A stretch of 64,000 nucleotides of DNA from Tubiluchus corallicola (taxonomy: Eukaryota; Priapulida; Priapulimorpha; Priapulimorphida; Tubiluchidae), in NCBI GenBank assembly GCA_030141605.1, contig JAQGDQ010000118.1, forward strand, positions 521,001 to 585,000. Reading direction: 5' to 3'. Below, piece after piece: positions 1 to 64,000 of the stretch. The notes below the pieces were generated by a model. That model had not been told where the DNA came from. It saw only the letters and a list, made by a program, of their open reading frames with translations, and did not search any database. How positions within the stretch are numbered: the stretch's first letter is position 1; each line of letters starts with the position of its first letter. A program made the translations under genes and the position numbers.

Positions 1-975
1 CATATAAATTGACTCACTGGCTAGGCATTGTTAGAAATTGAAATATGTTAATGTCGCAACATAAAACCTGGGCCGATTTAATTATTGATAAACTGAGTCA
101 AATGATTCACTCACGGCAAATGTGTTAAAGATTCCAATGATTATTATGTTGTGTGCTGTATGTTATCAAATGAACGGTGTTGGTTTACAATCTACTGATG
201 ATGCTAACTGCAAAATTATTGTAAATAGCAACTTTAACAGCACAAGTTTTTAGCTAAATTTGGAAGCATTTTGGCACAATTTACTTAAATGTAGGATATC
301 TCTGTTCAACATGTATTGCTGCGGGTTTGTATGAAAATACATGTAATAGTGCATTTATTTATAATAACGTGCAGACAAAGAAAATTTTAATAACGTCAAA
401 GAAGCCTGCACACAAGGTCATAGGCTAGATGTTTCAGTGTACAAAACAAAACTTTCGTAAACAAAAGTCCAAAAAAGAAGTTATTATGTCGCTTAATATA
501 ATGTAAATTTAAACTGAAAGAAAATTGTTTTGAAAATTATCTTTGTCATAAATATATATATCTTTTGATCTTAACTGTCAAAAGTTAGATAGAGGTGCAT
601 CTTCTAGAACATATTCGTGTGTCACCATGTAATAATCATTTTTATCGTGTTATTGTCGTGACTTATTGACTGTATGACGCGATTGTCGGGACGTACACAT
701 ATTACTGAATAATGCATGCTTTCATTACAGGTTAGTGTGGCGTGAAAGAAATCGGCAAAATGTGGAAATTCTGTAATAGCCGGACTACTGCAGTACCAAC
801 ATAAAATCGTCACTATAATTGCAGTCAGTGCATTGACTGTAGTTATACATGCAGTGCAGACATTACCAACAGTGTTAATGATCAACTTAGAGGTGTTGCA
901 TTAAAAGGACACTGTGAACTCGTGTAGCATGCACAGTATTTTGAAGATCACAATCGCTGAGCTTTATATCCAGTA
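1..975. other. AT-rich upstream region, no gene seen
   Basis: I see no convincing coding exon or recognisable repeat here. The stretch just before the gene at 976 ends in a possible splice acceptor (tatatccag, about 965-974), so an untranslated first exon could lie in this region. Confidence 0.4.
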
Positions 976-1866
976 TTGATGGTGTGTGGACCCTTGCAAA
1001 CTATTGGCCAAAATTTCATAAACAAGAAAGATTCACGTGCAAGAAGCATGAACACACGTGTAACAGAAACTTTAGTGGATGTTTCAACATGGCAACATTT
1101 AATAAAAACAATTTTGGGTGCACAATACATGAAACATTCTGATGGTATTATTTTTAATGTCCTTAGCATTTCTTGTGGGCTGAAACCATCATTTTTATTT
1201 GATTATGGTGAACCTGAAGCAGCGCAGTTGAACTTGTTTGTGCATAAACTATATGAGCATAAAGCAACTCTCATATCATTACAAATCCTTGTGGCAGGTC
1301 AGAATTTGTTCATTGCAAATTTACAGAAATTATGTTTATATCTTGAGAAAATTCAAAAGACAGAGGCACACAGTGAGCCCATACTAATAAATGTTTCAGA
1401 ATGTCTCGATCGTCCAAGCTTGGCTGGAAGTGATATCGTTAAGAATACTATTTCGAGCATGACATCAATTTATGATGAAATAAAAGCTGCTCACACTCAG
1501 AATAAGGCAGAAGAACTTCATTTAAAACCATCCCCTAACGTGAATATGTCAACTTTATATGGTCTCCTACTTGGTTTTCCATTTGTTTACTGGTATGACC
1601 AGAATTCGAATTCGAACTGTTTGTCCTTCATACCGCTCTGTGTGTATGAACTACAAGCAAAATTGGACGTTGGACATGTTCGTGGAAGGTTGCCTCTCCA
1701 ATACTGCTTTAGCTCATTCAGTGTACCAGCGGAATTGGAAGATCAGGGCAAAGAAAGCATAAACCAATGGGAAAATGATGCACGAACTGCACTAACATGT
1801 CAATCTTTATTCAGTGATATTATCATAACAAAAACTGTTAAAGTGCTACCACAAGTGGTCTTGTGA
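976..1866 (+). CDS. C1orf74-like (UPF0739/DUF4504) protein
   Basis: An uninterrupted 296-residue frame with protein-like composition. From memory of the family it resembles the metazoan UPF0739 (human C1orf74) proteins: a GLKPSFLFDYG segment near residue 68, a central helical region, and the LLLGFPFVYW plus NCLSFIPL block near residues 198-220. No biochemical role is established for this family and I infer none. There is no signal peptide or membrane segment. Length is close to the vertebrate homologues (about 270 residues). The start is uncertain: the first Met (residue 1) and Met25, at about 1048, are both possible, and a tatatccag acceptor-like sequence sits just upstream of 976. The gene looks intact and single-exon. 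The family assignment is by eye and should be confirmed by a profile search. Confidence 0.7.
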   Translation: MMVCGPLQTIGQNFINKKDSRARSMNTRVTETLVDVSTWQHLIKTILGAQYMKHSDGIIFNVLSISCGLKPSFLFDYGEPEAAQLNLFVHKLYEHKATLISLQILVAGQNLFIANLQKLCLYLEKIQKTEAHSEPILINVSECLDRPSLAGSDIVKNTISSMTSIYDEIKAAHTQNKAEELHLKPSPNVNMSTLYGLLLGFPFVYWYDQNSNSNCLSFIPLCVYELQAKLDVGHVRGRLPLQYCFSSFSVPAELEDQGKESINQWENDARTALTCQSLFSDIIITKTVKVLPQVVL

Positions 1867-2190
1867 GGTTCTGGTATCAGTACGCTTAATGCATGATTAG
1901 ATGTGTTAAGGAAATGATTTAAAATTTATAAAGAATCGCTAATATTATTTTCATGAATTGTGGTATGATTTTCGTAAAATTCCTTTGCAAAGGATCAGTT
2001 TACATGCTTCTTTCTTGTCAACAGATATTAGCAGTACATGCTAATGCTAGTAGCATTTGCAGCATCTCTGCTCTCACTTGCTAACAATTACTGTACCTCT
2101 GATGTCCAAAACAATTACCACAAACCACATTGTATCGTGACTGTATCTTTTATGTTTGTCTTTACATTAATAATATCAATGTTGTTCCAT
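1867..2190. other. 3' flank of C1orf74-like gene
   Basis: AT-rich non-coding sequence following the stop codon. It presumably holds the 3' UTR; I found no clear canonical AATAAA in the first 200 bases. Confidence 0.4.
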
Positions 2191-2217
2191 TAATTTGGAT
2201 AATGGTTGGCATCCTTA

Positions 2218-2618
2218 TGCCTCGGAAGACAATGGAGTGTGCGCCAAGAGAGTCAGTTATTGATCACATTGATGGAGCTGCAGCGTCGACTGTGGCTGAG
2301 CAGTCCGATCCTTGAACGTCTCCAGGGCGCACACCTGGGCAAGGTGTATGGAGATCCTGAGTTGCCCAGACAACAAGAACCCCCTCCCTTCCTTGCTGGT
2401 GTAGTCCAAAGGAAAGCGGAGCAATAAGGTTAGCTGTAGGAGCTGCCGGAGTCAGTGAGCATGCTGCACTGGTCCACCTTCAGGGCTCCACTCCTGATTT
2501 GGAATGTTTACTCCTGTACACATGGCCGTTGGGTCACTTGACCTCCTCCGCCCTCTAGCCGATGGCTGCTTGTGCAGCTCCTCCGCCTAGTGTCGAGATG
2601 CAGTGTAGGCATCCCGCA
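2218..2618 (-). mobile_element. Body of 5S-rRNA-headed repeat, copy 1
   Basis: This segment is highly similar to 21318-21676. In both places it directly follows the 3' end of a 5S rRNA-like sequence on the minus strand. The two copies share long near-identical stretches, such as the run around gcacacctgggcaaggtgta. Copy 1 carries about 54 extra bases (around 2260-2313) that copy 2 lacks. The arrangement of a 5S head plus a conserved non-coding body fits a 5S-derived SINE (SINE3 class) or a dispersed 5S rDNA repeat unit. I could not find target-site duplications. Confidence 0.6.
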
Positions 2619-2737
2619 AGCCTACAACACCTCTTATTCCTAGGAGGTCACCCATCCAAGTACTAACCAGGCTCTACGTTGCTTAACTTCGGTGATCAGA
2701 CCAGAACCAGTGTTTTCAACGTGATTTGGTCGTAGTC
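2619..2737 (-). rRNA. 5S rRNA-like sequence, copy 1 (probably degenerate)
   Basis: Read on the minus strand this matches metazoan 5S rRNA nearly end to end. It begins GACTACGACC, contains the internal GATCACCGAAGTTAAGCAAC and GGTTAGTACTTGGATGGG blocks (the internal promoter region), and ends in TGTTGTAGGCT. Several stem positions differ from copy 2, for example the helix made by the terminal CTCCTAGGAATAAGAG segment. This copy is therefore likely a pseudogene or SINE head rather than a functional 5S gene. Confidence 0.75.
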
Positions 2738-3024
2738 ATAATTTGAATAATAGTAATAACTTAATGGTAGGATACATTCTCTACACATATACCAGGTATT
2801 AATAATTCTAGAGTTTTATAGCTGTCCAGACTTCAGATTGAAATTGGTTGTACGTAAGAGAAAGGTAATTGAACTTACAACAATATACAAAGCAATGCTC
2901 ATTTATTACAAACTTGCTCAGTCTTGAAGAAGTACCTTATCTACTTTAAATGGATTAGGCATTAAACAGCTGCCAAAGTAGAATATCCGAAAAATGCTGC
3001 TACTGAATAATGACAGTATTCATG

Positions 3025-3396
3025 TGTTGCGTTTTGTTTCTCTCGGAAGGCTCAGAAGAGAAAACCAGAAAACACTTTGTCAAATTAAACTAGTTTATTA
3101 AGCGAGAATTCTACAACACAAAAGTATGAAGGAACGCGAAATATTTACACTAAACGTGTAAATCTAGAAAATGTTTAAGTGTATCTGAAAATGCAAGTAT
3201 ACAAGAGAATGTGTAAGTGTTGCGTCCGTGTGAATCTGCGTGTCTCGCTCAGCGGCCTGCTTCGCCTTATATAGGGTGCCGGGGAACATTCCAGATGTTT
3301 CTTTCCAGAACATTCTACAAGATAAGACGATTATTCTAACGGAACATTCTACAATGTTCTATGTAATTCTAATAGATGCCAGCGATCTCCACAACA
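3025..3396 (-). repeat. Left arm of large inverted repeat, with heat-shock promoter
   Basis: This 372-bp arm is the reverse complement of 3525-3885, with few differences along its whole length and a spacer of about 128 bp between the arms. On the minus strand it carries, in order, GAA/TTC heat-shock-element pentamers, a TATA box, and a 5'-UTR-like A-rich leader ending GAGAGAAACAAAACGCAACA. No coding sequence follows the leader. Confidence 0.85.
3265..3350 (-). promoter_or_regulatory. Heat-shock promoter, minus orientation
   Basis: Read on the minus strand, inverted AGAA/TTC pentamers (GTAGAATGTTCTGGAAAG, then ATCTGGAATGTTCCC) lie immediately upstream of CCTATATAAGG at 3265-3275. Alternating nGAAn units next to a TATA box are the classical heat-shock-factor promoter layout. 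Function is inferred. Confidence 0.7.
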
Positions 3397-3524
3397 TCAT
3401 GCTTGTCAAAAATTGTAACAAACATGCTCCTGTTGGTCTATTGCATCGAAGTTCATTAATAGTTCGCATTGTATTGTTACTATTTATCGTACATTCTATA
3501 CATAAAATATATCGCTTTAAAATA

Positions 3525-3885
3525 TTGTTGTGGAGATCGCTGGCGTCTATTAGAATTACATGGAACATTGTAGAATGTTCCGTTGGAATGATCGTCTTAC
3601 CGTGTGGAATGTTCTAAAAAAAACTTCTGGAAGCTTCTTGGGCACGCTATATAAGGCGATGCAGGCCGCTGAGACAGGAGCACACGGACGACACTTACAC
3701 ATTGTCTTGTATACTTGTATTTTCAGATACACTGAAACGTTTTCCAGATTTTCACGTTTAGTGTAAACATTTCGTGTTCCTTCATACTTTTGTGTTGTAG
3801 AATTCTTGCTTAATAACCTAGTTTAATTTGACGAAGCATTTTCTGGTTTTGTCTACAAGTCTTCCGAGAGAAACAAAACACAACA
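3525..3885 (+). repeat. Right arm of large inverted repeat, with heat-shock promoter
   Basis: The arm mirrors 3025-3396. It ends in GAGAGAAACAAAACACAACA, after which similarity stops and AT-rich DNA begins. Together the arms make a foldback of about 860 bp. It could be a foldback transposon, or the intergenic region of a divergent hsp70-type gene pair that has lost its coding parts. Confidence 0.85.
3560..3660 (+). promoter_or_regulatory. Heat-shock promoter, plus orientation
   Basis: A perfect three-pentamer heat-shock element, cTTCtgGAAgcTTCtt, lies at 3624-3639. It is followed within about 10 bases by the TATA box CTATATAAGG (3647-3656). Further GAA/TTC pairs lie at 3561-3588 and 3605-3614. 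A start site would be expected near 3680, leading into the leader-like arm end. Confidence 0.75.
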
Positions 3886-3889
3886 AATA

Positions 3890-5080
3890 CATATACATAA
3901 AATATATAAAGTATATTGCTTTAATACAGAAATTTATTTATTTTATTGCTCTGAAACTGAAAGGTTTAAATTACATTAATGAATCACATGAAACGAAATC
4001 AAATTTTTTTTATTGTAAAATAATTATTTTGTTTCTCATGCAAATAATGCCTAGAAAATTGCAATGATATTTTCCTAAAGTTTTGTGATTTTTTTGTTGA
4101 TCAAAATTTTTGCAGCAATCACAGGAAAATGTCAATGAAAAAACACAATGCCGTATCTAAGTGCACAATGTGACAAATTGCAGGGGTGTCGCGGGAGAAT
4201 CTCCGAGAATGGAGCTCAGATAGACTTAAATGAGACATGTTGATTACTTTTTGCTGGACAAGCTTAGTAAATAAAAAGGCCTGTCTATACCTGTAACAAA
4301 AAGACATTGGTGTTTTACAAAAATATTTACAAATGAAAAGATGCCATTATGGAACTTAACTATATTCCAGTTCAAGTGGTTTACCTCAATAAGCCTTTTC
4401 ACAGTTCCAGCGATTGATGATGCTCGTGAAATGTCAAATGTTAAATGTACGAGACAATGCATTTGTGTACATTTGACAACGCCTTGCTACCCATGCTATT
4501 GTAATAGTAATAGCATTAACAGCTAGCTAGAACCTTACGTAGTCCATTAAATCTTGTTCCCAAGCAAGATCCTGCTAGTAAATCACTCTAAGCACAGACT
4601 TATGCATAACTAAGTAAAGTCCACATAAAACAACTGAACTGAGTGGCAGACTACTTTCTTTACCCACACGTCACGTGACGGTTGTAGTTAAGACGCATTG
4701 TTGTGGTACACTTAATCTTTGACCTACAGTACACCATGAAACTGTTATAAACACCTGGAACATTTATATGAAACTGCAATAAATATTAACAGAATAATAA
4801 CAGTACATACATATAGAAAAAAATAAGCCGACAAAACAAGGAGATGCCAATACGCTTTAGATGTTTCAAATAGTGACTACAAGTGTTATGTAAAGCATGT
4901 GCAATATTATCAACCTCTTTTACTGGCACTTAGAAAGCAGCAGATTATCTGGAACTTCAAATAAGCTCATATTAGAACTTAAAAGATCTAATAACTAGGC
5001 TCTTTTGAATATGTAGCCATATAGGGTCTAAATATTTTTGCAAAGCCAACCGTGAATGCATGTATGAATTGTGATGTTAA
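3890..5080. other. AT-rich intergenic region
   Basis: No convincing exon, RNA gene or repeat family recognised. Short open frames here have low-complexity composition. Confidence 0.4.
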
Positions 5081-5082
5081 TA

Positions 5083-5450
5083 CAGTCGACCCTCGTTAAA
5101 CCGGACCCCGTTAGCCCGGATATCGGATAAGACGGATGTCATCCGTGGTAAAGGAAACTGACCGATTTCCGACCGAATCGGAGCGCTAAACACAACACGG
5201 TCTACCACCTCACCACGATATACGTATACTGTACTTTTTTATTATTTAAACTGTACAATAATTTCTTTATCCTCACAGGTTAACTATTTTAAAATAATAT
5301 ACAGTATAGTATATAGTGCAATGTATATAGGCCTTATTAAGGTGATTATTCCTGTATAATATAGACCATATATAGGCATATCGGATAAATCGGACAATCG
5401 GCTAAACCGGACCCCCCCCCCAATTAGTCCGGTTTAACGAGGGTTGACTG
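5083..5450. mobile_element. Tc1/mariner-pogo-like MITE
   Basis: The ends are inverted repeats: CAGTCGACCCTCGTTAAACC on the left, and on the right the reverse complement of CAGTCAACCCTCGTTAAACC. They are flanked by TA on both sides (5081-5082 and 5451-5452). It is 368 bp with no coding capacity. The CAGT..ACCCTCGTTA terminus and TA duplication are typical of non-autonomous Tc1/mariner/pogo relatives. Confidence 0.8.
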
Positions 5451-5507
5451 TATATTCAACATAAACCCAAACAAAACTGATGAAAATAGGTTTGGGTGCT
5501 TTATGTA

Positions 5508-6013
5508 CAGGGTGCATAAGATTATGGATATGTATAAAATAAATAAAATAGCTTATTTTATGGATTTTTGAAATTTTATTTTATGGATATCAATAAAATA
5601 AGAAGTAGACTATATCTGGAATGAGATGCCCAGGGGGAAATCAATTAAAAAGTAAAAACAGGAGTGCTTGAAATGTGTTTTTAAACACGCAGGACTTAGT
5701 TTTAATTTTATCGGTTTAGTTTTAATTTATCGGTTTCATACCACTTCAAGTTTAATCAAATTTTACGAGACAATGCCTTGTAATTCATCACTTCAGTTCA
5801 AATAATTCATCTATTTGGTACGAATGTAGAATGCCCTCTAGGCTGAAGTTTCCGATCCAATGCCTGTATTCAGTTTTGATTGCCTTATTTTGTACAAAAA
5901 ATACAAAAAAATGTTTTTTTATGTTATGCATTTCTTATTTTATGGATGTTTCAAATTTTATTTTATGGATTTTTGGTCTTATTTTATGGATATCCATAAT
6001 CTTATGCAGCCTG
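5508..6013. mobile_element. hAT-like MITE family A, copy 1
   Basis: Termini CAGGGTGCATAAGATTATGG and its inverted partner ending ATCTTATGCAGCCTG bound a 506-bp non-coding element. The flanking 8-mers TTTATGTA (5500-5507) and TTTATGCA (6014-6021) are a 7/8 target-site duplication, as expected for hAT insertion. A second copy lies at 26008-26492. Internal repeated TTATTTTATGGAT motifs lie near both ends and are probably subterminal binding repeats. Confidence 0.85.
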
Positions 6014-6069
6014 TTTATGCATGACACTTGAACATAATATAAGAAGTGCATTAAAACAAAATCCTTTTA

Positions 6070-7020
6070 TCAAGAGGAATGGAATCTGTTGTTGTGCATT
6101 TTTAACTGCCATCCGTAGCGAAAAGGTTTAGGACAAATTTCGCACAAATACGGTTTTTCGTCGGTGTGTATTCTTTCATGACGTCTGACACGATACATCG
6201 TAGGATAAACCTTGTCACACCACTTACAAGCAAAACCTGTCACAACACGCCTGGAAGAGTCATCGTTGCCGCCAGAGACAGCTGGGGATGCTCTTTGCAT
6301 AGCACTAGAAGAAAAAGGCTTACCAAATGATTTTACGCTTGCTCCTCTTCTGGACATGGTGTATCCAAATGGCCCACGATGTCCGGCTGACATTTTTTGT
6401 GATATACTTGAGGACGCTACATTAGCATGTTTTAATCTTTGCGAATCGGCAACGAGCCTAGGTCGTCCTCTTTTAGCCGACTGACGTACAATGTTACTAT
6501 TAAATTCTGCGTGGCTATTGCCACCTCCAAACCTCGGAATTGGAGCTTGCAACATGCAGTTTGTAAAAGGGTCATCGGAAGCGAAAACAGGAAAGCTATT
6601 GTCCGGTACGAGTTCAGCAGATGGTTCGCCAGCACGGGATACCGTATCACCGGTCAAGTTTTCAATAATGATTTCCAAATCACTGTCCTCAGCAGACGGA
6701 ATTGTCGGTTCTGTTTTAACCACGACTGACTCTTGTTGGTCAGACTCAGCACTCGGTACACAACCATTATTTACACTTGCTTCGTCATCACAGGTAGATG
6801 GTTCGTCTACATGAGCTCTAAACACACTGGAAGTGAGTTCGCTCTTTATGGGGATACTTGCAATCTCCGAATCGATGTCAGTATTAAAATTTGGATTATG
6901 CCCTTCGCTAATCAGTATTTGACAGTGCCAGGTGCGCGTGTGGGCAAGGAATACTTCTTCCGCCATAAAACACTGGCAGCATGCTGTGCACTTGAAGTAG
7001 ATTAAAATGTCTGATTCCAT
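6070..7020 (-). CDS. C2H2 zinc-finger protein, three fingers
   Basis: A 316-residue intronless frame starting MESDILIYFKC. The first C2H2 finger is at residues 11-32 (C11, C14, H27, H32). After a long acidic and Ser-rich linker, two tandem fingers close the protein: C265/C268/H281/H285 and C293/C296/H309/H314. They are joined by TDEKPYL, a variant of the canonical TGEKP linker. The spacing C-x2-C-x12-H-x3-5-H indicates zinc-binding DNA- or RNA-recognition modules, so a nuclear transcription-factor role is likely but the target is unknown. The acidic stretch at residues 60-130 could be an activation or interaction region. The frame shows no lesions. Upstream exons are possible, but none is needed. 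Confidence 0.8.
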   Translation of the reverse strand: MESDILIYFKCTACCQCFMAEEVFLAHTRTWHCQILISEGHNPNFNTDIDSEIASIPIKSELTSSVFRAHVDEPSTCDDEASVNNGCVPSAESDQQESVVVKTEPTIPSAEDSDLEIIIENLTGDTVSRAGEPSAELVPDNSFPVFASDDPFTNCMLQAPIPRFGGGNSHAEFNSNIVRQSAKRGRPRLVADSQRLKHANVASSSISQKMSAGHRGPFGYTMSRRGASVKSFGKPFSSSAMQRASPAVSGGNDDSSRRVVTGFACKWCDKVYPTMYRVRRHERIHTDEKPYLCEICPKPFRYGWQLKMHNNRFHSS

Positions 7021-7082
7021 AGTATTTGTAAGACAAGCGATGAAACCTATAAATAATGCAATAAATGTTCTAAAGTCAACAA

Positions 7083-7086
<4 letters not shown>

Positions 7087-7134
<48 letters not shown>

Positions 7135-7165
7135 TTGTATACTATACACACACACGCACACGCAT
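7087..7165. repeat. (AT)n and (CA)n microsatellites
   Basis: About 45 bases of pure AT dinucleotide repeat, followed by a short cacacacgcacacg tract, just upstream of the zinc-finger gene. Confidence 0.9.
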
Positions 7166-7204
7166 AAGTCTCTTACTTTACAAACAGTTGAATTTAGTGA
7201 ATAA

Positions 7205-7840
7205 ATATACAGATACACAACAAAGCAAAAAAGATCAAAACAAAAAATTCCAATTTCTTATCAATTGATATTATCATTTGCATACGAAATCTAGTGCACT
7301 GGATGCGATGATTTATACAAAAGACATATATAAAAAGTATATAATATTCACAACATTATATAGTTGTGTTTTAGCCATATTTTTCAAACATTGCACCACT
7401 GAAACATAGTCTATAAACTTTTTCAGGGCTTTTCTGTCTGCCATTTTCGTACTCGCAAACTATTTTTATAGACACGTACATTCATTAACTACTCTGTTAC
7501 TGTGTCAACTACAGTAGAACCTGTGTCAATAAGAACCACAGTTTGCAACACTGTAGCTTGCAATTGTGTGCATTGTGTAATGTGAGAAAAACGAAGAAAA
7601 TTGCAAGAATTCAGTTTGTTTGTGCTAAAACACTGCCTTTTGGTCACATGTTACACATACATTATGTTCTCGATTAACTGAATTACTGTTCAATAACCGA
7701 CTATATCGATTTATACATGATTGTAGTCTCAATTAATTCAATTAATCTATTAATTGCCCATCAGCAATAATTTTTCCACTACACAGAACACTTGTTTGTC
7801 CACATATTGAATATGTCATGCAGGTATAGGACCCTTACTA
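7205..7840. other. AT-rich intergenic region
   Basis: Nothing recognisable: no intact frame and no repeat shared elsewhere in the window. Confidence 0.4.
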
Positions 7841-7842
7841 TC

Positions 7843-8110
7843 TCAGAGATATTTGTGCTCTAGAACAAGTACAAGCATGAACTGTTGACATGATCGTAGG
7901 TCTTAAAGGACTTACATATTCTCAGAAACTAGAAAAATTAGATCTGTATCGGCTTTTTATTAGAAGACGTATGGGAACTCCGTGAAAGGAACCTCCTGTT
8001 CTAATACCTGTAGGTATAACAGGAGGAGAGTAAACCAGTGACGCACATCAGGACAAGGTTCCTGTTGGGTTGTTTCATCATACTTGAGATGGGAACAAAT
8101 AGCACAAATC
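7843..8110 (+). mobile_element. Degenerate LINE fragment (RT C-terminal region)
   Basis: Conceptual translation gives LEQVQ, then a stop, then MIVGLKGLTYSQKLEKLDL and IRRRMG. This resembles the conserved region after the reverse-transcriptase thumb in CR1/Rex/jockey-type non-LTR elements (LExVQxxAT...GL..L.Y..RL..L.L..L..RR). Stops and a frame break mark it as dead. Confidence 0.6.
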
Positions 8111-10616
8111 AGAGTTTACTCACCATGAGGGCGTTAAGAAAGTCTGTGTGGTACCGATAGCATAAAAATGTGCAGGCTTTGCATTAAAACAGGCAAGAAA
8201 ACACTTTGAAATGAAGGCTACAGACAACTTCCTTTAAAATAAAAATATGAAAATAATAATTGCATATAACTGACATTCGCTACCTCATTAACTTGCGGTA
8301 GAACATCATAAAATGCCCTAAGTTTGATTGTAAGCTTTCTCGCCATACTATAGTATTATAGTATTATACTATAGTATTAGTATTAGTTACAACTATCCTC
8401 TAGGTGGCACTTCCACTTAACAGACAACTTTAGAGAGAAAACTAAATGTAAAACGCGTGAGAGAAAACGCGTGTTAAAACAAGTAATAGAGGGTTAATAA
8501 GAGAGACAATTACGGGCAAAAAGCCTATTTATACAGTTATAGGCTTCACCATGTAGATCTACAGTAATCCACGTAATTCAACAGTAAAACTCTGTTGAAA
8601 TGTCGAGTATTCGAACACACAGAAACACCGCTATCAGTTCCTTCTTAGTTTTTTATATATTAACAGTTTATTATTTTTAAGGCCACATCTAAACAGATAT
8701 TCTTGATATTTAACTTTACTTAACAAGTACGATGCTTAATCGTGACGTTTTATTACTAGTACGACACACTGGCAAGAGTGGAAGCTGCAACAGTTTCAAT
8801 ACTCACTATTTTTCAAAAGTACAAAAAACTTTTCGTAACTTGTATTTACACACAAAATGTTCTTTAATTATTTTGTTTTAATAAAACTGAGTAAAGCTAC
8901 ACAGGCACAATGAGAAATCTTTCAGGAAGGGACTTGAAACAAAGTGCAAAAATTTATAACTGTGACTGCCACCCGGAAAAGCGTTCCGTGAAGCTGGGAA
9001 TTTGTAGAGACGTTGACGAAACGAAACGAAACCTCTTCCTGTTGTGAATTTCAGCGCTCAGAGTTGTTTACAGACATGGAAGTTTATTTTCTCCAATAAT
9101 GTGTCACAAACTCCATTTTGCAAAAAAAGCTTACTTTGTACAAGGAGATTGGGTGAGGAAAGACCGTCGGCCATTTAGTCACTCATTCCATAATAATTTA
9201 ACATTGTAATATCCGAAAAAAGATGACACTGGCTGCAGCTTTAGTTAGTTTCTTAAAGGGAATAATAAAAACAAAACAATAAACAAAAGAAAAAATATAA
9301 AACAAACACAACAAAAATATAATAATAAAAATTTCGGCAATTAATGTCAATGTGAAAAAGGCTAAAATGCGAATCACTGAAACTTGGCAACAGGATTACG
9401 AATTGTTATTGTAAATATTTCTTTGCTCAGTTGCTCACTAGAGGCATTTGGCATTAATTGCAGCTGTTGAGCAACTGCAGACTTACCAAGACAATACATG
9501 TCATTATTTTATAGTTACAACAAACGAAGCGAAACTACACCAAGAGACACCAGGAGGGATCTGACCAAGATACGGGTTTTAACTAATTTTCCAAATGGAT
9601 GATAAGTTATTAAGTTTCTAGTGGCAAAGAAATATATCTGACCAATAATTCTTGTCAGTGGGTAAGAACGTTAAATTCAAATACCATTCCGGCTTTGAGT
9701 TTAAATTACACAACAGGTGATCTTTAAAGGACAACAAAAGGGATACATAAAGTAGGTTTCAGAAAAATTGCCTTAAAATTATATTACGTTACAGCAATTA
9801 ATTTTATGCATACATCTTCCTCGCATTAAGAGGAATTTTTATTTGTTTTCATTTTAAATCCCCGTAATACTATACGTTCTGACGGCGCCATTGCATGACG
9901 TCGATCACCTACGCAAACGTAAATCAGGGGAAGAAAAGGCAATGTTAAATTATGTTTTAAAAAGCTTTCTATGCAAATGTATATTACCTAGCATTTCGCT
10001 TACTTTCTGGAAAGACTCAAGTAACTAGAAATAATAATTTCAAATGTCGGAACCAAAACGTGTTTTTATCTTATTGACAAAATACAGTGATTTGAAATTT
10101 TATTTAGTATCATCTGTGCTACGAATACTCTGATTATTTTTTCAAACTTCACGCGCAGTGCTATCCAAACTTGTTTCTAAGGACCTACCATTAAACTGGC
10201 TGCGCCTAATGGTCGTCGACGCAAGCCCTACATGAAAAAAGGCAGTATGCAAGTGGTATGGAATTTCAAGACGAATTTTTAAGCTTATTGTAAGTGGAGG
10301 GTTTTCTTGTGCTTTAAGTAATTTTTTAAAACTATAGAAATTTGCTACACGTGTCGTGATTCCATAATTTTAATCGAGGAAATGCAATGAAAGTGCAGCT
10401 GTAGTAATTCTGCAGAAATAAACATTAAATTCATTCAATCTGTTATCAAACAGTTCACATTGAATTTTAAAGATTAATAAAAATTTTAGAATTTGTACGT
10501 AAACAAATAGATGATGTATTTAGTTATGTCTTTAACTGGGAGTATTTTAACATTTTGAAATGAAAGCAGGAAACTCTGCTGATAGATATATGGACAGTAT
10601 TAAATAATCATAACTC
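8111..10616. other. Long intergenic region without recognised gene
   Basis: AT-rich sequence with A-rich tracts around 9260-9330 and a small TATAGTATTA palindrome near 8345-8395. I found no coding exon, RNA gene or repeat shared with the rest of the window. Confidence 0.4.
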
Positions 10617-10814
<198 letters not shown>

Positions 10815-11165
10815 TTATTTCACTCCAGCAATACATACACAATACAACAACATACAATATTATTGAAACAAAAAAAAACAGTATAGGTAAAAAAACGTTG
10901 ATGAAGTCAAATTAACCAAATAAAAGAGTTGCTGTATGACACCTTGAAAGCTCGGCTTGTTAAGGTGGCACAAATGAGTGAATGAAAGAATGGATTGGGT
11001 CAGAAGAAATGATGGAATGGAAAAAATAGTAAGATTACGGATAGGAAGAAGAAAGGGAGGGGAGGATGAGTGAATGAAAAAATGGTTAGGGTTAGTAGAC
11101 ATGATGGAATGGAAAAAATAGTAAGATTAAGGATAGGATTAAGGAAAAGAGTAGAAGAAACGACC
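10815..11165 (-). mobile_element. LINE 3' UTR fragment with tetranucleotide tail
   Basis: Read on the minus strand the segment ends tattgctggagtgaaataaa and then runs into (TTGA)n, the typical 3' end of a non-LTR element. An internal imperfect duplication of about 85-95 bp (gatggaatggaaaaaatagt at about 11010 and 11102) is present. No coding region is retained. Confidence 0.5.
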
Positions 11166-11534
11166 ACAGTGTATGTTTAATTTACATAGCGGTATATTAA
11201 AATAGCATTATAATTGATTGGAGGCCATATATTGCGACTGCATGACTCTTAACAACAAAGCCTGCGAAACTACACCAAAGCAACTGCGGACCGGCGTTAC
11301 AGCAGCTGGCAGCAAACAATAGAACGTGTACAATATGTGTTGATATATACCCATTACTGCAATCGGCCAGCCACTCTAAAATAGAAATAGAAAAAGTAAA
11401 TAATTATCCATATATAACTCAGCCTGTGATTATTCTGTTTTATTTATAAAAATATTATAAAAACCATACCATACCATACCAATATATACGTATACGGCAC
11501 ACGTTATAGACTTAACTCTCACTACATACAGTGC

Positions 11535-11941
11535 AACACTAATGTCAGAAAATTTTCTATTAAATACAATGGCCCTTACATATGGAATTCAATTGCTCCA
11601 GCTATTAAAAATGCCAACTCGCTGTCCATATTTAAAAAAAATTATAAATGAAACTTACTTGAAACATATAACTGATCACTCAATCATGATTTGTTGTTTT
11701 TCATTTTCAAAAACTTGAATTTGAATTTATATTTGTATATATTGTAATATTGTATCTGTATATATTGTAATTTTTTCGTAACTAATTCTAGTGGCCTACC
11801 ATAAGCTAGCTTCTTAGGTCTCTAGCGCAGAATTCATGAATTGTATCATAATTTTGTATTAACAAAAACTTATTATCGATGCACACGTAATGTATGTATA
11901 TGTTTATTGCGAAATAAATCTATTAAATCTAATCTAATCTA
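11535..11941 (+). mobile_element. LINE 3' end (RT C-terminus, UTR and TAATC tail)
   Basis: The translation FSIKYNGPYIWNSIAPAIKN followed by SLSIFKKNYK matches the G..WN.LP..I...S...FK.. block that ends the ORF of CR1/Rex-like non-LTR retrotransposons. About 280 bp of UTR follow, ending in the tandem tail aatctaatctaatcta at 11927-11941. It is 5'-truncated. Confidence 0.7.
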
Positions 11942-12155
11942 CCTATAACCCGTCATAAATTATGCCACATAACTGGAATATCACAGCGTTGGAGTAAGGC
12001 GTAATAGGGATTTTTATTCATCTTCGTACATTTCGCTCAAAAATGGCTGAAAGTGGCAGCTGTTCACAGTATTAACAGTCTGATCATTAATTTTTGTTCT
12101 AAATGCCATTTAAATGTTTAATAAGAATTAACAAAATTTGCATTGTGTTTACAAT

Positions 12156-12270
12156 CTGATGGCGCGTTCAGACGTAAGTTGCCAAGCCGTTCACACGAGC
12201 GACTTTACTCTCAGAGAGCGGTTGCACAACAAGTTGCGAGATAAGTCTCAACGTCTGAACGCCCCATCAG
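12156..12270. mobile_element. Small palindromic MITE (115 bp)
   Basis: Terminal inverted repeats CTGATGGCGCGTTCAGACGT (12156-12175) and its complement at 12251-12270 match at 19 of 20 positions. The interior motif tttactctcagagag recurs in related, more degenerate sequences at about 40090, 43000-43240 and 48780-49020. Confidence 0.65.
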
Positions 12271-12980
12271 AGAGAAGTTGTGCATCAGTAAGAAACAAAG
12301 CTAATCATTGGCTTTCAGTTTGGAAACAAAACGTTCAGACGAATTTAGGAAGTAATCAACACTCATTCCTGGCATGTAGAACGCCAGGTGTTACAACAAA
12401 ACTTCCTTCTTTCTTTATGGTCAGAAAATGAATAGTAAATTAATGAATGAGTCAATCAACGACTGTTTTGTTGTCTGCAAATTTAAACAAAATGATAGAT
12501 CTTACCTTCCTTGATGTTTTACTATATTAGTATTGCTTTCTAATGATCTGCAATATGTGGTCGTTGCCGCTTTGGGTATCACCAAAACTCTGGCAACTGA
12601 CACGGGTTGGAGCAGGTCACTTTTATGCATCATGGGCTTAACAGTAATGAACTGACAGTTCATTAAAGGTTTAAATTCACATAACGATTAAATTTCTCTA
12701 CTAATAACAAGTTTGTACTGAACAGTCATCTTAGGAACACGCCCTTTTTCGCTCTCGTTCTTGAAACATCAAGGAACTTATACACCACTGAGGTCCTGAT
12801 AATTCTTTGCTCAATAAGTTACCATAATTTGGCCTAAACCCTGAACTTCGCCATAAAGGTCGCGTGGTTTGTGTAATCAGAGCCTGCTTCTGCTATTATC
12901 TGCTCTTACGTGTCCTGTTTCGCGAAGCCCGTTAACAACATGTATTTTGTTGCAAATTAACTGCAAATTATAACTGTTGT
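12271..12980. other. Intergenic region
   Basis: No supported gene or shared repeat. It ends in a good splice acceptor (aactgttgttgcag, 12972-12985) that precedes the small-peptide frame. Confidence 0.4.
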
Positions 12981-13011
12981 TGCAGCCATTCGTTTGTTAT
13001 TACTTGCGACC

Positions 13012-13212
13012 ATGAGGTCTTTCACACTTCTTACAGTTATCTGGCTAATGATAATAATGATGGGCCACTGTAGCGATGCTTGGCTGCATGTCTGTAAAGC
13101 TGTGTGTGAATGTCATGCAGTTGACGTCTCATTTGATTTCAATAGATGTCGAGAGATTTGTAAAAGGCTTAATCGAAAAGAAATAATATTTATACTAATT
13201 ATACTTTCGTAA
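13012..13212 (+). CDS. Possible small secreted cysteine-rich peptide (exon)
   Basis: A 66-residue frame from ATG at 13012. It begins with a strong signal-peptide-like segment (residues 1-23: basic start, hydrophobic LLTVIWLMIIMM core, small residues before the likely cleavage). The presumptive mature part carries cysteines at 28, 32, 34, 46 and 50, spaced C-x3-C-x-C-x11-C-x3-C. Paired C-x3-C motifs are typical of helical-hairpin peptides, which include antimicrobial and neuroactive types; I assign no activity. The C-terminal nine residues are hydrophobic and may be non-native, for example intron read-through. A splice acceptor lies 26 bases before the ATG, implying an upstream 5' UTR exon. 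It could be a chance frame. Confidence 0.4.
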   Translation: MRSFTLLTVIWLMIIMMGHCSDAWLHVCKAVCECHAVDVSFDFNRCREICKRLNRKEIIFILIILS

Positions 13213-14853
13213 TTATATTTATACTTTCCCGGACCCAACTCGCGATTTTTTCGAAATTTTGACCAAACAGCATGCGAAAAAAACGTTCTAGCGGCGCCTG
13301 GTTGCACTCTCAGAAGAGATATATAGCTGTTTAGAAAGAGGAAGAACAGGGCTACACGATGATGTCGGCTATATTTTAGGATAGGTCCACCAAAAGGAGT
13401 ACCGACGAGTTAATTAGATTTTCTATTTTCGGTAATTTCTGCTTAGAAAACTGCTGGCGCAAAGCCATTGTTGTGACGTCATCCATTATACTCTGCCTTT
13501 AACCTTATAACCTTAATTCAGTAAAAGCTGCTACTGGCTATGCGTTAGATAAACAGACAAACACTAGGTAGGATGTTCGCGCACTGTTGATTATAAGTGT
13601 ATTTATACGCAAAATTTTTTGCGGGGCCTTTGCTAGTTTATACTAATTTTACAATTTAATTTTACAATTTATTTATAATTTATTGGCTGTGCAAACGTAG
13701 AAGAGCACAAGCTCATTAAGTATAAAATACCAAGAAGAAATATAAGAAGAAAATGGCACCAAAAACACTAAAAACACTAAAAACAACGTCAAACCCCCAT
13801 AAAAATTTGCACACCTAAAAAACTCCTTGAATAAAATCTGGATAAAATGATTTGGATTTGTTATAACTTGTGTCACTGGCATATCTCACAAAAGCTGTCA
13901 TCAATAAACAATTATTACTATCATTCCAACGAGCAAAAACAAAAAAAGCATTGTTAGAATTCTTTAAGAACTTATTTATTTATTATTCGCAATGACACTA
14001 ATAAAGACACAAAATTTACAACGTAACTGAACGTAAGAATTACTTCCGTCTCATAAGGAATTAGTAATTTGATGAGTCTAAAGTCTGCTGCATGGTGACT
14101 AAGAGGACGACCTTGTCAAATCCCCATGATAAATTACGTAGTGGTTAGTTGAACGGAATCGAGAAGAGAATATAATCAGTAAAAAGCCAGGGCCATTTTA
14201 CCGTAATGCTTTTTTGCGATAATTCTGCGGGTTGTGCAGAATAAGGCTGAGGCTCTTAGTTAATGATTCCCACTGATATGATGGTATTTTAGAACAGCAA
14301 TATCGGTAATGATCTTATCGATCAGTGTAGCACTTGATTCAAAAATTCCGCGTAGACTTAATTTTGATGATAAAATGACATACTACTCGGCACCCATTTG
14401 TTAACTGCCCGTGTTTTTTTCTTTCCTCAAATGGCAAATGCTTAAGCCAGAACATTTTCCAGAACAAGTTTAACCTGCTGGAAGAGCAGAATCGTATTGC
14501 TCAATCAGCAGGGTGATTACAGCGCTTCGGGGTAGGTTATGCAACAGTGTAAAAACCTATAATAGATGCAACGAGACAGTTGTGACATTTAGTTTGTAGG
14601 CACTGTTAACAATTGCAAAGTTCAGAATCGCCATTTATTGTCACTTTTCACCACAAAAGCTGCCCGAGTGACTAAGTACAGGTGTATACTTGCTGAGCAT
14701 GGTAAGAACCAAGAATTATTTTTTAAATACATTTATTACAAGTTATGTATATATTAATTCTACTGATATATATATATATAAGATTCGAGGCTACAGCTTC
14801 GACGACGGCACCATTTGCGGCGATTTATACATTAGACGAATGGTCTCGATCTA
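13213..14853. other. Intergenic region
   Basis: AT-rich, with a few short direct repeats (acactaaaaacactaaaaac near 13770). No gene or RNA recognised. Confidence 0.4.
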
Positions 14854-14861
14854 GTTTTAAT

Positions 14862-15305
14862 TAGGGGTGAGCATTAGGGCTCTACCAGAAAGCGAATTCG
14901 AATCGAACAGAATTTGTGACTTTCGAATTCGAATCGAACCGAACTTCAGTGTTTCAAATTCGAACCGAATTCGAATTGAGATTGAACGATTTTCGAACAA
15001 GTTTTCGAACCACCAGTAAAAATTAGTCTTACAAAGATCATGCATGTCACTAGATTTTGTTCTGCAATAAAACGACTAGTAATTTGTTTAAAATTGTGTG
15101 CAGAAATAACAACTAAATTATGCTAATTGCATGTTGTTTCAATCGTTTTAGTGATCAGGAACATATGTGATTGAAGTGCTGAATTATTCGAATCTATAGT
15201 TTTGGATTCGAATCGAGTTCGAACTAAAAAAACTCGTTCGAATCGAATTCGAGCGTTCGAATTCGATTCGAATGTACGAACTCGAACGTTCGATGCTCAC
15301 CCCTA
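14862..15305. mobile_element. hAT-like MITE family B, copy 1
   Basis: Termini TAGGGGTGAGCAT and ATGCTCACCCCTA enclose 444 bp. They are flanked by a perfect 8-bp target duplication GTTTTAAT (14854-14861 and 15306-15313). The subterminal regions are full of inverted GAATTCGAATCGAAC motifs, likely transposase-binding repeats. A second copy lies at 30510-30873. Confidence 0.9.
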
Positions 15306-15313
15306 GTTTTAAT

Positions 15314-15955
15314 ATTCCTATAATTACAGAGAAAGAGCTTTCTCTGTGTAGACATGCCAAAAGTAGATGTATGTATAAAGTTGTTTTGGATCGTGTGTGA
15401 TGAGTGTGTCTGCATCTGCACATATATACGCCATAATGTCAGTGGTCGAATTGTTCAAGTTACAGGAAAATACATCTTTATTATAAAATACTCTTGAAAA
15501 AGTAATTTACACGTGTAACAATAATGTATATACCTTATATCTTAACTGAGACAGTAACAGAACTTAATTTATATATTCCAGAACAGTCTTGTGCAGAGAT
15601 CTTAGTGCATATTCTTTCATCCCATCACAGGTTTCCCAATTATCAAATGCCCGATACTGTGGGTTTTTATCCCTTCTCTGTGGGTCTGAGCTACTGAAAT
15701 TTAGTTAGAGGCGGATACTAATTTGTTTTGTCTAACCGCCAAAATTTTGTGAGGAAACTTCACTGATACTGTTAACATCTATATAAGCGATACAAATAGG
15801 CCATCGACTTGCTGGCTTCTTTGCCCTATTCGTGTACAACATACCACCACATAATATAGATTTTAACAGTAAAATTTGCAAGACTGCTGTTCTATAAATA
15901 TATGAGTAAAGAGAACCTGTTAAGTTATGCTAAAAGCAGCAGATTATGATAAATA
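15314..15955. other. Intergenic region
   Basis: No gene or repeat recognised. Confidence 0.4.
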
Positions 15956-15958
15956 ATT

Positions 15959-16245
15959 ATGTTGATAGATGCTGGTATGATGAAGCCAGTTAAGGAGTGG
16001 TGTCACGTGATTACGTGATCTAGGAATTGAGGTGCCGGGGCACCGCGCACGATATATAAAGTGTGCGAGGCCTCCAGCTGGGGAAATTAGTCTTAGATTG
16101 AGTCTGGGAGCCGGAGGGTACAGATCAGGGGCTTTTGGCATTGCTATCTATTATATTTATTGTGTTGATGTTTAATAAACGTGTCATTTTATAATCAGAC
16201 TCTTGATAGCTTTGCCATTCCTCAAGCTTCAATAAGCAGCTACAC
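15959..16245 (+). other. Promoter-plus-polyA unit, possibly a solo LTR
   Basis: A GC-richer patch has the TATA box atatataaag (about 16050) followed 120 bases later by AATAAA (about 16173). This is the compact order of U3-R-U5 in an LTR, and it starts with TGTTGATAGA. I could not establish matching termini or a target duplication, so a cellular promoter is also possible. Confidence 0.3.
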
Positions 16246-17188
16246 ACAACCAATACAACGCAATATCCACTATACAACCAAATTAATTTTACTATATGCA
16301 GTCGTGACTGTTAGGAGGAATGGGTGGGGAGGTACGGTGTGCACTTTCTTCTGTAATAATACAGTGCGTTTGATGCAATTATCGTGTTGCCTAGATTAGA
16401 ATCATCATTAAGTCTCGTGTCATGTTGACACAGTCAACATGCGAACCAATAACTCCATGATCGACACTCACAAATATCGTGACTAAACAGAAGGCTGTAT
16501 CATCACGCTAAAGATGGCACCACTGGAATCACAGAGTTTTTGATAACGCTTGAATTTTTTTTATTTAACGCAGCAAATTTGAAAAATTCGGCATATCATT
16601 TACAGGATCTTTGGTAGCTGACTTGGTTTAATGAAACAGTCGCTTAAACAATTAATGCTACATATTAGTATTTTATTTATCGTGTTCCAACGTGCAATGT
16701 GTCAACAGAGACTTACCGCTTTGAAACTGATTAAATTTGCCACAAGTGCTTTGGCGGTAATAAATTTGCATGATAATGAAGCTGTGCTGGGATACAAACA
16801 CATAAATTGACACGGCTGCGATAAGCTGTCAAATTACGGCAAATTATGGGCTTCTAGCTAGCATACAACCCTTAAGGTACTGAAATACGAGAAACCAACG
16901 ATTTTTGATTCTCGCTATTAAGAATAAGCCGTAATCAATAGCGGCGACGACGACACTGCTGACAACGACGACGACCATGTCAACGCCAACGCTAATGCTA
17001 ATGCTAACAACAATGCCAACACCAACGACAACGACAACAGTTGCAGAAACAGCAATAACAACAATAATAACGATAACATCACCAATAAACAACATTGCAC
17101 ATAATGGAGAACCTCTTTGGTCTAACAAATACGGGGCTGTCTGCTCAATTCGTATTCGGCTCTATGCCAGCACAAAAGAAAAAGTATA
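16246..17188. other. Intergenic region with cryptic ACGACA/AACGCC repeats
   Basis: The segment 16930-17085 is a degenerate short repeat (cgacgacgacac, caacgccaacgctaatgc, aacaacaataataacg). It opens spurious frames on both strands. Otherwise nothing recognised. Confidence 0.5.
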
Positions 17189-17192
17189 ATAT

Positions 17193-17525
17193 TGTTACGA
17201 AGGCAGATTTTGACCAACCCCCTAATGTTAGTAATGGGTATGGTTGAGAAGCCCAGTAATGCAAATGTACCTGTATAAAATAGAATGCATGCCGTAATTT
17301 GACGATTCCAACCTGGCCTTTCTGTCTGCAAGTGTGAATCCTGTAGGCTTGCTAATTTTTATACAAAAGTCTGTTCACATGTCATGGAGCCACTGGTTGT
17401 GCATTAAAGTTTATTTTACATTCGTATTCTTTTTACTTTTCTCGTCTGCTGTAAAGTATTTCATAACTTGTATGCCGCTCTATACATCCTGAGACGGATC
17501 CGCACTGGAACCCGGATCCGTTACA
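17193..17525 (+). repeat. 5' LTR
   Basis: Starts TGTTACG and ends CGTTACA, giving short inverted termini (TGTTAC/GTTACA). It contains a gacggatccgc...cccggatccg palindrome near its end. Confidence 0.85.
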
Positions 17526-18452
17526 CTGGTGTCAGAAGTGGGATCCGAAATTGCCACTTGGAATGGATCGACATTATTGGGTGTAGTAAGTGCTGCATTT
17601 TGCTTTAGGCAGACAGCTTGTCTGTACTACTCGGCGTGTTTTTTGTGTTTTTGTAGACAGTTTCGTGTTTTTACCTTTTATGTTGAAAGGCAATTGAACG
17701 GCCTTTGTGCGACAGGCAGCATCGGCCTTAGCTTAAACAATTCTACGTTTTTATCAGGTTTCCAATGAGGCGATAATAGCCCGTATTTAGGAATAGGCGA
17801 CGTACAGCCATTTTGTAACTTTGCATGTAAAGCGAGTCACCGTAGTTTTCGCGTGTTCTGTAATGGCTAGAGATGCCAGAATACGCTTTTCAACATAGGG
17901 CTATGTTGCGTTCAGTCAGCTAAGATTATGCAGTTGTGAACACTTGATGCTCGTCTTTTAACTGTATGTCACTGGTCAGAGTTGAACCAGTTTTCGGTAG
18001 CTTTTGTCAAAGCCAGAACGTTGAAGCAGTTAAAATCGTTTTCCTCTACTTTGCTGTACAGCAGTACCTTGTCTGTAAATTTGTTGCGTCTTTATTCCTC
18101 TTTATGTGCCGAGTCTGTTGCAGTAATCTTGTCAGTAAGTCTATCTCGTCCACTCAGGAAAGTCAAGTTCGAAACTCGATTGCCACACGAGTCCATTATG
18201 CAGTACCGCCAAAGAAACGGCTTATGGCTGGGAGTACAATACAGTTGTTGTAGCAGATGGCTGGAGTACCTACAGTTTCACGATGGAGAAACCTTCGCAA
18301 GTATCGCAAGACAGATGGTTCGAATCCCTACCAACACCCCAGGAGAACTTCTATAGTGGAATGCTCTTCAATTTTGATTATTTTTGATGTGATATTTTTT
18401 CGGTTCAACTGGAGTGTTTAATTGCATTTGTTGTAACTCATTTGTGGACAAA

Positions 18453-18789
18453 TGTTACGAAGGCAGATTATGACCAACCCCCTAATGTTAGTAAATGGGT
18501 ATGGTCGAGAAGCCCAGTAATGCAAATGTATCTGTATAAAACAGAATGCATGCCATAATTTGACGATTCCAACCTGGCCTTTGTATAACACAAAGTCTGT
18601 TCACATGTCATGGAGCCTACTTTTCTCGTCTGCTGTAAAGTATTTCATAACTTGTATGCCGCTCTATACATCCTGAGACGGATCCGCGCTGGAACCCGGA
18701 TCCGTTACACTGGTGTCAGAAGTGGGATCCGAAATTGCCGCTCTATACATCCTGAGACGGATCCGCGCTGGAACCCCGGATCCGTTACA
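18453..18789 (+). repeat. 3' LTR, chimeric
   Basis: 18453-18709 matches the 5' LTR, less about 76 bp missing from the middle. It is followed by a second copy of the PBS sequence (18711-18730) and then by a repeat of only the last 50 bases of the LTR (18740-18789). The order LTR, PBS, LTR end suggests template switching during reverse transcription or unequal recombination. Confidence 0.8.
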
Positions 18790-18826
18790 ATATTGTAATT
18801 TCATAATTTACAACGTGCCGGTTGTC

Positions 18827-19070
18827 AGCAGATTAGATTAGATTAGATTACATTAGATTAGATTTATTCGTCTGATTTAAATTTACACATATAATAAGAG
18901 ATAAACACTCCGATGATAAACGCTACATTGACACAGTAGCACAAGACTTTTAACAGTTAACAAACTGAAAAATCAATCAGTCACAGTTTTACAACATTTA
19001 CAACAATAGTGTAATAATATAGCGTATTAAAATCGAGATGTAGTAAGTAGTTATGCCAATTATAGTGCTG
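18827..19070 (-). mobile_element. LINE 3' end with TAATC tail
   Basis: On the minus strand the sequence ends ...gaataaatctaatctaatg followed by repeated taatctaatc. This is the same tail type as the LINE ending at 11941. Only UTR sequence is retained. Confidence 0.5.
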
Positions 19071-19960
19071 CATTATATCCAATTGCTGTGATGAATAACC
19101 ACAATTAGCAGACCAACAAAAAATACAAGGCATACAAACGATTTAAATTTTTGAAAGCAATTTTTCAATCACAATTACCTATATAATAATTACTCAGACG
19201 TTGTGTATGTGTATTTTCTATTCTGTGGTTCAGTCTCAAGTGGCGTGTATGTAGCATTCAGAATGCGTATGGGTTAATGGGAGGGGGAGGGGGGCTTTGT
19301 ATATAAACATGATTTATATTGTCTTCAATGTGGCCGTTTGTCAGACCTGCGTTGTGCGGTATTTTGTTCTGCAGGTATTTTCTGTTGATTTCGCAGCTAT
19401 TCTGCAGTTGGATAAGAAGGCATAACGCGTTCCGGATGCTACTATGGGCAATGGAATAGGTGGGAGAGCTGTTACTGAATTAAACTTTGCCCACAATTAT
19501 TAAGCCTGTTAGCTTTTTCAATCAAATAAAAAAACAATCATTAACAAATCACGAGGAATTATATTATAACATCTATACTATCAGGTACATAGATAACATA
19601 ATTATCAATAGTGAAATAACATAATTATAAATACTGAAAGAGCACTATACTAAAACACAACGGAACATAGCCTGGCTAGCTCACAGGTCTAAATATTCAA
19701 GGCAGACCTGTCATACACAGCTTAAATACAGAAAACTAGAACACTATTAATGTAAAAGGTCATTCAGAAGCAAATAAGTACAGTAAGTTAGAGGGAAATT
19801 TAAGCTATATCATTGCTGTTACAAGCCTAAAAAAGGGGAGAAATGAGATGAAGAGATGAGCAAGAAGATACGATGTAATATTTAAGAGTTAATCGACGCG
19901 AAGTAATTAAGGCGAACTTGGCGACATCCTACACAAACGCCATTTAAGGCGCAAAAACGT
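19071..19960. other. Intergenic region
   Basis: Contains a G-rich run (gggagggggaggggggc, about 19279). No gene or shared repeat seen. Confidence 0.4.
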
Positions 19961-19968
19961 ACCCTGCG

Positions 19969-20081
19969 CAGGGCCTATTTCAGGGGGTAGTGGGGATACT
20001 TCCCCGGGGCCTCACCTTCCAGGGGGCCTCGCGTCAAGGTAACTTTTGCTTTAAGCGAACATACTGCCTCCCTGGAACATA

Positions 20082-20177
<96 letters not shown>

Positions 20178-20416
20178 CGCACGCGCGCCGTTTACCAGTA
20201 TTGACAAGTATTAGAACTGATGTTAAGAATAAAGCAGTTTTTCTTTCAATTGTTCTTTCCATTAACAACTGTATAACTTCATATTTTCTCTTCGAAAACG
20301 CTTCTCGGCGTTCTAGCAGTTCAAAAATTTTCTGGGCGCCAACCATGGTGGCGATCCCGAGGGAGGGCCTCACGCGCCCACTTCCCCGGGCCTCGCTTAG
20401 GCTGAAATAGGCCCTG
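19969..20416. mobile_element. hAT-like MITE family C with internal (CT)n
   Basis: Inverted termini CAGGGCCTATTTCAG and CTGAAATAGGCCCTG bound 448 bp. Flanking 8-mers ACCCTGCG (19961-19968) and ACCTTGCG (20417-20424) match at 7 of 8. The middle holds a pure CT tract of about 90 bp (20084-20174). Confidence 0.85.
20084..20174. repeat. (CT)n microsatellite
   Basis: Pure dinucleotide repeat inside the MITE. It generates the spurious Arg-Glu-rich frame on the minus strand. Confidence 0.97.
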
Positions 20417-20424
20417 ACCTTGCG

Positions 20425-21080
20425 ATCATCATAATAATGCTCCAAATTCTACAGTAAATATAGTATGACGTGACGAAACTTTTGCAGTCAGTTGATACGG
20501 ATTTTCTACACTAACCTTCATTCAGAATTCGAATAACTAGTTAAGTGAAAAGGAGATGCTAAGTTTAATCAGCCAGCGAGCTAATTAGTCGGTCAACTAA
20601 TAACTAGAAAGTCGATAGATTAGTTAGTAAGTTAGCTAATCAGTGAGTATCCAGTCAGTTGTTAAGTTAGCTGTTCAAGCGAATCGCGCCAGTTCATCAG
20701 CTAGTGGTTTGCTAAACAGACAGACAGACAGACAGACAGACACTAAAACACTCCATGAAAGCCAGTCAGTTATGGCAGTCTACCAGACTATCACTTACTG
20801 TTAAGCAAGTCGTGTGTGTGGACGTACCGTCTATTAGCAGTCATTGCAAATTACTGGGCTAATCAACGAAGCCAACAGAGACATGAAACTACTAATGACT
20901 ATTTGGTCGTGCATTTGGCAATTTGTGTGGTACAATATCGTTCTGGCCCTGAGGTGTTTTACCACTCCAGACATTGATCCGTCATGCATAGTGACTGTCC
21001 ATCACACGAATCAATTTTATAATATAATGTAACATTATAATATAATTTTCATATTTAAATATCGTAGTTTAGTTTGTGGT
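20425..21080. other. Intergenic region
   Basis: Includes low-complexity TTAGCTAATCAGT-like sequence (20560-20690) and (CAGA)n at 20717-20742. No gene seen. Confidence 0.5.
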
Positions 21081-21083
21081 ACA

Positions 21084-21191
<108 letters not shown>

Positions 21192-21317
21192 GAGTGTATT
21201 AACGACATAATTGTAATTGGCCGTATTGTATATAACACTTTTATAATGTGATACAGTGCAGAAATATCGGACTGCAAACAGAGGCCTTGCATGTATATAC
21301 GTTGTTGGAATCTTCCG

Positions 21318-21676
21318 GCCCGGAAGACAATGGAATGTGCGCCAAAAGAGTCAGATCCTTGAACGTCTCCAGGGCGCACGCCTGGGCAAGGTGTATAGAG
21401 ATCCTGAGTTGCCCAGACCGCAGGAACCCCCTCTCTTCCTCGCTGGTGTAGTCCAAAGGAAAGCGGAGCGATACGTTTGGCACCAGGTTGGTTGCAGGAG
21501 CTGTCGGAGTCAGTGAGCATGCTGCACTGGTCCGCCTTCGGGGCTCCACTCCTGATTTGGAAGGTTTACTCCTCTACACATGGCCGCTGGGTCACTTGAC
21601 CTCCTCCGCCCTCTAGCCGTTGGCTGCTTGTGCAGCTCCTCCGCCTAGTGTCGAGATACAGTGTGGGCATCCCGCA
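21318..21676 (-). mobile_element. Body of 5S-rRNA-headed repeat, copy 2
   Basis: Homologous to 2218-2618 and in the same order relative to its 5S head. It lacks the 54-bp insertion of copy 1. The repeated head-body linkage at two loci 19 kb apart shows this is a composite dispersed element rather than two chance 5S fragments. Confidence 0.65.
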
Positions 21677-21795
21677 AACCTACAGCACCTGGTATTCCTA
21701 GGCGGTCACCCATCCAAGTACTAACCAGGCTCTACGTTGCTTAACTTCGGTGATCAGACGAGAACCGGTGTTTTCAACGTGATTCGGCCGTAGTA
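21677..21795 (-). rRNA. 5S rRNA-like sequence, copy 2
   Basis: On the minus strand it runs TACTACGGCCGAATCACG, then GATCACCGAAGTTAAGCAAC, then GACCGCCTAGGAATACCAGG, to TGCTGTAGGTTT. It is closer to consensus metazoan 5S than copy 1, and the 3' stem pairs better. Still likely part of a dispersed element; an orphan functional 5S gene cannot be excluded. Confidence 0.7.
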
Positions 21796-22240
21796 TATAT
21801 ATATATATTGTATGATTTAAAATTTGTTATCGTCATCTAGCTTCTCTTGTACTGCATTGTATTGTATTCCGTTTGTAATGTATTACAATTCATTGTATAA
21901 TTTTAGGGTGGTGGATCGTCTAAAATTGATAGACGTTCTCTTTATCAGTATCAGTTATCAGTATTTGTTATCAGTGTCAGTATTGATATACTGATAGTAC
22001 TTCTCGAGCAAACGTTTTTATTCATACTCTAAAACCAGTTTGAGCTAATATAGCAACGTTGTACAATGCAATCCAGTTTTTAAGGACTGAATCTACATTA
22101 TGTAGGTAGCTGTGTGTGGCAGGACTGGAATATATCTGATTGGCATGATCTTCAGCGGACTGGATTAGGCATCTGAATCAGGTTCCTATGTGAAAAAACC
22201 CCAGCATACGAAACAGAATCAGCACAGTGAATGAAACCGC
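21796..22240. other. Intergenic region
   Basis: Contains imperfect tatcagta(t/c)cagt repeats near 21945-21995. No gene seen. Confidence 0.4.
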
Positions 22241-22244
22241 CCAC

Positions 22245-22460
22245 CAGGGGCCGATTATGTCCTTTTGGGGCACATGTAGCCTAACGAAATTGTGGGATTC
22301 CCTCAGACGGAGGCACTCTCCAACTCGTCTGCTACCTGTCTTGAATAGTTTTTACTCGTGATATATTTTAGCAACATTTACATACCTTGAAGCAAACTTA
22401 TTGAAAATTATTTAATTAAACTAAAATAGATATATTTTGTTTGTCAATAAAACATTGTTT
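22245..22460 (+). mobile_element. hAT-like fragment, family D, copy 1
   Basis: Begins CAGGGGCCGATTATG and shares about 200 bp with 30918-31120, including tgaatagtttttactcgtga and tgaagcaaacttattg. The far terminus was not found, so the type is inferred from the CAGGG end alone. Confidence 0.5.
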
Positions 22461-22464
22461 GTCA

Positions 22465-22467
<3 letters not shown>

Positions 22468-22507
<40 letters not shown>
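22468..22507. repeat. (AT)n microsatellite
   Basis: About 40 bases of AT dinucleotide repeat. Confidence 0.9.
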
Positions 22508-22510
<3 letters not shown>

Positions 22511-23006
22511 AGACTACAGATAAAACCGTCTTGGTGGGTTAATCACTGAAATATTACCATCACATAATCTGCAGCATGTATATACATATTTCGATTTTTT
22601 AGTAGACAGTTTAAAAACTTAAACGTTAGTAGTAGACATAACTGGTAGATTATCCTTACTTTTTTCACCGCGAATTTAAACTTTTTTAATTATTTTTTTA
22701 TACTTTCTACTCTAAACGAATTTAATTGTTTTTTTATGAGCAACAGAATAATAACAGAATATCAACAGTATTTTCTTGTATATAGTTTTAGTGATATGTT
22801 TGGAAATGTCATAATGTATAAGCTTGTTACGTAATAAGAAAGTGAAGGTTGGCTGATTATAATAATCTTAAGGCTAACGACAAGTAATGTTAATTCAGTA
22901 ACGTAAGATTGCATCGGCCTTGTTAACGGCTAACGAGTCATAATCACTTAGTGAGTCAATCAGTGAGTCATGGTCAACAGTGTCCACACCTAATGTTACT
23001 TTAGAG

Positions 23007-23505
23007 CAGGGGTATGCAAATTGCGGCCCGCGGGCCACTTGCGGCCCGACCAGAGAATTTGTGCGGCCCGCAAAGAGATTTGTCAACCTAATGAAAGTGT
23101 GGCCCGGGCGATTAATTGAGTGTATCCAGCTGAAGTTCGTGCCACGATCCCAAAGATAGTGCGGGTAGTTTTTTCTACTAGATCGGATGCCATTAACCCT
23201 TACAAGACGGTTGTAGCTTAATGTCACCTTACTACACAGACTGTGTGATGCACATTACTAATATGCATTGTAATGAAATTACCACTATCTGTCCTGAAAG
23301 TAGAAATATATGGTTTGTAATATAAATTTTAATAACTTCTAAAATAGTTTCTTGAGTATAGTAGTGATGATGTACGCAGCTCGGATGCAAAAAATTGTTA
23401 TCAGGCCTTTCTGAACTTGGCTCCTTGATCAAACTGCCTGTGGTCCGCAGGAATTGCGGGAAAGTTTAATGTGGCCCGGCTGGTGAGATCATTTGCACAC
23501 CCCTG
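23007..23505. mobile_element. hAT-like MITE family E, copy 1
   Basis: Termini CAGGGGTATGCAAA and TTTGCACACCCCTG bound 499 bp. They are flanked by a perfect 8-bp duplication CTTTAGAG (22999-23006 and 23506-23513). GC-rich GCGGCCCGC blocks sit just inside each end. The second copy (40149-40649) is inserted in the opposite orientation. Confidence 0.92.
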
Positions 23506-23720
23506 CTTTAGAGAGTGACCATGGAGGACAGCGAAGGAAAATACTAGCGACACTTGTAGAAACAAACAAACCATGTATTACAGGCGGCAAATAACCGCTC
23601 TGCTTTTGTCAATACGTCCTGATCAGTTAGTTTTAAATTTTCATGCAGAGACGAACTTCATACAGCCGCGATAGGCGCAACGACTTTGTAACCTGCCCGT
23701 TAAACTGTCTCGACCTATAA

Positions 23721-24180
23721 CCCTTTCATACCCGTTGTATCCCGTGGGATACGAGAATATTTTCTGCCTTTAAAATTAATAAAATTTTAAAACTGACAGT
23801 TATTTGATCTGTTAATAGTTATTTTGATTTAAGACAATAACAATAGACTATAAATGGTGATAAAATGGCAAACTAGAAAATCTACATAGCATAAAAAACT
23901 GTGCAAGGTACAGTACTTTAGAGACGACTTTGTACAGATCAGTATAGCATGCATACTAAATGTCTTAAATACTTTAAAAAATTATCAGCAGTTGCAAAAT
24001 GAAGCACATTTTATGCTTCCATTGAATCCCAATGTATCCCGTGGGATACAGGCTATGTTTAGCACGCGGCACAAGTAGAAAAATAATAATTATTATGTGT
24101 AAACAAGATGGACATACTGAACAAAAGTACTAAATCAAAATTTTTTTTCTTTTTAAAAAAATAATTTGGGACTGAAAGGG
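23721..24180. mobile_element. piggyBac-like MITE
   Basis: Ends CCCTTTCATACC and its partner GGGACTGAAAGGG are imperfect inverted repeats flanked by ATAA on the left and TTAA on the right. A TTAA target with CCC/GGG ends is the piggyBac hallmark. Two internal copies of GTATCCCGTGGGATAC-like palindromes (about 23737 and 24033) are present. Confidence 0.55.
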
Positions 24181-24489
24181 TTAAGCGCAGTATTCTGTGT
24201 TGAAATGATAAAAAAGAGTTTAACAATCAAGCCCAGAGACAGGTATTATCCCATAATGTTTGGCAGAGCGTGTAATTAATTTCTTATCACGTACAGCTTC
24301 AAAATCATCAAAATAATTAATAATTATATAATCAAATATGAACGGATATTTTTTATGGTACTCATTATTCCAGCAATAATAATTGACCATGACGTTTTCA
24401 GGTCAATGTTACATTCAATTTATGATACGTTTGCTACTGTAATAATAATTGCATATGGTGGTCTGCCTACAAGTGCATCAGTGGGTTAA

Positions 24490-25555
24490 TTACTTCACCG
24501 CAAAATATAGATTTTGTATATGCTGGCCTGAAACCACAAACAAAAACATGAAATATGAATTTATTTCACAGCAACTCAAACATACATACAAACTGATATA
24601 ACATTGACAAAAAAGTAAATAAACTATGCGAGTTACTGTGAGGAGGGGAAGGAGCATTGAGCTTTCGAGTCCTCCTCCAGATAAGTGAAACAATTGACAA
24701 TTAACATTACGTTTTCATCAGTTATAACGTTCATTGCAACAAAATAAGTTTTGTTAGTAACTTAAGATCAGGATGAGTAAAATTGTGAGTTAATTATACC
24801 GTTGTAGTAGGTAATTCTTTGATGCTTTTTTAAACTGATAAAGATTAAGAGTTTTCATTTCACGCGGAATTGATGACCATATTTTAATAGCATTATATTT
24901 TGATGACTGTTTCATTATATTTGTTTTTGGAAGGGGGAGTACATAGTTTTCGACTGAATATCTTGTGTAATGATCATGTTGATTTGAAACTGGACTAAAG
25001 TATGACTGAAAAGCTGGTGGAAGTAGTGAATTATGACAGAGATACATGGAATGAAGACAATACATGTCATATATTTCTTTCACTTTAAGAGTTTTAACAG
25101 ATAAATAAATTATATTTGTGGACTGGTCATACCTTACATGATATATCAGTTTGAGAATTTTGTTCTGGGTAATTTGTAAAGCTTCCAGATTACTTTTATA
25201 TACACCGCCCCAAGACATGACGCCATATATTAGATATGGGTAAACTAAACTGTAATAGATTTTCATCAATGTTTCTCCATTAACAAACTTGCATAATTTA
25301 TAGATGATTCGCAAGGTTTTACTCAATTTATGCTTTATTATACTTATTTGATACTTGCAGTCTAGGTGCTCATCAAGAAATATTCCCAAATATTTAACAT
25401 GTGACTTTTTTCAACAATAACATTACTAAGAACTATGGTTATATTTCTTGATGGTGTTCTCCTTTTCTTTTTTAGAAGCATGAAGTTAGATTTATTAATA
25501 TTCAATGAAAGCTTATTGACATTCAACCATTCTGTAACAAGTAAATTATATTTTG
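24490..25555 (-). mobile_element. 5'-truncated LINE with RT C-terminal domain and 3' UTR
   Basis: The minus-strand frame 25389-24790 reads LGIFLDEHLDCKYQI, later LVYPYLIYGVMSWGG and LEALQITQNKILKLIYH, and ends with IKIWSSIPREMK and FKKASKNYLL. These are diagnostic blocks of the C-terminal part of a CR1/Rex-type reverse transcriptase. Upstream (25555-25390) the RT thumb block WLNVNKLSLNINKSNFMLL is visible, then the frame shifts just before LGIFLDEH. The 3' UTR extends past the stop at 24790 and includes the hairpin-like CTGGAGGAGGACTCGAAAGC (about 24660-24680, minus). It is dead by truncation and frameshift. Confidence 0.85.
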
Positions 25556-26007
25556 CGGAAACATATTGCCGTTGAAAAGCGGGATTATTAGTTTATTTCC
25601 TACTAATGTTCAATTTTATGCGCAACGCAAATGAACGCATGGCTGGGTTTCATATCTGCTTGGCTTCATTTGGGGAAACAAAAGCACGTAAACTGTAATG
25701 TGGTCAGATTCGTGGATGTTGCCGCGTGATAACTTATTTGGCAATTTGCTGGCATTATCTCCTTGTTGTCCGTCAGCTTCATTTATGTCGGATATAATAA
25801 GCTTTCATTGCGCTGGCTTCAATCATATTTGCGCTGCATTGTAGCAGACGAACTTTGTAATGAGTAAACCTAACGAGTTTCCGGAATCGGTGTCTCTCAA
25901 ATGAACGTGATTTTATGTTGGTATAAGTCACTGAATTGTCTTGGACTACGTCGGGCAAGTATTTAGCAAGTACGTTCAATTTTGAAGTTTCTTGCCAATA
26001 CAATTGT

Positions 26008-26492
26008 CAGGGTGCATAAGATTATGGACATGTATAAAATAAATAAAATAGCTTATTTTATGGATTTTTGAAATTTTCTTTTATGGATATCAATAAAATA
26101 AGAAATAGACTACATCTGGAACGAGATGCCCAGGGGAAAATCAATTAAAAAGTAAAAACAGGAGTGCTTGAAACGGGTTTTTAAACACGCAGGACTTAGT
26201 TTTAATTTTTCGGTTTCATATCACTTCAAGTTTAATCAAATTATACGAGACAATGCCTTGTAATTCATCACTTCAGTTCAAATAATTCATCTATTTGGTA
26301 CGAATGTAGAATGCCCTCTAGGCTGAAGTTTCCAATCCAATGCCTGTATTCAGTTTTGATTGCCTTATTTTGTACAAAAAATCACAAAAATGTTTTTTTA
26401 TTTTATGCATTTCTTATTTTATGGATTTTTCAAATTTTATTTTATGGATTTTTGGACTTATTTTATGGATATCCATAATCTTATGCAGCCTT
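26008..26492. mobile_element. hAT-like MITE family A, copy 2
   Basis: Same family and orientation as 5508-6013. The flanks carry a perfect 8-bp duplication ACAATTGT (26000-26007 and 26493-26500). It lacks about 17 bp (a second TTTATCGGTTTAG unit) present in copy 1. Confidence 0.92.
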
Positions 26493-26773
26493 ACAATTGT
26501 GTAACATAATAGGTTAACTGTCATTGGTGCGTCAAAAACTGTTTTTCACGAAGAAAAACTTAGAATCTAAAAAGAAAGAAGCAAACTGTTATTCTAATAA
26601 AATTATTAGTGAAGGATTTTATGAAGATGGGGTCACTAATTTTTTTATCCTTATGAAGAATGGTGTTTTTAACTGAAGAATCAAGTTGAAAACGAGTCAT
26701 AAACAAGTCGAAAGAAACTACACCGATTTTGTCCAGTATAATCAGTATCACTTTTTTGCGATTTTATTAAAGG

Positions 26774-27300
26774 AAGACCGGCCGATTGTTTAGACTCAAT
26801 CTCATTTTAATTTACTGTCCAAAATATACATTTTGTTGCCTATAAAAGTTATCAATTGTTCCTTATATTTGAATAATTAGCTTAGAAAGTTAATTAACTG
26901 CAACTGAACACAGCTATTGCTTACGTCAGAAACTAACCACAGTTTTCCCTTGCGCAAAAGGCGTAAGTGTATAAGTGTTGTACAAGTGTTACAGTACTGT
27001 TTAAACGCAGTACTGATGTCACAAAAAATGGGCTTTACATCATATGACGTCAGAAACTAACACTGCAGTTCACGATCATGCTTATCACGGTACCGCCTTC
27101 AATTTTCGACCACGCGAATGCGACTAAAAGGCGCCGCTGCCAATCTTAGTAGATTCACTGAGCCGCGCGTAACTTTGCAAGTTTAACGAAATTTGAGTAT
27201 CCGAGGTAATTATCATTTAATCTAAGCTTTGATTTTAAAAAAGCTATTATAGTTTTCAATATTTTAGAGCATTCTTTACTCTGAACTAAAAAGGGAATAT
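26774..27300. mobile_element. CCGG-terminus MITE family F, copy 1
   Basis: Begins GGAAGACCGGCCGATTGTTT and is similar over more than 500 bp to 49357-49883 and, inverted, to 63202-63927. The far end is eroded here. It carries two GACGTCAGAAACTAAC-like motifs, the core of a CRE/ATF site. Confidence 0.75.
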
Positions 27301-27395
27301 GTTTTGGCAGAAGCGATTCAAGAGAGTCTTCGTGCTCGTACAGAATTATTTGAAAACTGTATAGGTTGAGTTTGATAAAACTTTGATTTATAAGT

Positions 27396-28350
27396 TTATA
27401 AGTTTATTTATTTCCACTCTGTATGTAACAGTTATAATAAAAATACAGATAACTTCAATGAAGTAAATATAAATGCAATATTATCCAGAAATTACAAAAG
27501 AGATTCTTATGCAGCATATACATATGCAGCAAATTACATTACAGAATAATTTTGATGCATACAGTTTGAGCCTAAAAGCATAGCTTGACAGGCCAAACTG
27601 TCTGTAGCGGATAGCCCTACAGGCTGAATAGGCTGAAGCCTAAGGCTCGTGATCAAAAGGGGCCCGGCAAAATAAAACGAAAAAAATTTTTTTTTGTAAA
27701 AAAAAATAAATTGACAAAAGAGCAAGGGGCCCGCCAAAATAAAATATAGAAAAAAGTTTTTTTTTCAAAAGTCAGTCACTATATTTCTAATCGGGTTTAC
27801 ACAATTCACGTTTACACAGTTTAAGTTTAAGTTCAAAATTTCAGTTTCCGAATTTTTCTGGGGGCAAAGTCAGTTATAATTTCTGAAAAGTCCATTTTTT
27901 TCAACATATCTGACACAAAAACACGTCAGCTCAGCAGTGTAGCAACATCTAAAAGGCCCGTTCCAAGCTCAAGCCTAAGGCCCATAAAATCATAATCCGC
28001 CGCTGCAAACTGTACGTGAAAATCTTAAAGAAGTGATTAATAATTGAAATAATGATGATATATACATAAAAGTGGAGGGGGGAGTAGTGAATGAAAGATG
28101 AAATGGAGCGAGAACTAGGAAAAACTGTGATCATGATTATAAAGTGTTCAGTAACCTGTTGAGCATAGTCACGTTATATTAAGATTACCGTGGAAAAAGA
28201 ATGCAGGTGATTACCATTATCAAACTGTGTTACTCTCAATACTTTTGAAATATTTCTGTTCTGACGGTTTTTTTAAAAGTTGAAAGGGAGTGACTACATT
28301 TTGAATTGCGGCTTAGTCTATTCCATAGGACTGGTCCCATATAGGGTGAT
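27396..28350 (-). mobile_element. LINE 3' end, interrupted by a hAT insertion
   Basis: On the minus strand, a degenerate RT C-terminal block (like GPVLWNRL and HSLSTFKK, from about 28345) and UTR sequence lead to agagtggaaataaataaact followed by a tataaact tail near 27396. The element is split by the transposon at 27602-28005; removing it and one target copy rejoins the UTR. Confidence 0.55.
27602..28005. mobile_element. hAT-like element nested in a LINE
   Basis: Inverted ends CTGTAGCGGAT and ATCCGCCGCTG (hAT-type CAGNGGCGGAT) bound 404 bp. They are flanked by a perfect 8-bp duplication CAAACTGT (27594-27601 and 28006-28013). Contains (a/g)aggggcccg(g/c)caaaataaa twice. No coding capacity. 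Confidence 0.85.
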
Positions 28351-28900
28351 GCATTAACATGCAAAACCATGAACTGAAAACATCAGAACTTCTGCTGAAC
28401 TTTCACACAAAAAGCGATTCTGAAATTAGATTGAAGCTACACAAGATCAAAACTGCAATGAATTCATTGAAATACTTGTACAGAAAATTTCTGTGTAGAC
28501 CTAATGTTAGTGTGTACTACAGCGCTAGTGTGTGTTTTTATTCTGAGTTTAAAGTTCTCTGCTAAAAATCGCTAATTGAAATTTATTATGTTTTCAGGGC
28601 TAAGATTTCACTGAATACTCAGCGTAGGGGGAGTCAGCTTATGTACAATTGTACATAGGAGAAAATTATGTGGTTACCTTGCTGTTGGGTGCTGAAAATC
28701 TAGATTTTTGTGCTCTTAAGAGTTCGGCTCTTTCACGGCAAAAACATACGGTAACTTATTACACGATTTATCTAGAAAGAGTAGGATGATGGAGATTTTT
28801 GTTTGCTAGTGTAACAAGCAGAACTGTAGAAAAAAATAAAATGCAAAAAAGGAAACTGTTTGGGGAATTTGATTAATGTGGCGATCGTTCTGCCGTAAAG

Positions 28901-30145
28901 ATGGACTTTAATATTTCATTAACTAGAATTATCAATGAATCATTTGAGATGCTCACCACAATGGAAGCAACCACAGCACCTCCGCTCACCACAATGGAAG
29001 CAACTACAGCACCTCAGCTCACAACAATGGAAGCAGCTACAGCAACTTCTGAAGCCACCACAATGAACAGGAACATCTACTGGGGGATCATTTTCCCCGT
29101 GCTTTCCGGCGTTACCTTTGCTGGTAATGTTGTCAACGTTCTGGTATTTGGATCGAAACACATGCCCGTATCGCCTTTCAACACTCTGTTGCTAGGCCTT
29201 GCGGTCACTGAAGGTCTTCAAGGTGCATGTTTCACCATTGAAAAGGTAAGAGCTGTCTACTGCTCCAGCCCCGGGTGTGACAAGGACGATGTCCAGTTCT
29301 GCTTGACCAAATTTGGAGATCTTTTCTTCTACACCGCCAACTGGATTGTAGTTTTCATCTCCGTGTTCCGCTGCATTGCCGTGTCGCTACCACTAAGACT
29401 CAAGTTTCTGTGCACTGTGTACAGAGCTCGAGTACTCATTGTTGCCAGCTTAATAGGAAACCTAATCAAAGAGTTGCCATATTGGATACAAAAATACGTG
29501 GTGTCATTTGACGAAGAGTTGATTATAATGGAACCCATCAATCAAGTGATTGGACGCGTGATTCCCTGTTTAATTGTACTCTGTTCAACTATGTTGTCAA
29601 TAGTCGTTGTTAGAAGATTACCAAATGTCTCCCTTCCAAAGTCGTGGAGGAAACAGCGTAAAACTAGAGACGAGCAAACGATGGTCAGGATGCTCTTGGT
29701 CCTATTGATTATCTTCTTTTTGACCAACGCGTACTGCGTTTTCCTGATACTTGGTCGCATCTATGGTCTGCAGTTCATAGATCCGCTATTGTTTTCCACG
29801 CCAATAGCTTTTGGGTTCAATTCTGCAATGAACGTGTTCCTGTACTTTCTCATGTCGTCACAGTTTCGTTCCGTGTTTTGCAAATACTTCCAGTGTGCAG
29901 ACGGCAAGGAAGCGGACGCATTATCAAGCAGCACCACTTCTTCGTTTGGTTCCAACTTTAGAAATTTCAGGGCAAGCTTGTTGTCACGTGTTCGGTCAAA
30001 TAGTGCCAAATGTAATGCTTCTGGTGCCCATGCTGATATCTGTAAACCGAACGGGGTGGTTGCTTTGGCCTACCGCCCCAACAGCATAAGTAGCTCTTTA
30101 AAGAGTAATGACACCTCCTTCACTACTGACCACACAAAATTCTGA
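28901..30145 (+). CDS. Rhodopsin-class GPCR, peptide-receptor-like, intronless
   Basis: 414 residues with seven hydrophobic segments at about 61-84, 94-114, 138-160, 175-197, 214-238, 261-285 and 293-318. TM1 has GNVVN (Asn76). The TM3 end reads FRC(I)AV (156-158) where DRY/ERY is usual, followed by the peptide-receptor-like LPLRLKFLC. TM7 has NVFLY (311-315) in place of NPxxY. C110/C121/C126 and C134 could supply the usual extracellular disulphide. The N-terminus has two N-glycosylation sequons (N4, N12) and three tandem 11-residue LTTMEATTAPx repeats. The C-tail (330-414) is Ser-rich, with possible palmitoylated cysteines at 327/332. It resembles invertebrate FMRFamide-type and orphan receptors; the ligand is unknown. 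The frame is intact. Confidence 0.88.
   Translation: MDFNISLTRIINESFEMLTTMEATTAPPLTTMEATTAPQLTTMEAATATSEATTMNRNIYWGIIFPVLSGVTFAGNVVNVLVFGSKHMPVSPFNTLLLGLAVTEGLQGACFTIEKVRAVYCSSPGCDKDDVQFCLTKFGDLFFYTANWIVVFISVFRCIAVSLPLRLKFLCTVYRARVLIVASLIGNLIKELPYWIQKYVVSFDEELIIMEPINQVIGRVIPCLIVLCSTMLSIVVVRRLPNVSLPKSWRKQRKTRDEQTMVRMLLVLLIIFFLTNAYCVFLILGRIYGLQFIDPLLFSTPIAFGFNSAMNVFLYFLMSSQFRSVFCKYFQCADGKEADALSSSTTSSFGSNFRNFRASLLSRVRSNSAKCNASGAHADICKPNGVVALAYRPNSISSSLKSNDTSFTTDHTKF
28960..29050 (+). repeat. 33-bp tandem repeat in GPCR N-terminus
   Basis: Three adjacent units of about 33 bp encode LTTMEATTAPP, LTTMEATTAPQ and a diverged LTTMEAATATS. They form a Thr-rich, mucin-like extracellular stalk. Confidence 0.85.
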
Positions 30146-30509
30146 ATGATTTAGTAGAATGAAATATCTTTCAAATCGAAAATCAAAAATGGAAAAACCG
30201 GAATTTGATCAACTGCCACTTGAGCCAGAAGTAGCAATGAGAATGGCAATGCTGTTGTGTGGCACTGGTGCAAGCCGGTATAATAAATATCATTCAGCGA
30301 TGTTAAACTGCATCGAACTAATATATACTAAAGTTTGCCGATACAATTTATGGCAAAAAAGTGTATTTTCATCCATCATCCATACATAGACATTTGCTGT
30401 ATCGTATAAATTGTTTGAACGAATATATGTTTTATGCGATAAACATGCCGTCAATGTGTATACTTTTGTACTAATTATTATACAGCAGTAACTTGTGGCT
30501 AGTTTTTAT

Positions 30510-30873
30510 TAGGGGTGAGCATTCTCTACCAGAAAGCGAATTCGAATCCAACCGAACTTCAGTGTTTCGAATTCGAATTGAGATCGAAAGATTTTCGAAC
30601 AAGTTTTCGAACCACCAGCAAAAATTAGTCTTACAAAGATCATGCATATCACTAGATTTCGTTGTGCAGTAAAACGACTAGTAATTTGTTTAAAGTTGTG
30701 CGCAGAAATCACAGCTAAATTGTGCTAATTTCATGATGTTTCAATCGTTTTAGTGATAAAGAGCATACGTGATTGAAGTGCTGAATTATTCGAATCTATA
30801 GTTTTGGATTCGAATCGAGTTCGAACTAAAAAACTCGTTCGAATCGAATTCGAACGTTCGATGCTCACCCCTA
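30510..30873. mobile_element. hAT-like MITE family B, copy 2
   Basis: Same TAGGGGTGAGCAT / ATGCTCACCCCTA termini as 14862-15305, but about 80 bp shorter by loss of terminal GAATTCGAA repeats. The flanking 8-mers (gtttttat, gactttct) are no longer convincingly duplicated. Confidence 0.85.
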
Positions 30874-30917
30874 GACTTTCTTAACTACAACAATGATTAA
30901 TAAACTGATTATGCAGT

Positions 30918-31130
30918 CAGGGCCGGGTTATGACTTTTTAGGGCCCCTAGGCTAATGAAATTATTGGCTCCCGCAGATGGAGCCACTCTTTCACCCTTCA
31001 AATCTTGGATAGTTTTACTCGTGACATATTTTCGCGATATTTTCATTGCTTAAAGTAAACTTATTGCAACTTCTTTAACTAAACTAGAAAAGCTATCTTT
31101 CATTTGTTATTAAAGATATTATTACAAATC
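30918..31130 (+). mobile_element. hAT-like fragment, family D, copy 2
   Basis: Begins CAGGGCCGGGTTATGAC and parallels 22245-22460. The right terminus was not identified. Confidence 0.5.
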
Positions 31131-33040
31131 ATAATGTTTTAAGAAATAAGATCATTATTTATTGCAAACCAAATTGACACATATTTCAACACAACCGTAG
31201 CGAAAACCGATTTTTTTAACCAAATGTTACGAATTACAGCTTCGGGGCTCAAGACCTGTACTAGCTAATAGAATAATCATTCATTCGCCCTGCATGCCGT
31301 ATGACCCCACGTTATAGTAAGTTAATTCAGTAATGTCAGGTATCCATTCATTTAGGTATTCGCTAATTCAGATGTCAGGTGTGTTTGTGAGTTCAATTTT
31401 CATTTTGTTTTCTTAATAGGTAATTTTATTCTCAATTCTCAATTGGTAATGTTCTCTTATTCTAGTTTTTAATTCAGCCTCTTCATGCTTTTTGTACCCT
31501 TCATTTTACTGACATTGACACATTTACTTTACCTGTAGTTCCATCTGTATTTTTTTATTATTGTATTTTCTTGTGCAGCTGATGAAGTCCGAGGAGAGGA
31601 CAAAAGCTCTTAAAGAAAAAACAAAGAATTTTTGAGATTTATGGGCATTTTAACTTCTTCCCTTGCGGTTATGGCAAGTCTCGGAAAAGCACTATTTTAT
31701 TTTCAAGCTAAATTAACTTGTGTTAATGTTTTAGACTGTAAATAATATAATTATCCGTTAGCAACATTGTTGTAGCATAGCATGTTGATGGTAACTCAAA
31801 AAACTATCCTCAGTAGTTAGTCATTAGTTTTTGTTTAGAATCCACTATTTTACAATTAATGATAGTGAAGTGGGAATATTCCTGCTTATCGCAGCCAATC
31901 CTGGTAACTAAAACAACGGCTTACTTTCGCATTTAAAATAATGAGGCATTAAAACAATTAAAACAATAAAACAATTAAACCAAATCTTTTTTGCTACAAC
32001 CGTGTACGAGTTTCATTATTTCTTTTTATATAAACATATTATATTTTTCATAACCTTTGGTATACAGGAAAAGCTTGATTAACATACCTCAGGAATGTGT
32101 AGGTACTCTAATAATACAGTGCTGGGACATTTACATTCAGGTGTCCACATTTTAACAGTGACAGTGCATCAGCTACAGCCATATAAAATTTATTTAATAT
32201 ATTTTACATATAAATTGTACATTTAATCTGTAATACATTAATTATACACTAAAATGTCACTAATTATACATTAATTATATATTTAATCTGTAATACATTA
32301 TTTATACATATAACTGCCATTACTGAATCGATTTGCATGTTATAAATTCCTTCGTTATATCAAAAATAGTTTTATTTTGGTCAAAATTAAAAAGTAATTT
32401 ACCGTGTAATACAATATGAATTTAGTTTCGATGCTTTATTCATTAAATCATGGTTTACTCACCACGAAGCTGAGTTACGAAGGTGAGTTATTAGATACTT
32501 AGTTTAATGTTGGAATGGTATTAATGGAGCTAATAATAATGATGACATTTTTGTAAAATTACATTTGTAAATTGTCAAGGACTACCCATCATTATTGTAA
32601 AGTTACTTCTTTTTCTGAAACAAATTTAGTTTTATGTTTCATTATGTCATAATTCCCAATTCTTGACAGATATTGCTAGTGCCTTATCTGGGCTGCCCAT
32701 ATACGACACTGTTTTCCGCAAATTTAGCTCACGCACTTTAGCGGACGTGTCCTAATTCGGCTAGTGACGTACTCCGCACCCTACAACTGCATTTTCTTTA
32801 TATTCATCATTATAGGGGCGTGAGAAACACTGAACGGGACAAACGTCGAAATCATTATGTTGCTTTTTGCGATTGCAACTGTCGTTGACGATTTCCCGTA
32901 ATGCCCAAACGGTACTCTAATCTTATACAGTGTTACTTGTCATAAGCACAAATTTCTTTTTTTATTAACTTTTATTCTGTATGCCCCATTTTTTATAGAT
33001 GTAACATGCATCTGACAGTTACGTCTGAGCCTTGCGTTGG
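31131..33040. other. Intergenic region
   Basis: AT-rich. It holds a conserved-looking hairpin, ctgatgaagtccgaggagag followed by gacaaaagctctt (31579-31611), of the kind seen in LINE or Penelope 3' regions, and repeated taatctgtaatacatta units near 32225-32305. No gene seen. Confidence 0.45.
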
Positions 33041-33044
33041 AGTG

Positions 33045-33868
33045 CTCAATTCAATTCAATTATTTATTATCTCCGTTAGAACGATAAAAATACAGTATAA
33101 AGAATACATGGAATATTTTGAAGCAAGGGAGAAGGGCAGCGAAGAACCCGTAGGTTATCAAGTCAGCCACCCTTAAATAGTTATGATTAAATAAACTTAA
33201 TTATGGCGTCGTTATCAATTTGAATTTGTATTCAGTTGATGTGTGTTAATTTGGCAATTGAATGATAGGTATCGTAATACTGTAGAACATATAGTTTAAA
33301 TAACGAAAGATTTACAATTCTAAAATACTATAAATCATGCGAAGCAAACACAATAAAAATAACTTGAGATTTTTAAGATAACAGAGTATGCATAATTTGA
33401 GCATTAACTAAAAAATCCGGCAAAAACAAAAAACAGTAAAATGATCAACCAAAGCTGTCGAGAAAAAATATAATAGATTAAACCAAGGAAAAATAAGGCA
33501 AATATAAATCATACAAAACAAAACAAGAAACAGAAGCAAATAAGAAAAACAAAACTGAAATGTTGTAATAATAACATCAATGACTGAATTTGTTGAGAAA
33601 GAAAATATAATAAATTAAACCATCGAAAAACTACTTCAACTGTAAATCAGACAAAATGAAATCAAAATATAACAAAAACTTAAACAAAATCTTTAAGTGT
33701 CGTAGCAATGAAAAAAATATGTATAGTATTACAAGTATATAAGCAAAATATACTTGGAACATGTGTTTTCCAAGTAATTCTACTATCTATAAATATACCA
33801 AGATATTTGATTAGTGGAAGGTTTATTTTCTTATCAAAATACTGGAAATCTTTCGTCACTCCCTGCAA
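33045..33868 (-). mobile_element. LINE fragment (RT block and tail)
   Basis: On the minus strand, 33868-33680 encodes IKYLGIFIDSRITWKTHV, the conserved YLGI..D....W..H block of non-LTR reverse transcriptases. The same strand ends in ataattgaattgaattgagc at about 33045, a typical LINE tail. The region between is too short for the full C-terminal domain, so the copy is internally deleted, or two fragments are adjacent. Confidence 0.55.
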
Positions 33869-34204
33869 TGTTACTACTATGCTATAGTGTTACTCTGTTA
33901 GATGTAACATGAATTCCACGTCCGCATTCTTCATGGTTAGCAAACTACAGATGCAGTAGTTTGTGGAGGTAGTGCTTTCTATAGTCTGCGAATATTAACA
34001 GCATTTCTATGTGTTCTATATTTCATACTAAAGTAAAGACTAGTTCTTGTCGTTTCATGCATCCAGGGGAGCTGTTGGCATGCTGTTAAAATTCTTATTC
34101 TTGTAGGTCTAATGATTGAATAACAATGACTTTGGTGTATTTTAAACATAACATCCTTTGTACGACCTGATGCGTTAACAAAATTTTGAATAAATTTGTA
34201 AAGT

Positions 34205-34345
34205 ATGGTCATGTACTCTATCAGTGTCTTGAGTGGCTGATTCGATAACTAATGTTCTTTGCCACTCCTTCCCATTGTTTTTGTAATTTATACCTATTCT
34301 CTATGTATTATTTTTGGGATGAAAAATAAATGATTTGATTTGAGT
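34205..34345 (+). mobile_element. Possible LINE 3' end
   Basis: Ends gatgaaaaataaatgatttgatttgag, resembling a LINE UTR with a short tandem tail. No coding sequence is retained. Weak evidence. Confidence 0.3.
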
Positions 34346-35470
34346 GTGAGAGTAACGTCACTCTGCCACCATGTATCAATAGGAGCATGTGTTTAAAAAT
34401 AGGATGCAGTATTTTCAATGATCAGTTTTTTCGATCCGACTATTTTAATCAATAGGTGCATGTTTTGCCCATTTTCTCTGCTGAATATAAATGTTCATCT
34501 GGTCTGACGTAGTAATGGTGGAACTATTGACGAATGATTTGGAATTTGCTTGGAAAATTTGACATTAACAACTCCAAACCTCCAGCAATAATAAGTTACG
34601 GCTGCTTTGAAACTTAACAGATAAGCCACTTTTGGAGCTTTGAACCATTAATTTAAAGTCACTTTTATTACTAAAACTCCAAGTCAACATCTAGGCACCA
34701 AATTCTAATAATATGAAAATGAAAGCTATTAAAACTAACAAAATAATGTCAAAAGAACTGTCACTTAACTTTGAAAATTTTGGTCTTCCTAAAACTGTTG
34801 AATTTTTTGAGTTTGGTACTTTTGCTGTAGCTTGTACATTGTACAAGAAATGTCTAGAATTGTCCATGTACTGAGTAAACATTAGATAAAATTATTGTAT
34901 CTTGACGTATTACACATAAATAAAAATCAAATAGTTTGTGGAGTTATTTTAGCATTTAGTTATCCTAAAACTGTAGATGATAAAATACGTTTAGCATTTA
35001 TTATCAACGGCTCCATCTGTTTTTTTAGGTTTCTACTCCTCGCACAATGGATTTTCATGCAAAATTACTTCTGAAATACATTTGCTTACCTTCGACAAAT
35101 TAAAAATGGATTTTTTTAAAAAAAATTGGAAAAGCTTTCAGTAACTGGAGGTCTTGCACTATAACAATGTACAGTATCACTTGTGTGAAATCGGCAAATG
35201 CAGAAAATTTCAGCCATGTAGACTCAACACTCCAATACATTTTGGCCTCATGTCTACTCTATTTTTAAGGAGATATTTCTGTTAAAAGAAGATACGACCT
35301 TATTTTCTCCTGGCTGATCGGTTAAGTTTGCCTGGAACTCTGTACAGCATATCTCTCTTGGGCTGCAGCAAATAAGCGATCAGTAAAGCAGCGTGTACAA
35401 TCACGCAAGTGTACACCACACTAAGCTACTCAAAGTTGGAGTGTGTGAATAGGGCATGTTTTTCTTAATT
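34346..35470. other. Intergenic region upstream of the cGAS-like gene
   Basis: AT-rich. No exon recognised. Confidence 0.4.
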
Positions 35471-35474
35471 TTAT

Positions 35475-35550
35475 CCAATCAAATCACTGTGCACAATAAC
35501 AGAGAAGTCAGGTCCTATAAAACCTATTTTGAATGGTGCGGTCCTGAGGG
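35475..35550 (+). promoter_or_regulatory. Core promoter of the ankyrin/cGAS-like gene
   Basis: A CCAAT box (35475-35479) and a TATA box TATAAAA (35516-35522) are spaced as in a classical RNA polymerase II promoter. They predict a start near 35545 and a 5' UTR of about 75 bases before ATG 35621. The tttttatccag just before the ATG could instead be a splice acceptor. Confidence 0.55.
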
Positions 35551-35620
35551 AGTTATGCTTGAGACTATATGAACTAATGTCATTATGATCAGTGATGTTT
35601 GAATTGTTTTTATCCAGATT

Positions 35621-37462
35621 ATGAGCGCTTTTCAAAACTTTTTCATTAATAAGAAGGATTCAAGTGGGTGGACACAACTCCACTGGGCCGTTTTTCTAAA
35701 TCGAATCAGTGATGTTAAGGAATTTCTGGAAAAGGGTGCCGATACAGAAATCAGAGACAAAAAGCGCGGAAATACTGCGCTAATTTGTGCTGCTGCTCGT
35801 GGCTATACCAAAATCCTTGGTGTGCTATTAGATAATGGTGCAGATGTTACAGTGGTAAATGATGTTGGCAACACAGCATTACATGAAGCTGCCTGCAAAT
35901 ACAGTGCTACTGTTTTACACGATGCTGAAAGTGACATATTTGAAGCGAAGCGCTGCACTGTACTTGAGTTAGTGAAACATGGTATTGATATTGCCAAAAA
36001 GAATACTGACGGAAAAACCGCTGTAGAAATTTTTATTAACCAGGCAAATAACACAGGGTTCAACAAAGATTTAAGAGAGCTGATCGGGTTTTTGTTAAGA
36101 TCTTTATATGTGACCAGAAAGCTTGATGATTATTCTCCTAGTAAAGATTTGTTTTTGTCGGAACGAAGTCAGGGTATTAAAGAATGTAAATGCATTGGAG
36201 ACATCGTAACGATTCCTTCAGTTGGTCGTCTTCCTCGTACCGAAGAAAATGAAGTCATTTTAGAAAGAATTACGGCTCTGTTAAACCATGTCTGCAGAAA
36301 GATGAGGGAAACTGATGTCAGATTTGATGCAAGTCCTATTCTCGTTGGCAGTAGCTCATGTGGCATTAAGTGCGGTCTGCCAGACGAGTTTGATTTTTTC
36401 GTCGTGTTAAAAAATTTATGTGACTGCACCTTAGTTGATGGCCTTCCATCCGGTTTTGTAAAGGTGCATGTGCGTGATGAAAATAAACAAAAACTCTATG
36501 CTGAGTTTCTCGATGAAGAGTTTCTCACTATCGAAATAAAAGATTTGTTTGTTATGTTGATATGTAAGGCAATGGATGCCGCTCTTAACGACTCACAGTT
36601 TGAGGAATCACTTTGCTTAATTAATATAGAGTGGAACAAAGTCTGCACAACTTTCAAGTTTATCTATCATGGCAATCATTACAAAGCACTCTGTATTTCT
36701 CTGGATGTTTCCCCTGTATTGGAAATGCCGGAAAAACTTGGAGCCGACGCATCAGTAGAATCACTTTGTTCGGAAATTCCCTGCCATGTTGTCTGTAAGC
36801 CATACACGGATGTGTCCGATTTAACCGTCTGGACTATGTCAACAGCAGTGATGGAAAGTCAGAGAATAAAGGAGATGCCAATTTGTAAGAAACAGGTGAT
36901 GATTTTACTGAAATCATTAATGAGTGGACATTTGTACTGCCCTAGTCCAGACGTAGATATTAAGGAGCACTTGGAAGGCGAAAAATTGTATGTCAGGAAG
37001 CATCTGATAGACAAGTATCGCATCGACATTGTGAGCTTGTTTTGTGTGACAAAATTTCAACCTGGTAAATTAATCGATTCATATCTCTTGAAGACAGCTT
37101 TTCTTCATGAATCTCAGAAGTTTGCTGCTGATGAGTTTTGGGCAGCAGATAGAGTCATTGAACGGGTGTTAAGCATACTGAGTTATATCAGTGATTGTTG
37201 TAAGCAAGGATACATGCCTCACTACATTCTTAATAATGTAAATGTGCTTAGTGAGCATATACGCAAAAGCATCCTCTCTCTGCCTCACTTGATAACATTG
37301 AGTGCGGAAGCGATCTCGACACATGTTAAGAACAATACTCTGCCAACTAAAGAGGGTGTGATGACTCTGACAAGAGAGCAAATCATAGATTTAGTGAAGA
37401 AAAGTCAGCTGAGTGAAACTTGGATGGATGATGTTGCTGATCTGTGGAATTCTATTGAAGAG
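35621..37462 (+). CDS. Ankyrin-repeat cGAS-like nucleotidyltransferase, exon 1
   Basis: Exon 1 encodes 614 residues. Ankyrin repeats: about 16-46 (GWTQLHWAV), 50-82 (GNTALICAAARG), 83-128 (interrupted) and a partial one at 131-160. From about 205 to 560 a Mab-21/cGAS-like domain follows. The GSSS loop at 243-246 lies 12 residues before E256-F-D258, and the third catalytic acid is D362 in ISLDVSPVLE. This is the GS...ExD...D triad of active cGAS-like enzymes. The WTMS block (404) and LKTAFLHES complete the family pattern. The zinc-thumb insertion of vertebrate cGAS is absent, as in other invertebrate cGLRs. Predicted role: ligand-activated synthesis of a cyclic or linear nucleotide messenger in the cytosol; substrate and ligand unknown. 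The exon ends at GAG followed by GTAAAA, phase 0. Read-through would add only eight residues before a stop. Confidence 0.88.
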
Positions 37463-38769
37463 GTAAAATTGAACCCTTTTAATTGTTAACATCATTTACT
37501 CCTACATTTGAATTTTCATACTTTGCACTATCCATACGATATTTTAGTTTGAAATCTTGCAAGAGTTTTGGCATTTCCCTGGAAAAATACAATGTATTAA
37601 AAACAATTGGCAAAAGCCACGTCACTGTATCCTACTTGAATCCTATTTAGGCCCACTAGGCCTATATTGAATGGGTTTGTTTTTCATAATGTAGTTAGTT
37701 GCACAGCTTACTAACGTTGAGTACAGAGACATTGTTTGTTTGACAATCAAGAATATCGATTCGTTCTTTTTACTAGCATAGTGAGGCCATACCCACTGTA
37801 ATATTTTTTTATCAATATTGTAATCAGTGCAACTAATACACAAGAAATCAGACAAAACTCTTTAGCTATATGTAGGCAACACATTAAACGGGAGAAGTGC
37901 TTAGTTACTGTCAGCTTTAAAGCAAAATGTTATCAATTAATAAACTTGAGGTGTGTTTGCAGTTTGCAGTTTTTGCACCCTAAATGCAGTAGGTGAAGGG
38001 TAAGTTACATCATTGATGCTGTGCATTGGTACCACTGTGTTATAACCATAAATAAAAGAGAAAATGATTGGAATTGTGGCTTTATTCCAATTTAAAGAGC
38101 AGCACCATTCCAATTACAAGTTAAGGTGCACTGCTTAAAAGAATGCCAAACCAAAGTGTTGTAATAGGCATAGATGTTAATTAGTTACTCAACATAACAT
38201 TCTTCCCTCCTAAGAATTTGGGAACATTTAAAGCTACAATATCAATTATAAGTGTTATCAAATTGAACCAGACAAACAGTTCAAAGTTAACAGTATTAAC
38301 TCGGAAACTAAACAAAATTTAGTACAGTTAGTTTAAGATACTTATATAAAAGGGATTTGATAAGCAGTATACTGATTCACTGAATGTAATGTCCAATGCA
38401 TATGAATTCTAAAATTAGCAAGAGTTTGATAAAGTTACATCCAATTCAGTTCACTACAATTAATCACAATAGCGTGCTGGCATTTTCCCTTTGTTTGCTC
38501 TAGAAGACCTCCTTACAGATTCTACTTCTTCACTGTCAAGTGCAATTTCTGTAATCTCTTCCTTCCCACTAGTGAAAACTCCATCCATCTTTGTATTAAT
38601 AGTATCCTGATTTGAGACTGTTTCTGTGCGTACAACGTTATGGGAATTCACAGAAATTGCACTCCTGTGTATAATTCTGTGTATGTGATTATGATCTTGA
38701 TAAATCAATACATTATTTTGACTATTAGACATTTTATTAGCCAAAATAAAAATTTCTGCTTTTTTTCAG
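37463..38769 (+). other. Predicted intron with possible intronic polyA signals
   Basis: The GT-AG intron carries AATAAA at 37939-37944 and 38051-38056. These could produce a short isoform ending VKLNPFNC. The remainder is AT-rich and includes an antisense frame at 38460-38744. Confidence 0.55.
38460..38744 (-). mobile_element. Antisense frame, possible retroelement remnant
   Basis: A 94-residue frame inside the intron ends RRSSRANKGKMPARYCD, resembling the basic RRSxRxxKxxxPARY motifs common in retroelement polyproteins. No domain is otherwise recognisable. It might be a chance frame. Confidence 0.3.
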
Positions 38770-38973
38770 TCTTATAAAAAGTCGATAGGTTACGTTCAGC
38801 ACGTTAGAAGAAAGCTAGAGGATGGTAATGATAAAGAGAAGAACAACAGTTTTCACAAGTTTGATCTTCAGGAAAGTGACAGCCACCAGTTTGTTGATAT
38901 GGTAAAAGAAGAGCCTGGGGAAGTGCCGGAGAACACAAAATGCTGCCCGCCTAATAAGTGCATTTGTCAATGA
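38770..38973 (+). CDS. Ankyrin-repeat cGAS-like gene, predicted exon 2
   Basis: A strong acceptor (polypyrimidine tract then ttttttcag, ending 38769) precedes an in-phase open exon of 67 codons plus TGA. It starts SYKKSIGYVQHVRRKLEDG and ends CCPPNKCICQ. The donor after residue 614 and this acceptor are both phase 0, giving a 681-residue protein. The tail is basic, then acidic, then Cys-rich. Its last four residues, C-I-C-Q, fit a CaaX prenylation box, with two upstream cysteines available for palmitoylation. Splicing is inferred from sequence alone. Confidence 0.7.
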   Translation, partial: SYKKSIGYVQHVRRKLEDGNDKEKNNSFHKFDLQESDSHQFVDMVKEEPGEVPENTKCCPPNKCICQ

Positions 38974-39041
38974 CAAAGGTTCTACGGACATAGCTTTTGG
39001 AGCGTTTCTCTACCTCATACATATGTAAACTAACTTGTGTA

Positions 39042-39553
39042 CAGTCTAGCCTCGTTATCTCTCCACTGTCTGTCTGGGCAAATTTTTGGCGAGAGGCGAG
39101 TATGGCGAGATAACGGGAATATTACGAAGTTAGTCTATATGTATATACATAATAGTTGATTAACATAGTGTTACTTTTTTATTTAAAAAACCTTTTTCAA
39201 GTATACAGTTAAATGCAATAAACTTAGCAAAATAACCAACCACAGCACTCCTAATCTAATCCTGGTGAGACACACTAGAGTAATTATGTCTGTCTATCGA
39301 GTACAGCAGCATTGTCTACATACCGCGGTTATATTGATCGACACGCGGTATATGTATTGATCGATTCACCTCTGAGTTTGTCTGTTTGGCGACATAACGA
39401 ATATAGTTTACATAAGCACTCATCCTAGCATGACGTGGCGAGGGTGGCGACTTAACGAGGTAAATATCAAAGCAGGAAATCCGTTCTGGTACTTTCTATG
39501 GCGAGAGACGAGTTTGGCGGCATAACGAGGGGCGAGATAACGAGGCTAGACTG
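39042..39553. mobile_element. Tc1/mariner-pogo-like MITE 2
   Basis: Inverted termini CAGTCTAGCCTCGTTATCTC (20 of 20 matching) bound 512 bp flanked by TA (39040-39041, 39554-39555). Numerous GGCGAGA/ATAACGAGG units repeat inside. It lies 68 bp past the stop of the cGAS-like gene and may be part of its 3' UTR. Confidence 0.88.
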
Positions 39554-39555
39554 TA

Positions 39556-40148
39556 TTATGTTTTTATATGCCTTTGAATGATGCATAACTAAAATAATAT
39601 GTAAATAATGCCTAGTTTGAGGACAATAGAGCATTTATTACCCTTGAGATTGTCACCATCAGCGGTTTTCCCAAGGCTTATGACCTTAATGACTCAAGGC
39701 CCTGGTTTGGGGAAAAGTCCGGCTGGTAACAATTCCCAGGTGTTAAATACAAATGCTACCTGATAAAAACTAGGTCTTTTTGTTCTATTATGCAACACTA
39801 GAAATTCCATATTTTGTGAATTATTACGAATCAGATTTCCAAATAGCTGATTCAAATTTCATTCACAATATTCTGAAAAGAATAAAAAATTTTGTTAGCC
39901 CGTCGTCTTTCAGCTTCAGTTACGGCACGTCTATTCAGACTAGCAAGTTTTCTGTCGTGAGTTCTCTCTGAAAGTTAAACTTGGCGAGTTTTGCTGCGTG
40001 TCAGCTCGTGCCTTCTATCGGTGAGAACTCGCAGTATCTCTCAGAGAGTTTGCAAAAACTTTTCGACGTAACTGTTCCCACTTGTGGGTTTACTCTCAAA
40101 GAAAAAAGTCACGAGATTCAACTCACTAGTCTGTGTGTGCCATTAAAA
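39556..40148. other. Intergenic region with degenerate repeat
   Basis: 39880-40140 contains gactagcaagtttt, tctctcagagag and similar motifs shared with the small MITE at 12156 and with sequences upstream of the CD225 first exons. It is a diverged repeat family. No gene seen. Confidence 0.45.
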
Positions 40149-40649
40149 CAGGGGTGTGCAAATTATACTAACTAGCGGGGCCACATTAAACTTTCCCGCA
40201 ATTCCTGCGGGCCACAGGCAGTTTGATCAAGGAGCCAAGTACAGAAAGGCCTAATAACGATTTTTTTGCGTCCGACCTGCGTACATCATTACTACTACAC
40301 TCAAGAAACTATTTTAGAAGTTATTAAAATTTATATTACAAACCATATATTTCTACTTTCAGGACAGATAGTGGTAATTTCATTACAATGCATATTAGTA
40401 ATGTGTATCACACAGTCTGTGTAGTACAGTGACATTAAGCTACAACCGTCTTGTAAGGGTTAATGGCATCCGATCTAGTAGAAAAAACTACCCGCACTAT
40501 CTTTGGGATCGTGGCACGGACTTCAGCTGAATACACTCAATTAATCGCCCGGGCCGCACTTTCATTAGGTTGACAAATCTCTTCGCGGGCCGCACAAATT
40601 CTCTCGGCGGGCCGCATGTGGCCCGCGAGCCACAATTTGCACACCCCTG
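40149..40649. mobile_element. hAT-like MITE family E, copy 2
   Basis: Termini CAGGGGTGTGCAAA and TTTGCACACCCCTG bound 501 bp. They are flanked by a perfect 8-bp duplication CATTAAAA (40141-40148 and 40650-40657). Inverted relative to 23007-23505. Confidence 0.93.
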
Positions 40650-40657
40650 CATTAAAA

Positions 40658-42000
40658 TAAAGGAGTGCAATGAAGTACACTCACAGTACGCATGCTTATT
40701 GTGCATAGAGTCTACTACGAAAATCATATTTACTGATTTTTTACATCGCTAATTGGCAGAGACAGTATTTTACATAACAGATCTATTATTTATCAGTGAC
40801 ACTGTTTTGAAGATTAACAGAATTTGTTAGAAAACTTGTGTATAATAAAGTCCCATAATACTATTTCTGTAAACGTCAGCGTCAGTAAGTATAAATTGTA
40901 ACTTGCAAAAGTTCATATCAGACATGTGATATTTTACTCATAGCCATTGTTATTGCTCAGAATGTTTTAAAACACTTACTATTTTTAAATGGATACTATT
41001 CAACTATTTTATAACAATAATTTTATGTAATTATAATATTTTTTATATACAAGTGCACAAAGAAATTAACATTTAAATTTTGAAGGTTTTATAAATGGTC
41101 TGTTACATTTATGTCCATTTTGTATTTAATGCATGTATCATGTTAAGACTGAATCAAAGCTCAAATTTATTTATTTGAAAATTTGAATAATGTGTAGGAT
41201 AGATCTGAATTAGTTTGTTTTATTAATTAATTAATGTGTAAGATCTGTTTTCTTGTAGTAGTTTCAGAGTTTAATGAAATTTTAAAATTTGTTTTATGTG
41301 TTGAAGTAAAAGTTGTACAAGAATCACTTGATTTTTGTAGTAAAACTGAATGAATATTTTTGTTATCTGTGGAAGCACATGTAGTTAAATTGTTTCAATT
41401 CCACTACCTCAAAATATTATAACTTTTCTGGGTAATTTTAACTTCTTTCATGTAGTTGCTGTTTCTTTGGTAATAATTTAAAAGCAGAATGCTATTAAGA
41501 TTGTGGGTTCTATAACTCTGGTATGTTGTAAGTTTTCAACAGCTTTAATAAGCTTTACAGATTCCTATAGAGTTTGCATGTTTTGAAAGTTTATATGTTT
41601 ATTATATTTTATATAATTATATACAATTAACTGTAAGCTGTATTTTTGTATAAATTTATAATAATGATATCAAAGTTTGATTGCTGTACAGAAATTACTG
41701 TGGCATAAATAATGCTTTATAAAACGTAACTTCATCATTGTCTTTTTTAACACAGTTTGCAAAATATACATGCATTTTACTAAAGCTCTTAACGTAGTTT
41801 TGAAATTATTACTAAGTCTGTCTGTATCTATTTTCTATGATTATCATGTTGAATCACTTTTGTTTGTCTCAATTGTAAAGTTGTTACACTCAAACTAATC
41901 TCTGTTATTAACTTTGGTTTTTCCAACACTGGAGAATGTGAAGTCAAATTCTCCACCCTTACGCAGTGACATTTATTTGAAGTCACAGATTCATGTAGTG
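40658..42000. other. AT-rich intergenic region
   Basis: Strongly AT-rich. No exon recognised, including no match to CD225 exons 2 or 3. Confidence 0.45.
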
Positions 42001-42232
42001 GTAGTTGTTGTTTGTTTGTTTGTTTGATTGATTGATAGGCATGTAGTAAACTTGATTTAACATTGTTAACATTGTACAAATGGCAAACCACAAATGAAAT
42101 TTAAATCGAATGAAATAAAGTTTAAATATTCACGCTGGGATAGGTAGGATTAAATTTTATGTGCTGTTTGTCGTTTTTGTTGCTAGGACTACAGATGAAT
42201 AGGTTACAAAAAGGTTATTTAAGGTTATTTAC

Positions 42233-42363
42233 AAACGTAGGTATAGGCTTATAGGTAGGTATAGCTACTCATTAGGCTTAGTAGGTATAACCTAGGTATA
42301 GGGTATAGGCTTAGGGTATGTAAGGGTAACGTAGGTATAGGCTTAGTAGGTATAACCTACTCA
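42233..42363. repeat. Cryptic GTAGGTATAGGCTTA repeat
   Basis: About 130 bases of irregular units built from (a/t)taggtata(g)gcttagg(g)tat. They are absent from the corresponding place in segmental copy B. Confidence 0.7.
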
Positions 42364-42544
42364 TCCCATGCACTGGATTTCAGCTCACGAAAATCTCATG
42401 ATATGTATCGATTTTGTCAACTTTAACATTGAGTCATTCAAATCCATTAAATATCGTTAAAGTAATTAAGAAAGCTGCTTATTTGGAGTAACATCAGTGT
42501 TCAATGTCAAGTAGCATACTCTTTAGCTAAACTTGTATACTTAC

Positions 42545-42604
42545 ACCTTTGAGTCCAGGTACAGAATATGGAGGTGGTGCTTGGTCAATTTGCTCCTCAG
42601 ACAT
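42545..42604 (-). pseudogene. Orphan CD225/dispanin first exon (copy A)
   Basis: ATG on the minus strand opens a 20-codon exon, MSEEQIDQAPPPYSVPGLKG, ending at a perfect GTAAGT donor. It differs from the functional-looking exon at 48362-48421 in only five residues and keeps the PPPY motif. No partner exons 2 or 3 are found downstream (toward lower coordinates) in the 3.5 kb examined, so it is either a partial duplication or the start of a paralogue with distant exons. Confidence 0.65.
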
Positions 42605-43240
42605 TTTTGAAAATTGTTCTCCAAGATAAAAGGGTGTTTAGCTAATTTAATTTAGCTAACTTAAGATAGCTAATTTAGTTTGTTAGTGCATTGCTGCAAT
42701 AAACGCCTGTCAGTTGAATAAGGAAACTGACGCCCTTGTAAGTTTGAGTGAATTTTGTGACCTGGGTTCCATTTTCCAGCAAAATCTTTGATGATTCTAT
42801 TACAAAAAAGTTTTGAGCACAAACAATAGCAAATGTAATGATTGGCGATTTTCATTTAAGTTTTAGAATATTCTCCTCAATGTAGAAAAACTATTAAATG
42901 CGACTTTTCGCAGTGACGTCATAATCTGAAAAATTCTAATTTGAAATTTAAAAATGAAATTTTCTATTGTATGTACGGTTTCAGTTGATACAAGTTGATA
43001 CTTTCCAAGTTAAGTCGCCAAGTAACTCACAAGCGTCTTCAGCCACTCTCCTACAGTAAGTGCGACATTCACTCTCTATTTTCTGCAAAAAGTATCGAAA
43101 GTAACTCGTCGAAGTGCGCACACTGGACATTAATTCAACTCGTTGCAACTGTTGGGTTTGCAATTTATTGCTGGCAATAATTCACAAAGCAATTCATATT
43201 TGTGAGTTTGCTGTCGTGGAGAAAACTCACTAGTCTCAAC

Positions 43241-44600
43241 GTGACATTGTAAGGCATTAACGAGCCACTATGAACCTATTAATGAAAAAAGTTTCTTATT
43301 TTATAACTCTTTTAAGTTGTCTAAAAAGGGCAGAATCAAGCTTGTAATGCAGTCGTCAGATGCTTATTAAAAGTGACACAATTGTGACACTTTCTTTGCA
43401 GATTTTTATTTTTGCCCAACTGAATTTTTGCCCTCACTTAAGTTAAAAAAATAGGCAATTTTTAATGCAGTGTACTTGCACTCAAAATTGTGTACACAGT
43501 TCGGAAGTAATTCAAAGTCAATGCCCCTTGTGAGCGGTTAAAATTGCACAGGTAAAATGGCACAAAAATAACAAAAGTAAATGTCGCACAGGAAAAAAAA
43601 TCACACAAATTTAAAGTAGCTAAAAATCTCACAGGTAAAAATGGCACAGGAAAAAATGGCACAAATGGAGAAGTAGGTAAAAATTGCACATACGTTATTT
43701 TGATGCAGTGATTTCTATAATAAAACTAGAATACATTCAGTGGAAGCAGATATTTCCTCGGAAGCTGGACAATCTCAAACTTGTTCATTTCGTTTTTTTA
43801 TTCAAATAATGTAGTACAAAGATGAACAAGCAAAAGTAGAAAAATATACCTATATTGGTTTTACATGGACTAGCAAAGAATCAAAATAATTTATTCATTA
43901 AATAGATGTTTTATCAGTATACACAAGTATTCCATATTAATGTTTATTTACTTTTTTATTTACATATCAAGCTAAACTCATCAGATTCATCAAGCCCAAA
44001 TAGTGTCCTGGTAATCATCTTTTTTATTTTTAGAAATGAATGTAATTATATTAATTATTGAACCCAATGCGGCCATTCTTGTAATTTTGGCTGATATCTT
44101 TATCTTTTTTAATATTTATAAGCCATTATATGACTCAGGTACTGCAGTATTCTATGGCATCTATTATTGTATTTTTAGGTGACCATGTTGCCGGAATTAA
44201 CTTAAATTTAAACTTAAACTAATGCGTTAAGAATCTACAATCTATTACATAAATGTAGGTGGAGCAATGGCTCCTTGCTTTTCGCTAAAAATGTGCGTGG
44301 ATCATTCACGTGTGTTAGTATATGACTACGTGTGCCTAAGCCCAATGAAAGTGGCTGTCGAATAAAAAGCTTCGAAAAAAAGTCCATTGGTAATTGTCAA
44401 CACTTTTATCGGCAATTGTAAATTTGTTTAGATCTTAGTACTACACCTGCTTGGCAAACTATTTATTAAGAAAGGTGCTGTAACAATTCATCTTGTATTT
44501 TTTGTAATAATTTGAAAAATCCTCCCTATAGTCTCCAGTCCAGTCTCTTAATCCAGTCTCGCTGTGCAAGCCTAGAACTGTTTAAAGGATATATTGCTCT
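43241..44600. other. Intergenic region
   Basis: 43540-43690 has imperfect repeats of the form (a/t)ttgcacaggtaaaaatggcaca. No gene seen. Confidence 0.4.
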
Positions 44601-44608
44601 CTAAACTT

Positions 44609-44610
44609 TA

Positions 44611-44664
<54 letters not shown>

Positions 44665-44740
44665 TATTATTACTATTACTGTTATTATTATTATCATCAC
44701 GATTACTTTTACTGTTATTATTATTATTATTATTATTTTG
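44609..44740. repeat. (ATT)n microsatellite, interrupted
   Basis: Trinucleotide ATT with occasional variants. It generates an Asn-rich minus-strand frame that I regard as spurious. Confidence 0.95.
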
Positions 44741-45321
44741 TATTGTACTGAGTTCTACTGCATATGGTGATTTTGGAAATGCACTTTCTATGGTACGCTC
44801 GTAGGCCTGTTTTTTCAACTTTAACCAATGCAGAACTAGCTATTGTTTATGTGATTAAATATTTAGGCCTAGAGGTCTAAATTTGGAACTGCATTCTGTG
44901 AGGCAGGCTGGAAGGCTATTTTCCTTAACAGAGCTATGTAATATTTATATGATTAAAGCATTATAGGCATTCTGAGTAATTCATTTTACTTATTTAATAT
45001 ATTTTTTAAAAGACTGTGCACTTTATACATGAATAACGAAAAATGCAGGCTATAGCAATCCACAATCTAGTAAAAAAACTTAAAACAAACATATCATCCA
45101 ATAACAAAATCGATTTTTTATTGAAAAGCAGATTGCTTTTTTATTTTTGTTCCTGACTGCTTAACAATTTTGGTCTTGTCTTTTTTCAAATCATGACTTC
45201 ACGTATTTGAGACATTACTTAGCGTGCTCTATGAATGGGTAACCTATTATAATAAACAAATTTAAGTTTAAATTGCCCAGATTGTTACGAAAGTTTGCAA
45301 TTTCTAAGTTGCCGAATGTTC

Positions 45322-45588
45322 TTAATACTTCCAAATAAACTTGTATTTTCCATTGTATTTCATCCTTAACACATAGCTTTCGTGTTCTGGCTCAGAAACG
45401 TTGTGGTGCTTGTTGTCGTCATCATCATCATCATCTTCACGTGACTTACGGGCTGTAACACTCAAGCAAATGCAAAGAATAATAAATAAAGTAATTGCAA
45501 GACCCAAAGAAATTCCACTCCAGAGTTTGGACTTCTTTGAGGCTGCCCAGGCTTCTTCTAACCGACCCTCTGCGTTGAATTGGTCGAC
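45322..45588 (-). CDS. CD225/dispanin-family membrane protein, exon 3
   Basis: The last exon starts after tattttcag (phase 0) with VDQFNAEGRLEEAWAASKKS. This is the conserved intracellular loop of CD225 domains, containing the A-x2-AS-K segment. The second membrane span follows (GISLGLAITLFIILCICLSV), then a cytoplasmic or lumenal tail with seven consecutive Asp, His-rich sequence and a KYKFIWKY end. An AATAAA on the minus strand lies about 200 bases past the stop (near 45120). Joined to exons 1 and 2 the protein is 167 residues. The family includes IFITM antiviral factors, PRRT proteins and synapse-differentiation proteins; which function applies here cannot be told. Confidence 0.88.
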   Translation of the reverse strand, partial: VDQFNAEGRLEEAWAASKKSKLWSGISLGLAITLFIILCICLSVTARKSREDDDDDDDNKHHNVSEPEHESYVLRMKYNGKYKFIWKY

Positions 45589-46385
45589 CTGAAAATAAGC
45601 AGCTTTAATTAAAGCTTGACATATTTGTGGCCTGGGCCTACTTAGTTGGGTGGTTTGGATGAACCTTATGTATTTGTGGTAAATTATTACTTCATGTTTT
45701 TTCTTGTTGCTGCTGTTTGCTTCAGAAATATTTCAAAATCTTTCAAACTGTAACGGCAGAGTTGATTGAATTGACAGATAAAGCCTCGACTCGAGATTGA
45801 ATGAGAAATAGCAGATTATATTTTGTCACTTCCATTTCTTTCTAAGGACAGCTAATGGAAAACATGTTAATTATTAATAATTAGTAACTTCTACAGCATT
45901 GGGATTTCAAAATCTTGTAGTTCATTAAGGTTTGACGAAATTTCCTGCCCCCTAATTTAAAATTCTCATATAAATCCTCAGATTGTTAGTTTTTCTTATA
46001 ATAGCCCAAAACTAAAAATATAGGTGTTTTACATGCACACATTCTGAAGACGAAAATAATTTGTCATTAATGCACAGCACTGAATTCACACATTTTAAAA
46101 CTCGATATTTTAAATATCTAATTGGTTTTTAGCAGTTTGACCTGCTTGCTTATTTTGGTTTCCAGTGTTCGTTCTGTCAGTCGGTTGGTGGGTTAGTCGA
46201 TCAGTCATTCAGTTGAATTTCTGTGGTTTCTTAAAAAATCTCTTCCTGTTTTTAAACAACTTGCATTCAATGAGACAATCAGCAGCTATACTAATACCTT
46301 TGTTACATGCGTTAATTGACAAATATACTGATACTTTTGTTACGTGCATCTGTTCATGCTGACTCATTATGTTAAATATATTCAC

Positions 46386-46562
46386 CTTTATAGCATAGTA
46401 CACTGCTACGATCCCAGCAGGCCAGAAACAGCAGATGCAAGAAATGACGGCTAGAGTCAAGTTGTTGGGAGCTCCTGACCGCTCACCCAGAACTATGACA
46501 GTTGCACCAGTTGGCTGAGTTTGGTAAGCTTGGTACCCGCCTGGCCCTGATTGAATCGGGTA
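46386..46562 (-). CDS. CD225/dispanin-family membrane protein, exon 2
   Basis: 59 codons between a tttttcag acceptor and an AAG/GTGAAT donor, both phase 0. The first part is Pro/Gly/Gln/Tyr-rich (YPIQSGPGGYQAYQTQ), typical of dispanin cytoplasmic N-termini. It then enters the first membrane-associated segment, LTLAVISCICCFWPAGIVAV. The CC pair followed by W-P-x-G-I-V-A-x-x-Y is the CD225 signature; the equivalent cysteines in IFITM proteins are S-palmitoylated. No in-frame stop or lesion. Confidence 0.9.
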
Positions 46563-47468
46563 CTGAAAAAGTCAGTGATTTTGTGACGGATGTTGGTGGA
46601 AATCTGTATAGTGTCTTGTGCCAATTCTTATGTAAACATGGCACATGTTTGAGAAAGTATGGCCCATTGAAAACAAGTCAATGGTCTTAAGTCAATGATC
46701 CGATATACGGCCACACCATAGATGCAATGTATGTATACAATGACTTCTATGTGTATATAACGGATTGATTATTTGGCCTGATTCATACGTATTAATATAT
46801 ACGTTATTGAGAGATACATGTTCTTTATAACAAAGAAGGAAATTAGTTGAGCTCTTCTCCTGGTTTTTAAAATTTCGTTGGTGCCAAAGATTTAAGTTTA
46901 ATTAAAAATTTCTAAATTAAATAAAAAATAAAATAAAATTACGCGAGCTCGTGTACAGACCAAAATATAATGGTCTCACTTTGACCCTGGGATAGTGTAC
47001 TGAATAACTATTTTTGTAGCTTTTCAGTAGTTTTAGCTGTTGCAATAGGTCTTCGAATTATCTGATCTTCTATAAAGGTCTAACTTTAACTGCAATTTCT
47101 TTCTTGCAAAGCTTCGAATGAAGCGTGTACCTTTAACACATTTTAAAAACGGGCGCCATTTTTTGTCTTAATGGAATTCTTTCATTTCTGTGTGTCAGTA
47201 TCTTCAGAAACTTTTCCATTCAATAGTTGTACCTCCCTTATCTCTTTGTCAGACGAAATTGTAAGGGTTGCACTGGGGGGACAATTTACTTCAATGACAG
47301 GTACTGTAAATATCCTCAGAAAAGTTGCTTAAAATCCGTTGTTGTTCAAAATAAGAACAGCGTTTATAATATTAAAATTAGGCCTTATGCTTTCAACTTT
47401 TCTTGTTTTCAAGCTTAGCTTTTCATGTTTAATAGATCGAATTACTAAAAATACTCAATAGAATAAAT

Positions 47469-47690
47469 GGCAGACGGCATAGTTTAGTGGTAACGCATCT
47501 GCTTTCTGTCTGGGAGGTCGTGAGCTCGATGCTGCCAGCCAGGATGTACTAAAGCGTTTAAAAATAATACTTGTTGTTTCTCTGCCTGATGCATGGTATT
47601 TGTAGTAAAACTGGAGTAATAATAATTTTGCCCTGCCTGGCGCTTTGCACTTACTGGTAAAACCGGTATAATAATAATCTCTATTATTGT
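47469..47690 (+). mobile_element. tRNA-derived SINE-like element
   Basis: The head has a polymerase III A-box-like TAGTTTAGTGGTAACGC and, 40 bases on, a B-box-like GAGCTCGATGC. A non-tRNA body and an ataataat tail follow. It cannot fold into a full tRNA, so it reads as a SINE inside CD225 intron 1. Confidence 0.55.
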
Positions 47691-47769
47691 GGTGAGATTT
47701 TTTATTCACAGTCGAAGGAAAAGTCTCATGGCAGATTTCTTTTGCATTTACAGTTGATTTTAAATAAAG

Positions 47770-47834
<65 letters not shown>

Positions 47835-47878
47835 CATTGTTGTTATTATTATTATTATTGTTGTTGCTGTTGTTGTTG

Positions 47879-47969
<91 letters not shown>

Positions 47970-48055
47970 TGTTACTATTATTATTTTTATTATCATCATC
48001 ATTATAATTGTCATCATTATCGTCATCATCATCATCATGTTTATTATCATTATTA
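47770..48055. repeat. (ATT)n microsatellite, interrupted by GTT and ATC units
   Basis: About 280 bases of trinucleotide repeat in intron 1. It opens long low-complexity frames (poly-Asn, poly-Tyr, poly-Ile) that are artefacts. Confidence 0.97.
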
Positions 48056-49020
48056 TTAATTGGCGTGTGGTAAACTTGATTTAACTTTGTACAAATAAAA
48101 ATGGCAAGCCACAAATGAAATTTAGATTTTACAAAATGAAGCAACGTTGTAATATTCACGCTTAAATCTCGTGCCCTGGGATTGAGCAATTTTCAAAAAG
48201 GTTGTTTAAGCCGCATATTGATTTATTAGCGTACAGACCTATAACCTACTCATCCCAAGCACTGGATTTCAGTATTAGGTAATTAAGAAAGCTGCTTATT
48301 CGGAGTGACGTCAGTGTTCAGTGTCAAGTAGCATGCGGTATAACTAAACCTGTATACTTACACCTTTGATTCCAGGTGCAGAATATGGAGGTGGTGTTTG
48401 TCCAACTTGCTCCTCAGACATTTTTGAAAATTGTTCCTCCAAGGTAAAGCGGTGTTGTTTTCAATTAAACGAGTTAATTTAATTTGTTAGAACATTGCAG
48501 TAATAACCGCCTGTCAATTGAATTAGGAAACTGACGCCCTTGTAAGTTTGAGTGAATTTTGTGATCTGGGTTCCATTTTCCAGCAACATCTAAGATGATT
48601 CTATTACAAAAAAGTTTATAGCACAAACAATAGCAATTGGAATGTAACCTAATAATCTTAACCTTAGAAAAACTACTAAAAGCGAGTTCTTAAAGTGACG
48701 TCACAATCTGAAAACTGATTTCTAATTTGAAGTTTTAAAATTAATTTTTGTTATGTTACTATGGCGCATCCAGACTAGCGAGTTTTACCGCTAAGTTATT
48801 CGCAACTTGTTTAGATTGGAGAGCAAAAGCTGATGCGAGTTACTGTCTGACACTCTCTTGTCTATTCACTGCGAGAAATATCGAGAGTAACTCACCGAGA
48901 CGTTCACACTGGGTAGTAAATTAACTCGCAGCAGCTGCTGCTGAGTTAACAATAATTTGCCCACTGTTTCACACGAAGCAGTTCATACTTGCGACTTTGC
49001 TGTCAGAGAGAAAACTTGCA
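48050..49020. repeat. Segmental duplicate B (of 42020-43240)
   Basis: Contains the first exon of the complete CD225 gene and its upstream region. 48780-49020 holds cgagagtaactc and gctgtcagagagaaaact motifs paralleling 43090-43240. Confidence 0.75.
48362..48421 (-). CDS. CD225/dispanin-family membrane protein, exon 1
   Basis: ATG at 48421 opens MSEEQVGQTPPPYSAPGIKG and ends at a GTAAGT donor, phase 0, matching exon 2. PPPY is a PPxY motif able to bind WW domains of NEDD4-type ubiquitin ligases, as in other dispanins. Intron 1 (46563-48361) holds a SINE and a (TTA)n tract. Confidence 0.85.
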
Positions 49021-49023
49021 ACA

Positions 49024-49350
49024 GAATTGAATTGAATTGAATTTATTGCTAACAGGGATAAAGCATAATAATAATAGATCACATACAAACTTATAAAAAG
49101 TTTTTCCAAATTATAAAACAATATCGGCAACGAAGAGTATATTTTTCTATATAATTATATATAATTTTTATATATTTACGGTTATATAATTATTCATTTT
49201 TATTTATGTAAACTGACTATAATATGGCTTCGCAATTACAAATTTAAAACGTTAAGCTAATTGTTAAAAAAAGTAACATAACCCACAAGTGCATAGAGAC
49301 TTCTTGCAAACTTGCTATCATAAATTTGTATACCTAAATTACTGCTGTAA
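49024..49350 (-). mobile_element. LINE 3' end fragment
   Basis: On the minus strand it ends tagcaataaattcaattcaattcaattctg, a LINE UTR with a (TTCAA)n tail. Coding sequence is not retained. Confidence 0.45.
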
Positions 49351-49356
49351 CATTTA

Positions 49357-49883
49357 AATGAAGACCGGATGATTGTTTAGACTCAATCTCATTTTAATTT
49401 ACTGTGCAGAATATACATGTTCTTGCCTATAAAAGTTAACAATTATTCCTCATATCTGAATAATTAGCTTAGTAAGTTATTTAGCGACCGAACACAGCTA
49501 TTGCTTACGTCAGAAACTAACCACAGTTTGTGAAATGGCAGGCATCTTCCCTTGTACGTCAAAGACATTTGCACGTTACAGTACTGAGTAAACGCGCGAT
49601 GTCACGAAAAGGGGTGTACATCATATGACGTCAGAAACTAACACAGCAGTTCATGATCATGATCTATTTCTCAGCCACACGAATGTGACAAAAAGGTGCT
49701 GCTGCCAATCTTAGTAGATTCACTGAGCCGCGCGTAGCTTTGAAAGTTTAACAACATTTGAGTATCCGAGGTAATTATTATTTAATTTAAATTTTGGTTT
49801 AAAAAAGCTATTGTAGTTTTCAATATTTAGAGCATTCTTTATTCTGAGCTAATGTTTACACAATCATTCGGTTTTCCTATAAG
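49357..49883. mobile_element. CCGG-terminus MITE family F, copy 2
   Basis: Left end GAAGACCGGATGATTGTTTAG and right end, inverted, GGAAAACCGAATGATTGTGT bound about 525 bp. This copy and that at 63202-63927 define the terminal inverted repeats of the family. TGACGTCAGAAACTAAC occurs inside. Confidence 0.75.
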
Positions 49884-50138
49884 CCCAAACTCATGTCTAT
49901 AACATTAAACATTAAATATAACATGTTTATAACATTAAGATTAATGGTCCTAATTGAATAGATAAGTAAATATAAAAAATAACTTAATGAATGTTATTAA
50001 AGTGTGAATATAAGTGAATGGTACAAACGGTAACGCGAGTGACTAAACTATCGTAATAGTCCTGAATAAGTTCGGACTGAACCGTTAACAATTTGACATT
50101 CGCCTTCTCTCAAAAGTTTTGTTAATATTAATCCGTGA

Positions 50139-50550
50139 ATGCATTATTCTATTAAATCTAAAGAGCTCACACATGGAGTTCAACTTTGGAATACCCTGCC
50201 ATCAAATTTAAAACAAATCAAGTCTTTCGACGAATTCGAATCAAAATTAAAATTATATACATTGAAAGCCCTACATACGTAAACGATAATATATATTCAT
50301 CCGCAAATTTTATTTACCCACGTCCATGTATGTATATATAGTATATAGTCTATTATAATTTTCGTGTAACATTATAATGTATATTTTGTTTTAAATTTTT
50401 GGTACAGTAGTTTTTAGTTTGCACTGGACGCATTTGCCTTTAACAGTTGCGTGAAATTTATTCTCATGCTGCGATGTTCTTTTATGCTTTTAAAGTTATG
50501 AATATCGATTTCTTATGGCAAATAAAGATTATTATATATTATATGTGTGT
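50139..50550 (+). mobile_element. LINE 3' end (RT C-terminus and UTR)
   Basis: Translation YSIKSKELTHGVQLWNTLPS, then IKSFDEFESKLKLYTLKAL and a stop, is the terminal G..WN.LP..IK...S...F...LK block of CR1/Rex-like elements. The UTR ends near an ATT/GT-rich stretch. It lies head-on to the 3' end of the pentraxin-like gene. Confidence 0.7.
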
Positions 50551-50711
50551 GTGCGTGCGTGCGTGTGCGTATGAAAAATTTCGTACAGCTTTGTTTTGTT
50601 CACGTTTGGGGGATGTAAATACTATGATTCTTATGCATAAATCCTCGCTAGGGTGATGGAGTTAAGTGATGTGTACATTCAGTTTTACAAAAAATGACAA
50701 ACTGAATAAAC

Positions 50712-51184
50712 TTAGCCAATGTATCTACGCGTATATTGTTGATTGGGTCTAACAGAATTACCATGTCTGCCGCCCTGTATTTTTTGCTCGATATTATACA
50801 CTTTATCTTTGAGCCAAGCTAAAATTTTTTCTGTATTTTTTTCTGTTAGGTACGTCTTATCTTTGAGCCAGGCTAAATTTTTTTCTGTTAGGTACGTCTT
50901 ATCTTTGAGCCAGGCTAAATTTTTTTCGGTTAGGTACGTCTTGGCATTAAGATAGTCAAATCTATCATCGGTAAAATCATTGTTAAATATGACATAATAG
51001 CACAAGTCCAACAAAAACTGTACTTGTTCCTGTGTCAGAGGTGTTTCCAAGCACATGTCTTCCCTAACATATGGACAGGTGCTTTCTTCGCGAACCGGAT
51101 TGCCTTGGAAGTCAATATAATTGGGGTCGTCTATCCAACTTATCAAATCGCCGTTAATATGCTGACAAGTTTCTTTTATTTCAC
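50712..51184 (-). CDS. Pentraxin/LamG-like protein, last visible exon
   Basis: Entered from taattttcag. It completes the codon left by the preceding exon (G+GT) and continues EIKETCQHINGDLISWIDD, matching the pentraxin C-terminal pattern (eI...C....gn...W.d...). Beyond the domain comes a region unique to this protein: an aromatic/acidic stretch and three to four tandem copies of a 14-residue unit, KTYLTEKNLAWLKD, likely a helical stalk or oligomerisation segment. A basic tail then ends with a TAA at 50712. Four visible exons encode 352 residues; the 5' part lies beyond the window or is undetected. Expected to be a secreted lectin-like recognition protein, inferred from the domain. Confidence 0.7.
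50850..50945 (-). repeat. 42-bp coding tandem repeat
   Basis: Near-identical units tacgtcttatctttgagcca... (plus strand) encode the 14-residue repeats. The adjacent fourth unit is diverged and contains an insertion. Confidence 0.9.
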
Positions 51185-53248
51185 CTGAAAATTAATAAAC
51201 ACGTAATGTAACAGGATTAGCACATAGATGGCAGCACCTAATTACAATCTACAATTCCAACTTCCACACACTTAATTAATAAATCCGTTAAGTTTTTTTG
51301 GCTGTTGTAATGATGCAGCATGGATGTATTATTAATTCCCATGAAAGTAGCAAACTTTATTACAAATTCTCAAGAAACGAATCATCTTACAAAGGTGATT
51401 CTTTCGCTAAGAAGTCCAAGTGCAATGTAGACAATACGTGGAATGTGCGCGCATCATTGACGTTTTATAGGTGGGTAACACAATTAATATTACTGGAGCG
51501 TTTCTGATAATTAAATAATAGATAAAAAACTAAATTAACGGCGGGCGAGCTCAACTATTAATGACATCACAAACTAACATAATTTTCAACAGCAGCGTGT
51601 TGCACATGTTTGCAAACGTGAAAATTGAAGTACAGTGCAATAGTAAGATATTCAGTGTGTTGTACTAAAACTAGACACGTTTTAAGATAAAAATTCAAAT
51701 TTCAAACTTACTGATGTGCTCGTGTATGAGCTGTCCAACGTGCGCATTTCGTCACAAACTTACACATCTGGACTGAGAGGTATAGCATTTGTTTTTGTGC
51801 AATGCGTTTCCGAAATACAGGCACTAGTACTAGCACCGTCTAACTAGCGAATGGTGAAATGCAAGTAACAACGAAGAATTAGTGGCACGATCGTGAAATT
51901 GTGTTTGTGTGGTAATAATTCTATCACGTAAGTCATTTTTGAAAAAAATAGTATGTATTCTTTCAAAATTTTAAAGAATAGAATGTTTTGACCTACAGTT
52001 TAAGATTGTGTCCGGTTTTGCTTTAAGTCATTGAACAATCTATTGTGATGTCACAATGCTAGAACAATATTCTAATCCACACCAGCAACACCATACACCA
52101 AAACAACAGCAGCGGCGAAAACAATCTACACAATTCAGAAACAACGCAAAATGATGCTAGAAAAATCCGTCCACTGATGATTAATAATGCGCAAGCGTTC
52201 AACATATTCTTTGTTCACTGCTCCCGAATTGACGGCGACAAGTTAACTGTTAACAAATTACAGAGTTACTTTTACGGTTGTCATGGAATTAAAATTTTCA
52301 TGATAAGTTTAGTGGGGTCTGCTCATTGTTTTCTAATAAACAAGAAGTGTTTTGTAATACGTGAACAACAATGAGAACGGAACCGGTATCATGTTAAAAA
52401 AAGGTCTGTTTATGGGAGCTACATCGCAAGCAAGTGACCGTAAAATAATTTTACTGCTTATTTTCAACTCCCTCACTGAACTACAGTCAATAATGCACGC
52501 ATTTTCCACGTAGTGCGAGCCAACACTTATTTAAGGTCCCTTCACTGTATTATTCAGCCTAGAGTTTTCCAGATTTCTGAATTTTGCTTGCCAGTGACAC
52601 AATTTTTGGTTGCCATGAATGACTGACTTTGAACATTTCCTATGGGAAAATTCCCTCATAAGACTTCAGCCTTTTTTTGCAAACAGCATAGGTTTTAAAA
52701 TTTACACATCTTAAAATTAAATAAAGGAATTGAATAGATAAATTAGTTTAATAAAATGAAATTAACGTAGAATTAATTTAATAAATTAATAAAGGTAATG
52801 TTAAGAGTTAATGTAATTTTAAAGCAAGAGAGAACTCTCTTAGACTTGTCATCTTTAAAGAAAGACTATAATAGACATTCAACGTTTTTATTCATAATAT
52901 TTATTTTTCTATTTTTATTAGCTTCATGACAATATCAATCATAAAATATTCATTTTTCGATTTTTCCTAGCAAAAATGAGTAAAAAGAAGTAAAATGTTT
53001 CTAGTTTGCTAAGTTAAATTTATATATAAATTCTTGGTTCTATGGCATTTTAAAAGGACATACTTCTCAGTGTCCACTCAATCTAAATTCGGCTGTATTT
53101 GAATATTTGCAGTTAAAATTTATTATGAGTTCTTCATTATTGTACAATTATTCGTGATTAAGAAACATCATGTTATTTATTATACATGTTATACTTAGGC
53201 TTGTGTTCAAAGTAATCATCTTGATTGATACACGTGTATGAGACTTAC
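51185..53248 (-). other. Intron of pentraxin-like gene
   Basis: GT-AG intron. It holds a palindromic GGGAAAATTCCC (about 52646-52657), which resembles an NF-kB site but may be chance. No other features. Confidence 0.5.
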
Positions 53249-53428
53249 CTATTTCTGCTGCTGTAGAAAAACCTGTGGACATGGTAACGTCTGTAACCAT
53301 GCCAACAAATCCTCGTGGATTAGTACTTAACTCACAAGTATCTTCACCCATATTCACACCCTTCAGATTTTTCCCAAAAACAGCGCACCCGCCGCCTGGA
53401 ATTTCGTCCTTTCCAGCATTTTCAAACT
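53249..53428 (-). CDS. Pentraxin/LamG-like protein, internal exon
   Basis: 180 bp between a gatttttgcag acceptor and an ATAG/GTAAGT donor. It encodes FENAGKDEIPGGGCAVFGKN and GFVGMVTDVTMSTGFSTAAEI. These match pentraxin strands: I.GGG.lvlGq followed by F.G.vtdvnmw...l...eI. The calcium-site residues usual after LGQ (E-Q-D) are replaced by KNLKG, so calcium binding may be lost. Phases fit both neighbours. Confidence 0.78.
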
Positions 53429-53682
53429 CTGCAAAAATCATAAGGATTAAACGTAGTTATTATAGAGTTTTTGTTCTGCCACATTAAACTGTGAAACAAT
53501 GTGTTCGTTTCCTGACGTTGTTCTTGCCGTTGCTGTCGAATGACGGCAAAGGAGATCACAGCCCAAAACTCACAACAAATAACACCTAAAGTAATCGCTG
53601 AAATCTTAGGTTGTTTGTTCTTGCTTTTGAAGCTCTTCCTACTGCTAATGGTACAGATTTTTCATTAGTGTTTTTAGGCTCA

Positions 53683-53711
53683 TTGCTGCTGCTGCTGCTG
53701 CTGCTGCTGCT
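53683..53711. repeat. (CTG)n trinucleotide repeat
   Basis: About nine CTG units within an intron of the pentraxin-like gene. Confidence 0.9.
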
Positions 53712-54193
53712 ATGACAGCTGTTGGGGTTGTTGCTATTACTGTCGTTATTGTCGTCATTACCAACGCCACCGTTATTATGCAAATTAAGTATGAAAATTA
53801 TTTTCGGTCAATTGTCACTGCACACTAGTAAATACTTTGAACCAAGCAGATTTCAGTCCACGAATCCACGATTGCAAAATCTCCTGTTTGGTTTTTATTT
53901 CCGAATCAATAATTCTTCACTAATACAATAGTCATAATTAAAATTAGCAGACCAGTTCTACCATTGCATGATACCATTGCATACCAGACTTGATAGAACT
54001 GTCTGTTGAAGCTTGCAGGTGTTAGCACAACAAGAAAAACAAAGAAAAACGATCATTTTTAAAGTTGGTTGAACTTTCACCTGACGTAATTTATGTCAAA
54101 TTTTTTAGCTCTTCATTAAACAAAATTATAAATTTAGGCAATAAAGAATAAGTACGCTGACTCTATGACTTAAAGTATTTACTCGAAATTTAC

Positions 54194-54441
54194 CTCCAGA
54201 ATCTGATTTATCATCAAGATATACAGCAAATTCTCCTGTCCCGCTTTCCCACGTCACGCATAGGCAGTGCCACATTCCGTCATCTTCAAACATTAAACTG
54301 AAAGAAACCCATTTTGGCACAGGCGTTATATTATAAGAAACAGACAGAAACGGACAAGCGATGTGCTGCCTGCCAGTGTGATGCTGAATCACAAGACGTG
54401 TCACATACAGATTACTCAATTGTCTGCCAATTGCCCTTCTT
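54194..54441 (-). CDS. Pentraxin/LamG-like protein, internal exon
   Basis: 248 bp. The acceptor is the first AG (ggttggtag-like) after a T-rich tract; the donor is GGAG/GTAAAT. The exon includes MWHCLCVTWESGTGEFAVYLDD, the core of the pentraxin family signature (W-H-H-x-C-x-[ST]-W-x-[ST]), with the second His replaced by Cys. An upstream Cys in HIACPFLSV is placed to form the conserved pentraxin disulphide. Splice phase matches the next exon (G+AG gives Glu). Confidence 0.78.
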
Positions 54442-56125
54442 CTACCAACAAGCCACAAGGAGTTTTGTAATTTTCAGTCATGATTAAGAAAAGAAAAAAC
54501 AAAAGTAGAATTTTGGTACCAAAACGAGTTTGACATAGTCTATTCTTAATTTTTGCTATTAGTCTTCTAGTTTATACGGATTTTTTTATATTATAGGATT
54601 ATTATTGTTAGTGCTGTTCGTTCACCGTAAAGTTTTTTCTTGTAACATTAAAGTTTTTTATGGATTACTTTGCCTAACCGCGTCAATTTGTAAATGCCCC
54701 ACTAATATGATATTTTAATTTTATTAACACCAAGCAACAACACAATATTGCAAAATACATTACGATAACATACTATACATAGTGTTATGAATAAATTTAG
54801 AAATACGAATTTTGGCGAATAATTGATTGAGTTATCAGATGAATTAGATTCAGATGATAAACTCAAGCCTCCCTGATTTTGTTAAGTAAATTTATACGGT
54901 TGAACAAGAAACTCCTCCAGCTGGCAGCTCGAGTTTAATGAGTTAGAATTGTCACACGATTTGTAGAACGTGCAGGTGTAGTGTTCGAGAAAGACACTAT
55001 TGTTTAACTAGAATACATGCAGAGTAAAGAGATAATTAGGAGAAGGTCTAGAGCAATTAAGTTGTCGCGTGCGAATAAGTTAATGAAGAGAGCCAAGGTC
55101 TAGTATCAGTGCTCATAGGACATTAGAAGGAAATCAAAAATTATACCAACCAGATGGTATAGTAGTCTCAAAAGCGACAGAATTTAAGAAACTCATTACT
55201 GGTTGTAAAATCAGGAGTGAAAGAAACGTCGCTGTCCAGGAGGTAACAGATGTTGCCAGATGGTGCAATACCGCGAAGGTCAACTCTCAGAAATATAAGC
55301 TCTGGTAAGATACTCCAGAATCACACATGACGGGGTGACGTAGGTGAGCGTCACACACCACGAGAGAGGAAGGGAGTCTGACAGTGGTTTGCTACCATAC
55401 CGTGTTTCCATGACATCTTCTGCAAGAGGAAGCAACGTTTGCCCAGCGTAGAGAGGAATCTGCGTACTTAGCAATTGACTGAGCACTGGTGCTACGTAGT
55501 CTCGAAATCAATCAGGGATTTGACCAATTGTAGGGGTACATTGGTCAATCCACAAGTTAAGTCTTTCAACTTATATATTTTGTATCAGTATCTGAATAGC
55601 TGTAAACGTTACGTTGTATTAAGCACCTTCAGTGAAGCATATCGAAATTGTTAGTCATTAAGTGAATAGCATCTTCTGTGGAGCTAGACATTAGTTGTAA
55701 GCGCCCACCGGCGTATAAGACCAAATCTTGTAGTGAAGTCAGAGTTGATGAAATTGTAACTGTAAGTTCAATAAAGTCTGTTCACTGTAGTAACGCAGAC
55801 ATTGAGTTTGTGAAAGATTAAAAGCGTTAACGGTAACTGACATTTGCATCACTAAATCCTAGATACGAACTTGAGGAGATTCGCAGTGCACTTAAAAGCT
55901 CAATTGCGGGAGCAAAGCTTGTAAACTTGAGGGATAAAGGCCTCACTCACAACGCAAGGTCAAAGTGAAAGTTGTGTAGGACAAGATCATTGCCTTAGCG
56001 ACTTAACTAAAGCCCTCGAAGTCGGGTAATCGATATCCGATCAATTACCTAAAAGCAATCGATAAGCGAATCTATAAAATCTAATATATCAATCAAATCA
56101 ATTAATTCAAGATCACTCGATACGG
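54442..56125. other. Intronic region, no gene recognised
   Basis: 55050-55860 is less AT-rich, with cgtcacacaccacgagagag-type sequence and an AATAAA (about 55770) followed by gtctgttcactg. It might be an old LTR or other retroelement, but no domain or matching termini could be found. Confidence 0.35.
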
Positions 56126-56128
56126 CAA

Positions 56129-56345
56129 AATAACATAACATAACATAACATAACATAACATAACATAACATAACATAACATAACATAACATAACATAACA
56201 TAACATAACATAACATAACATAGCATAACATAACATAACATAACATAACATAACATAACATAACATAACATAACATAACATAACATAACATAACATAACA
56301 TAACATAACATAACATAACATAACATAACATAACATAACATAACA
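56129..56345. repeat. (AACAT)n pentanucleotide array
   Basis: About 43 tandem copies with a single variant (tagcat at 56221). The minus-strand MLCYV frames are artefacts of its three-frame openness. Confidence 0.98.
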
Positions 56346-56732
56346 TTCTGAAATAGCGCCTATACAGCTTGTAAGAAAGTTTGTTTTACTATGTACTTCA
56401 ATGGTAAATACAAATTAAAGAAGAAAAAAAACTTTCGCCAAAATGAAGCAAGAAGTTATTGTCAAATAATTCGGCAACTAAAAGCAGAAGTACAAATGAA
56501 TTTTTAATTACATTCGGATAAAACGAAGTATGTTAGATTTTTGGACACATTTTCGCCTCTAATGCAAAAATAATAGCTTTCAAAAAGAGTAGGCTTTCAA
56601 GGCGTCGTAAAGACGCCTCAGGTTAGGTCAGCCGCATCAGTACGAATGACAAAAAGTATCAATAATGATTTTATCCTGCTATAGAATTCAATGCAGATTC
56701 GTTATTTGGTTGCTAAGATGCCCTATAAGGCA

Positions 56733-59700
56733 ACGCGCGCCACCTTAACTTTGCTAAATTTTACAACAATGCACCCCACCGTAACTTTGCTAAATTTTAC
56801 AACAATGCACGCCACCGTAACTTTACTAAATTTTACAACAACGCGCGCCACCTTAACTTTGCTAAATTTTACAACAATGCGCGCCACCGTAACTTTACTA
56901 AATTTTACAACAATGCACCCCATCGTAACTTTGCTAAATTTTACAGCAATGCACGCCACCGTAACTTTGCTAAATTTTACAGCAATGCACACCACCGTAA
57001 CTTTGCTAAATTTTACAGCAATGCGCGCCACCGTAACTTTGCTAAATTTTACAGCAATGCGCACCACCGTAACTTTGCTAAATTTTACAACAATGCGCCC
57101 CATCGTAACTTTGCTAAATTTTACTGCAATGCACGCCATCGTAACTTTACTAAATTTTACAACAATGCGCGCCACCGTAACCCTGCTAAATTTTACTGCA
57201 ATGCACGCCACTGTAACTTTGCTAAATTTTACAACAATGCGCGCCACCGAAACTTTGCTAAATTTTACAGCAATGCGCACCACCGTAACTTTGCTAAATT
57301 TTACAACAATGCGCCCCATCGTAACTTTGCTAAATTTTACAACAATGCACCCCATCGTAACTTTGCTAAATTTTACAACAATGCACGCCACTGTAACTTT
57401 GCTAAATTTTACAACAATGCACCCCATCGTAACTTTGCTAAATTTTACAGCAATGCGCACCACCGTAACTTTGCTAAATTTTACAGCAATGCGCACCACC
57501 GTAACTTTGCTAAATTTGACAGCAATGCGCACCACCGTAACTTTGCTAAATTTTACAACAATGCGCCCCATCGTAACTTTGCTAAATTTTACTGCAATGC
57601 ACGCCATCGTAACTTTACTAAATTTTACAACAATGCGCGCCACCGTAACCCTGCTAAATTTTACTGCAATGCACGCCACTGTAACTTTGCTAAATTTTAC
57701 AACAATGCACCCCATCGTAACTTTGCTAAATTTTACAGCAATGCACGCCACTGTAACTTTGCTAAATTTTACAACAATGTGCGCCACCGTAACCCTGCTA
57801 AATTTTACAACAATGCACCCCATCGTAACTTTGCTAAATTTTACAATAATGCGCACCATCGTAACTTTGCTAAATTTTACAGCAATGCGCACCACCGTAA
57901 CTTTGCTAAATTTTACAACAATGCGCGCCACCGTAACTTTGCTAAATTTTACAACAATGCGCACCACCGTAACTTTGCTAAATTTTACAACAATGCACCC
58001 CATCGTAACTTTGCTAAATTTTACAACAATGCACGCCACCATAACTTTGGTAAATTTTACAGCAATGCGCACCACCGTAACTTTGCTAAATTTTACAACA
58101 ATGCACGCCACCGTAACTTTGCTAAATTTTACAACAATGCGCACCACCGTAACTTTACTAAATTTTACAACAATGCACGCCATCGTAACTTTGCTAAATT
58201 TTACAACAATGCGCACCATCGTAACTTTGCTAAATTTTACTGCAATGCACCCCACCGTAACTTTACTAAATTTTACAACAATGCACATCATCGTAACTTT
58301 GCTAAATTTTACAACAATGCACCCCATCGTAACACTGCTAAATTTTACAGCAATGCACGCCATCGTAACTTTACTAAATTTTACAGCAATGCACTCCACC
58401 GTAACTTTGCTAAATTTTACAACAATGCGCGCCACCGTAACTTTACTAAATTTTACAACAATGCACCCCATCGTAACTTTGCTAAATTTTACAACAATGC
58501 ACCCCATCGTAACTTTGCTAAATTTTACCGCAATGCGCACCACCGTAACTTTACTAAATTTTACAGCAATGCACGCCACCGTAACTTTACTAAATTTTAC
58601 AACAATGCACCCCATCGTAACTTTGCGAAATTTTACAGCAATGCACCCCATCGTAACTTTGCTAAATTTTACAACAATGCACCCCATCGTAACTTTGCTA
58701 AATTTTACAACAATGCACCCCATCGTAACTTTGCTAAATTTTACAACAATGCACCCCATCGTAACTTTGCTAAATTTTACAACAATGCACCCCATCGTAA
58801 CTTTGCTAAATTTTACAACAATGCACCCCATCGTAACTTTACTAAATTTTACTGCAATGCACGCCACCGTAACTTTACTAAATTTTACAACAATGCACCC
58901 CATCGTAACTTTGCTAAATTTTACAACAATGCGCGCCACCGTAACTTTGCTAAATTTTACAACAATGCGCACCACCGTAACTTTGCTAAATTTTACAACA
59001 ATGCACCCCATCGTAACTTTGCTAAATTTTACAACAATGCACGCCACCATAACTTTGGTAAATTTTACAGCAATGCGCGCCACCGTAACTTTGCTAAATT
59101 TTACAACAATGCACGCCACCGTAACTTTGCTAAATTTTACAACAATGCGCACCACCGTAACTTTACTAAATTTTACAACAATGCACGCCATCGTAACTTT
59201 GCTAAATTTTACAACACTGCGCACCATCGTAACTTTGCTAAATTTTACTGCAATGCACCCCACCGTAACTTTACTAAATTTTACAACAATGCACATCATC
59301 GTAACTTTGCTAAATTTTACAACAATGCACCCCATCGTAACACTGCTAAATTTTACAGCAATGCACGCCATCGTAACTTTACTAAATTTTACAGCAATGC
59401 ACTCCACCGTAACTTTGCTAAATTTTACAACAATGCGCGCCACCGTAACTTTACTAAATTTTACAACAATGCACCCCATCGTAACTTTGCTAAATTTTAC
59501 AACAATGCACCCCATCGTAACTTTGCTAAATTTTACCGCAATGCGCACCACCGTAACTTTACTAAATTTTACAGCAATGCACGCCACCGTAACTTTACTA
59601 AATTTTACAACAATGCACCCCATCGTAACTTTGCTAAATTTTACAGCAATGCACCCCATCGTAACTTTGCTAAATTTTACAACAATGCACCCCATCGTAA

Positions 59701-62054
59701 CTTTGCTAAATTTTACAACAATGCACCCCATCGTAACTTTGCTAAATTTTACAACAATGCACCCCATCGTAACTTTGCTAAATTTTACAACAATGCACCC
59801 CATCGTAACTTTGCTAAATTTTACAACAACGCACCCCATCGTAACTTTACTAAATTTTACAACAATGCACCCCATCGTAACTTTACTAAATTTTACAACA
59901 ATGCGCGCCACCGTAACTTTGCTAAATTTTACAACAATGCACCCCATCGTAACTTTGCTAAATTTTACTGCAATGCACGCCACCGTAACTTTGCTAAATT
60001 TTACTGCAGTGCACGCCACCGTAACTTTACTAAATTTTACAACAATGCACCCCATCGTAACTTTGCTAAATTTTACAACAATGCACCCCATCGTAACTTT
60101 GCTAAATTTTACAACAATGCACCCCATCGTAACTTTGCTAAATTTTACAGCAATGCACGCCACCATAACCCTGCTAAATTTTACAACAATCGCGCCACCG
60201 TAACTTTACTAAATTTTACAGCAATGCGCACCACCGTAACTTTACTAAATTTTACAACAATGCGCGCCATCTTAACTTTGCTAAATTTTACAACAATTCG
60301 CGCCATCTTAACTTTGCTAAATTTTACAACAATTCGCGCCACCGTAACTTTGCTAAATTTTACAACAATGCACCCCATCGTAACTTTGCTAAATTTTACT
60401 GCAATGCACGCCACCGTAACTTTGCTAAATTTTACTGCAGTGCACGCCACCGTAACTTTACTAAATTTTACAACAATGCACCCCATCGTAACTTTGCTAA
60501 ATTTTACTGCAGTGCACGCCACCGTAACTTTACTAAATTTTACAACAATGCACCCCATCGTAACTTTGCTAAATTTTACAACAATGCACCCCATCGTAAC
60601 TTTGCTAAATTTTACAACAATGCACCCCATCGTAACTTTGCTAAATTTTACAACAATGCACCCCATCGTAACTTTGCTAAATTTTACAACAATGCACCCC
60701 ATCGTAACTTTACTAAATTTTACAACAATGCACCCCATCGTAACTTTACTAAATTTTACAACAATGCGCGCCACCGTAACTTTGCTAAATTTTACAGCAA
60801 TGCGCGCCACCATAACTTTGCTAAATTTTACAACAATGCATGCCACGTAACTTTGCTAAATTTTACAACAATGCATGCCACCATAACTTTGCTAAATTTT
60901 ACAACAATGCACCCCATCGTAACTTTGCTAAATTTTACAACAATGCACCCCATCGTAACTTTGCTAAATTTTACAGCAATGCACCCCATCGTAACTTTGC
61001 TCAATTTTACAACAATGCACCCCATCGTAACTTTGCTAAATTTTACAACAATGCACCCCATCGTAACTTTACTAAATTTTACAACAATGCACCCCATCGT
61101 AACTTTACTAAATTTTACAACAATGCGCGCCACCGTAACTTTGCTAAATTTTACAACAATGCACCCCATCGTAACTTTGCTAAATTTTACTGCAATGCAC
61201 GCCACCGTAACTTTGCTAAATTTTACTGCAATGCACGCCACCGTAACTTTACTAAATTTTACAACAATGCACCCCATCGTAACTTTGCTAAATTTTACAA
61301 CAATGCACCCCATCGTAACTTTGCTAAATTTTACAACAATGCACCCCATCGTAACTTTGCTAAATTTTACAGCAATGCACGCCACCATAACCCTGCTAAA
61401 TTTTACAACAATCGCGCCACCGTAACTTTACTAAATTTTACAGCAATGCGCACCACCGTAACTTTACTAAATTTTACAACAATGCGCGCCATCTTAACTT
61501 TGCTAAATTTTACAACAATTCGCGCCATCTTAACTTTGCTAAATTTTACAACAATTCGCGCCATCTTAACTTTGCTAAATTTTACAACAATGCGCGCCAC
61601 CGAAACTTTGCTAAATTTTACAAAAATGCGCGCCACCGAAACTTTGCTAAATTTTACAAAAATGCGCACCACCATAACTTTACTAAATTTTACAACAATG
61701 CGCGCCACCGTAACTTTACTAAATTTTACAGCAATGCACGCCATCTTAACTTTGCTAAATTTTACAACAATGCACGCCATCTTAACTTTGCTAAATTTTA
61801 CAACAATGCACCCCATCGTAACTTTGCTAAATTTTACAGCAATGCACACAACATAACTTTGCAAAATTTTACAACAATGCATGCCACCGTAACTTTGGTA
61901 TATTTTACAACAGTGTATGCCACCGTAACTTTGGTATATTTTACAGCAATGCACGCCACCGTAACTTTGGTATATTTTACAACAGTGTATGCCACCGTAA
62001 CTTTGCTAAATTTTACAACAATGCATGTTACCGTAACTTTGCTAAATTTTACAG
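56733..62054. repeat. 5.3-kb minisatellite of 36-bp units with higher-order repeats
   Basis: About 148 tandem copies of a 36-bp unit (core aactttgctaaattttacaa + caatgcaccccatcgt). Polymorphism is confined to a few sites: g/act, aac/agc/tgc, gca/gcg, ccc/cgc/cac and cat/cac. The unit length is a multiple of three and contains no stop in two plus frames and one minus frame, so open frames of over 1,000 codons arise. A block of 28 units (1,008 bp) is duplicated (58031 and 59039 carry the same rare caccataactttggtaaa variant). A second long duplication, offset 1,222 bp, links 60179 and 61401. The array lies inside the intron between exons 62136 and 54441. Confidence 0.98.
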
Positions 62055-62135
62055 GCCTACTTCTCGTGTGATGTTTGCCACAAACTAAAATATTTAAATT
62101 AAACGTAATATGGACAAAAACTTTGATTTACTTAC

Positions 62136-62293
62136 TTAGTTGTTTTGCGTTCATTGTTGATAATAACTCCAATAAATCCATCAACGTCAATAAATATTTT
62201 GATTCCATTTTTAGGAGCCTGATCCACTTTGTAGTTGAAAAGAGTTGTGTCTTCGTCTACTTCGGCCAAATCGTCTTCGCCTATTTTGATCCA
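62136..62293 (-). CDS. Pentraxin/LamG-like protein, 5'-most visible exon
   Basis: 158 bp between a tttttcctag acceptor and a CTAA/GTAAGT donor. It is open in the frame WIKIGEDDLAEVDEDTTLF and NGIKIFIDVDGFIGVIINNE. The exon ends with two bases of a codon (AA), and the exon at 54441 begins with the one base needed (A), so the two are phase-compatible. The alternating hydrophobic pattern suits beta strands of a jelly-roll domain. Linkage to the pentraxin exons across 7.7 kb is inferred. Confidence 0.6.
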
Positions 62294-62299
62294 CTAGGA

Positions 62300-63200
62300 A
62301 AAAAATAGCTACTTAAAACTTTGAAATAAATGAGCACGTTACTTTCTTCCAAAAAAATTGAGAAGGCAAAAAACAGTAAAAGAAGTAAAGTCGTATCTAG
62401 ACGGTTCTGCTAAAAACTAGGACGTTGAGAAAATTTTGAACTGATTGACCCAAGAAGTCAGATCACTTTATTGACGTCATTTTGACTAACGATTGATTTT
62501 CATGTGATCTTAAAAACTGTCCATTTCTCTCTTAATGGTGAATATTTCACTTTAACAACATTTTCAGCTTGAATAAAATAAACTTACTCAATTAAATCTA
62601 TTTAAAATAATGAAACTTTCTTTATTGCGTGAACATCTTATGAAATGTAGCAGATTTTCATCTTGGAATAACTTCACTAACACGCGGTTGCCAAAACACT
62701 TAACTCTAATATTAACTTTGCTGACTTTTTAAAAAATCCTAATCAAAATTTTTTTCTCCTAATTCAATTACTGAAAATAAAATATACACACTTTTAAATA
62801 CATGTAATGCAAACAAATCACTAGTCTTGAACTTCAAAACATAAATATGTCCTTTCTAAAATCAGCAAGTTAAATTATATCACCATTAGTTACGTTACTA
62901 CTGGAACTTTTCCAAATATTTTAAAAATTGCATAAAATATTATAATTCAATTCTGAACCCACTAGAGCTGGTTTATTAGGGTATGACCAGGAGACTGTTG
63001 CATACTCAAGCTTTGGCTGAACCAATGTTTTACACAATGAGACTTGAAGTTTAAATGACCGTGACAGGACAGCCCGTTTAGTCTCAATTAGCTGTTATCA
63101 CTATAATCTATGTTAGCTTTTTGCAGCTTTTTTTACAACAGCAAAGCGATGAGGTGCTGTTATGTATTTAGTAAAGTGGCTAGAGTAAAGAGAACGTATT
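62300..63200. other. AT-rich region
   Basis: Presumably intronic or 5' flanking to the minus-strand gene. No further exon recognised. Confidence 0.4.
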
Positions 63201-63201
63201 T

Positions 63202-63927
63202 TAAAGGAAAACCGGATGATTGTGTAAACATTAGTTCAGAATAAAGAATGCTCTAAAATATTGAAAACTACAATAGCTTTTTTTTAGATCAAACCTTAGA
63301 TTAAATAATAATTACCTCGGATACTCAAATTTTGTTAAACTTTCAAAGCTACGCGCGGTTCAGTGAATCTACTAAGATTGGCAACGGCGCCTTTTTGTCA
63401 CGTGCGCGTGGCCGACAAATAGAAGACGGTACCGTCATAAGCATGATCACGAACTGTGGTGTCAGTTTCTGACGTCATGTGATGTAGAGCCTTTTTTCGT
63501 GACATCATGCGTTTAAGCAGTACTTATGCAAATGTGCTTGATGCGCAAGGGAAGATGCCTGCCATTGCACAAACTGTAACTGTGGTTAGTTTCTGACGTT
63601 TCTGACCCTTCTAACGGAAGTGGTGCTGACAAGCCACTGGCGTAGCAATGTCTAGTTCTTTTGCTGGATTACTGCTGCGTTTACCTGTCTGAAGGCAGAT
63701 TTCTTTTATTTTAGAGTTCTGCCTGCCCAATGTCTACAATAGACGTGACGGGCGTATGATATGGTGATGACGTAAGCAATAGCTGTGTTCGGTTGCCGTT
63801 AATTAACTTTCTAGCTAATATATTCAAACATAAGGAATAGTTCTTAGCTTTTATAGGTAAGAGAATGTATATTATTGACAGTAAATTAAAATGAGATTGA
63901 GTCTAAACATTTGTCCGGTCTTCCTTC
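63202..63927. mobile_element. CCGG-terminus MITE family F, copy 3 (inverted)
   Basis: Left end AAAGGAAAACCGGATGATTG and right end, inverted, GAAGGAAGACCGGACAAATG form the terminal inverted repeats. It is about 200 bp longer than copy 2, with extra sequence around 63600-63770. Contains GTTTCTGACGTCA and related CRE-like motifs. Confidence 0.8.
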
Positions 63928-64000
63928 AAATTGATGATTCAAGATTAAATTATTAAACTGATTCAAGATTAAATCATTGTCTGAGCCAGAAAGCTATTTA

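What the first reader, a model, noticed from the sequence alone, without database searches (positions are those of the whole stretch)
35621..38973. Ankyrin repeats fused to a catalytically complete cGAS-like receptor
Seen: GSSS at 243-246, E256 and D258 exactly 12 and 14 residues after the Ser, and D362 in an I-S-x-D-V-x-P-V-L-E context, plus the downstream WTMS and LKTAFLHE blocks, all in one open frame with N-terminal ankyrin repeats. Known: these positions bind Mg2+/nucleotide in cGAS and cGLRs; MAB21 developmental homologues usually lack a full triad. Inference: this is an enzymatically competent sensor in which ankyrin repeats replace the usual N-terminus and may mediate ligand or partner recognition.
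Basis: partly seen in the sequence, partly recalled or inferred. Interest (0 to 1): 0.88.

Follow-up and report, generated by a model that had tools for sequence, protein, structure and literature searches.

The report
Ankyrin-fused cGAS-like sensor, expanded family
This gene, apparently from an animal, encodes a cGAS-like immune-type enzyme with an ankyrin-repeat front end; it belongs to a large family in the same genome, some recently duplicated members of which change fastest on the ankyrin surface that usually grips other proteins.

Summary

The architecture is not new: Li et al. 2023 reported ankyrin-cGLR fusions. Their printed cGLR motif is not met to the letter here, nor by 11 relatives.

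The wider finding is new to me. The window's genome holds 51 Mab-21_C loci, 41 in frames of 600 aa or more. Of 37 frames aligned, 33 keep the triad and 32 carry ankyrin repeats. In a recent seven-gene cluster, ankyrin codons show diversifying selection (M1a/M2a LRT 128.7), at ankyrin target-binding positions (15 of 33 versus 4 of 161, p 3e-10); a second cluster agrees more weakly, other pairs do not. The window gene itself looks conserved (ankyrin dN/dS 0.38 against its 95% copy).

Best reading: an ankyrin-armed nucleotide-messenger receptor, probably sensing proteins. Activity, ligand and STING partner are untested.

The parts
35621..37462 (+). Main coding exon of the ankyrin-cGLR gene (residues 1-614; the open frame reads on to a stop at 37487-37489, 622 aa)
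   Evidence: homologue over 97% of the length
35660..36109 (+). Ankyrin repeat region, residues about 14-163: two to three canonical repeats plus a capping segment (boundaries by eye)
   Evidence: Pfam Ank_2 E 9.6e-15, Ank E 3.4e-13; helices in model
36188..37351 (+). cGAS/Mab-21 fold (NTase lobe plus helix bundle), residues 190-577
36347..36352 (+). G243-S244 of the GS activation-loop motif
   Evidence: kept in 13 of 13 proteins
36386..36394 (+). E256-F257-D258, first two predicted metal-binding acids, on predicted strand 256-263
36704..36706 (+). D362, third predicted catalytic acid, on predicted strand 357-369
37070..37270 (+). Mab-21_C (PF20266) match, residues 484-550
   Evidence: E 3.5e-11, 43.6 bits, cut-off 24.1; same place in whole-genome search
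37463..38769 (+). Predicted intron (GT...TTTTTTTCAG), phase 0
   Evidence: sequence and script; no transcript data
38770..38973 (+). Predicted terminal exon, 67 residues plus TGA; not searched for homologues
   Evidence: in frame with exon 1

Best explanation
It is an intracellular pattern-recognition-type enzyme: an N-terminal ankyrin array fused to a cGAS-like nucleotidyltransferase. The array is the sensing surface; binding of a ligand, probably a protein, repositions the array or brings enzymes together so that the acidic, Zn-ribbon-less cGLR-like domain makes a cyclic (or linear) nucleotide messenger read by a STING-like receptor. Shown: architecture, predicted fold, intact triad, a large same-genome family of the same build, and in two recent paralogue clusters selected sites enriched at the ankyrin target-binding positions. 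Suggested by one pair only: constraint on the window gene. Inferred: catalysis, ligand class, array-to-enzyme coupling, STING or another receptor downstream, immune role. The window gene looks like a conserved member; the diversifying members are its paralogues.
Against: No biochemistry and no expression data. Outside the seven-gene cluster, ankyrin dN/dS is above 1 in only 1 of 5 pairs (0.38, 0.67, 0.88, 0.82, 1.28), and the second cluster's one-ratio ankyrin omega is 1.02, not significantly above 1 (LRT 0.01); only its site test is significant. Of 9 own-genome pairs tested by replacement counts, the 7 enriched at the target-binding positions all come from the two clusters; L014/L016 (odds ratio 0.8) and the window gene with its copy (1.3, two scored repeats) are not; of two cross-species pairs, P0003/L018 gives 0.7 and P0002/L032 2.2, p 0.26. 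In the seven-gene cluster the core also has selected sites (M1a/M2a LRT 55.2; one-ratio omega 0.98) and core dN/dS is above 1 in 9 of 21 pairs. In the second cluster the enrichment weakens at stricter cut-offs (5 of 50 v 4 of 215, p 0.014; 3 of 50 v 1 of 215, p 0.022). Gene conversion between paralogues was not tested, and some 'paralogues' may be alleles: their synonymous distances resemble that of the window gene and its copy. The set of positions is recalled, and I tested it after seeing the register. The whole-genome STING search did not complete.
Confidence: 0.5

Rival explanations
1. It is a nucleotide synthase, but ankyrin repeats only place it (membrane, cytoskeleton or a signalling complex); the ligand binds the enzyme domain as in cGAS and insect cGLRs.
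For: Known cGLRs sense dsRNA or dsDNA with the enzyme domain; the window gene's own ankyrin part looks conserved (dN/dS 0.38); core sites are also under selection in the seven-gene cluster.
Against: Domain pI 5.46, spine helix net charge -1 and NTase lobe net charge -12 do not suit nucleic acid; in the seven-gene cluster ankyrin dN is about twice the core's, and selected sites favour target-binding positions in two clusters. The pI argument does not cover all relatives: P0122 is 8.28 and L036, L038, L039 are 8.1 to 8.9.
Confidence: 0.25
2. It is a non-catalytic Mab-21 protein that signals by protein contacts, as reported for three shrimp Mab21 proteins that bind IKK-epsilon and made no cGAMP (PMC12928593, abstract seen).
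For: A triad does not prove activity; the printed cGLR motif fails in one letter and in spacing; the W-T-M-S-T-A stretch differs from the cGAS W-R-L-S-F-S.
Against: 33 of 37 frames in this genome and 13 of 13 compared proteins keep all three acids, while the MAB21-like gene of the same genome has lost GS and the third acid.
Confidence: 0.18
3. Ordinary ankyrin-cGLR gene with nothing beyond Li et al. 2023; the family size is inflated by uncollapsed haplotypes and the selection signal by gene conversion.
For: Identical copies on different contigs (L018, L019, L020; L033, L034) and a 95% copy of the window gene.
Against: Leaving aside the 95% copy, the ankyrin-bearing frames are only 27-40% identical to the window protein; null simulations without recombination do not produce the LRT.
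Confidence: 0.07

Closest known systems
Ankyrin-fused cGLRs of Li et al. 2023 (PMC9980059; three fused proteins, with ankyrin repeats or death domains, among 42 cGLRs in Stylophora pistillata)
   Same: Ankyrin repeats plus cGLR enzyme domain in one animal protein
   Different: There fusions are a minority (87% of cGLRs stand alone); here 32 of 37 frames aligned carry ankyrin repeats and two clusters show selected sites at target-binding positions. The coral protein found here (P0123, Acropora) is only 23% identical over 82% of the query core.
Priapulus caudatus LOC106810026 (P0122)
   Same: Same order of parts, same triad, same predicted fold
   Different: 28% identity over the core; more repeats; basic domain (pI 8.28)
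cGAS (human, mouse) and oyster Cv-cGLR1
   Same: Fold, GS/E/D/D, both lobes
   Different: No H-CC-C Zn ribbon, acidic domain, changed base-pocket letters, ankyrin front end
MAB21L-type developmental proteins
   Same: Mab-21 fold and Mab-21_C domain
   Different: The same-genome MAB21-like locus L009 lacks GS, has Glu at the second acid and Gln at the third
DARPins (designed ankyrin binders) and natural diversifying repeat receptors such as NLRs (recalled)
   Same: Variation sits at surface positions of a repeat scaffold (the position numbers are recalled)
   Different: Fused to a nucleotide synthase-type domain; no binding shown

Membership tests
cGLR (criteria of Li et al. 2023) | Printed motif h[QT]GS X8-20 [DE]h[DE]h X50-90 h[DE]h | tested here: not met
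   VGS instead of [QT]GS and 101 instead of 50-90 residues; also fails in the other 11 of 12 proteins tested. I therefore call it cGLR-like by fold and residues, not a cGLR by the letter of that motif.
cGLR (criteria of Li et al. 2023) | Homology over both the NTase core and the C-terminal helix bundle | tested here: met
   Profile stretches in both halves of mouse cGAS; structural match 191-577 to cGAS 149-506
cGLR (criteria of Li et al. 2023) | AlphaFold2 model matching known cGLR/CD-NTase enzymes | tested here: met
   pLDDT 79.6, pTM 0.80; cGAS E 9.6e-12, Cv-cGLR1 E 2.1e-11
cGLR | Synthesis of a nucleotide second messenger | not testable with these tools
   needs purified protein
cGLR superfamily (Culbertson and Levin 2023: clade plus PF03281) | PF03281 domain above cut-off | tested here: inconclusive
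   15.1 bits, cut-off 24.1, for the window protein, so not reached by itself; above cut-off in P0002, P0003 and P0122; E up to 0.01 in 20 of 37 frames. PF20266 is above cut-off.
cGAS | Zn ribbon H-CC-C between the lobes | tested here: not met
   pattern absent in 13 of 13 proteins
Ankyrin-repeat protein | Tandem ankyrin repeats | tested here: met
   five Pfam ankyrin models above cut-off
Diversifying receptor family | Positive selection at ligand-facing positions in the gene itself | tested here: not met
   window gene with its copy: ankyrin dN/dS 0.38, no positional enrichment, little power with two scored repeats; met for two paralogue clusters only
cGLR-STING pathway | STING gene in the same genome | not tested
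   PF15009 search of the genome did not complete (19 tries)

The most novel reading that the evidence does not exclude
This genome carries a germline-encoded, intracellular receptor repertoire in which natural ankyrin arrays work like DARPins: their target-binding positions diversify under selection to bind foreign or changed proteins, and binding switches on a fused cGAS-like enzyme. That would be a cGLR class that senses proteins, not nucleic acid, with the specificity built into an interchangeable repeat array.
Probability: 0.38. Interest if true: 0.92.

Novelty: new variant of a known kind. Interest (0 to 1): 0.74.

Why it matters
Li et al. found active acidic cGLRs with no known ligand and proposed a non-nucleic-acid trigger. 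A family whose ankyrin arrays diversify at target-binding positions gives that open question a direct handle: the array can be expressed alone as bait, and its selected residues name the likely contact surface. If true it would add an ankyrin-based repertoire to the known repeat-based receptor families of animals (LRR in NLRs and TLRs, recalled).

Tried and rejected
Motif counting as proof: rejected, the relaxed motif turns up in 102 of 1000 shuffles. Other Mab-21 copies inside the window: none, tblastn of the 681-aa protein finds only itself. Viral or prokaryotic origin: scans of viral contigs and genome contigs, two peptide patterns each, gave 88 and 69 pattern stretches and no relative; of the 50 viral fold matches listed none is named as a nucleotidyltransferase, and the descriptive names are mostly ankyrin proteins. 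Organism: not named by any search; that it is an animal is inferred from the gene content and the relatives. The two nearest outside proteins (P0002, P0003) come from unnamed records and are 76% and 81% identical to other loci of this genome. Orientation of array and enzyme: linker pLDDT 48-64 around residues 161-190, so not interpreted. Recombination between paralogues: not tested; a tree made from the ankyrin part alone had the same branching and gave the same LRT. The homologue search with the enzyme part alone did not return P0002 and P0003, so it is not exhaustive. Papers: PMC9980059 passages and section 5; PMC10732462, PMC12424679, PMC13144350, PMC10855445 and PMC8683736 passages; PMC12928593 outline, abstract and a term search. 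That I know of no print record for selection on ankyrin-cGLRs rests on searches and a term search in PMC9980059; supplements were not readable. DARPin position numbers are recalled: PMC8683736 passages confirm that surface positions of internal repeats are randomised and form the paratope, but gave no numbers. cGAS residue numbers and its motif spacing are recalled.

Rows dropped: of 51 Mab-21_C loci (one of them the window gene), 40 others were read and 10 were not. From those, 37 frames including the window's went into A4, each from its first ATG; four short pieces (L010, L012, L013 and the 194-aa piece of L023) were left out. In A4, L018/L019/L020 and L033/L034 are identical. The 13 proteins include the near-copies P0124/P0125; tree left P0125 out; tree left out identical copies, L022, L035 and the short pieces. 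The five A4 frames without ankyrin are taken to be L009, L022, L030, L035 and L045 from my own signature count, since one search gives numbers only. The two clusters for the codon tests were picked by me for close similarity; L045 was left out of the first as too short. Script failures.

Full report
WHAT IS THERE. The frame 35621-37489 on the + strand encodes 622 residues; an in-frame stop lies at 35600-35602 and an acceptor-like TTTTTATCCAG just before the ATG. This second exon is a prediction that I did not search for homologues. Pfam finds ankyrin repeats (E 9.6e-15) and Mab-21_C (E 3.5e-11); the nucleotidyltransferase half scores 15.1 bits, under its cut-off of 24.1.

IS IT A cGLR? Li et al. 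2023 use three criteria. Two-lobe homology and AlphaFold2 similarity are met. The printed motif is not met: V precedes GS where the motif has Q or T, and the spacing is 101 where it allows 50-90. The same motif fails in the other 11 of 12 proteins tested, including two oyster proteins and the Acropora one. I therefore describe the protein as a cGAS/Mab-21-fold, cGLR-like enzyme with an intact predicted triad.

ALREADY KNOWN. Li et al. report ankyrin modules in some cGLRs and three fused proteins, with ankyrin repeats or death domains, among 42 cGLRs of a coral; 87% of cGLRs carry no extra domain. Searching with the enzyme part alone (residues 185-622), all 4 of 4 hits carried ankyrin repeats, from Priapulus, Acropora and unnamed records; that search missed P0002 and P0003, so it is not exhaustive. 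A later profile search also found three stand-alone relatives among 6 hits, two of them from oysters. So the fusion is not new as an architecture. The linker between ankyrin cap and enzyme is conserved to P0002 (E 2.7e-18) and P0122 (E 1.4e-7; in a set of ten proteins), not significantly to P0123 or P0124.

THE SAME GENOME. After twelve busy answers, the whole-genome search returned 51 Mab-21_C loci over cut-off in 343.5 Mb, 2344 contigs. Of these 41 of 51 lie in open frames of 600 aa or more, up to 1368. Of 37 frames aligned, Mab-21_C is in 37, ankyrin in 32, the complete triad in 33. The MAB21-like L009 lacks it, an internal control. Leaving out identical copies and the 95% copy of the window gene, 27 frames appear to have both ankyrin and triad (my count); some of these may be alleles of each other. 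A tree puts 31 own frames with P0002, P0003 and Priapulus P0122 (SH-aLRT 96) and leaves the other eight outside rows and L009 apart; it is a short search with long-branch warnings, so only the broad grouping is used. P0002 and P0003 fall among own loci, so part of the family seems to predate the split from their species.

SELECTION. In a cluster of seven close copies (L040, L041, L042, L044, L046, L047, L048), ankyrin dN/dS exceeds 1 in 21 of 21 pairs (1.16-2.0); core dN is about half the ankyrin dN, though core dN/dS exceeds 1 in 9 of 21 pairs. In the 5 other pairs tested, ankyrin dN/dS is 0.38, 0.67, 0.88, 0.82 and 1.28. My codon model reproduced the IQ-TREE likelihood (-2816.293). One-ratio omega for 301 ankyrin codons is 1.58 (LRT against 1: 8.97, p 0.0028) and 0.98 for the core. 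M1a/M2a LRT is 128.7 for ankyrin, with 18% of codons at omega 8, and 55.2 for the core. Twelve null simulations gave at most 2.86. Leaving out any one of six of the seven sequences (L044, the reference, was kept) leaves 95-109.

WHERE THE CHANGES FALL. Of 22 ankyrin sites with posterior above 0.95, 19 lie in six scored repeats, at repeat positions 2, 3, 5, 9, 10, 13, 14 and 33, and none at 15-32. Against the positions randomised in DARPin libraries (2, 3, 5, 13, 14, 33; recalled), that is 15 of 33 versus 4 of 161, p 3e-10. I ran this test after seeing the register, so the second cluster (L021, L025, L026) is the fairer check: one-ratio ankyrin omega 1.02 (not significantly above 1), M1a/M2a LRT 36.3 for ankyrin and 1.74 for the core; 10 of 50 versus 6 of 215 at posterior 0.8 (p 8e-5), weaker at 0.9 and 0.95 (p 0.014, 0.022). 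Those positions are structurally tolerant in any ankyrin protein, so enrichment alone would not prove selection; a site class with omega well above 1 does argue for it. It is not universal: L014/L016, the window gene and its copy, and the two cross-species pairs show no significant enrichment.

THE WINDOW GENE. Against L017 it has dN/dS 0.38 in ankyrin and 0.16 in the core, one pair with few changes and no test of significance: it looks like a constrained gene and one of the conserved members.

MECHANISM. Most likely the array binds a ligand and controls the enzyme. The domain is acidic (pI 5.46), with a near-neutral spine helix (net -1) and an acidic NTase lobe (net -12). Li et al. give pI above 8.5 for nucleic-acid sensors and propose non-nucleic-acid ligands for acidic ones. 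But several relatives are basic (P0122 8.28; L036 8.91), so the family may not share one ligand class. A non-catalytic alternative has precedent in shrimp Mab21 proteins. STING in this genome is unknown: the search did not complete.

VERDICT. Observation confirmed; architecture known; scope larger than the finding. New to me, within the searches named, are the size of the ankyrin-cGLR family in one genome and the selection at ankyrin target-binding positions.

Noticed in passing
window 56731-62053: A 36-bp minisatellite of 148 copies with strong strand skew; it opens artefact frames of over 1000 codons on both strands.
   Followed up: no
window 2619-2737 and 21677-21795, - strand: Two 5S rRNA genes about 19 kb apart.
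   Followed up: no
window 46212-46571 and 45325-45732, - strand: Two frames that together look like one CD225 (IFITM/dispanin-type) membrane protein; the first is above the Pfam cut-off, the second below it.
   Followed up: partly
window 28877-30142, + strand: Single-frame Srw-type GPCR with a 33-bp tandem repeat in its N-terminus.
   Followed up: partly
window 964-1863, + strand: DUF4504 protein, E 2.3e-36.
   Followed up: no
window 24790-25410, - strand: Frame that reads like a non-LTR retrotransposon fragment by eye; no Pfam hit at E 0.1.
   Followed up: no
L018, L019, L020; L033, L034: Protein-identical ankyrin-cGLR copies on different contigs: very recent duplicates or assembly duplicates.
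   Followed up: no
L023:2803-5286 (C2100): Ankyrin-cGLR frame with VDS where the family has VGS, beside further Mab-21_C matches on the same contig.
   Followed up: no
C1890: L014, L016: Two neighbouring ankyrin-cGLR genes, 86.6% identical, without the positional enrichment seen in the two clusters.
   Followed up: partly
A4, one member not identified: One of 37 frames also matches a retroviral aspartyl protease family, E 1.8e-5.
   Followed up: no
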